From: an uncultured bacterium
GTDB lineage: Bacteria > Bacteroidota > Bacteroidia > Sphingobacteriales > Sphingobacteriaceae
Assembly (NCBI GenBank): GCA_903828245.1
Contig: CAIKLP010000053.1
Location: 1 to 38,971, forward strand
Direction: 5' to 3'
Length of the DNA: 38,971 nt
Shown piece by piece: positions 1 to 38,971 of the stretch. Position numbers and translations under genes: made by a program. Positions within the stretch are counted from its first letter, which is position 1. Every line of letters starts with the position of its first letter. Below the pieces are notes generated by a model. That model was not told where the DNA came from. It saw only the letters and a program-made list of their open reading frames with translations, and ran no database searches.

Positions 1-1230
1 ATTGATTTGGTGATTGTTGATTTATATCCATTCGAAGAAACAGTGGCTTCTGGCGCATCTTCAGAAGAAATTATCGAAAAAATTGATATTGGTGGCATTT
101 CTTTAATTAGAGCCGCTGCAAAAAACCACCAAGATGTAATTATAGTGGCTAGCAGAAACGAATACAGCATGTTAGCGGCTGTTTTAACTGAAAATGAAGG
201 TGGCAGCAGCCTTGCCAATCGAAGAGCATTTGCCAAAAGAGCCTTTAATATTAGCTCCCATTACGACGCTGCTATTTTTAATTATTTTAACCAAGACGAA
301 CCACTCTCCGTTTTTAAACAAAGTATCCAACAATCAAGCGTTTTAAGATACGGTGAAAACCCTCATCAAAACGGGGTATTTTATGGAGATTTAAACCAAA
401 TGTTCGACAAATTAAATGGCAAAGAATTGTCTTATAATAATTTAGTAGATGTAGACGCCGCAGTTGAATTGATCAAAGAGTTTACAGAGCCTACCTTTGC
501 TATTTTAAAACATACCAATGCCTGTGGCATTGCAAGTCGTGCTTCATTAGCCGAAGCCTGGACTATCGCTTTAGCATGTGACCCCGTTTCTGCGTTTGGC
601 GGTGTGTTAATTTGCAATAGAAATATTGACCTAGCAACAGCCACTTTAATTCAGCCTTTATTCTTTGAAGTGTTGATTGCACCTAGCTTTGACGCAGATG
701 CGCTAAACCTTTTAACAGAGAAAAAGAACCGCATTTTATTACAGCAAAAAGCAGTCGAATTACCTAAAAAACAATTCAAAACTTTATTGAATGGGGTAAT
801 AGAACAAGACAAAGATTTGTCGATAGAATCTGTCGAACAAATGAAACCAGCAAGCAGCAAACTCGCTACAGCAGCGGAGTTAAAGGATTTAGTATTTGCT
901 GGCAAATTAGTAAAACACACAAAATCAAATACAATAGTGATTGTTAAAAACGCGCAATTATTGGCAAGTGGTGTAGGACAAACTTCTAGGGTTGATGCTT
1001 TAAATCAAGCCATCTTAAAAGCGCAAACTTTTGGTTTCGATTTAAATGGTTCGGTGATGGCTTCTGATGCTTTTTTCCCATTCCCAGATTGTGTGGAAAT
1101 TGCTCACAATGCAGGCATAACAGCTGTTCTACAGCCTGGTGGATCAATCAAAGACCAAGCCTCTATTGATTATTGCAATACACATGGATTAGCTATGGTG
1201 ATGACAGGCGTTAGGCATTTCAAGCATTAA
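1..1230 (+). CDS. purH: Bifunctional IMP cyclohydrolase / AICAR formyltransferase, 5'-truncated by the window
   Basis: PurH catalyses the last two steps of purine synthesis: formyl transfer from 10-formyl-THF to AICAR, then ring closure to IMP, in the cytosol. The open frame runs from base 1 (Ile-Asp-Leu...), so about 100 N-terminal residues lie before the window; the TTG at 7 is internal, not a start. The visible part begins with the end of the MGS-like cyclohydrolase domain (VIVDLYPFEE). The formyltransferase domain follows, with the LKHTNACG motif that carries the catalytic Lys-His pair, and SAFGG. The protein ends in GVRHFKH, the standard PurH C-terminus. An 85-base gap with no convincing terminator separates it from mreB, so co-transcription with the cell-shape genes is possible. 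Identity is certain; only the start is unseen. Confidence 0.97.
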   Translation: MDLVIVDLYPFEETVASGASSEEIIEKIDIGGISLIRAAAKNHQDVIIVASRNEYSMLAAVLTENEGGSSLANRRAFAKRAFNISSHYDAAIFNYFNQDEPLSVFKQSIQQSSVLRYGENPHQNGVFYGDLNQMFDKLNGKELSYNNLVDVDAAVELIKEFTEPTFAILKHTNACGIASRASLAEAWTIALACDPVSAFGGVLICNRNIDLATATLIQPLFFEVLIAPSFDADALNLLTEKKNRILLQQKAVELPKKQFKTLLNGVIEQDKDLSIESVEQMKPASSKLATAAELKDLVFAGKLVKHTKSNTIVIVKNAQLLASGVGQTSRVDALNQAILKAQTFGFDLNGSVMASDAFFPFPDCVEIAHNAGITAVLQPGGSIKDQASIDYCNTHGLAMVMTGVRHFKH

Positions 1231-1315
1231 TAAATATTTGTATTTTTATATCAATCATAATATTCATATTTTTATGTAATTTACACAGCTAGAACGCTGT
1301 AAAAACTTTTATACA

Positions 1316-2338
1316 ATGGGATTATTTAATTTTTTCACGCAAGAAATTGCCATAGATTTAGGAACTGCCAATACACTAATTATTCATAACGATAAAGTAG
1401 TAGTAGACGAACCTTCTATTGTTGCCATCGACAGAAAAACCAATAAGGTAATTGCGGTGGGTAAACAAGCCATGCAAATGGATGGAAAATCTCATGATGG
1501 TATCAAAACCATTCGTCCATTAAAAGATGGCGTTATTGCAGATTTTGATGCGGCAGAACACATGATTCGTGGGATGATTAAAATGATCAATACCGGTAAA
1601 GGTTGGTTTTTGCCAAGTTTAAAAATGGTTATCTGTATTCCTTCCGGAATTACTGAAGTAGAAAAAAGAGCAGTTCGTGACTCGGCAGAAATTGCTGGTG
1701 CAAAAGAAGTTTATATGATTCACGAACCAATGGCAGCTGCTATTGGAATTGGTATCGATGTAGAAGAACCAATGGGAAATATGATTATTGACATTGGAGG
1801 TGGTACTACAGAAATTGCAGTCATTGCTTTATCAGGAATTGTTTGCGACCAATCTATTCGAGTGGCTGGAGATAATTTTGATAGTGACATTGTAAATTAC
1901 ATGCGCCGTCAACATAATATTTTAATTGGCGATAGAACTGCAGAAAAAATTAAATTAGAAGTAGGCGCTGCATTACCCGAATTGACTGATCCTCCTGCAG
2001 ATTTTGCCGTGCAAGGAAGAGATTTGATGACGGGTATTCCTAAACAAATTAAAGTTTCTTATACAGAAATTGCCCATTGCTTAGACAAATCAATTTCTAA
2101 AATTGAAGAAGCTATTTTAAAGGCTTTAGAAATTACCCCTCCAGAACTTTCTGCTGATATTTACCAAACCGGAATTTATTTAACGGGTGGTGGTGCATTA
2201 TTACGCGGCTTGGATAAGCGAATTTCTGCTAAGACAAAATTACCTGTTCATATTGCGGAAGACCCTTTAAGAGCAGTTGTAAGAGGCACCGGTATTGCAT
2301 TGAAAAACATCGGGAATTTTAAATTCTTAATGACCTAA
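1316..2338 (+). CDS. mreB: Rod shape-determining protein MreB (actin homologue)
   Basis: MreB forms membrane-associated filaments that guide the elongation machinery for peptidoglycan synthesis. At 340 residues it is of normal length. The actin-fold nucleotide site is visible: phosphate-1 loop DLGTANTLI at residues 14-22 and phosphate-2 loop IDIGGGTTEIAV around 158-169. The C-terminal adenosine motif YLTGGGALLRGL is also present. The N-terminal MGLFNFF is hydrophobic and amphipathic, as expected for the membrane-anchoring helix of MreB. It is the first gene of mreB-mreC-mreD-mrdA-rodA; the gap to mreC is 31 bases. The ATG at 1316 gives the usual N-terminus. No clear promoter was found in the 85 bases upstream. 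Confidence 0.98.
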   Translation: MGLFNFFTQEIAIDLGTANTLIIHNDKVVVDEPSIVAIDRKTNKVIAVGKQAMQMDGKSHDGIKTIRPLKDGVIADFDAAEHMIRGMIKMINTGKGWFLPSLKMVICIPSGITEVEKRAVRDSAEIAGAKEVYMIHEPMAAAIGIGIDVEEPMGNMIIDIGGGTTEIAVIALSGIVCDQSIRVAGDNFDSDIVNYMRRQHNILIGDRTAEKIKLEVGAALPELTDPPADFAVQGRDLMTGIPKQIKVSYTEIAHCLDKSISKIEEAILKALEITPPELSADIYQTGIYLTGGGALLRGLDKRISAKTKLPVHIAEDPLRAVVRGTGIALKNIGNFKFLMT

Positions 2339-2369
2339 TTTTTAAAGAAAGCAATATAAAACTCCCCGA

Positions 2370-3203
2370 ATGCGCAACCTAGGAATATTCTTTATTAGAT
2401 ATTATTCTTTCTTTCTTTTTTTATTCTTAGAAGTCATTGCCTTTTCGATGTTATTTAATAGCAATAACTATCAAAGTGCTAGCTTTTTTAATTCTTCCAA
2501 CAAAATTAGCGGCAAAATATTCAGCATCAGTTCTAATGTAGAATCTTTTATTAACCTTAGTATTGTAAACGATAGTTTATCTATTGAAAATGCGAGGTTA
2601 AAAAATCAAGTATTAACGGAACGCTACTCCAATAAGATTAATACGGGTGTATATACAGACACCAGCATGTCCTTTCAACAATACACTTACATTCAAGCAA
2701 AAGTTATTAATAATACCATTTTAAAAAGAAATAACTATTTAACTTTAAACAGAGGCCGAATCCATGGTATCAGAAAAAACATGGGTGTGATTTGTGGCGA
2801 TGGCATTGTAGGTATTGTGAAAGATGTATCTGACCATTATTGTTCTGTTATATCTTTTTTACATAAAGATTCCAGAATTAGCGCACAGCTTAACGCTAGT
2901 AAAGACTTTGGTTCTTTAGTATGGGATGGCTTGAATCCTAAAATTGGTAGTTTAAAAGATATCCCTACCCATGTGAAAGTAAAAATTGGAGATTCGATCA
3001 CCACTACGGGTTTCTCTTCTATTTTTCCAGAAAATGTAATGGTTGGAAAAGTAAATAGTGTGAGTCAAAAAAATGGAGATAACTTTTTTGAGGTCTCTAT
3101 TAATTTATCAACCAACTTTTCTACTTTAAGATATGTCTACGTAGTTTCAGATATTTTAGCAGAGGAAAAAGTAAAAATTGAAGGAGGACGCATCAATGAT
3201 TAA
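2370..3203 (+). CDS. mreC: Rod shape-determining protein MreC
   Basis: MreC is a bitopic periplasmic scaffold that links MreB to PBP2 and RodA. The 277-residue product has one N-terminal membrane segment (about residues 8-28, after a short Arg-containing start) and then a helical stretch that probably forms the dimerising coiled coil (SLSIENARLKNQVL, about 71-84). The paired beta-barrel domain follows, with typical segments such as NYLTLNRGRIHGIRKNMGV, GDGIVGIV and GDSITTTGFSSIFPENVMVG. Its stop codon overlaps the mreD start by 8 bases. Assignment rests on these MreC beta-domain motifs and on gene order. Confidence 0.95.
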   Translation: MRNLGIFFIRYYSFFLFLFLEVIAFSMLFNSNNYQSASFFNSSNKISGKIFSISSNVESFINLSIVNDSLSIENARLKNQVLTERYSNKINTGVYTDTSMSFQQYTYIQAKVINNTILKRNNYLTLNRGRIHGIRKNMGVICGDGIVGIVKDVSDHYCSVISFLHKDSRISAQLNASKDFGSLVWDGLNPKIGSLKDIPTHVKVKIGDSITTTGFSSIFPENVMVGKVNSVSQKNGDNFFEVSINLSTNFSTLRYVYVVSDILAEEKVKIEGGRIND

Positions 3204-3711
3204 TCCTATTATCAGCAATACCTTCCGCTTTTTATTCTTAGCCTTGCTACAAGTTGTCGTGCTCAATAATGTAGGCTTATTTAATCTTTTCAATCCTTAT
3301 TTATACATTCTATTTATTTTATTATTGCCATTCGAAACAGCACCCTTTTTTGTATTGCTGTTTTCATTTTTATTAGGCCTTAGCATAGATACTTTCTCAA
3401 GTACAGACGGCATGCACACCATAGCCTGTACCTTTATTGCATTTATTAGACCCATGATTTTTTTAATCATTACCCCAAGGGGCGGCTATGAACACCAAAT
3501 AACGCCTAACTTAAAAAGTATGGGTGCGCCATGGTTCATTACTTATGCTATCATCATGGTTTTTATTCATCATTTAATTTTATTCAACATTGAAGTTTTT
3601 AGATTATCTGAATTTTTAATTACGCTTGCAAGAACAGCATTGAGTTCGCTATTCACTTTAGTGCTGATCATCTTATCTCAATATTTACTTAGTAATTCCA
3701 AAAAAAGATAG
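3196..3711 (+). CDS. mreD: Rod shape-determining protein MreD
   Basis: MreD is a small integral membrane protein of the elongasome. The 171-residue product is almost wholly hydrophobic, with about five membrane segments and the typical LGLSIDTFSSTDGMHT loop around residues 60-75. I place the start at the ATG at 3196 rather than the in-frame TTG at 3178. An AAGGAGG sequence at 3181-3187 lies 8 bases before the ATG, and the shorter protein begins directly with the family-typical NPIISNTFRFLF. Shine-Dalgarno sequences this good are uncommon in Bacteroidota; here it also codes for the end of MreC. The gene overlaps mreC by 8 bases and its stop codon directly abuts the mrdA ATG. Confidence 0.93.
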   Translation: MINPIISNTFRFLFLALLQVVVLNNVGLFNLFNPYLYILFILLLPFETAPFFVLLFSFLLGLSIDTFSSTDGMHTIACTFIAFIRPMIFLIITPRGGYEHQITPNLKSMGAPWFITYAIIMVFIHHLILFNIEVFRLSEFLITLARTALSSLFTLVLIILSQYLLSNSKKR

Positions 3712-5556
3712 ATGAATATTTTTTTTGAACGAAAATATATTATTCAAGCAATTCTTATATTCACTTGCTTTATACTTATCGTCCGCTTATTTTACATTCA
3801 AGTCATTGACGACAGTTATTTTTTATCCGCCAATAATAATGTATTAAGAAAACTAACCGTATATCCTGCGCGTGGTATTATTTACGATAGGCAAGGAAAA
3901 ATTATTGTTCAAAACGAACCTGTTTACGATTTAATGGTAATTCCAAGACAAGCCAAAAACTTAGACACCATTGGCTTTTGTAAGCTTATTAGTATTGATA
4001 AAAACGAATTCATTACTCGAATAAATAAAGCAAGAAAATTTTCGCCCTATAAAGCATCTATTTTTGCAAAGCAATTATCTGCACGCGCTTTCGCTTCCAT
4101 TCAAGAAAGACTTTTTGATTACCCAGGTTTTTTTGTGCAAAATAGAACCGTAAGAAGATACCCCGATTCGGTGGCCGCACAAGTTCTTGGTTATATTGGA
4201 GAAGTAGACGAAAACAGAATTAAGAAAACAAATAATTACTACCAAATAGGCGACTACATTGGCATTTCGGGTATTGAGAAATCTTACGAAACTATATTGC
4301 GCGGTCAAAGAGGCACTAAAATTATTATGGTAGATGCCCTAAACCGAGACCAAGGAAGTTACGAACAAGGCAAATACGACACCACTGCCATTGCCGGAGA
4401 AAAATTAATTTCCTCGCTCGATTTACGTATTCAAAAGTTGGCCGAAAAACTGATGCGAAATAAAAAAGGAAGCGTGGTTGCCATCGAACCTAGCACAGGC
4501 GAAATTTTATGTTTTGTGAGTAGCCCAACTTATGATCCTAATTTATTAGTTGGTCCCGAAAGAGGAAATAATTATATCAAACTTTTAAAGGCACCCGAAA
4601 AACCATTATTTATTAGGCCAATTATGGCACAGTATCCGCCAGGCTCTATTTTTAAAGCGGTACAAGCGCTTATCGGTCAACAAGAGAAAGTGATTACACC
4701 AGAAAGTAGATTCCCTTGTAATGGAGGTTATTCCATTGGAAACAGAATAGTTAAATGCGAGCATAACCACTCACCGCTTAACTTAAACGAATCGATTGCA
4801 CAATCTTGTAACTCTTACTATTGTTGGTTATTTAAAAAATTGATAGACCATGGTAATTATGGCTCGGTCGAAAAAAACTATTTGGTATGGCGTGATTATA
4901 TTTTACAATTTGGCATTGGTAAAAAACTAGACATCGATTTGCCCAATGAATTGGGTGGATTGCTTCCGACTGTTTCCTTTTATGATAAATATTATAGCTC
5001 AGGTCACTGGAAATCTTCGACCATTATTTCTTTAGCCATTGGTCAAGGAGAGCTTGGCGTAACCCCTTTACAAATGGCAAACACCATGGCCATTATTGCC
5101 AATCGGGGATTTTATTATAGTCCGCATTTGATCAAAGCCATTGGAAAAAATCAAGTAAAGAAAGAAACGTATACCACCAAACATTTAGTTAAAATTGATA
5201 GCTCTTATTTTAATGTGGTGATAGATGGCATGCAACAAGTAGTGGACCATGGTACGGCTACTTATGCAAAAATTGCAGACATACCTATGTGCGGAAAAAC
5301 TGGAACAGCGCAGAATTCGCATGGTAAATCACATTCTGTTTTTGTGGCCTTTGCCCCTCGAAACAATCCTAAAATAGCCATAGCGGTTATTGTAGAAAAT
5401 TCGGGCTATGGTGCCACATGGGCAGCGCCTATTGCTAGTTTATTAGTTGAAAAATACATCAAAGACAGCATCTCTAGACCTGCCTATTATATTGATCGAT
5501 TATTAAATGCAGATTTAATTCATCCAACGTTTACCGAAACTAAAGAAGGCCATTAA
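3712..5556 (+). CDS. mrdA: Penicillin-binding protein 2 (class B transpeptidase of elongation)
   Basis: PBP2 cross-links new peptidoglycan strands made by its partner RodA. The 614-residue protein has an N-terminal membrane anchor (about residues 10-27) and a dimerisation (pedestal) domain containing PARGIIYDRQGKII. The transpeptidase domain follows. All three active-site motifs are intact: SIFK with nucleophile Ser312 and Lys315, SCN at 365-367, and KTG at 529-531. The start ATG follows the mreD stop with no spacer, and the stop is one base from the rodA ATG. This coupling is typical of PBP2-RodA pairs, which work as a complex. Identity is secure. Confidence 0.97.
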   Translation: MNIFFERKYIIQAILIFTCFILIVRLFYIQVIDDSYFLSANNNVLRKLTVYPARGIIYDRQGKIIVQNEPVYDLMVIPRQAKNLDTIGFCKLISIDKNEFITRINKARKFSPYKASIFAKQLSARAFASIQERLFDYPGFFVQNRTVRRYPDSVAAQVLGYIGEVDENRIKKTNNYYQIGDYIGISGIEKSYETILRGQRGTKIIMVDALNRDQGSYEQGKYDTTAIAGEKLISSLDLRIQKLAEKLMRNKKGSVVAIEPSTGEILCFVSSPTYDPNLLVGPERGNNYIKLLKAPEKPLFIRPIMAQYPPGSIFKAVQALIGQQEKVITPESRFPCNGGYSIGNRIVKCEHNHSPLNLNESIAQSCNSYYCWLFKKLIDHGNYGSVEKNYLVWRDYILQFGIGKKLDIDLPNELGGLLPTVSFYDKYYSSGHWKSSTIISLAIGQGELGVTPLQMANTMAIIANRGFYYSPHLIKAIGKNQVKKETYTTKHLVKIDSSYFNVVIDGMQQVVDHGTATYAKIADIPMCGKTGTAQNSHGKSHSVFVAFAPRNNPKIAIAVIVENSGYGATWAAPIASLLVEKYIKDSISRPAYYIDRLLNADLIHPTFTETKEGH

Positions 5557-5557
5557 C

Positions 5558-6823
5558 ATGAGTAATTTAGGACAAAATAAATTTTGGAAAAGCATAGACA
5601 TGCCAATCATATTGTTATATGTCACTTTAGTATTGATTGGTTGGCTCAATATATATGCAGCAGTTTTCGACGAATCTCATGCCAGTATTTTTGATTTAGA
5701 AAAAAATTACGGCAAACAATTACTATGGATTGTAACTGCTTTGTTTATTGGGCTAATGGTTTTGCTAATTGATAGTAAATTCTTTTCTGTTTTTTCTTTT
5801 GGTATTTACGGTATCACCTTACTGATGTTAGTTGCCGTATTATTTTTCGGAAAATATGTAAATGGTTCGAGGTCTTGGTTTGAAATAGGCAGCTTTCGAT
5901 TGCAACCTGCAGAATTTGCAAAATTTGCAACTGCATTGGTCGTCGCCAAGTACTTAAGCTCGGGCGTTAAAATGGAAAGATTTAGCACCAAACTTAGCGT
6001 GCTCGGCTTAATAGGATTACCCATGGGCTTGATTTTATTACAAGGAGATGTGGGCTCTGCCTTAACCTATGTTGCCTTTATTTTAGTGCTTTACAGAGAA
6101 GGGCTTTCGGGAATGGTATTGGTGATTGGTTTGTTAATTGGTATTGCATTTGTATTGAGTTTATTATTTGCAAAAGCGGCCATACTTATTTCCATTGCTG
6201 TAATAACCGCCATTTTATTATATAATTTTAGAAGAAAGAAAAAAATTATTCCGGTAATAATAGCCGGTGCTGCACTGGTTGCGACCATGGTTGTTGGTTT
6301 TAGTTATGTTTTTAACAATGTAATGAAACAACACCATAGAGATCGAATCAATAATTTAGTTGGTAAAGAAATTGACATTAAAGGAGCAGGGTATAATGTG
6401 AATCAAAGTAAAATAGCCATTGGTTCTGGCAGATTAATTGGCAAAGGATTTTTAAATGGCACCCAAACAAAATATGATTTTGTACCCGAACAAAGTACCG
6501 ACTTTATATTTTGTACCATTGGAGAAGAATATGGATTTGTGGGTAGTGTTATTTTAATTGGATTGTTTTTAGCCTTACTGCTTCGAATTGTATTTATATC
6601 CGAAAGACAACGCTCTTCGCTGAGCAGAGTATATGGTTACGGAGTTGCAAGCATTTTATTTTTGCATCTCTTTGTCAACATCGGTATGACCATCGGTTTG
6701 GTGCCGGTAATTGGCATACCCCTACCCTTTATAAGCTATGGTGGCTCTTCGTTATGGAGCTTTACCATCCTATTATTTATCTTAATTAAACTCGACGCGA
6801 ATCGCCAAAATATCGTTAAGTAA
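5558..6823 (+). CDS. rodA: SEDS-family peptidoglycan glycosyltransferase RodA
   Basis: RodA polymerises lipid II into glycan strands during cell elongation. The 421-residue product is a multi-pass membrane protein with about ten hydrophobic segments. Family motifs are clear: NGSRSWFEIGSFRLQPAEFAK in the first half (about residues 107-127), GAGYNVNQSKIAIGSG, FIFCTIGEEYGFVGS and the C-terminal GIPLPFISYGGSSL. It is translationally coupled to mrdA with a one-base gap. Its stop codon directly abuts the stop codon of leuS on the other strand, so no room is left for a terminator between the two genes. Confidence 0.97.
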   Translation: MSNLGQNKFWKSIDMPIILLYVTLVLIGWLNIYAAVFDESHASIFDLEKNYGKQLLWIVTALFIGLMVLLIDSKFFSVFSFGIYGITLLMLVAVLFFGKYVNGSRSWFEIGSFRLQPAEFAKFATALVVAKYLSSGVKMERFSTKLSVLGLIGLPMGLILLQGDVGSALTYVAFILVLYREGLSGMVLVIGLLIGIAFVLSLLFAKAAILISIAVITAILLYNFRRKKKIIPVIIAGAALVATMVVGFSYVFNNVMKQHHRDRINNLVGKEIDIKGAGYNVNQSKIAIGSGRLIGKGFLNGTQTKYDFVPEQSTDFIFCTIGEEYGFVGSVILIGLFLALLLRIVFISERQRSSLSRVYGYGVASILFLHLFVNIGMTIGLVPVIGIPLPFISYGGSSLWSFTILLFILIKLDANRQNIVK

Positions 6824-9589
6824 TTATACCACTAAATTGATGATTTTCCCTTTTACAAAAATGACTTTTTTAGGCGTTTTGCCTTCTAAATATTTTTGCA
6901 CCTCTGCGTTGGCTAAGACTAAATCTGTGACCGATTGCTGATCTAATTGCAAAGAAATAGCCAAGTTGATTTTTGTTTTTCCATTGATAGAAATGGGATA
7001 ACTAAATTCATCTTCTACTAAAAATTCGGGATTGTATACAGGAAATTTTGTGGTAGATAAACTTCCAGCGGTATTGCCTAATAAAGTCCACAATTCTTCC
7101 GAAATATGCGGTGCATAAGGCGAAAGTAATACGACTAAATCTTGCAAAACACTTTTGCTATTGCATTTTAAATCTTGTAATTCATTAACACAAATCATAA
7201 AACTACTCACCGAAGTATTGAAAGAAAATCTTTCGATATCTTCTTGTACTTTTTTAATTAATTTATGTAAAGCTTTATTTTCTTGTTTAGTTGCAGGTGT
7301 GTCTGCAACTTGAAAATCAAATTGATCATTATGATATAATTTCCAAAACTTTCTTAAAAACTTGTGGACACCCTCAATTCCATTAGTGTTCCAAGGCTTA
7401 CTTTGCTCCAATGGCCCCAAAAACATTTCATACATTCGGAGCGTATCTGCACCATATCGCTGAATAATATCGTCGGGGTTCACCACATTGTATTTCGATT
7501 TTGACATTTTTTCTACTTCAAAACCACAATGGTATTTACCTGCACTTAAAATAAATTCGGCATTGGCAAATTCTGGAAAGGATGCTTTAAATTTTGGAAT
7601 ATTCAGTATATCATTTTCTACACAATTCACGTCAGCATGCAATGCCGTAGTTTGGTATTGCTCTTTTAAATCATAAGATACATACTGATTGGTTCCATTC
7701 ACACGATAAACAAAATTGGAACGCCCTTGTATCATACCTTGGTTAATGAGCTTTTTAAATGGCTCATCAAATGTCAAATAACCTAAGTCAAATAAAAACT
7801 TGCAGAAAAAACGCGCATAAAGTAAATGGCCAGTTGCATGTTCCGAACCGCCAATATATAAATCTACTTGATTCCAATATTTTAAAGCAGCAGGATCGGC
7901 AAATAACTGTTCGTTTTGCGAATCCATATAACGAAGGTAATACCAAGAAGAACCTGCCCAACCAGGCATGGTAGTTGTTTCGTAGGCAAAATCGTTTTTA
8001 TATTTCCAATTTTGCGCTCTTGCAAGCGGTGGTTCACCATCTTCTGTTGGAATAAATTTATCAACCGTTGGAAGAGTTAAAGGCAAATCTTTTTGTTCGA
8101 CTAAGTAAGGAATCTCTTCTTGATAATATACTGGAATGGGTTCGCCCCAATAACGCTGACGTCCAAAAATGGCATCTCTTAATCGGAAATTTATTTTTCC
8201 TTTTCCAATATTTGCCGCTTCAATGGCTGCTATTGCTTTTTTAACTGCTTCTTTAACAGTTAAGCCATTTAAAAAATCAGAATTTAATAATAGCCCTTCT
8301 TTCGCATCGTAAGAGGCGATACTAATATCTCCACCTGCTACCACTTCAATGATATTTAAATTGAAATGTTTTGCAAAAGCATAATCTCTTGCATCATGCG
8401 CAGGAACAGCCATGACAGCGCCTGTACCATAACTAGCTAAAACATAATCTCCAATCCAAACTGGTATTTGCACATCTAAAAATGGATGTTGCACATAAGC
8501 TCCTGTAAATTGTCCACTAATGGTTTTCACATCACTCATGCGGTCGCGTTCAGATTTAATTGCTGCCGATTTTTGATAAGCCGCAACTGCATCTTTATAA
8601 TCTGCTTTTGTAATTTGATTAACCAATTCGTGTTCTGGCGCCAACACTAAAAATGTTGCACCAAAAATAGTATCGGGACGGGTACTAAAAACTTCAATTT
8701 TTTCGGCATGATCTATTAAACTAAATTGAATGGCCGCACCTTCGCTTTTCCCAATCCAATTTCTTTGCATTTCTTTAATAGGATCGGTCCAATCTAAGTC
8801 GTTTAAACTAGCTAATAATCGATCGGCATAAGCCGCAATCCTTAGCGACCATTGCTTCATCAGCTTTTGTTCTACCGGATGACCACCTCTTTCAGAATAA
8901 CCATCTTTGACTTCATCATTTGCCAACACGGTTCCTAATTCAGGACACCAGTTTACCCAGCTGTCGGCCAAATAAGCAATTCTATAATTTAATAATATTT
9001 TTTGCTGTTCTTTTGCTGGTAATTCGTTCCATTGTAAAGCAGTAAATTCGGGTGTTTCGGCGCATGCCGCTTGTACACTTGCATTTCCGTATTGCGAAAA
9101 TAAGGCAATTAAATTTTCGATGGGTTCTGCTTTTTGAATGGCCGTATTATACCATGAATTAAATAATTGCTGAAAAATCCATTGGGTCCAACGGTAATAA
9201 CTTGGGTCGCTGGTTTTGATTTCGCGCGACCAATCAAAAGAAAATCCAATTCTATCTAATTGTTCTCTATAACGATTAATATTATTGGTGGTGGTAATGG
9301 CTGGGTGTTGTCCAGTTTGAATCGCATATTGTTCCGCAGGTAAACCAAATGAATCGTATCCCATAGGATGCAAAACATTAAATCCTGTTAATCTTTTATA
9401 CCTCGCAAAAATATCTGATGCAATATAACCTAGCGGATGCCCCACATGTAAGCCGGCACCTGATGGGTAGGGAAACATATCCAAAACATAATATTTGGGC
9501 TTATTGGAGCTGTTTTCGGCCATAAAAGTGCCATTTTGAGCCCAAAACTGCTGCCATTTCCCTTCAATTTCGCTAAACTTATAATCCAT
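6824..9589 (-). CDS. leuS: Leucyl-tRNA synthetase
   Basis: LeuS charges tRNA-Leu in the cytosol. The 921-residue class I enzyme has the HIGH-type motif HVGH at residues 48-51 and KMSKS at 694-698. The CP1 editing domain lies between them (for example [13 protein letters not shown] and [13 protein letters not shown]). A stretch of about 70 residues just before KMSKS (from [14 protein letters not shown] to [12 protein letters not shown]) is the insertion I associate with Bacteroidota LeuS. The ATG at 9589 gives the expected N-terminus [14 protein letters not shown] perfect TAnnTTTG element sits only 4 bases before the ATG, so the transcript may have almost no leader. The gene converges on rodA with zero spacing. 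Confidence 0.98.
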
Positions 9590-9593
9590 ATTG

Positions 9594-9601
9594 CAAATAT
9601 A
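9594..9601 (-). promoter_or_regulatory. Candidate -7 element (TATATTTG) directly before leuS
   Basis: Read on the minus strand this is TATATTTG, a full match to the Bacteroidota -7 consensus TAnnTTTG. Only 4 bases separate it from the leuS ATG. I see no TTTG at the usual 19-base spacing, so the call rests on the -7 element and its position alone. Confidence 0.45.
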
Positions 9602-9671
9602 TAGGGCGAATTTATTAAAATTGGAGCAGATTTTCAGTTTTTAAACATTCCCTGTTTTAATCAAGATTTTT

Positions 9672-9679
9672 TATCTTCG
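9672..9679 (+). promoter_or_regulatory. Candidate -7 element (TATCTTCG) before ftsX
   Basis: TATCTTCG matches TAnnTTTG at all but one fixed base and lies 17 bases before the ftsX ATG, in the 107-base divergent gap shared with leuS. No clear -33 TTTG was found at the usual spacing. It is the only plausible promoter seen for the ftsX-DUF3098-uppP-truB-ribF operon. Confidence 0.35.
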
Positions 9680-9696
9680 CAAACAAAGGAACAACT

Positions 9697-10578
9697 ATGT
9701 CAAATACCAATTCAGTAAAACCCAAGAAAACACTTAAAACATTTTATATATCAACCATTTTCAGCATATCGTTGGTTTTGGTGATGGTGGGCTTACTTGG
9801 GCTGATTGTATTACACGGAAAAAATCTTTCCAACTTTGTCAAAGAAAATATTGTGTTAAATGTGGTGATCAAAGAAAACGCAGGGGATAACGAAATTTTT
9901 ACGCTTCAAAGTAATCTAGAAAAAAACGAAAGCATTAAATCAACACAATTTATTAGTAAAGAATCTGCAGCCAAAAACCTATCCAACGATTTAGGAGAAG
10001 ATTTTGTTAAATTTTTAGGATACAATCCGCTGTCGGCTTCTATCGATGTTTATTTAAAAGCAGAATTTGCCAACAAAGAAAGAATACAAAAGCTAGTGAC
10101 TAAGCTTAAGAAAAAAGAAATTGTGAAAGATGTGATTTACCAAGAATCTTTAATTGATATGGTAAACGAAAACTTAAAATCGATTAGCTTAGTGATCATT
10201 GCATTTGGTTTTACATTGCTTTTAATCGCCATTGCATTAATCAACAATACGATCAGATTGGCCATGTATTCTCAACGATTCATCATTAGAAGTATGCAAT
10301 TAGTAGGCGCCACCAAAGGCTTTATTCGTAAGCCTTACATCGTTTCTGGAATGATACATGGCTTACTGGGCGGCATTGTTGCCATACTTTTACTACTGAG
10401 TACTTTATACATTGCTAAAACAGAAATGCCAGAATTAGCCATGTTGCAAAACTATGTAGAATTCGGATTTTTATTTGCTGCTATTATTTTAATGGGCATC
10501 ATCATTTCTATCTTTAGTACTTATTTTGCAGTCAATAAATATTTAAATCAACACATAGACGATCTTTATAAAAAATAA
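9697..10578 (+). CDS. ftsX: Cell-division protein FtsX (permease-like)
   Basis: FtsX works with the ATPase FtsE at the septum, where the pair transmits ATP hydrolysis to peptidoglycan hydrolases. The 293-residue product has the FtsX layout. There is a Lys-rich cytosolic start, a membrane segment at about 22-44, and an extracytoplasmic domain to about 165. Three further membrane segments (about 170-190, 222-243 and 257-280) make up the FtsX/MacB permease domain. The sequence RLAMYSQRFIIRSMQLVGAT, just after the second membrane helix, is a family signature. No ftsE lies nearby, which is common in Bacteroidota. It heads a co-directional operon and ends 2 bases before the DUF3098 gene. Confidence 0.93.
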   Translation: MSNTNSVKPKKTLKTFYISTIFSISLVLVMVGLLGLIVLHGKNLSNFVKENIVLNVVIKENAGDNEIFTLQSNLEKNESIKSTQFISKESAAKNLSNDLGEDFVKFLGYNPLSASIDVYLKAEFANKERIQKLVTKLKKKEIVKDVIYQESLIDMVNENLKSISLVIIAFGFTLLLIAIALINNTIRLAMYSQRFIIRSMQLVGATKGFIRKPYIVSGMIHGLLGGIVAILLLLSTLYIAKTEMPELAMLQNYVEFGFLFAAIILMGIIISIFSTYFAVNKYLNQHIDDLYKK

Positions 10579-10580
10579 TC

Positions 10581-10808
10581 ATGACAAAGAAAACAACAAC
10601 TCAAAATAGCGAAAAAAATACAGATTTCGTTTTTGGAAAAGCAAACTATCAATACCTTATTGCAGGTGTAATTATATTATTTCTTGGGTTTATGTTGATG
10701 AGTGGTACCGAAAATATTTTAGATTTCAGAAAAATTACCCTTGCACCCATTGTTGTATTATTAGGCATCATCACCGTAATTATTGGCATTCTAAAAAAAG
10801 CTAAATAA
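10581..10808 (+). CDS. DUF3098 small membrane protein
   Basis: This 75-residue protein has a polar N-terminus of about 25 residues, then [27 protein letters not shown], a short loop and [20 protein letters not shown]. It therefore has two membrane helices joined by a short hydrophilic loop. The FGKxNY...LGFxLMSG...[11 protein letters not shown] pattern is that of DUF3098, a family that in Bacteroidota sits between ftsX and uppP. Its function is unknown. The tight spacing (2 bases after ftsX, 5 before uppP) makes co-translation with envelope genes likely, and a link to division or cell-wall lipid recycling is only inference from this context. Confidence 0.88.
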
Positions 10809-10813
10809 GGCTA

Positions 10814-11608
10814 ATGACTTACATTGAAGCCATTATTATTGCAATCGTAGAAGGTTTAACAGAGTTTTTGCCGGTATCTTCTACTGGCCATATGATTATT
10901 ACGACATCCATAATGGGCATTAGTAGCGATCATTTTACTAAACTTTTTACCATTGCCATTCAATTTGGAACTATATTATCGGTTGTGGTATTATACTGGA
11001 AACGATTTTTTCAAAGCCTAGATTTTTATTTTAAATTAATTGCTGGATTTATTCCTGCTGCCGTTTTCGGATTATTATTTTCCGACGCCATAGATGCATT
11101 GTTAGAGAATACTTTTGTTGTTGCGCTTATGCTGATGATTGGCGGTGTGGTATTTATTTTACTTGACAAATGGTTCGAAGCCAGTAATCATCGTGACGAA
11201 CAAGAAATAAAATATCCAAGTGCTTTTAAAATTGGTTTATTTCAATGTATCGCTATGATACCTGGTGTGTCTAGGTCTGCGGCTACCATTATTGGCGGAC
11301 TAACCCAAAAATTATCCAAAAAACAAGCCGCCGAATTTTCTTTTTTCTTAGCAGTGCCCACCATGTTTGCAGCAACCTGCAAAAAAAGTTATGACTATTA
11401 TAAATTAGGCATTACTTTAAATGCACACGATATTAATTTATTGATTATCGGAAATGTAGTTGGTTTTGTAGTGGCGCTTTTTGCTATCAAAACATTTATT
11501 CATTATTTAAGCAATAACGGTTTTAAAATTTTTGGCTATTACCGAATTGCTATTGGCGCTAGCATATTAATATTATATGCTTTAGGCATAAAGATTTCAA
11601 TTAGCTAA
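10814..11608 (+). CDS. uppP: Undecaprenyl-diphosphatase UppP (BacA family)
   Basis: UppP removes a phosphate from undecaprenyl pyrophosphate so that the lipid carrier can be reused for peptidoglycan and surface glycans. Resistance to bacitracin is a known side effect in the family. The 264-residue membrane protein carries both signature motifs: [14 protein letters not shown] at residues 13-26 and [16 protein letters not shown] around 149-164. These hold the Glu, Ser, His and Arg residues of the active site. It has about seven to eight hydrophobic segments. Length and motifs are normal. It is placed between the DUF3098 gene and truB with 5-base and 3-base gaps. Confidence 0.97.
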
Positions 11609-11611
11609 AAG

Positions 11612-12343
11612 ATGAGCAAGGCATTCGATTTTGTGAAAGGGGAATTATTATTAATAGATAAGCCATTAACATGGACTTCTTTTGATGTGGTTGGTAAAAT
11701 CAGAAATTCTTTACGAATTAAAAAAATAAAGGTGGGCCATGCCGGCACGCTAGATCCATTGGCCACTGGCCTGTTAATTGTGTGCACCGGAAAACTGACC
11801 AAAGAAGTAGACCTGCACATGGCCGAAGAAAAAGAATATACCGGAACTTTTACCTTAGGCGCCACCACGCCATCTTACGATTTAGAAACAGCCATCGATC
11901 AAACTTTTGAAACTAAACACATTACCGAATCGCTCCTACACGAAACCTGTCAACAATTTATTGGAGAAATTGCACAAGTTTCGCCCTCCTATTCTGCTTT
12001 AAGAATAGACGGGGAACGCGCATACCATAAAGCTCGCCGTGGCGAAACGGTAAATATTAAATCTAGGAATATCACCATCAGCGAATTCGAGATTACGAAT
12101 ATACGCTTACCCGAAATTGATTTTAGGGTTGTTTGTAGCAAAGGAACTTATATTAGATCATTAGCAAACGATTATGGCAAAGCCTTGAATAGTGGCGCGC
12201 ATTTGTCGGCATTAAGAAGAACAAGAAGCGGTGCCTTTAACATTGCCGATGCTTGGAATTTAACCACTTTAATAGACGAGATTTCGGTACAAAGAATTAA
12301 TTGGACTGCAAAAGAAACAATAAGTATCGATGAAAGTTTATAA
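11612..12343 (+). CDS. truB: tRNA pseudouridine(55) synthase TruB
   Basis: TruB converts U55 in the T-loop of nearly all tRNAs to pseudouridine. The 243-residue protein begins with the family motif ELLLIDKPLTWTSFDVV and has GHAGTLDPLATG with catalytic Asp48. Further family blocks are QVSPSYSALRIDGERAYHKAR and KGTYIRSLANDYG. It stops soon after LSALRRTRSGAF, so it has no substantial C-terminal PUA-like domain; such short forms are common in Bacteroidota. The end overlaps the ribF start by 14 bases, which suggests translational coupling. Confidence 0.96.
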   Translation: MSKAFDFVKGELLLIDKPLTWTSFDVVGKIRNSLRIKKIKVGHAGTLDPLATGLLIVCTGKLTKEVDLHMAEEKEYTGTFTLGATTPSYDLETAIDQTFETKHITESLLHETCQQFIGEIAQVSPSYSALRIDGERAYHKARRGETVNIKSRNITISEFEITNIRLPEIDFRVVCSKGTYIRSLANDYGKALNSGAHLSALRRTRSGAFNIADAWNLTTLIDEISVQRINWTAKETISIDESL

Positions 12344-13256
12344 GCACCTTTCGGAGTTTAAGCCCATTAAGAATGCTGTGGTAACAACAGGCACTTTTGA
12401 TGGCGTACATATTGGTCATCAAAAAATTATTAATCGCGTAAAAGAAATTGCTCATCAAATTGCTGGAGAAAGCGTCATCATTACCTTTCATCCACATCCA
12501 AGATTGGTATTATTTCCAGAGGATAACCATTTAAAAATCCTCAATACGCTTCCAGAAAAAATAAAATTACTGGAAGCATCCGGAATAAATCATTTAATCA
12601 TCATACCATTTACCAAAGAGTTTTCGAGATTGAGTTCGGTTGATTTTATTCAACAAATATTAGTAGATCAAATTGGTACTAAAAAATTAGTGATTGGATA
12701 CGACCATCATTTTGGTAAAAATAGAGAAGGTAGTTTCGAGCATTTAAAACACTATGGACCGTCTTATGGTTTCGAAGTGGAAGAAATTCCTAAACAAGAT
12801 ATCAACGATGTTGGCGTGAGTTCTACAAAAATTAGAACAGCTTTGGCACAACACCAAATTGCAATTGCAAATCAATATTTGGGCTATCCATATGCCATTG
12901 AAGGAATTGTGGTCAAAGGAGATCAAATAGGCCGCAGTATTGGCTTTCCAACGGCCAATATACAAATACAAGAAAGCCATAAATTGATTCCAGCCGATGG
13001 CATTTATGCGGTTCATATTGAATGGCAATCCCAAACATACAAGGGCATGTTATATATTGGTGATCGGCCAACCGTTCAAGGAAGTAAAAAAGTAATAGAG
13101 GTAAATATATTTGATTTCGACCAAGAAATTTACGACGAACAAATACAAGTTAAATTAATTCAATACATCAGAGCTGACCAAAAATTTGATTCGCTTGATG
13201 CATTAAAATTGGGTATACAACAAGACGAAATTAATTGCAGAAAAGCATTAAGCTAA
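12330..13256 (+). CDS. ribF: Bifunctional riboflavin kinase / FAD synthetase
   Basis: RibF phosphorylates riboflavin to FMN and then adenylylates FMN to FAD. The 308-residue protein has the N-terminal nucleotidyltransferase domain with TTGTFDGVHIGHQ (residues 19-31, the HxGH-type motif), FHPHP, and GVSSTKIRTAL. The C-terminal flavokinase domain follows, with GRSIGFPTANIQ and KLIPADGIYAVHI. The ATG at 12330 lies inside truB (14-base overlap). Its last 9 bases overlap the 3' end of uvrA on the other strand. ribBA, an earlier step of the same pathway, lies about 15 kb away on the opposite strand. Confidence 0.97.
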   Translation: MKVYKHLSEFKPIKNAVVTTGTFDGVHIGHQKIINRVKEIAHQIAGESVIITFHPHPRLVLFPEDNHLKILNTLPEKIKLLEASGINHLIIIPFTKEFSRLSSVDFIQQILVDQIGTKKLVIGYDHHFGKNREGSFEHLKHYGPSYGFEVEEIPKQDINDVGVSSTKIRTALAQHQIAIANQYLGYPYAIEGIVVKGDQIGRSIGFPTANIQIQESHKLIPADGIYAVHIEWQSQTYKGMLYIGDRPTVQGSKKVIEVNIFDFDQEIYDEQIQVKLIQYIRADQKFDSLDALKLGIQQDEINCRKALS

Positions 13257-16064
13257 TTTCTCTAATAAGAAAGGTCCTGTAATCGAGTCTTTACACTGAG
13301 CCAAGTCCTCTGGCGTTCCTTCAAAAACTAAATTTCCGCCTTTATCTCCGCCTGCAGGACCAATATCTATGACCCAATCGGCCGATTTAACAACTTCTAA
13401 ATTATGTTCGATTACAATAATAGAATTCCCTTGCGCGATTAAGGCATCGAAAGATTTTAATAATTTTTTGATATCGTGAAAATGAAGACCCGTAGTTGGT
13501 TCGTCAAAAATAAATAAGGTATGGGTTTGCGAATTACCTTTTAATAAAAAAGAAGCTAACTTAATGCGCTGTGCTTCCCCACCCGAGAGCGTATTAGACG
13601 ATTGGCCTAAATGAACATAACCTAAACCAACTTCTGCTAAAGGAATAATTCTATTTAATATTTTCTTTTCTTCGGCAAAAAATACAATGGCTTCGTCGAT
13701 GGTTAAATCTAAAATTTCAGAAATATTTTTTTCGAGATAAGTAACTGCCAATACTTCTTGCTTAAATCGTTTTCCATGACACGATTCACAGGTAAGAAAT
13801 ATATCAGCCATGAACTGCATCTCTACTCGCACTTCGCCCTCTCCTTGACACAACTCGCAACGACCCCCATCCACATTAAAAGAAAAATGGGAAGGCTTCA
13901 TTCCTGCTGCTTTTGCGCTGGCTTGACTTGCAAATAAATTTCGAATTTCATCGTATGCCTTTACATAGGTAACCGGATTCGATCTCGAAGATTTTCCAAT
14001 TGGATTTTGATCGACCATTTCTATTTGTTGCACTGATTTATAATCTCCTGCTAAGGAATCAAATAAACCTGTTTGATCGACGGTATAACTTCCAATTGCT
14101 TTTTGCAAAGCAGGCACTAAAATTCTTTTAACTAAACTTGTTTTGCCAGAACCACTCACGCCCGTTACGGCAGTTAAAGTATGTAATGGAAATTTAACAT
14201 CAATGTTTTTTAAATTATTTTCTCTTGCCCCTTTGATCATGACAAACTCCGACCATTTCCTTCTTTGTTTAGGCACTTCAATACTTTCGTGCCCACCTAA
14301 ATATTTTCCAGTCCAGCTTTTTTTGTCTTTAACCAATGCATTGTATTGGCCTTCAAAAATAATTTCGCCCCCATTTCTACCCGCATCAGGACCAATGTCA
14401 ATAATATAATCGGCCGCTTTCATTACTTCTTCGTCGTGCTCTACCACAATAACCGTATTGCCCGTATCGCGCAAAGATTCCATGACAGAAATTAATTTCT
14501 GTGTGTCTTTGGCATGCAGCCCAATACTTGGTTCATCTAAAATATATAAAGAGCCCACCAAACTACTACCCAAAGAAGTGGCTAAATTGATGCGCTGTGA
14601 CTCGCCACCCGAAAGGGTATTCGACAAACGGTTTAAGGTTAAATAACCCAAACCAACATCTTGTAAATAGCGTAATCGATTTTTTATTTCCGCTACAATT
14701 CTTTTCGCAATTTGCGCATCATGCGTATTTAATTTCAAGGAATCAAAAAATTGAGCAATTGTACTTATTGGCATCAATACTAAATCTGTAATAGATTTTT
14801 CTGCAACTTTTACATAATTAGCATCTGGCCTTAACCGACTACCCTTACAATCGGGGCAATTGGTTTTTCCTCTATACCTCGATAACATTACCCTATATTG
14901 AATCTTATAGGTTTGCTCTTCTAATTGTTTAAAGAAATCATTTAAACCCGAAAAATATTTATTACCAGTCCAAAGTAATTGCTGTTCGGCTTGCGTTAAT
15001 TGAAAATAAGAGCGATGAATTGGAAAATCAAATTTGATAGAATGTTTAATAAATACATCTAACCATTCTTTCATTTTTTCTCCACGCCAAGGCGCAATAG
15101 CCCCTTCAAAAACTGATTTACTTTTATCTGGCACCACTAAGTCTTCGTCTATGCCAATTATTTTTCCATAACCTTCGCAACGCTTACAAGCGCCGTATGG
15201 ATTATTGAAACTGAAAAAATTGGCAGAGGGTTCTTCAAAAATAATTCCATCTAATTCAAAGCGATCACAAAATTGATGTGTGCTGGTTTTATCTGCTATG
15301 GTTAATTCGATGATGCAATCGCCATGCCCTTCGAAAAATGCAGTTTGAATAGAGTCTGCTAACCTCGAATGTGTTTCTTCTTCTTGATTCAATACAATTC
15401 TATCAATCAGAATGGCTAATGCTCCTGCTTTTTTGATACTGGTATTTTTAACCGTTTTATCTTCAATTAAATCTTCAATTTTAAAAATAGACTCATTAAA
15501 TCGGACACGCTTATAGCCTTTTTGTAAAAGAATGGCCAACTCTTCTTTCAGGTTTCTGTCTTTTAGTATGGGCAGTGGCGCAAAAACTACACAAAGTGTT
15601 TCGTCGGCTTGGGTATTTAAAAAGGCCATCACCGAATCGACTGTGTCTCGTTTTACCTCATGACCCGAAACAGGCGAGTAAGTTCTACCCACCCTTGCAA
15701 AAAGCAATTTTAAATAATCGTAAATTTCTGTTGATGTACCAACCGTCGATCGGGGATTATTGGCGGTTACTTTTTGTTCAATGGCAATAGCAGGCGCAAT
15801 TCCCTTAATATAATCGACTTCTGGCTTGTTCATTCTGCCCAAAAATTGCCTTGCATAAGAAGACAAGCTCTCGACATACCTTCTTTGCCCCTCGGCATAT
15901 AAAGTATCGAAGGCTAAAGAAGACTTACCAGATCCAGATAGGCCTGTAATAACCACTAATTGGTTTTTAGGGATATTAACAGAAATGTTCTTTAAATTAT
16001 GAACCCTAGCCCCTTTAATCAGTATAAAATCTTTTACATCTAGTTGATTGGCTGTTTTCGACAT
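13248..16064 (-). CDS. uvrA: Excinuclease ABC subunit UvrA
   Basis: UvrA is the damage-recognition ATPase of nucleotide excision repair. With the ATG at 16064 it is 938 residues, a normal length. Both ABC modules are visible: Walker A GLSGSGKSSLAFDTLYAEG in the N-terminal half and GVSGSGKTSLVK in the C-terminal half. Both have LSGGE signatures (NTLSGGESQRINLA and NTLSGGEAQRIKLA). Zinc-finger Cys pairs appear as CKRCEGYG...CPDCKGS and CELCQGEGE...CESCHGKRF. A longer frame starts from TTG at 16100, but a TAnnTTTG promoter element lies inside that extension (16082-16089). The homologous N-terminus also begins at MSKTANQLDVKDFILIKGAR, so 16064 is preferred. The 3' end overlaps ribF by 9 bases. 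Confidence 0.97.
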   Translation of the reverse strand: MSKTANQLDVKDFILIKGARVHNLKNISVNIPKNQLVVITGLSGSGKSSLAFDTLYAEGQRRYVESLSSYARQFLGRMNKPEVDYIKGIAPAIAIEQKVTANNPRSTVGTSTEIYDYLKLLFARVGRTYSPVSGHEVKRDTVDSVMAFLNTQADETLCVVFAPLPILKDRNLKEELAILLQKGYKRVRFNESIFKIEDLIEDKTVKNTSIKKAGALAILIDRIVLNQEEETHSRLADSIQTAFFEGHGDCIIELTIADKTSTHQFCDRFELDGIIFEEPSANFFSFNNPYGACKRCEGYGKIIGIDEDLVVPDKSKSVFEGAIAPWRGEKMKEWLDVFIKHSIKFDFPIHRSYFQLTQAEQQLLWTGNKYFSGLNDFFKQLEEQTYKIQYRVMLSRYRGKTNCPDCKGSRLRPDANYVKVAEKSITDLVLMPISTIAQFFDSLKLNTHDAQIAKRIVAEIKNRLRYLQDVGLGYLTLNRLSNTLSGGESQRINLATSLGSSLVGSLYILDEPSIGLHAKDTQKLISVMESLRDTGNTVIVVEHDEEVMKAADYIIDIGPDAGRNGGEIIFEGQYNALVKDKKSWTGKYLGGHESIEVPKQRRKWSEFVMIKGARENNLKNIDVKFPLHTLTAVTGVSGSGKTSLVKRILVPALQKAIGSYTVDQTGLFDSLAGDYKSVQQIEMVDQNPIGKSSRSNPVTYVKAYDEIRNLFASQASAKAAGMKPSHFSFNVDGGRCELCQGEGEVRVEMQFMADIFLTCESCHGKRFKQEVLAVTYLEKNISEILDLTIDEAIVFFAEEKKILNRIIPLAEVGLGYVHLGQSSNTLSGGEAQRIKLASFLLKGNSQTHTLFIFDEPTTGLHFHDIKKLLKSFDALIAQGNSIIVIEHNLEVVKSADWVIDIGPAGGDKGGNLVFEGTPEDLAQCKDSITGPFLLEKLA

Positions 16065-16081
16065 GCTAATTATTGTGCTTG

Positions 16082-16089
16082 CAAAGCTA
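16082..16089 (-). promoter_or_regulatory. Candidate -7 element (TAGCTTTG) before uvrA
   Basis: On the minus strand the sequence is TAGCTTTG, a full match to TAnnTTTG, 17 bases before the chosen uvrA ATG. No TTTG at the standard 19-base distance was found. Its position argues against the upstream TTG start at 16100. Confidence 0.45.
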
Positions 16090-16295
16090 AAATAACCCAA
16101 GCAAAAAATAGCTTGTTTTACCTTTCTTTTGTAACATATTTAATATTTTTTCAAAAAAATTTTGATTTTCAACTCAATATCCGTTTATTCGTTTAAGTAA
16201 TAATTCAAAATAAACCTAAAAAACCAAAAGGAGGACCATATATAGATTAAAATTCTACACTAATTAACATTTAAATTTTAACGGGAGGAACCATT

Positions 16296-16883
16296 ATGAA
16301 CCGTAAATTAATTAGTGACCAAGAATTAGTCAATCTGTATATTCATGGAGATGAATCTGCTTTAGGCGAATTATTAACCCGTCACAAAACAAAAATCTAT
16401 TCTTCGATTAACTTATTAGTGAAAGATTCTTTTTTAGCAGAAGATATCTTCCAAGACACTTTTATCAAAGTTATTAAAACCCTTAAAGGTGGTAAATACA
16501 ACGAAGAAGGAAAATTTCTTCCTTGGGTAATTCGCATTGCCCATAATTTAGTAATAGACCACTTTAGAAAAGTAAAGCGTACGCCTGTGATTACCAACAG
16601 CGATGGCTTTGACATCTTTGATGTAATTGGCATTGCCGATGAAAATGTAGAAGACAAAATGTTGAGAGCACAAAATCATCAAGATTTAAGGGCTTTTATT
16701 CAATTGCTTCCAGAAGAACAAAAAGAGGTGTTAATTATGAGGCATTACGCTGATTTGAGTTTCAAAGAAATTGCCGATTTAACGGGTGTAAGTATCAATA
16801 CCGCATTAGGCAGAATGCGCTATGCATTAAACAATTTGCGAAAAATGATAGGCGATAAAGAAGTAAGTTTTAAACAACAATAA
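16296..16883 (+). CDS. ECF-type RNA polymerase sigma factor
   Basis: This 195-residue protein has the two-domain ECF sigma layout. Region 2 spans about residues 25-95 (AEDIFQDTFIKVIKTL and FLPWVIRIAHNLVIDHFRKVKR, the -10 recognition part). Region 4 spans about 130-185 (LLPEEQKEVLIMRHYADLSF, KEIADLTGVSINTALGRMRYALNNLRK, a helix-turn-helix for the -35). There is no extra C-terminal domain. The start is well supported: GGGAGGA at 16283-16289 lies 6 bases before the ATG, an unusually strong Shine-Dalgarno for this phylum. The gene diverges from uvrA and is closed by a strong terminator at 16908-16942. Target genes cannot be told from the sequence. Confidence 0.93.
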   Translation: MNRKLISDQELVNLYIHGDESALGELLTRHKTKIYSSINLLVKDSFLAEDIFQDTFIKVIKTLKGGKYNEEGKFLPWVIRIAHNLVIDHFRKVKRTPVITNSDGFDIFDVIGIADENVEDKMLRAQNHQDLRAFIQLLPEEQKEVLIMRHYADLSFKEIADLTGVSINTALGRMRYALNNLRKMIGDKEVSFKQQ

Positions 16884-16907
16884 TTTTTTTTTAGGTTTAT
16901 ATGGTTT

Positions 16908-16942
16908 AAATAGGCTTTTCAAAAGAAAGCCTATTTTTTTTT
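16908..16942 (+). terminator. Intrinsic terminator after the ECF sigma gene
   Basis: A perfect 11-base inverted repeat (AAATAGGCTTT at 16908-16918, its complement at 16926-16936) encloses a 7-base loop and runs into a tract of nine T (16934-16942). It ends the sigma-gene transcript before the next small gene. Confidence 0.9.
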
Positions 16943-17006
16943 ATCCCATTAGAAAATATCTACACCTTTTCTGCGTTTAATTCCCATAAACATAAAAAAA
17001 CGGTCT

Positions 17007-17225
17007 ATGGTAGAAACCTTTACTCAAAATGAACTAATAATGGCCATTTATCACGAATTATCAAGCGATGAAATGGTTGGATTAGAAACCCAATTAAATA
17101 CTAATTTCGAAATAGAAGATAATTTCGATCATTTGCAGGAGATGAAAACAGCATTAGATCAATTAAAAGTGAGTCCAAGGCAAGCTATTATTGATCAAAT
17201 TCTTGCATTTTCTAAATCTATTTAA
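17007..17225 (+). CDS. Small hypothetical protein downstream of the ECF sigma gene
   Basis: This 72-residue acidic protein (MVETFTQNELIMAIYHELSS...) has no signal peptide, membrane segment or Cys/His metal site. It looks mostly helical. The first 35 residues (NELIMAIYHELSSDEMVGLETQL) resemble the opening of anti-sigma zinc-finger-type domains, and the end VSPRQAIIDQILAFSKS resembles a short motif I associate with small proteins that follow this sigma type in related bacteria. A role as a non-zinc anti-sigma partner is therefore possible, but this is inference. Against a simple operon, a strong terminator lies between the sigma gene and this one. Its own terminator follows directly. No promoter was identified in the 64 bases before it. 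It is probably a real gene because terminators frame it closely. Confidence 0.72.
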   Translation: MVETFTQNELIMAIYHELSSDEMVGLETQLNTNFEIEDNFDHLQEMKTALDQLKVSPRQAIIDQILAFSKSI

Positions 17226-17243
17226 TTGTTTCCATTCATTATT

Positions 17244-17280
17244 AAACCCGACTAGCAAATACTAGTCGGGTTTTTGTTTT
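17244..17280 (+). terminator. Intrinsic terminator after the small hypothetical gene
   Basis: A perfect 12-base stem (AAACCCGACTAG at 17244-17255, complement at 17262-17273) with a 6-base loop is followed by TTTTTGTTTTT. It is one of the strongest hairpins in the window and isolates the small gene from nth. Confidence 0.93.
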
Positions 17281-17349
17281 TGAAATTTACCAACATTTTT
17301 TGTGGATATCATTTTTTCTAAAACGCTACTAGAACTGCTACTTTAGCGT

Positions 17350-18000
17350 ATGACAATTAAAGAAAGATACGAAGGTGTTTTGGAAATTTTTGAAAAAAAA
17401 ATGCCCTCTGCAGAAACAGAATTAAGTTATCGTAACCCCTTCGAATTACTAGTCGCAGTCATACTTTCGGCCCAATGTACCGACAAAAGAGTAAACCTAA
17501 TTACTCCAAAATTATTTGAAATTTATCCAGATGTAAATAGCCTAGCTACTGCCACAGTTGCCGATGTTTTTACCATTATTCGCAGCATCAGTTATCCAAA
17601 TAATAAAGCCAAACATTTAATTGGCATGGCGAATATTTTACAAAGCGCATTTAATGGCATCGTCCCATCTGCAACCAATGATTTGCAAAGACTTCCGGGT
17701 GTGGGTAGAAAAACAGCGAATGTTATTTCCTCTGTTATTTTTAATATGCCTACCATGGCGGTAGACACGCATGTGTTTAGGGTTTCGGCAAGAATCGGAT
17801 TAACCAGAAATGCCAAAACGCCTTTAGCCACCGAAAAGCAATTAATCAAACATATTCCAAAAACTAAAGTTCACATTGCCCACCATTGGTTGATTTTACA
17901 TGGAAGATATACTTGTACCGCCCGCAGTCCAAAATGTGAAAACTGCGATTTAATAGCTTTTTGCAAGTATTTTAAAACAAATGGACTGAAATTAGCTTAA
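17350..18000 (+). CDS. nth: Endonuclease III (base-excision repair glycosylase/AP lyase)
   Basis: Nth removes oxidised pyrimidines from DNA and cleaves at the abasic site. The 216-residue protein has the helix-hairpin-helix LQRLPGVGRKTANVI with catalytic Lys121, followed by VDTHVFRVSARIGL with catalytic Asp139. At the C-terminus four Cys with C-x6-C-x2-C-x5-C spacing (Cys189, 196, 199 and 205) bind the 4Fe-4S cluster. Every key residue matches the family within a residue or so of the E. coli numbering. It stands between a terminator and the recA leader, so it probably has its own promoter, though none is convincing. Confidence 0.98.
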   Translation: MTIKERYEGVLEIFEKKMPSAETELSYRNPFELLVAVILSAQCTDKRVNLITPKLFEIYPDVNSLATATVADVFTIIRSISYPNNKAKHLIGMANILQSAFNGIVPSATNDLQRLPGVGRKTANVISSVIFNMPTMAVDTHVFRVSARIGLTRNAKTPLATEKQLIKHIPKTKVHIAHHWLILHGRYTCTARSPKCENCDLIAFCKYFKTNGLKLA

Positions 18001-18147
18001 TTACTAATTATAATCTTTAAATAATGCAATTGTGGAAAGCCTAAAATTGACTGATATTTGATAATATAAAGCAAGGTTAATTTTACTAAAAATAATAGAA
18101 TTGAGGCAATATTGAAGAATGTGGAAAATTATTTTAAAATAAAATAC

Positions 18148-18184
18148 TTTGTTTTAATAGTTTAATTAGGCTTTTTTAGATTTG
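18148..18184 (+). promoter_or_regulatory. Candidate recA promoter (TTTG ... TAGATTTG)
   Basis: A full TAnnTTTG match (TAGATTTG, 18177-18184) lies in the nth-recA gap. A TTTG at 18148-18151 precedes it by 25 bases, longer than the usual 19 or so. The -7 element is convincing and the -33 is doubtful. I saw no clear LexA-like palindrome over it. Confidence 0.45.
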
Positions 18185-18276
18185 TTAACAATAAAAGTTG
18201 CAGATTACAAAAAATGCTATTATTTTTAGCAAAAATTAAAATGAAAAAACAAAAAACGGAACAAAAAACAGAACAA

Positions 18277-19311
18277 ATGGCAGATAACAAAGAAAAGTTA
18301 AAGGCATTACAAATGACCTTAGACAAATTAGAAAAAACCTACGGAAAAGGAACCATCATGAAATTAGGTGATTCTGTAATCGAACCATTGGAAGCAATTT
18401 CAACTGGATCATTAGGACTAGACATCGCTTTAGGTATTAATGGCCTTCCAAAAGGTAGAGTAATAGAAATTTACGGACCAGAATCATCTGGTAAAACAAC
18501 TTTGGCTTTACATGCTATTGCAGAATCTCAGAAAAAAGGTGGCGTGGCTGCATTCATAGATGCAGAGCATGCATTCGATAAATTTTATGCTAAAAAATTA
18601 GGCGTTGATGTAGAAAATTTATTGATCTCTCAACCAGACAATGGCGAACAAGCATTAGAAATTGCAGATAACTTGATTCGCTCTGGCGCGATCGATATTA
18701 TCGTGATCGACTCGGTTGCGGCTTTGGTTCCTAGAAGCGAAATCGAAGGCGAAATGGGCGATTCGAAAATGGGATTGCATGCACGATTAATGTCACAAGC
18801 CTTAAGAAAATTAACAGGTACTATTAGCAAAACAGGCTGTTGTTGTATATTCATTAACCAATTAAGAGAAAAAATTGGAGTCATGTTCGGAAACCCTGAA
18901 ACCACTACAGGCGGTAACGCTTTGAAGTTTTATGCTTCGGTTCGTTTAGACATCAGAAGAACTGGTCAAATTAAAGATGGAGATGAAGTGATCGGAAATA
19001 GAGTGAAAGTGAAAGTAGTAAAGAACAAAGTTGCACCTCCTTTTAGAATCGCAGAATTTGATGTGATGTATGGAAAAGGCATATCAAAATCTGGTGAGAT
19101 TGTAGACATCGGTGTTGATTTTGAAATCGTAAAAAAAGCGGGTTCTTGGTTTAGTTATGGTGATACCAAATTAGGACAAGGCAGAGATGCTGTTAAACAA
19201 TTAATTGAAGACAATCCAGAGTTAGCAGAAGAATTAGAAGGCAAAATCAAGGCAATTCTATCAAAAGTAGATTTACCTACCGAGGCACCTTCCGAAGATG
19301 CTAATGCATAA
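18277..19311 (+). CDS. recA: Recombinase RecA
   Basis: RecA forms ATP-dependent filaments on single-stranded DNA, catalyses strand exchange and triggers SOS responses where present. From the ATG at 18277 the protein is 344 residues. Walker A GPESSGKT then falls at 67-74, one residue from its E. coli position, which supports this start. Two further in-frame ATGs upstream (18214 and 18241) would add 21 or 12 residues, rich in Lys and Gln ([11 protein letters not shown]), and cannot be excluded. Other family blocks are [43 protein letters not shown] and [20 protein letters not shown]. The acidic C-terminal tail is present. A terminator follows. Confidence 0.97.
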
Positions 19312-19338
19312 TTTTTTATTTTCCATGTTTTATGTTTT

Positions 19339-19369
19339 AAAAGCGGCACAGCAATGTGTCGCTTTTTTT
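19339..19369 (+). terminator. Intrinsic terminator after recA
   Basis: A 12-base stem (AAAAGCGGCACA at 19339-19350 with its partner at 19355-19366) has one G-U pair and a GCAA tetraloop, and is followed by a T tract. It ends the recA transcript. Apart from this hairpin, the 292-base gap to 19603 shows only AT-rich DNA that presumably holds the promoter of the next gene; I found no clear element. Confidence 0.88.
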
Positions 19370-19603
19370 GTTTGCCTATACAATCCAAATTATTTTAATC
19401 TGTAGGAAAAAGTCGTTTTTGGCCAGCAAACAGACCTAACAATGTTAATGGAGGGTTATCTTTTTTACATATATGTTTATAGTAGCAAATTTGACCGCAT
19501 TTTTATAAAAAAGAATAGAAAAAACCCGATATTGTCTTGTTAAAAAAATAAAATCCAATGCGGTTTAAAATCCGCTATTACGATTAAATCGAAACAAAAC
19601 ATA

Positions 19604-22597
19604 ATGAGGAAACAGCTCCTATCCCTACTTTTAGTCTTACAAAGTTTTGTGCTTTTTGCACAAATTCCAACAGGTTATTATGCCACAGCTACAGGCTTAA
19701 CTGGCACTGCATTAAGACAAGCTTTACACAATATTATTGATAACCATTCGGTAAAAAGTTATGGCTCCTTAATGGGTTATTACCAAACAACCGATGTTAA
19801 ACCAAATGGAAAAGTTTGGGACATGTATTCTGATGTTCCAAATGGAACACCGCCTTATTCATTTACCTTTTCACAAACTTGTGGAAATTACAGCAACGAA
19901 GGTGATTGTTTTAACCGCGAACACTCTTGGCCACAAAGTTGGTTCAATAGTAGCTCGCCAATGGTATCAGATTTATTTCATGTATATCCTACCGATGGTA
20001 AAGTAAATGGACTAAGAAGTAATTATCCTTATGGCGAAGTAACAACACCAACAAGCACCACGCTCAATGGCAGTAAACTTGGCCCTTGTAGCTTTCCTGG
20101 CTATACTGGTACGGTATTCGAACCCATCGCAGAATACAAAGGAGATTTTGCAAGAACTTATTTTTACATGTGCACGCGTTATTATACCGAAGATACTGGA
20201 TGGCAAACGAACGACATGATTATTGGTGCCAGCTTGAAACCATGGGCTCTAGAGCTAATGAAAAAATGGAATCAACAAGATCCAGTAAGTGCTAAAGAAA
20301 TTGCTAGAAATAATAACGTTTATGCTATTCAAGGAAATCGAAATCCATTTATTGATCATCCAGAATATGCATGTATGGTTTGGCCTGGCGGTAGTTTTTG
20401 CAGCCTCATTCCAAATATCACTAATATCAATAAAATACCAAGTGCACCAACTTTAAGCGACTCTGTTGCTTTAACAGCAAGCATTACAGACGATGGTAGT
20501 ATTTCTTCCGCAAGCATTAAATGGGGAACTAGCGCAAGCAGTATTAACCAAACTATTAATATGCATGTAACTGCCACTGCAAACGTGTATCAAACCAATA
20601 CTAAAATTGCACCGCAGCCAAACGGTACCACCATCTATTATTACATCACTGCAACCGATAACCAAAGCAATACGAGCACCAGTACAACTGCTAATTATTT
20701 TATTGGCACACCTACTTCTCCTGCTCCAATTATCAGCAGCATTACTAAAAATCCAAACAATGTAAATACCAATAATGCCGTTACGATTTCTTGTTCGGCA
20801 ACAGACGATGGAAGTGTAACACAGGTTGATTTACTTTGGGGAACCAGCGCAAGTGCAATGAATACAAGCATTTCGATGACTAATACGAGTCCTAGTATTT
20901 ATATTTCTTCGACTTCTATTCCTGCACAAACACTCGGCACCACCATTTATTTTAAAATAAATGCAACAGATAATTTAGGACAAACCAGTAGCAGTACTAC
21001 CCAAAGTTATGTAGTGAGCGCGGCTAGTACCAGCACGTGTGCAACCGATTTAATTATTTCTGAATATGTAGAAGGTTCTGCAAATAATAAATACTTAGAA
21101 TTATATAATGGCACCACTGCAAGTATTGATTTGAGTAATTATAAATTGAAATTATATGCCAATGGTTCGAGTACCGCTACACAAGACATTACCCTTTCGG
21201 GAACGATTCCTGTTAATGGTACTGCCGTTTACAAAAACTCAGCAGCAACAATTTATACGGGTACAGCCACTGCTAATAATGCCACTAATTTTAATGGAAA
21301 CGATGCGATTGCATTGGTAAAAATTTCGCCTGATTTGGTAATTGATATTATTGGTAGAATTGGCGAAAACCCAGGCACAGCTTGGACCAGCGGCACTTTA
21401 TCTTTATTAGATCAAACCTTAGTTAGAAAAGCAAATGTGATTGCAGGTGTGAGCAGCAATCCGCTGGCTGGCTTTCCAACACTTGCCACCGAATGGGATG
21501 GTTTTGCAAAAGACGATGTGAGTAATTTAGGCGGACATACCATGACTTGTGGTACTGCAAGTAATAGCATACAAACTACTTTAGCGAACAATACTGGATT
21601 TTGTTTAGGTTCGATTATCAATGTTAATTATTTAGTGAATGGCAGCATCAATGCCAATAATATTTACACTGTTCAGTTATCTAATGCGAATGGTGATTTT
21701 ACCAATGCAATTAACATTGGTTCAACTACTACTAATACCATTGTTGGAAATATCACGGGTATTATTCCTAAAAATTTAGCAGCAGGAAACGGATATAAAG
21801 TTAGAGTAAACGCTTCAGACCCTTTAACGACAGGCGAAAGCAACGCGACGGCATTTATCATTCATGCATTGCCTACACTGAATGCAGGCGCAGATGTACG
21901 CATTTGTAATGGACAACATACTACCCTAATGGCTACTGGCGCAAACAATTATAGTTGGGATAATGGTGCTGGCGATTCGTCTGTTGCAATAGTTGCGCCG
22001 AATAAAACCACTACCTACGAAGTAATAGGAATTGATGCCAACGGTTGCAGTAATTTTGATTCCGTAACGGTGTTTGTTGATACTATTGCAACGCCTGTGA
22101 TTAAAATTGAACCACTTAGCAGGGGATCATTACTTTTTTCAGATTATGTTGATGGTAACCAATGGTACCAAGTAGATCGACTTTCAAGCAATGTAACCAT
22201 GTTGGTTGGCCAAAATAATCAAGAAATTCATATCGATTATTGGCAGAATTTTGCATACGATTATTATACCATAGTTACCAATGCACAAGGTTGTGTAAGC
22301 GATAGTTCTAATCACATTTTTGGCGCATGGACAGGCATCAACAATTTTAAAGCGCAAGTACTTTCCATTTTCCCTAACCCTAACGAGGGTCGTTTTCAAA
22401 TAGATTGTAAAAATAAGATGGGCGAAAATGCAAGTGTCAAAGTTTACAATAATTTAGGTCAATTGGTTTTTCAAAAACAAATTAAAATTGAATCGGCATT
22501 TTTGCCTTTAGATTTAAGTTTATTAAGCAAAGGGATTTATGCCATCGAATTATTAACTGAAAAATCAATCAGTAGCGGTAAAGTGATGATAAAATAA
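19604..22597 (+). CDS. Secreted endonuclease I-family protein with Ig-like, lamin-tail and T9SS sorting domains
   Basis: This 997-residue protein has a signal peptide (residues 1-19, cleavage after LFA). An endonuclease I domain (about 20-265) follows, with the active-site block CFNREHSWPQSWF (His107) and SDLFHVYPTDGKVNGLRSNYPYGEV. Two tandem Ig-like domains come next (about 275-370 and 375-475), both with the DDGS...WGTS...TIYxxxxATDN pattern. A lamin-tail domain starts at Cys479 (DLIISEYVEGSANNKYLELYN). Further Ig/PKD-like modules follow, and the last 80 residues (FPNPNEGRFQ...GKVMIK) are a type IX secretion sorting domain. It probably degrades extracellular DNA or RNA at the cell surface, perhaps for nutrients; substrate and anchoring are inferred. 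A palindromic terminator separates it from tsaD. Confidence 0.92.
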   Translation: MRKQLLSLLLVLQSFVLFAQIPTGYYATATGLTGTALRQALHNIIDNHSVKSYGSLMGYYQTTDVKPNGKVWDMYSDVPNGTPPYSFTFSQTCGNYSNEGDCFNREHSWPQSWFNSSSPMVSDLFHVYPTDGKVNGLRSNYPYGEVTTPTSTTLNGSKLGPCSFPGYTGTVFEPIAEYKGDFARTYFYMCTRYYTEDTGWQTNDMIIGASLKPWALELMKKWNQQDPVSAKEIARNNNVYAIQGNRNPFIDHPEYACMVWPGGSFCSLIPNITNINKIPSAPTLSDSVALTASITDDGSISSASIKWGTSASSINQTINMHVTATANVYQTNTKIAPQPNGTTIYYYITATDNQSNTSTSTTANYFIGTPTSPAPIISSITKNPNNVNTNNAVTISCSATDDGSVTQVDLLWGTSASAMNTSISMTNTSPSIYISSTSIPAQTLGTTIYFKINATDNLGQTSSSTTQSYVVSAASTSTCATDLIISEYVEGSANNKYLELYNGTTASIDLSNYKLKLYANGSSTATQDITLSGTIPVNGTAVYKNSAATIYTGTATANNATNFNGNDAIALVKISPDLVIDIIGRIGENPGTAWTSGTLSLLDQTLVRKANVIAGVSSNPLAGFPTLATEWDGFAKDDVSNLGGHTMTCGTASNSIQTTLANNTGFCLGSIINVNYLVNGSINANNIYTVQLSNANGDFTNAINIGSTTTNTIVGNITGIIPKNLAAGNGYKVRVNASDPLTTGESNATAFIIHALPTLNAGADVRICNGQHTTLMATGANNYSWDNGAGDSSVAIVAPNKTTTYEVIGIDANGCSNFDSVTVFVDTIATPVIKIEPLSRGSLLFSDYVDGNQWYQVDRLSSNVTMLVGQNNQEIHIDYWQNFAYDYYTIVTNAQGCVSDSSNHIFGAWTGINNFKAQVLSIFPNPNEGRFQIDCKNKMGENASVKVYNNLGQLVFQKQIKIESAFLPLDLSLLSKGIYAIELLTEKSISSGKVMIK

Positions 22598-22617
22598 TGC
22601 TGCGAAAATAATAAGAC

Positions 22618-22652
22618 AAAAAAGGCTCGGAAAATTTTCCGAGCCTTTTTTT
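22618..22652. terminator. Bidirectional intrinsic terminator between the endonuclease gene and tsaD
   Basis: A perfect 28-base palindrome spans 22621-22648 (AAAGGCTCGGAAAA and its complement). It has A-rich sequence on the left and a T tract on the right, so it can terminate transcription from both converging genes. It is the only convergent pair here with both a spacer and a clear shared terminator. Confidence 0.92.
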
Positions 22653-23682
22653 ATTGGTCAATGGCGATGGGCATGCGTGCAAGTGGTACAGCCGATTGTG
22701 ATAAAAATTTTCCGGCGTGGTATTTATGAAAGCCAGCAATGGCAACCATTCCAGCGTTATCGGTACAATACTGAAAAGCAGGTAAATAAAAATCCCAATT
22801 GTTATCTTTCGCCAATGTTTCGATGGCATTGCGCAAGCCCGAATTAGCAGAAACACCTCCTGCAACCGAAATGCGTGTAATACCATGATCTATGGTGGCT
22901 TTCTTTAATTTATTAATTAAAATACTGACAATTCTACTTTGAATAGATGCGCAAATATCTGCTAAATTTTCGGCAACAAAATTTGAATTTGCTTTTTGAT
23001 GTTGCTGTACAAAATATAAAATTTGCGTTTTCAAACCACTGAAACTAAAATTATATTGAGGGATTTGTGGTTCGGTAAATGTAAATCGATTGGGATTTCC
23101 CGTTTGTGCATATTTATCAATCAAAGGTCCGCCCGGATAAGGCAGTCCTAAAATTTTTGCTGTTTTATCAAATGCTTCGCCGGCGGCATCGTCGGTGGTT
23201 TCGCCTAACACTTCCATTTCAAAATAATCTTTCACCAATACAATTTGCGTATGCCCACCCGAAACGGTTAAACAAATAAAAGGGAAACTGGGCTTTGGCT
23301 CGTCGATGAAATGCGCCAGTATATGCGCTTGCATATGATTAATTCCAATTAAGGGCACACCCAATGCCAAAGCAAATGCCTTTGCAAAAGAAGTACCTAC
23401 CAATAAGGCGCCCATTAAACCGGGTCCTTGGGTAAAAGCTACCGCAGTAATGTCATTTTTGCGTATTTTAGCCTTTGCTAAGGCCGCATCAACTACCGGA
23501 ATAATATTCTGTTGATGAATTCTAGAAGCAACTTCGGGAATAACACCCCCATATTGCTCGTGAATGGCTTGAGTAGCTGTAATATTGGATAAAATTTCTC
23601 CATTTACGCAAACCGATGCAGAGGTTTCGTCGCAGGAAGATTCTATTCCAAGGATAATGAGTGGTTTTTGTTGATTTACCAT
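22651..23682 (-). CDS. tsaD: tRNA N6-adenosine threonylcarbamoyltransferase TsaD
   Basis: TsaD transfers the threonylcarbamoyl group to A37 of tRNAs that read ANN codons, as part of the TsaBDE system. The 343-residue protein has the Kae1/Qri7 layout. It starts with LGIESSCDETSASV, has metal-binding HMQAH (His116 and His120) in the family block INHMQAHILAH, and contains TVSGGHTQIVLV, PYPGGPLIDK, and GGVSANSGLRNAI near the C-terminus. The start ATG lies at 23682, only a few bases from the apparent true N-terminus of the divergent tamB-like gene. The promoters of the two genes must therefore overlap coding sequence. Confidence 0.97.
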   Translation of the reverse strand: MVNQQKPLIILGIESSCDETSASVCVNGEILSNITATQAIHEQYGGVIPEVASRIHQQNIIPVVDAALAKAKIRKNDITAVAFTQGPGLMGALLVGTSFAKAFALALGVPLIGINHMQAHILAHFIDEPKPSFPFICLTVSGGHTQIVLVKDYFEMEVLGETTDDAAGEAFDKTAKILGLPYPGGPLIDKYAQTGNPNRFTFTEPQIPQYNFSFSGLKTQILYFVQQHQKANSNFVAENLADICASIQSRIVSILINKLKKATIDHGITRISVAGGVSANSGLRNAIETLAKDNNWDFYLPAFQYCTDNAGMVAIAGFHKYHAGKFLSQSAVPLARMPIAIDQ

Positions 23683-23744
23683 AAAGCAATATTATTAAAC
23701 GAATACTAAAAATAACGAGCTGGACCATTGCAAGCCTTCTAATA

Positions 23745-26700
23745 TTGGGGCTTAGCACTTCTCTGCTGTTAACTTTGCCGAATGTTCAAACTTGGTTGAG
23801 CAAAAGGGTCGCATCGTATTTATCCGATCAATTACATACAAAGGTAAGCATCCAAGGCGTGGATGTAAAATTTCCAAAGAATATTGTGCTCAAAGGCTTA
23901 TTAATTGAAGATCTTCATCAAGATACCCTCCTATTTACCGAAACCTTCCAAATCAATATCAATAATTATTCTTTAAACAGGAATCGATTTTATATCAATA
24001 GTATTCAACTCGATCAACCCGTTGTAAAAATTAAATATTATGAAAAAGAGGCGCTAAGTAATTTGCAATTTATACTTGATTATTTTGAAGATACGACGAG
24101 CAATAGTACAAATGTAAAACCAAATTTATATTTAAAAATTGGTTTGTTTAAAATTACGGATGGTAAGATTATCTATCAAAATCAACATATTGTAGCAAAT
24201 GGAATGAAAAGCATCAATTATGATGACCTCCATATTACCCATTTTAATTATACCAGCGATTATTTTACCTACTTCAATAACGAATTAAGAACTAAGCTCA
24301 AGCGCTTGAGTTTAAAGGAAAAGAGCGGTTTTATCATCAGTCAATTAAGTACTGATTTTAAAATGACGCCAACAGAAATGGAGTTTAGTAAACTCGATTT
24401 AATTACACCACGCAGTCATATACGCGATTATTATTTAATGCGCTATGACTCCATTTCGGATATGGGTAATTACCTCGAAAAAGTTTATATGAATAGCCAT
24501 TTTGTGAATAGTAAAATTGCTTACAAAGACGTTGCTTATTTTACAGATGAACTGGCCAATTATACAGGAACTGTTTATGCAAATGGTAAAGTATATGGCA
24601 CGGTTGACAATTTAGCTTCGGATGAAATAACGATTAAGACTAATGACACCACTTATTGCGAAGGTAAATTCAGCATCAAAGGTATGCCCGACATGGAACA
24701 TGCCGAATTGTATTTTAAAGCAGATAAATTAATTAGCCATTTAGCCGATGCCAAAAAATTATTAATTAATGTTGATCAAAAAGAAATCAGCAGCCTATTA
24801 CCTAATGAATTAGCACGATTAGGCACCTTTAGTTTTTCTGGATATTACCAAGGCCGCATAAACGATTTCAACTTAAAGGGTCAAATGCAATCTGCTATTG
24901 GCGGAATCTATACAGATTTTACTATGAAATTGCCAGACAACCAAGTGGCAAGCTACAAAGGCGAAATACAAACCATTGACTTTGACTTAGGCTATTTAAT
25001 TGCACAAGAAAATATTGGCATTTGTAATATCAAAGCAAATTTGGATGGACAGGGTTTTAGTTTAGCCGAATTGAAAACAAAATTTGATGCGAGCATCTTA
25101 GACATTCGCCTGAATAATTATACTTATCGAAACTTAAATACCAATGGTGAAATTGATCAAAAAGTATTAAACGCCGCGATACATTCTAACGAAACTGCCT
25201 TGCATTTCGACCTAGATGGAAAGGTGGATTTAAAAAACATCGAACTACCTGCTTTTCAAATAGCGGCTAACATTAAGCGCATAGACTTACTCGCATTGCA
25301 TTTAACAACAGATTCGTTTGTGATTAGCAGTAAATTAAAAGCCGATTTTATAGGAGTCGATTTTGAAAAGATATCAGGAAATTTAAACTTCCAAAATAGT
25401 CAAATTCAAAAAGGGACCATCGAACACCATATTAATCAGATTGCCATTCGTGCGCAACTCAATGGATTAGAAAAAAATATCAGCATTGCATCCGAATTAT
25501 TAACCGCAGAATTAAAAGGAAATTACCATCTTGCCAATATTACCTCAGCAAGCAAATCTTTCTTAAAAAACTTTTTACCTTCTATGCGTTTAGGTAATAT
25601 TAATAAATTTGAAAATCAAGATTTTAATTTCAAAATTTTATTGGCCAATTCTAAACCCATTACCGATTTATTTTTCCCCGAATTTCAATTGGCAAAAGGT
25701 GGATCTATTTACGGAAAACTCAATACAGCAAAGGATTTACTAAAGATTAATATTGGACTTGACTTTCTCAAATACAAATCATTTAAATTCGAAAAAATAG
25801 TCATTGACGGCGAAAATAACAGCAAAACTTTTGACCTCAATATTGCCAGCAATAAAATCTTAATCAACGATAGTGTCAACATCAACAATGTGGAGATTGC
25901 AAATGCGATAGCAAATGACACCATACAGTTCAACGTTAAATTATCAGACAAAGACGCGATCAATCAATTAGACTTAAATGGAAAGCTCAATTTCATCAAC
26001 GATAGTGTCAACTTAAGCGTACTGCCATCCGAAATTATCATCGATCGGGCAGAATGGAAAATTCCATCGGCCTTTAAATTATGCTATACCCCGCAAGGTA
26101 ATTTTATCATCAATGATTTTTACTTGAGTAATGGCGATCAAAGTCTTTCTGTTACTGGAATTATTTCAGCTAATGAAAAAGATAAGCTAAGCATTAAAGC
26201 ACATCAGCTTTCATTAAAATCTTTCAACCAAATTCTAAAAAAATATTCGATTGTCATTGCGGGTACTTTAAATGCAAACACTACGCTAGCCGCTGTTTCG
26301 GGCGACATGAGTTTACAATCCGATTTACGAATAGACGATTTAGTATATAACAAAGACAGTATCGGCATTTTGAAATTCAATAGCACGCTAGATGAAAAAA
26401 GTAAAGTTATTTCGATTGCAGGAAGCATATTTAATAAAACGCTCAAAACATTAGAGATTGGTGGAAGCATCAATATTGGTCGAAAAGTTGATAATTTAAA
26501 TTTGAATATTTTATTAGACGAAACTGAACTTTCTGTTATTGAACCATTTGTAAAAGATTATGTTTCTAATATTAAAGGAACTGCTATTGCCGATTTAGCA
26601 ATAACCGGAAGCATTAAAAGTCCTAAGCTTGATGGTTACTTAAATTTAAAGAATGTAGGCCTTAGGGTAAATTACCTCAATACTAGCTATACTTTGAATG

Positions 26701-28043
26701 AACAAATTAAATTCACAGAAGATAAAATCATTATTAATAATGTGCAGCTAAAAGATAAAGAGGGCAACAAAGGCACTGCTAATGGCAGCATCAGCCATCA
26801 AAACTTTAGCAATTTTGTGTTTGATGTAAAAGTACAATCGCAAAATTTAATGAGCTTAAATACGACGGTTAAAGACAATGAATTGTATTATGGTAAAGCC
26901 TATACCAGCGGCACTTACTTATTCAGAGGACCATTAGATCGTTTTAAAATTGACATTACGGCAGCAACCAATGCTGGCACCAAATTATTTATTCCAATTA
27001 CCGACGAAAATTCGATCTCCGCAAATAATTATATTCACTTTATTACTAAAGATTCTTTGCAAAAAAAATCAGATTATAAAATTGACCTATCTGGTATTGC
27101 ATTAAACATGAATTTACAAGTAAATGATGCGGCAGAAGTGCAATTAATCATGGATCCCAACACAGGCGAAGCGATTAAAGGCCGTGGATTTGCAAACTTA
27201 AAATTAGCCATCAATACCATTGGTAATTTTGAAATGTTTGGCAATTTTGAAATTTCGGAAGGGGTGTATAATTTCAATATTCAAAATATCATCAACAAAA
27301 AATTTAAAATTGAAAAGGGTGGAACGATTAGGTGGAATGGAGATCCATTTAAAGCCAAAATAGACCTCTCTGCTGTATTCGAAACTAGACCCTCTATTTA
27401 TCCGCTTATTGTATCTGCAACAAACGATACCAGCTCGTATTCGACGACAACAAAAGCGCTATCGCAATGTGTCCTTTATATGAAAAATGATTTGCTTGCG
27501 CCTGATATTACTTTTGGATTACGCTTTCCTAACGATCAAGATGTAAGCAGTAAAGTTGGTGGCTACTTAGCTAATAGCGATAATTTAAACAATCAAGTGG
27601 CCAGTTTATTGGTGTTTGGAAAATTTGTAAATTCGGCTACAAACAATACCAGTATTGCCACTTCTGGTTTTATCAACGCGCAACTTTCTAATTTAATTTC
27701 TACTAAAAACTTTAATCTAAATTTAGAAAGAGGAGTAGGTGGATCGTTAAAATTGTTTAACGAAAGAATTACCATCGATGGCAGTATTGCAAATCAAACA
27801 AGTGCCTCCACTGCTACAAATAGCAATGCGAGTGCCATTACAGGTGATGTGAGTATAGAATATAAAATTAGTAAAGATGGTAGATTAAAAGCAAAAGCCT
27901 TTCAACGAAACGACAATAATAGCGATATCTTAAAACGCGGAAATAGCCAAAACGAGCAAGGCTTAGGCGTTTTCTACCGCATAGAATTCGATAACTTTAA
28001 AGAGTTATGGGAAAAAATAACGAGGAAGAAAACAGCAATTTAA
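23745..28043 (+). CDS. TamB/DUF490-type translocation and assembly module protein
   Basis: TamB-family proteins span the periplasm and, in known cases, help insert outer-membrane proteins or carry phospholipids. This protein is about 1430 residues, mostly repeating beta-strand (AsmA/TamB-like) sequence. The conserved DUF490 domain fills roughly the last 400 residues (INTIGNFEMFGNFEISEGVYNF, KIEKGGTIRWNGDPFKAKIDLSA, LGVFYRIEFDNFKEL). The coordinates use the first conventional start, TTG at 23745. That start cuts a membrane helix: the frame stays open back to a stop at 23682-23684, and the codons from 23691 encode IIKRILK followed by a continuous hydrophobic helix ending LLLTLP. The real start may be an ATT at 23691 or 23694. 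It ends one base from ribBA, convergently. Confidence 0.88.
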   Translation: MGLSTSLLLTLPNVQTWLSKRVASYLSDQLHTKVSIQGVDVKFPKNIVLKGLLIEDLHQDTLLFTETFQININNYSLNRNRFYINSIQLDQPVVKIKYYEKEALSNLQFILDYFEDTTSNSTNVKPNLYLKIGLFKITDGKIIYQNQHIVANGMKSINYDDLHITHFNYTSDYFTYFNNELRTKLKRLSLKEKSGFIISQLSTDFKMTPTEMEFSKLDLITPRSHIRDYYLMRYDSISDMGNYLEKVYMNSHFVNSKIAYKDVAYFTDELANYTGTVYANGKVYGTVDNLASDEITIKTNDTTYCEGKFSIKGMPDMEHAELYFKADKLISHLADAKKLLINVDQKEISSLLPNELARLGTFSFSGYYQGRINDFNLKGQMQSAIGGIYTDFTMKLPDNQVASYKGEIQTIDFDLGYLIAQENIGICNIKANLDGQGFSLAELKTKFDASILDIRLNNYTYRNLNTNGEIDQKVLNAAIHSNETALHFDLDGKVDLKNIELPAFQIAANIKRIDLLALHLTTDSFVISSKLKADFIGVDFEKISGNLNFQNSQIQKGTIEHHINQIAIRAQLNGLEKNISIASELLTAELKGNYHLANITSASKSFLKNFLPSMRLGNINKFENQDFNFKILLANSKPITDLFFPEFQLAKGGSIYGKLNTAKDLLKINIGLDFLKYKSFKFEKIVIDGENNSKTFDLNIASNKILINDSVNINNVEIANAIANDTIQFNVKLSDKDAINQLDLNGKLNFINDSVNLSVLPSEIIIDRAEWKIPSAFKLCYTPQGNFIINDFYLSNGDQSLSVTGIISANEKDKLSIKAHQLSLKSFNQILKKYSIVIAGTLNANTTLAAVSGDMSLQSDLRIDDLVYNKDSIGILKFNSTLDEKSKVISIAGSIFNKTLKTLEIGGSINIGRKVDNLNLNILLDETELSVIEPFVKDYVSNIKGTAIADLAITGSIKSPKLDGYLNLKNVGLRVNYLNTSYTLNEQIKFTEDKIIINNVQLKDKEGNKGTANGSISHQNFSNFVFDVKVQSQNLMSLNTTVKDNELYYGKAYTSGTYLFRGPLDRFKIDITAATNAGTKLFIPITDENSISANNYIHFITKDSLQKKSDYKIDLSGIALNMNLQVNDAAEVQLIMDPNTGEAIKGRGFANLKLAINTIGNFEMFGNFEISEGVYNFNIQNIINKKFKIEKGGTIRWNGDPFKAKIDLSAVFETRPSIYPLIVSATNDTSSYSTTTKALSQCVLYMKNDLLAPDITFGLRFPNDQDVSSKVGGYLANSDNLNNQVASLLVFGKFVNSATNNTSIATSGFINAQLSNLISTKNFNLNLERGVGGSLKLFNERITIDGSIANQTSASTATNSNASAITGDVSIEYKISKDGRLKAKAFQRNDNNSDILKRGNSQNEQGLGVFYRIEFDNFKELWEKITRKKTAI

Positions 28044-28044
28044 T

Positions 28045-29253
28045 TTATTTGTCTTTTAAAATGGTATGCCCCATTTTATCGCGCTTTGTTTTTAAATATA
28101 CTTCGTTATGCGAATTGCTTTCAATTTCAATAGGAATATTTTCTACAATGGCTAAACCATATCCAACAATGGCCGCGCGCTTGGTAGGGTTATTCGAAAT
28201 GAGTTTCATTTTGGCAATTCCTAAATCGCGTAAAATTTGCGCCCCTACCCCATAATCGCGTTGGTCCATTTTAAAACCTAATTGAATATTTGCATCTACG
28301 GTGTCGTATCCTTCGTCTTGTAAATTATAGGCTTTTAATTTATTTATTAAACCAATGCCTCGGCCCTCTTGATTCATGTAAAGAATACAACCTTTGCCAG
28401 CTTTAGCAATCATTTGCATGGCTTTGTGTAATTGTGGTCCACAATCGCATCTGCAAGAACCAAATATATCACCTGTTACGCATGAAGAATGCACACGCAC
28501 CAGAACAGGCTCTTCTTTATCCCAAGTGCCTTTGATCAGTGCTAAATGATTTTCACCGGTATCTATTTGCGTAAAGGCCACCATTTCGAAATCTCCAAAT
28601 TCGGTTGGTAAATTAATGGTCACTTCTCTTTTAATTAAAGATTCATGCTTTAAACGATATTCGATTAAATCTTTGATGCAAATAATTTTTAAATCGAATT
28701 TTTTTGCAATGATTTCTAAATCTGGGAGTCTTGCCATTTCCCCATCTTCTCTAATTATTTCTACAATTAATCCAGCTTCTTCGAAACCAGCTAAACGAGA
28801 TAAATCAACTGCTGCTTCGGTATGGCCTGCTCTTCTAATCACGCCGCCATCTTTAGCCATTAATGGAAATATATGACCCGGTCTGCCAAAATCATCGGGC
28901 TTACTAGCCGAATTAATTAAAGCCAGCACCGTTTTAGAACGATCCGAAGCAGAAATACCCGTGGTGCAACCATTACCCAACAAATCAATTGATACCGTAA
29001 AATTAGTCTCGTGTGAAGCGGTATTGTTACCCACCATTAAATCGAGTTTCATTTCTTTACAACGACTTTCGGTCATGGGCATGCAAATTAAACCCTTGCC
29101 ATGCGTTGCCATAAAATTAATCATCTCTGGGCTTGCATTTCGTGCAGCGGTTAAAAAATCGCCTTCGTTTTCACGGTCTTCGTCATCTACTACGATAATG
29201 CATTTACCTGCTTGTATTTCAAGAATTGCTTCTTCTATGGTATGAAATTTCAT
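28045..29253 (-). CDS. ribBA: Bifunctional 3,4-dihydroxy-2-butanone-4-phosphate synthase / GTP cyclohydrolase II
   Basis: RibBA makes both precursors of riboflavin: dihydroxybutanone phosphate from ribulose 5-phosphate, and the pyrimidine from GTP. The 402-residue fusion has the RibB half first, with [11 protein letters not shown] (residues 23-33, metal-binding Glu and Asp) and [14 protein letters not shown]. The RibA half follows, with zinc ligands in [15 protein letters not shown] (about 257-270) and NQEGRGIGL. Both halves look complete. It is the last gene of a six-gene minus-strand run and starts one base after the GT2 stop. Expression may therefore depend on the upstream glycan genes, because no promoter space exists between them. 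Confidence 0.97.
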
Positions 29254-29254
29254 A

Positions 29255-30427
29255 TTATTGATTTCTTTTAGTAGGCTCCCAAATACTTGATTTTATTCCT
29301 TTCTTGAATAAAAAGAAGCCTTTCAGTAAAGCCAAATTCATTAAATAAAAATGTGATGCAAATCTAAGCAATTTTAGATGTATGCCAATTTTTTTAAATA
29401 CCCAATCGATGATTGGACTGAGGGATAAGCCCAATTGCAAATATACTACTGGAAGAAAAGCAGCATGGCTAAGGCTCAATAGATAGCTAGTATTAAACGC
29501 CATAATGAGCAAAAATGGACCCATCCAGCGAATTACTTTATGCGACCAGAAACAAAATCCTATACTGCTAAAAGGATTTTTCAGTAGGCTTGCAAAGTGA
29601 AACAAATTCTGAAAATTACCCGTAGCTATTCTCACCTTTCGCCTAAACTCTTCCGAAACTTTGTTGGATACATCTTCGATACAAACTGCTTCTAAAGCTA
29701 CTATTGCCTTTTTGCCTTGCTTGAGCACATTCATGGAAAGGTAAAAATCGTCTACAATAAAATATTTCGGTACGATAGTATAGTTTGCTGCCCTTAAAGA
29801 GTAGCAACCGCCGAATGCGCCTATCATGCTGCCCCAGCAAATTCCCTCTTGGTATTTTATTTTATTTTCTCTAGTTAAATAAGATTTTTCTTGATGCGCA
29901 ATGCCATCCATTTTCACAACCGGATTAAGAATGTTTCCAGCCACCAAAGCGATCTCCTTATTTTTATAATGTTTGAGCATTTCAAAAATAGTTTGTTTTA
30001 AAAAAAACACATTCGCATCGGTTAAAATAAATACATCTGCTTTAGCCAAAGTAGCTAAATGATTGATGATAGCCGTTTTACCTGTTCTGTTTTTGAATTC
30101 AATTAAATGAATTGCATGCGTATCTACATAACGCTGAACGATAGGATTTGTTTGGTCTTTGCAGGCATCTGTTCCAATATAAACTTGTATTTTTCCAATG
30201 GGATAATCGGTTAAAAAAATGGATTTTATTTTTTCTTCGATTACCGTCTCTTCGTTATAGGCGGCAATAAGAATGGCCACCGTAGGGAGTTCGAGGTCAT
30301 TTAGCGCATAAGTGATTTCGTTTTGTTTTTTATTTTTAGCAAACCACGATAATAGCAATGGAAATAACACATAGCTGTGAAACAACAAGACAATACATAA
30401 GCAAAATAAAAAAGTGTAGATTCCCAA
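29255..30427 (-). CDS. Membrane glycosyltransferase, GT2 family
   Basis: This 390-residue protein begins with a membrane helix (about residues 3-28). A GT-A catalytic domain follows: [21 protein letters not shown] near residue 50, [23 protein letters not shown] with the DxD-like Asp pair, then [11 protein letters not shown] and [13 protein letters not shown]. The last two resemble the acceptor-site Asp and the R/QxxRW-type region of processive or membrane GT2 enzymes. About three more membrane segments fill the C-terminal 100 residues. The sugar and acceptor cannot be told. It directly abuts the GT4 gene, which suggests both act on the same surface glycan or lipid-linked sugar. Confidence 0.9.
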
Positions 30428-31645
30428 TTATTTAATGGTTAAATAAAAATCAATATATTTTTGCGTGATGGCTTTGTTTTCGTATTGGCTAACCACCAAA
30501 TCAAATGCAGCAGCAGCAATACTTTCACGAAAATCATTATTTTGCAAACAATGTGTAATGGCTGCAATCCACTCGGCAGGTGTATCGGCAATAAGCATAT
30601 TTTTATTAGAGGTATAGTTTATACCTTCTGCACCAATCGTTGAACTAATAATGCATTTTTTGGCTGCCAGTCCTTCAATAATTTTTACACGCATTCCGCC
30701 GCCAGAAAGCAGCGGCACCAACATAATTTGGTGCGACTTTTTAAAAGCAATGGCGTCTTCAACAAAACCATGAATAAAAACATTTTTAAGCTGAAGCTTT
30801 AAAACCCAATCAGGTGTTGATTTTCCGGCTATATGCAATGTTATTTCGGGATGCTTTAGTAATAATTCATTCCACACATTTTCCAAAAACCATTTCAACC
30901 CTTCTATATTCGGTGCCCAATCTAAAGCACTGATACTAAAAATAGTATTTGGCTTTTCTATAAATAAATCAGCTTGTAAATATTTATCTAAAATCACTCC
31001 TGCAGGAATAACCTTTATAGGCTTCGTAATGCACATATCTAGTAGTCGCTGCTTATCTTCTTCGGTAATCGCTGCAATGCCGCTAGCCATGTTGTAATAC
31101 TTGTTTTCAAAAGCTTTCAGCCTTTTGCTTAAATGATTATAAAACCTTTTTTTCAATGGGTTTTTGGTATTAACAGCCAGTCGCTCCCAAATAATATATT
31201 CAATATTATGCGCCCTAATAATAATTGGCCTATTCGAATATTGTTGAATAACTTCAATATATTTTGCTACAAATGCACCTTCTACTTGAATAAAATCGTA
31301 GGTGTTTGCTTGCAATAATTCGATTAGTTTTTGGGAAACATTTTTAGCGTAAAAGCGCTCCACATTATATGGAATTGTTTTGAAAATTAAATTGATTAAT
31401 AATTTAACCGGCGAAATACGGGTGTCTACAAAAACATCTATTTGATTGGCGTATTCGGCCATTGCGCCTTTTGGTTGCGCATGTTTTGGCGTATTGATGG
31501 CTAATAAGTCTATGGTTGCGCCGTTCTCTTTTAAACCTTTAGTAATGGCGTAGATACCCATTGCTCCTCCATCTGTTGGTGGAAATGGGACCCGATATGT
31601 TAACTGTAAAACCCTCAATTTATTTGATACTCGCTTTGATTGCAT
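30428..31645 (-). CDS. Glycosyltransferase, GT4 family (group 1)
   Basis: This 405-residue GT-B protein has an N-terminal Rossmann domain that opens with LRVLQLTYRVPFPPTDGGAMGIYAI, the pattern of nucleotide-sugar transferases with a glycine-rich acceptor loop. The C-terminal domain carries ISALDWAPNIEGLKWFLENVW, LHIAGKSTPDWV, VHGFVEDA-like sequence and LVPLLSGGGMRVKIIEGLAAKKCIISSTIGAEGI, which includes the sugar-nucleotide site (E-x7-E-like region). The ATG at 31645 lies inside the upstream GT9 gene (26-base overlap). An in-frame TTG at 31618 just after the GT9 stop is an alternative. It acts in the cytosol or at the inner membrane face; donor and acceptor are unknown. Confidence 0.92.
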   Translation of the reverse strand: MQSKRVSNKLRVLQLTYRVPFPPTDGGAMGIYAITKGLKENGATIDLLAINTPKHAQPKGAMAEYANQIDVFVDTRISPVKLLINLIFKTIPYNVERFYAKNVSQKLIELLQANTYDFIQVEGAFVAKYIEVIQQYSNRPIIIRAHNIEYIIWERLAVNTKNPLKKRFYNHLSKRLKAFENKYYNMASGIAAITEEDKQRLLDMCITKPIKVIPAGVILDKYLQADLFIEKPNTIFSISALDWAPNIEGLKWFLENVWNELLLKHPEITLHIAGKSTPDWVLKLQLKNVFIHGFVEDAIAFKKSHQIMLVPLLSGGGMRVKIIEGLAAKKCIISSTIGAEGINYTSNKNMLIADTPAEWIAAITHCLQNNDFRESIAAAAFDLVVSQYENKAITQKYIDFYLTIK

Positions 31646-32705
31646 CGAGTACCGATGCTGCTGATAAATCTTTCATGCAAGACTCTCCATTTTTGCAGGC
31701 ACCTTGAAAATAACATTCGCATGCTTTAGATGGGCTTACAATTTGACCACGTTGATACAATTCGAATTCGTATGGATTGAAAATATTATTCATCAAAACC
31801 ATTTGCTTTTGCAAAGCCACCGCAATATGCATGGCCATGGTTACTTGCGTAACAATTAAATCCATTTGATACATCAAGTTGATGAATTTTGGCAAAGAAT
31901 GATAGCCTAAATAGCTAGCACCCGTTGCCTTTGCAAGCTTGGTATTTTTTTCGTGTTCTTGTTCACCACCCAATAATACGGGTACAAAACCTGCTTGTTG
32001 AATGAGCTGAATCAATTGTATCCAATGCGATTCTGGCCAAAGTCTGGTAGTCCAACGATCGCCACAACCGGTGTTTAATCCAATTAATTTTTTATCCGAA
32101 GGCAATTCCCACACAAAGCCTTTGTCTTGGTGGTTATCAAAAAGATATTCTTCTCCATTGAATTCCCATCCAGCCATCTCAAAAATTTCTTGCACATAAG
32201 ATTTTTGATTCTGCTTACTAATATCATCGAATAAACCAGTACTGTATTTGTGTTCGGCTAAAGCATTCAAAGGGTAAGGCACACCATCTTTTAAATGATA
32301 ACCAAAGCGTTCTGTAGCTGTTATAGTGTTAACTAAAGCACAAGCGTCTTTATCCTTATCTAAATTATATACTATATCAAATTTTACTTGTTGCACATAA
32401 AGTACAGCTGTAAAATCATATTTTAAAATTTCATCTATGGCTTGATTGGGTAAAATAGCAGGCGTATGGGTTAGCCAAGTTATTTTTGCATTGGGATGAA
32501 CGGCTCTAATTTTACGTATAAGCGGCGTGGTTCTGATCACATCACCAATGGCACCCAGTTTGATGATCAATATGCGTTTGCTTATTTTTTCGTAAGCAGG
32601 GCAATCTGCGCAATGATAGCCCGATTTTTTATGCGGGCCGCAAGGCAAATCTCCTTTAAAAAATAAACAATCTGTGTTTACAGCTAAACCGGCTATGCTA
32701 TTCAT
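31620..32705 (-). CDS. Glycosyltransferase, GT9 family (heptosyltransferase-like), with terminal Cys clusters
   Basis: This 361-residue protein has the GT9/ADP-heptose-LPS transferase fold. ILIIKLGAIGDVIRTTPLIRKI (about residues 46-67) matches the family start KxxxIGDVxxxxP. Later LIGLNTGCGDRWTTRLWP and VPVLLGGEQEHEKN form the donor site region. Ahead of the fold lies a 40-residue extension with Cys13, 22, 32 and 35 (CLFFKGDLPCGPHK, HCADCP). Near the end are Cys329, 331, 337 and 343. These suggest a metal or Fe-S site formed from both ends. The family normally adds heptose or related sugars to the LPS core. A 66-base gap separates it from the lptF-type gene, the widest inside this run. Confidence 0.92.
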   Translation of the reverse strand: MNSIAGLAVNTDCLFFKGDLPCGPHKKSGYHCADCPAYEKISKRILIIKLGAIGDVIRTTPLIRKIRAVHPNAKITWLTHTPAILPNQAIDEILKYDFTAVLYVQQVKFDIVYNLDKDKDACALVNTITATERFGYHLKDGVPYPLNALAEHKYSTGLFDDISKQNQKSYVQEIFEMAGWEFNGEEYLFDNHQDKGFVWELPSDKKLIGLNTGCGDRWTTRLWPESHWIQLIQLIQQAGFVPVLLGGEQEHEKNTKLAKATGASYLGYHSLPKFINLMYQMDLIVTQVTMAMHIAVALQKQMVLMNNIFNPYEFELYQRGQIVSPSKACECYFQGACKNGESCMKDLSAASVLDAIKASIK

Positions 32706-32771
32706 GTTATAAAAATCCTAGAATCTAACGCTAAAAATACGATTTTATTTCAAATTTGTTTGAATGAAGCG

Positions 32772-34211
32772 CTATTTAGCACCTATTCGCTTACCCAACT
32801 TGCGAAAAAAGTTGGTATAAGACTCTAAATTGAATATGGCAGAATCTGTGGTTGCCATTCTGGTAAGCACAATGGCAATAGGTAATAAAACAAGCGAGGC
32901 CATCCACATGCCAACCCAAACATCTAACACCCCTTTTCTAGCAAACTTTTCGCCGGTGATAGATAAAATATGAAAGAAGATGAAAAAGAAAATAGAAATA
33001 ATAACGGGCATACCTAAGCCACCTTTTCTAATAATTGCGCCCAATGGTGCACCAATAAAAAATAAAATCAAGCAAGCTATGGAAAGGGTAAACTTTCGAT
33101 AGTATTCAATTTCGTGTCTGCGAATTTTTTCGGCTAATTTTTCTTGATCTACTGCGGTATTTTCTGAATAACTTTTAACATTCCGTATTGTTGCATAGGC
33201 ACTAGCTAAAATGCCCGGCTGCGATGCCTTTGGAAAGTTGGCAATAATATCTGGATGAATGAATTTTATACTTGCATTCGCGCTCGAATCAATTGCGAAT
33301 TTTTTATCCATAAATGTATAGGCCCTGTAATTTTGATTATAATAAGATGTCTCGCTTGCTTTTTTCTTCGTGAGCGAGTCTTCGTAATATTTTAGCTGTT
33401 TAATATTCAACATCGTATAATGATCTTTAAACAAGTTCTCATCGGTACGATTCATTTGAAAAGTAGATAAGTCAAATTTTACTTCGTGTTGCTTAAATTT
33501 TACGCGTAAGAGTTGCTTGCGATCGTTGATGGTATTGGGTGTGCCCGATTCTTCGTAACTAATACCATTAAAAAGTTCGATGATTAAAAAACGGTCGTTC
33601 TCAGACTTTAACATGCGTCCACTATCGGCCATCATTACATTTTTATTTCCACTTTGACTGGAGTGGTTGTAAATCACAATGTCTTTTAATGTTTGACCAT
33701 CTTTTTCTTTTTTACCTACCCTTATACTAAAACCATCCATGCCATTAAAGAATACACCTTCTTTTAAGGCCAATGTTGGTTTTTGATTTTTTACATCCCA
33801 CATTAAAGCGCCCATTTTTAAATTAGCATAGGGCATGGCTACATTTGAAAAATAAAAAGCACAAATACTGATGAGAAAAACACAATAAACTAAAGGCATC
33901 ATTATTTTTCTTAAAGAAATTCCTGCAGATTTTAAGGCAACCAATTCGTAATGTTCAGCGAGGTTACCGAAAGTCATGATGGAGGAAAGTAAGATGGCTA
34001 ATGGCAATGCCATTGGCACTAAAGTAGAAGAGGCATAAACGATAAGCTCTAATACCACATACCACTCTAAGCCTTTACCTACTAGGTCTTCAATATATTT
34101 AAATAAGAATTGCATTAAAAGAATAAATAATGCAATGAAGAAAGTTAATACAAATGGGCCTATGAAAGAACCAATAATGAGCTTATGAACTTTTTTTATT
34201 GGCAAATTCAT
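32772..34211 (-). CDS. LptF/LptG-family (YjgP/YjgQ) permease
   Basis: LptF and LptG form the membrane part of the ABC transporter that extracts LPS from the inner membrane. The 479-residue protein has the family layout: an N-terminal cytosolic start (MNLPIKKVHKLIIGSFIGPF), three membrane helices with PMALPLAILLSSIMTFGNLAEHYELVALKSAGISL, and a large periplasmic domain (about 130-365). Three C-terminal helices follow (FFIGAPLGAIIRKGGLGMPVIISIFFFIFFHIL). It is longer than the E. coli proteins (about 360) because the periplasmic part is larger, as is usual in Bacteroidota. Only one such gene is present here; I do not choose between F and G. The START-like gene ends 3 bases before its start. Confidence 0.93.
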   Translation of the reverse strand: MNLPIKKVHKLIIGSFIGPFVLTFFIALFILLMQFLFKYIEDLVGKGLEWYVVLELIVYASSTLVPMALPLAILLSSIMTFGNLAEHYELVALKSAGISLRKIMMPLVYCVFLISICAFYFSNVAMPYANLKMGALMWDVKNQKPTLALKEGVFFNGMDGFSIRVGKKEKDGQTLKDIVIYNHSSQSGNKNVMMADSGRMLKSENDRFLIIELFNGISYEESGTPNTINDRKQLLRVKFKQHEVKFDLSTFQMNRTDENLFKDHYTMLNIKQLKYYEDSLTKKKASETSYYNQNYRAYTFMDKKFAIDSSANASIKFIHPDIIANFPKASQPGILASAYATIRNVKSYSENTAVDQEKLAEKIRRHEIEYYRKFTLSIACLILFFIGAPLGAIIRKGGLGMPVIISIFFFIFFHILSITGEKFARKGVLDVWVGMWMASLVLLPIAIVLTRMATTDSAIFNLESYTNFFRKLGKRIGAK

Positions 34212-34214
34212 TTG

Positions 34215-34607
34215 TTAGGCACCTAAAGCATGCGTAAGGTCTTGGATTTGATTGCCCCAAATCATTTTTTTATCCGCTATTTCGGATTCGTAAGCAAAAT
34301 CGATTACACAAAGTGCCACGTCGCCGGTTAATTCGTCTTGAACAATTTCAAATTCTAAAAAAGAATTAGGATCGCCATCGTCCCATTTAAATCTAACTAA
34401 TTTATTTTCACGGTTTGCCACCATTTTGGCACGCATTGATTCGTTATCCCAAATGAATAAATAATAACCGTCTTTGAATATGACATTGTCTGCAAACCAG
34501 TCTGCTAGACCATTTGGAGAGCTTAAATAACTAAATAGTGTTTTAGGAGAAGAGCGCATGCTAAACTCCATGGTAATTTTTTGCTTTAAGTTTTCTTTCT
34601 TCTTCAT
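34215..34607 (-). CDS. START-like/AHSA1-fold protein
   Basis: This 130-residue protein resembles the SRPBCC (START/Bet v1) fold in its Bacteroidota-specific START-like family. It has ITMEFSMRSSPKTLFSYLSSPNGLADWFADNV, a typical first strand, two-helix and strand opening. VRFKWDDGDPNSFLEFEIVQDELTGDVALCVIDFA and a C-terminal helix follow. There is no signal peptide, so it is cytosolic. It is the first gene of the minus-strand run ending in ribBA and lies 3 bases before the LptF/G-type permease gene. Members of this family often sit beside that permease in related genomes, but the ligand and function are unknown. Confidence 0.85.
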   Translation of the reverse strand: MKKKENLKQKITMEFSMRSSPKTLFSYLSSPNGLADWFADNVIFKDGYYLFIWDNESMRAKMVANRENKLVRFKWDDGDPNSFLEFEIVQDELTGDVALCVIDFAYESEIADKKMIWGNQIQDLTHALGA

Positions 34608-34668
34608 TCGATTTTAACAGAAATCTGCTTTTATTTGGTCATTTTTTTTAAAGGAAAACAAAATCTTC

Positions 34669-34676
34669 TATATTTG
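34669..34676 (+). promoter_or_regulatory. Candidate -7 element (TATATTTG) of the tRNA-Met gene
   Basis: TATATTTG is a full match to TAnnTTTG and ends 29 bases before the tRNA. The position 19 bases upstream reads TTTT (34646-34649) rather than TTTG; a true TTTG (34634-34637) is too far away. A short leader before a processed tRNA fits this placing. Confidence 0.5.
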
Positions 34677-34705
34677 CAAACCATTATCCAAATAAGATAA
34701 GAAAA

Positions 34706-34779
34706 GGCGGGGTAGCTCAGTTGGTTAGAGCGCAGGATTCATAACCCTGAGGTCACGAGTTCAACTCTCGTTCCCGCTA
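34706..34779 (+). tRNA. tRNA-Met (anticodon CAT)
   Basis: The 74-base cloverleaf has acceptor stem GGCGGGG/TCCCGCT with G-U pairs at both ends. The D-stem is GCTC/GAGC, the anticodon stem CAGGA/CCCTG, and the loop TTCATAA with anticodon CAT at 34740-34742. The T-arm is ACGAG TTCAACT CTCGT and the discriminator is A. The 3' CCA is not encoded (A is followed by CAT). It lacks the three consecutive G-C pairs next to the loop seen in initiator tRNA, so elongator Met is most likely. An Ile tRNA with lysidine-modified CAT cannot be fully excluded. The anticodon stem has an A-C mismatch at its loop end. Confidence 0.95.
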
Positions 34780-34789
34780 CATGAAAATC

Positions 34790-34822
34790 AAGGACTTACG
34801 TTTAATCGTGGGTCCTTTTTTG
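34790..34822 (+). terminator. Intrinsic terminator after tRNA-Met
   Basis: An 11-base stem (AAGGACTTACG at 34790-34800, partner CGTGGGTCCTT at 34807-34817) with two G-U pairs and a 6-base loop runs into a T tract. It closes the tRNA transcript. Confidence 0.8.
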
Positions 34823-34908
34823 TTTCTTAGGTAGGTTGAAGGGGTGTTTAATCCTGCTGCTTAAGCTGTTTAAACCGCTAAACAAATTTATATTGCTAAT
34901 TTTAAATC

Positions 34909-35382
34909 ATGGCCTTAAGTAACTTTGAAAGAATGATTCAATTGTCGGATACCATATTTTCTAGCCGCAATGATCCCGACCAATTGAATATAGACGAAAA
35001 TGTGATGGAGCGCCTACAGCTCATTCATCCTAACTCCATATCTGAATATGATGACGGAAATGGTCCAGTTTGCTGGGTTTTATGCATTCCCACAACGCTA
35101 GATTTAATGAACCAATTTATCAATCAAAAAATATCAGAAAAGGAATTATACGAATTAACACCATTAAATACTAAATATGAAGCCATTTACCTTTGTTCGG
35201 CTTTATTATTGGAAGAATTTCGAGGAAAAGGAATTGCCCAAGAGTTATGTATCGAAGCTATAGAGGGCATCAAGATAGCTCATTCCATAAAGGCATTATT
35301 TTTCTGGGCTTTTAGCAAAGAGGGCGAAAAACTAGCAGAAAAGATATCAAGGTTAATTGATTTGCCCTTACACAAACGATAA
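34909..35382 (+). CDS. GNAT-like acetyltransferase
   Basis: This 157-residue protein has one GNAT motif. AIYLCSALLLEEFRGKGIAQELCIEAIEGI (about residues 93-122) gives a beta strand, then the acetyl-CoA pyrophosphate loop R-G-K-G-I-A, then a helix. The strand KALFFWAFSKEGEKLAEKI follows, as expected. The N-terminal part (residues 1-90) is not a clear match to any subfamily, so the substrate is unknown. It is preceded by the tRNA terminator and probably has its own promoter. It ends directly against the stop codon of the DCC gene on the opposite strand, with no spacer. Confidence 0.75.
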   Translation: MALSNFERMIQLSDTIFSSRNDPDQLNIDENVMERLQLIHPNSISEYDDGNGPVCWVLCIPTTLDLMNQFINQKISEKELYELTPLNTKYEAIYLCSALLLEEFRGKGIAQELCIEAIEGIKIAHSIKALFFWAFSKEGEKLAEKISRLIDLPLHKR

Positions 35383-35775
35383 TTAATTTTTGATAAATTT
35401 ATGTTCGTTTACTTTAGATGGAGTTGAACAACTCGTTTGCATCCCGAAAAATTTATACCTGTTATTGGCTACCAAATCATAGACCCAATTTCTCAAAAAT
35501 TTTGGAAAAATGATAGCTAATATAGCTATCCTAGGCCATCCTGATAATAGTTTGGCAATTTCGATGATGGCATCTGATTGATAATAAACTAAATTTTCTT
35601 TAATAAAAATCACAGATCGAGCATCTTGTTTGATTAAGTACTGATTCATTATTTTTGCACCCGCATTGGTTTGTTGTGCCGCAAAATGTAAATTATTTTT
35701 TTTATCAAATTTGATTAAAAATAAAACCGTTTTGTTGCACATATTACAAAGCCCGTCAAATAGTACAATATTCAT
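35383..35775 (-). CDS. DCC-family thiol-disulfide oxidoreductase-like protein (DUF393)
   Basis: This 130-residue protein begins MNIVLFDGLCNMCNKTVLFL, which carries the DxxCxxC motif that names the family (Asp7, Cys10, Cys13). The motif resembles a thioredoxin-type redox site. Other family features are the FAAQQT segment, SVIFIKENLVYYQSDAIIEIAKLL, the hydrophobic AILAIIFPKFLRNWVYDLVANNRYKFFG block, and a C-terminal Cys in TSCSTP. Members are widespread and poorly characterised. The gene is single, reads against its GNAT neighbour with zero spacing, and is divergent from crtD across a 193-base AT-rich gap. Confidence 0.9.
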   Translation of the reverse strand: MNIVLFDGLCNMCNKTVLFLIKFDKKNNLHFAAQQTNAGAKIMNQYLIKQDARSVIFIKENLVYYQSDAIIEIAKLLSGWPRIAILAIIFPKFLRNWVYDLVANNRYKFFGMQTSCSTPSKVNEHKFIKN

Positions 35776-35887
35776 TTTGATGTTTTTTTAAGCATTTCAA
35801 AGCTCTTAAATTATCTCCATATTCTTGAATAAATTCAGGTATTATAAAAGAGATTAGTATTTTTAAACTTTAAACTTCACAGATACC

Positions 35888-35910
35888 AACAATTAGCTAG
35901 TTTAATTGTT
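35888..35910. repeat. 8-base inverted repeat upstream of crtD
   Basis: AACAATTA (35888-35895) and TAATTGTT (35903-35910) are exact complements around a 7-base spacer, 58 bases before the crtD ATG in the gap between the DCC gene and crtD. It could be an operator for a dimeric regulator of the carotenoid genes, or chance in very AT-rich DNA. No promoter element was convincing here. Confidence 0.35.
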
Positions 35911-35968
35911 ATATAAATAATTAAAAAATAGGATGCCATTTCAAGAGTAAAGAATCATTTAATATTAT

Positions 35969-37453
35969 ATGTCTTCTAAAAAAGCGATTATTATAGGTGC
36001 AGGCGTAGGTGGAATGGCAACCGCAATCAGGCTAAAATTACAAGGGTATCATGTACAGGTTTTTGAAAAAAATGATTATCCAGGTGGAAAGTTGAGTCAT
36101 TTTGAAACCAATGGTTTTAGGTTTGATGCGGGTCCAAGTTTATTTACAAGTCCTCATTTAATAGAAGAGTTGTTTGCCTTAGCCAACGAACCTATCGATG
36201 AGTATTTTAGATATGAAAAGTTAACGGTAGCTTGTAATTATTTTTATGAAGATGGAGTTTGTATCAAAGCCTATACAAATAAGGAGGCTTTTGCTGCAGA
36301 GTTAAAGGAGAAAACCAATGAACCTTCGCAAAATATATATCGATATTTAAATGATGCGAAGTCAGCATACAATTACATTGCTATTATCTTTTTAAAATAT
36401 TCATTGCACGCAATTCAAACGCTTTTTAAAGCGCCTATTTTTAAAGCAATTGGTAAGTTGAAATTGGCTTATCTGTTTAAGTCTTTAAATGATTATAACA
36501 AATCGGCATTTAAGTCGCCTAAATTAGTACAGCTATTTAATCGCTTTGCCACTTACAATGGCAGTAACCCTTACAGGGCACCGGCAATGCTTTCTTTAAT
36601 CTCACACCTAGAACACAATGAAGGTGCTTTTTATCCTCAAGGCGGTATGATTAGCATAACCAATGCGTTGTATAATTTAGCACTTAAACTTGGCGTACAG
36701 TTTTCATTTGGAAAATCAGTTCAAGAGATTCAAACAAAAGGCAATTGCGTGACTTGCGTGAAGGTAGATAAGGAAGTATATGACGCAGCAATTGTGGTAA
36801 GTAATATGGATGTTTATTTTACTTATAAAAATTTATTAAACGATTCGTCTAAGGCAGCAGAAATAAAAAAACAAGAAAGAAGTAGCAGTGCTTTAATTTT
36901 TTATTGGGGGATGAATAAAACTTTTCCAACATTAGACTTGCACAACATTTTTTTTAGTGCAGATTATCAAGCCGAATTTGATGCCATTTTTAATACCGGA
37001 TTGCCATTTAATGATCCAACCGTGTACATTAATATCACAAATAAATTAGAACCTGGAAAACATGCCCCAATTGGTAAAGAAAACTGGTTTGTCATGATTA
37101 ATGTTCCTGCAAATAATGGGCAAGATTGGACTAACTTAGCACTGTATTATCGAAAAGCAATCATTCAAAAATTAAATCAAATAATGGGAGAAAATATTGA
37201 ACCCTATATAGAGGTCGCTGAGGTGCTCACGCCAGTTAGTATTGAGTCGAAAACCGCTTCATACATGGGTTCTTTGTATGGCACTAGTTCTAATAGTAAG
37301 ATGGCAGCATTTATGCGACATCCTAATGATAGTAAGACAAGCAATGGCCTTTATTTTGTAGGAGGCAGCGTACATCCTGGAGGAGGTATACCACTTTGTT
37401 TGTCAAGTGCAAGCATTGTAGCCAATTTAATCAAAGATAAATACCATGCCTAA
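35969..37453 (+). CDS. crtD: Carotenoid desaturase of the CrtI/CrtD family, probably 1-hydroxycarotenoid 3,4-desaturase
   Basis: This 494-residue FAD enzyme belongs to the phytoene-desaturase family. The dinucleotide-binding motif AIIIGAGVGGMATAIRLKLQGYHVQVFEK spans about residues 6-34, followed by PGGKLSHFETNGFRFDAGPSLF. The C-terminal signature GLYFVGGSVHPGGGIPLCLSSA lies at about 457-478. Choosing CrtD over CrtI or another desaturase is inference from the next gene, a CruF-type hydratase, since the two act in sequence on the psi end of a carotenoid. The overlap with that gene (8 bases) implies co-translation. No crtB, crtY or crtZ is in the window, so the rest of the pathway lies elsewhere. 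Confidence 0.82.
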   Translation: MSSKKAIIIGAGVGGMATAIRLKLQGYHVQVFEKNDYPGGKLSHFETNGFRFDAGPSLFTSPHLIEELFALANEPIDEYFRYEKLTVACNYFYEDGVCIKAYTNKEAFAAELKEKTNEPSQNIYRYLNDAKSAYNYIAIIFLKYSLHAIQTLFKAPIFKAIGKLKLAYLFKSLNDYNKSAFKSPKLVQLFNRFATYNGSNPYRAPAMLSLISHLEHNEGAFYPQGGMISITNALYNLALKLGVQFSFGKSVQEIQTKGNCVTCVKVDKEVYDAAIVVSNMDVYFTYKNLLNDSSKAAEIKKQERSSSALIFYWGMNKTFPTLDLHNIFFSADYQAEFDAIFNTGLPFNDPTVYINITNKLEPGKHAPIGKENWFVMINVPANNGQDWTNLALYYRKAIIQKLNQIMGENIEPYIEVAEVLTPVSIESKTASYMGSLYGTSSNSKMAAFMRHPNDSKTSNGLYFVGGSVHPGGGIPLCLSSASIVANLIKDKYHA

Positions 37454-38123
37454 TTTTAAAAAGCATAGCCCCATTTTTTTAGCCCTTTTATTTCACATAA
37501 CAGGATTGATAGGTATTTTATTTACGCCCTATAAAGATTGGTTCATTTATAGCGTACCTATTGTATTGCTGATTATGTTTTTATTGCTTTCCATTACACA
37601 ATTAAAATTCTTTAAAGCATATATTGGTTTTTTCTTTATTGCTTTTACCATTGGCATGGCAACTGAAATTATTGGAGTGAATACCGGACTGCTTTTTGGG
37701 AATTACCAATATGGCCAAGTGTTAGGCCCAAAGCTCTACGGAGTGCCACTTTTAATAGGCTTCAATTGGTTTAACATTGTATTTTGTTCGGGATCTTTAC
37801 TAACACAATGCATTGATTTAATTCGAAGGAAGTGGAATATAAATATATCCGCAACGACATTCAATATTGCTGTGGTAATTGGCGGGGGGGCTGCCATTGC
37901 AACCTGCTTTGATATTATTTTAGAACCAGTTGCGGTTAAATTAAACTTTTGGTCTTGGGAAAACGGTTATATCCCTTTATATAATTATATATGCTGGTTT
38001 ACGATCAGTGCTATTTTATTAGGCCTTAAAATGTATATTAAAAAAATTACTGCAAATACATTTGCCTCCATTTTATTTATTATTCAAGCATTATTTTTTT
38101 TACTGCTTAATTACTTTTTATAA
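37446..38123 (+). CDS. cruF: Carotenoid biosynthesis protein, CruF-type 1',2'-hydratase (DUF422)
   Basis: This 225-residue membrane protein has about seven hydrophobic segments. It carries conserved family blocks: GMATEIIGVNTGLLFGNYQYG, LGPKLYGVPLLIGFNWF, and ATCFDIILEPVAVKLNFWSWENGYIPLYNYICWF. These hold the acidic and aromatic residues shared by CruF-type hydratases, which add water to the psi end group of gamma-carotene-like substrates. Bisanhydrobacterioruberin-type enzymes share the same fold. Its ATG overlaps the crtD end by 8 bases. The final codons (LLNYFL and stop) lie inside the first copy of a tandem repeat that continues downstream, so the C-terminus may have been reshaped by repeat slippage. 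Confidence 0.85.
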   Translation: MPNFKKHSPIFLALLFHITGLIGILFTPYKDWFIYSVPIVLLIMFLLLSITQLKFFKAYIGFFFIAFTIGMATEIIGVNTGLLFGNYQYGQVLGPKLYGVPLLIGFNWFNIVFCSGSLLTQCIDLIRRKWNINISATTFNIAVVIGGGAAIATCFDIILEPVAVKLNFWSWENGYIPLYNYICWFTISAILLGLKMYIKKITANTFASILFIIQALFFLLLNYFL

Positions 38124-38303
38124 AAAAATACTTTCGGCGAAATGGTGTTTTTAAGCTTGAATTACTTTTTATAAAAAACATTTTATCTGGATTGATAAAA
38201 ATGGCTTTCGGCGAAAAGGTGTTTTTAAGCTTGAATTACTTATTATAAAAAACATTATATCTGGATTGATAAAATGGCTTTTGAGAAAAGGTGTGCTGTT
38301 AAG
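38105..38303. repeat. Tandem repeat of about 74 bases growing from the end of cruF
   Basis: Two near-full copies lie at 38145-38218 (74 bases) and 38219-38290 (72 bases), each starting GTGTTTTTAAGCTTGAATTA. They differ by two T-to-A changes, a one-base indel in an A run and changes around CTTTCGGCGAAAAG. A shorter copy at 38105-38144 lacks the middle (from CATTTTATCTGG on) and overlaps the last codons and stop of cruF. A degenerate fourth start (GTGTGCTGTTAAG) follows at 38291-38303. The repeat fills most of the 294-base gap to the next gene. The remaining bases (38304-38417) hold nothing I can identify. Confidence 0.88.
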
Positions 38304-38417
38304 ATTTTTAAAGACATATAAGCAGGCATAAAATTTCCAGGCTAGTACTATTTTAAAGCGCTAGGCAACCAAAACTTTCACAAGCAATACAATATTATAT
38401 AGCAGCGTAAATTTATA

Positions 38418-38858
38418 TTAAGAAGCTTGTATCGTAATGAGCACCTGCTCTGGTTCATTTTCACCTGTAATCAATACCGGTTTATTAATTGCCTTTGCCA
38501 TTCCCCCTAATAATTCCATAAACTGCTCATGCTGTGTGATCGTATGAAAATCCCTAGGATCAATATCAAATTTAATTTCTGTTGATTTGAAAAAATGAAC
38601 GTTCATTAAAATTTTATCTAACAGAATGTTTGCAGAAGAACTATAATCTTCGTTCCCTTCAAAAAACTCGTTGACAATATCAAATTTAATTTTGGGTTCG
38701 TTCTTAACAGTTTTTCCGTTTAACCAATCTACCTTGCAATTTTCATTTACAAAGTTGATCCATTTTTCCCAGTCACTAGCGCTAGTGTCTTGTATTATTA
38801 CATCTCTTAACGATCCATCGTAGAAATATATTTGCTGTTTTATCTCTGACCAATTCAT
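38418..38858 (-). CDS. Hypothetical protein of unknown family
   Basis: This 146-residue acidic protein is soluble by appearance: no signal peptide, no membrane segment, one Cys. It begins MNWSEIKQQIYFYDGSLRDVIIQDTSASDW and continues WEKWINFVNENCKVDW, then strand-rich segments (IKFDIVNEFF, KILMNVHFFKSTEIKFDID) and a final PVLITGENEPEQVLITIQ. The Trp-rich DGSLRD...DWxxWIxFVN opening looks like a conserved family, but I cannot name it with confidence. It lies directly downstream of the rRNA operon on the same strand, after that operon's terminator, with a 26-base leader and no clear promoter. No function is proposed. Confidence 0.7.
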   Translation of the reverse strand: MNWSEIKQQIYFYDGSLRDVIIQDTSASDWEKWINFVNENCKVDWLNGKTVKNEPKIKFDIVNEFFEGNEDYSSSANILLDKILMNVHFFKSTEIKFDIDPRDFHTITQHEQFMELLGGMAKAINKPVLITGENEPEQVLITIQAS

Positions 38859-38884
38859 GGGTACAATTTACTTATAATAAATTC

Positions 38885-38919
38885 AAAAAAAAAGCCCAGA
38901 ACATTGCTGATCTGGGCTT
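38885..38919 (-). terminator. Intrinsic terminator of the rRNA operon
   Basis: Read on the minus strand, a perfect 9-base stem (AAGCCCAGA...TCTGGGCTT, arms at 38911-38919 and 38892-38900) with a 10-base loop is followed by a run of nine T. It lies just after the 5S rRNA and before the hypothetical gene. Confidence 0.9.
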
Positions 38920-38930
38920 GAATAAAATTT

Positions 38931-38971
38931 GGCAACGACCTACTCTCCCACATTTTACTGCAGTACCATTG
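38931..38971 (-). rRNA. rrf: 5S ribosomal RNA, 3' end only
   Basis: On the minus strand the bases read CAATGGTACTGCAGTAAAAT, then GTGGGAGAGTAGGTCGTTGCC, the conserved 3' third of bacterial 5S rRNA (loop E/helix IV, then GGGAGAGTAGGTC before the closing stem). The mature end is at or within a base or two of 38931. The 5' part, and presumably the 23S and 16S genes of the same operon, lie beyond the window. Confidence 0.93.

Follow-up and report, generated by a model that had tools for sequence, protein, structure and literature searches.

The gene at 31620..32705 on the minus strand of the window (the whole stretch of 38,971 nucleotides that was analyzed) encodes a 361-aa glycosyltransferase of the GT9 family, which is probably a GT-B envelope enzyme that carries, near its hinge, two structural tetra-Cys metal sites separate from each other. 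We infer that each of these sites most likely holds a single metal ion, Fe or Zn, in a structural role. The C-terminal site (residues 329-343) appears to be an old GT9 feature, with the TibC iron finger as its probable equivalent, and the N-terminal site (residues 13-35) would be a later addition in one clade. Both sites would flank helix 158-167, which ends the N-terminal domain, and the pair probably acts as a brace on the hinge side, where the C-terminus rejoins the N-terminal domain.

The gene is a single open frame starting from ATG, unlike the plus strand of the same interval, which contains many stops. Its product matches the Pfam family PF01075 (GT9) with E 2.4e-13 and 50.4 bits, above the gathering cut-off of 22, which confirms the assignment to GT9 made in the sequence-only reading. 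The equivalog cut-offs of LPS heptosyltransferases I, II, and III are not reached (TIGR02193, 70.3 vs 185.3; TIGR02195, 52.7 vs 134.6; TIGR02201, 28.9 vs 170.2). The protein has Cys residues at positions 13, 22, 32, 35, 122, 214, 329, 331, 337, and 343. The earlier reading had placed all eight Cys of the two sets exactly, leaving Cys122 and Cys214 unmentioned. The first set is formed by an N-terminal extension with the spacing C-x8-C-x9-C-x2-C (residues 13-35; 32601..32669, minus strand), and the second is a C-terminal cluster with the spacing C-x1-C-x5-C-x5-C (residues 329-343; 31677..31721, minus strand).

Both sets are strongly conserved. A scan of named genomes with six peptides, one of which included Cys13, gave 76 full-length relatives with 45-98% identity (78 loci minus the fragments L090 and L099). 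Cys occupies positions 13, 22, 32, 35, 329, 337, and 343 in all 76 of them, and position 331 in 75; the exception, L094, carries this cluster in a CxxC form. Because of this retention, the Cys sets are not a product of chance. The N-terminal consensus of 58 relatives, DCRHFRGDIPCxPHKEHGYHCxxCPxY, matches the motif CxxF(R/K)GD...CxPHK...CxxCP that the earlier reading had named for other GT9 proteins, and this motif is thus real.

The conservation was further assessed in 253 distinct clade sequences obtained after removal of duplicates (209 at <90% identity). All eight Cys are complete by pattern in 252 of them, so that single Cys are not freely lost among homologs, free loss being an outcome that would have spoken against the earlier proposal; the lone exception (L356) has Ser at the fourth and last C-terminal Cys. 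By alignment, Cys is found at positions 13, 22, 32, 329, and 337 in 253/253 sequences, at 343 in 252, at 35 in 250, and at 331 in 217, with the N-terminal count being circular, since rows without the N-terminal motif were excluded from the set. The lower aligned counts at Cys35 and Cys331 arise because both positions shift with spacing. In a non-circular check, just four clade matches above 100 bits have no motif in their first 170 residues: the long reading frames L012, L121, and L055, and L167, which is cut off by a contig end. Three clade matches are without the C-terminal pattern, namely L143 (the pattern lies upstream of the fused frame), L168 (the protein stops before the pattern), and L356 with its Ser. 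Bit scores drop from 155 for the lowest-scoring protein with the extension to 93 for the best-scoring one without it. Distant members (~27-38% identity) demonstrate other N-terminal spacings, e.g., C-x8-C-x5-C-x4-C, and mostly have the CxxC form of the C-terminal cluster.

Both sets are probably metal sites: the C-terminal one is similar to an iron site that is already known, and the N-terminal one, as an extension of GT9 proteins, is not described in the full-text literature searched, most subscription papers lying outside that collection. The N-terminal extension alone gave no significant PDB match by sequence. The best hit, MasC, was to the CxxCxxY stretch at a non-significant E of 0.53; MasC-type subunits presumably hold Fe-S clusters.

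The AlphaFold model of the protein (m12883af76160) has a mean pLDDT of 92.7, with residues 1-40 at 85-94 and residues 11-40 at 89-94. Ten-residue blocks covering residues 321-350 have values of 87, 72, and 91. The middle one (331-340), in the C-terminal Cys stretch, scores lowest of all full blocks, which counts against the two-site reading. The predicted structure is a GT-B fold, and its nearest solved structures are GT9 proteins, with Z of 28.2 for 3tov, 25.9 for WaaF (1psw), and 25.4 for WaaC (2gt1), followed by TibC with 19.6. The chloroplast NDH subunit PnsB1 (7wff_a, 9grx_1, 7f9o_6) also matches the model at Z 20-21, and is matched by an ordinary GT9 profile at E 2e-13. Ahead of the first core strand (residues 44-48), the model has ~43 residues that contain one helix and two strands of three residues each, i.e., the Cys extension precedes the first strand of the GT-B fold. 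In a second model computed without residues 326-361, residues 1-40 have pLDDT of 87-96, and the three blocks covering residues 11-40 have 93, 96, and 95. That the N-terminal confidence remains intact without the C-terminus suggests that the N-terminal site needs no C-terminal site for its predicted folding.

Matches to solved GT9 structures begin at residues 41-43, so that the extension lies outside the GT-B core, and this location would also suit an oligomerization or partner-docking knob like the TibC iron finger instead of a brace within the monomer. In the TibC study, the iron finger forms a back-to-back dimer and is said to recognize the substrate (PMC4358343). The extension is predicted confidently in the monomer, which speaks against such a knob, and the coevolution data are neutral on this point because intra- and inter-chain contacts are indistinguishable in them. 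A docking role thus appears possible but rather doubtful, and two structural sites near the hinge of the monomer are preferred.

The placement of both sites is suggested by a mean-field coupling analysis (266 rows, effective number 163), in which both clusters are coupled to residues 158-167 (32205..32234, minus strand), with helix 160-165 in the model. The z-scores are 11.2 for S163-F333, 9.2 for H31-D161, 8.2 for S163-Y332, 6.6 for L158-Y332, and 6.2 for L158-F333. A phylogeny-only null of 12 simulations along the tree without coupling gave block maxima of 6.4 (against 9.2 for H31-D161) and 4.9 (against 11.2 for S163-F333), and the helix-cluster pairs are also recovered when the analysis is confined to the main clade (227 rows) and when other weightings are used. 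As residues 31 and 332/333 adjoin cluster Cys, each cluster probably touches the 158-167 region. Direct coupling between the N- and C-terminal clusters peaks at z 5.6, hardly above the null maximum of 5.4, and is therefore not established; its top pair, K17-S324, is absent from the N-terminal pairs listed for the main clade alone.

The two sets have a nested distribution. A sample of 75 ordinary GT9 proteins that lack the N-terminal extension (loci, retrieved stretches, and strays from other searches, together a subset of the listed matches) includes 61 with the C-terminal four-Cys pattern and none with the N-terminal set. The remaining 14 include L230, L236, L237, and L244, which keep several Cys with other spacing. 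Two more GT9 genes of the same genome (G000:C25 and C82) likewise have the C-terminal set and no N-terminal set. Full-length proteins with the N-terminal set all have the C-terminal one, bar the single Ser, and once the N-terminal set is present in the clade, the C-terminal set is almost never lost. In a tree based on core columns only, 31 clade representatives are placed apart from the 75 ordinary GT9s with zero misplaced rows, though at a branch support of only 0.41, and the tree has nine changes of the C-terminal set and one of the N-terminal extension. This nesting and the nine versus one changes suggest that the C-terminal set is probably older and able to stand alone, the N-terminal set having been added in one clade. 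Comparison of the clade profile with that of the ordinary GT9s (probability 100, E 2.2e-40) stacks Cys329, Cys337, and Cys343 on Cys of the ordinary proteins, with CxC versus CxxC at the front of the cluster.

These data bear directly on the earlier proposal that the C-terminus crosses back to the N-terminal domain and that the two clusters could meet there. The proximity part stands, albeit indirectly, as coevolution places both clusters near helix 158-167, whereas the idea of one site is not supported. A joint centre with ligands from both ends of the protein, e.g., a zinc cluster of two ions or an Fe-S cluster, would account for this shared helix and for the N-terminal set hardly ever occurring without a full C-terminal set. 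It is at odds, however, with the C-terminal set standing alone in 61 of the 75 sampled GT9s, with a direct N-C coupling close to the null and a top pair that is unlisted in the main clade, and with the predicted N-terminal confidence being independent of the C-terminal set, and we consider it unlikely. One joint centre or a redox centre is thus less likely than two separate sites.

The gene is located in a minus-strand series in the order START-like protein, LptF/LptG permease, GT9, GT4, GT2, and ribBA. The upstream neighbor, 66 bases away, encodes a permease of the LptF/LptG type (PF03739; 32772..34211, minus strand); the downstream neighbor is a GT4-type glycosyltransferase gene that overlaps the GT9 gene by 26 bases (30428..31645, minus strand), followed by a GT2 glycosyltransferase gene (PF00535; 29255..30427, minus strand). 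The LptF-GT9-GT4 order is also present in three Flavobacteriales-type bins (L028-L030; LptF identity 37-39%). Over 107 loci, many of which have short flanks, a GT4 homolog was found in 14 and LptF in 9. Hymenobacter-type loci have GT4 and GT2 genes downstream on the other strand, and Kapabacteria-type loci have a GT2 gene upstream on the same strand. A gene for a DCC1-like thiol-disulfide oxidoreductase is situated ~2.7 kb upstream in the window (35383-35775), with a homolog in 1 of the 107 loci. From the fold, the conserved Asp55, and the LptF-GT9-GT4-GT2 order, we infer that the enzyme adds a sugar to an envelope glycan, the envelope role following from the neighborhood of glycosyltransferase genes and LptF.

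Catalytic residues are partly retained. Asp55 (32541..32543, minus strand) is aligned with the Asp of the GD motif near the N-terminus of WaaC, which we take to be the catalytic base, and is Asp in 259/266 rows, as is typical of GT9. Arg221 at a donor-site position (32043..32045, minus strand) is Arg in 214/253 clade sequences and Lys in 39/253; Val288 (31842..31844, minus strand), which is Asp in the aligned solved GT9 structures, is Val in 214/253 and Asp in 39/253. Lys and Asp at the aligned positions of WaaC presumably constitute its donor site, and this pair of LPS heptosyltransferases is replaced by Arg and Val in the window protein. The TibC study states that Asp-110 is the catalytic base and that changing Lys-230 removes most of the activity (PMC4358343). 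A third conserved position, Cys214 in the NTGCGDRW donor-side loop (32064..32066, minus strand), is Cys in 229/253 sequences, i.e., nearly as conserved as the cluster Cys.

Because Val288 and Arg221 depart from WaaC, neither activity nor donor is secure. The Arg/Val and Lys/Asp states have identical counts at positions 221 and 288 (214 and 39), which hints at a different donor, and this matched split bears directly on donor use. Of the ADP-heptose genes gmhA and rfaE, the two searched, the host genome has rfaE domain II over its cut-off, yet no gmhA over the cut-off was found in this 99.45% complete genome (best score 19.5 bits), so that ADP-heptose as the donor is doubtful. Loss of sugar transfer from the GT9 fold altogether would agree with the replacement of the donor-site Asp and Lys by Val and Arg, and has a parallel in chloroplast PnsB1, where a GT9-like fold serves as a subunit of another complex. 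Nevertheless, Asp55 is kept, the donor loop is strongly conserved, and the gene is located among glycosyltransferase genes, all of which makes such a loss improbable.

In a bolder variant of the two-site arrangement, the paired neighboring tetra-Cys metal sites, one contributed by each end of the chain, would clamp the two domains at the hinge, and metal supply or oxidation would gate domain closure. We hold this to be improbable as well; if it were true, metal or oxidation gating would reach the synthesis of envelope glycans, and would do so in a clade that most genomes of one class contain. A redox or metal-sensing switch in one or both sets (Fe-S, or Cys4-Zn releasing its ion on oxidation), for which the two near-invariant Cys4 sets, Cys214 in the donor loop, and the non-significant MasC match of the CxxCxxY stretch might be invoked, is very unlikely, as no redox partner recurs among the annotated neighbors and the authors of the TibC study saw nothing to indicate that the iron finger transfers electrons (PMC4358343).

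The subfamily that the earlier reading had suspected behind the Cys motif exists and is wide, reaching across Bacteroidota. The 78 loci in named genomes belong to Hymenobacter, Adhaeribacter, Fulvivirga, many Bacteroidota metagenome bins, Kapabacteria, and Ignavibacteriae. Many of the Hymenobacter loci (L034-L071) start ~1 kb from a contig end, which suggests a nearby repeat such as an rRNA operon. A further genome search at E 1e-10 found relatives in 20 of 100 genomes, three of them (L019-L021) being ordinary GT9s without the extension, and a phylum-wide search at E 1e-20 found them in 89 of 395. In the class of G115, 246 of 294 genomes have a match at E 1e-25 or better. In the phylum to which L094 (titled Poribacteria) is assigned, just 1 genome out of 84 has the family, and L094 sits on a 3,539-base contig; it is therefore likely a transfer or a binning error. 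No relative of the GT9 protein was found in the viral contigs searched. Two Streptomyces plasmids have relatives with 26-28% identity over 98% of the query. One of these relatives, P0002 from plasmid pFRL5 of Streptomyces sp. F8, shares 28% identity at that coverage and carries both four-Cys sets. The P0002 gene cluster (L201:779-13104) contains genes for rfaE2, an epimerase, a carbamoyltransferase, a GDSL esterase, a P450, a radical SAM protein, and SHMT, and looks like a pathway for a sugar-bearing natural product. Clusters of the bleomycin and septacidin types may be related to it, and literature searches on them returned nothing usable. Overall, what was a single odd protein is now a defined clade with eight near-invariant Cys.

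A metal site in a sugar transferase is less unusual than the sequence-only reading had held. According to the TibC study, this enzyme binds a ferric ion through C-lobe Cys339, Cys342, Cys358, and Cys370, and mutating any of the four leads to the loss of iron, dodecamer, and activity (PMC4358343); another study describes BimC with the same Cys motif as TibC (PMC11499645). A profile of 34 ordinary Cys4-bearing GT9s matches TibC at E 2.5e-6, and the match extends to profile position 342 of 347; TibC was missed by a short profile restricted to the Cys region. In a further profile match (profile 2-91 vs TibC 291-388), the matched range ends 18 positions after the last Cys in the profile and in TibC alike, an agreement from our own arithmetic that assumes pairing of TibC Cys370 with the last profile Cys and is consistent with homology. 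The match at E 2.5e-6 and the fold match (Z 19.6) suggest that the C-terminal Cys set of GT9 proteins and the TibC iron finger are probably equivalent sites.

Ordinary Bacteroidota GT9s (e.g., L002 and L217 of the same genome) have in common with the window protein the C-terminal CxxC..C..C set, with three Cys aligned by profile, but are without the N-terminal Cys extension. P0002 of pFRL5 has both four-Cys sets, as does the window protein, and differs from it by an N-terminal spacing of 8,5,2 and by retention of the donor-site Lys and Asp. The best fold matches, WaaC, WaaF, and 3tov, have 16-19% identity to the window protein, and WaaF and 3tov have no Cys at the place of the C-terminal set. 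TibC and other BAHT enzymes (PDB 4rap/4rb4) share with the window protein a GT9-like GT-B fold and a group of four conserved C-lobe Cys close to the C-terminus (Cys329, Cys331, Cys337, and Cys343 in the window protein), although the C-terminal spacing is 1,5,5 in the window protein and 2,15,11 in TibC, the enzyme in which Fe binding was demonstrated (PMC4358343). As described in that study, TibC has a single Cys set, a beta-hairpin thumb, and, at its N-terminus, a beta-barrel formed by residues 1-97, whereas the window protein has a 42-residue extension with a second Cys set; the BAHT barrel of ~97 residues is absent, only ~43 residues preceding the first core strand in the model. The comparison suggests that a TibC-type metal site, lacking in the solved WaaF and 3tov, is a widespread GT9 feature that extends beyond the autotransporter enzymes.
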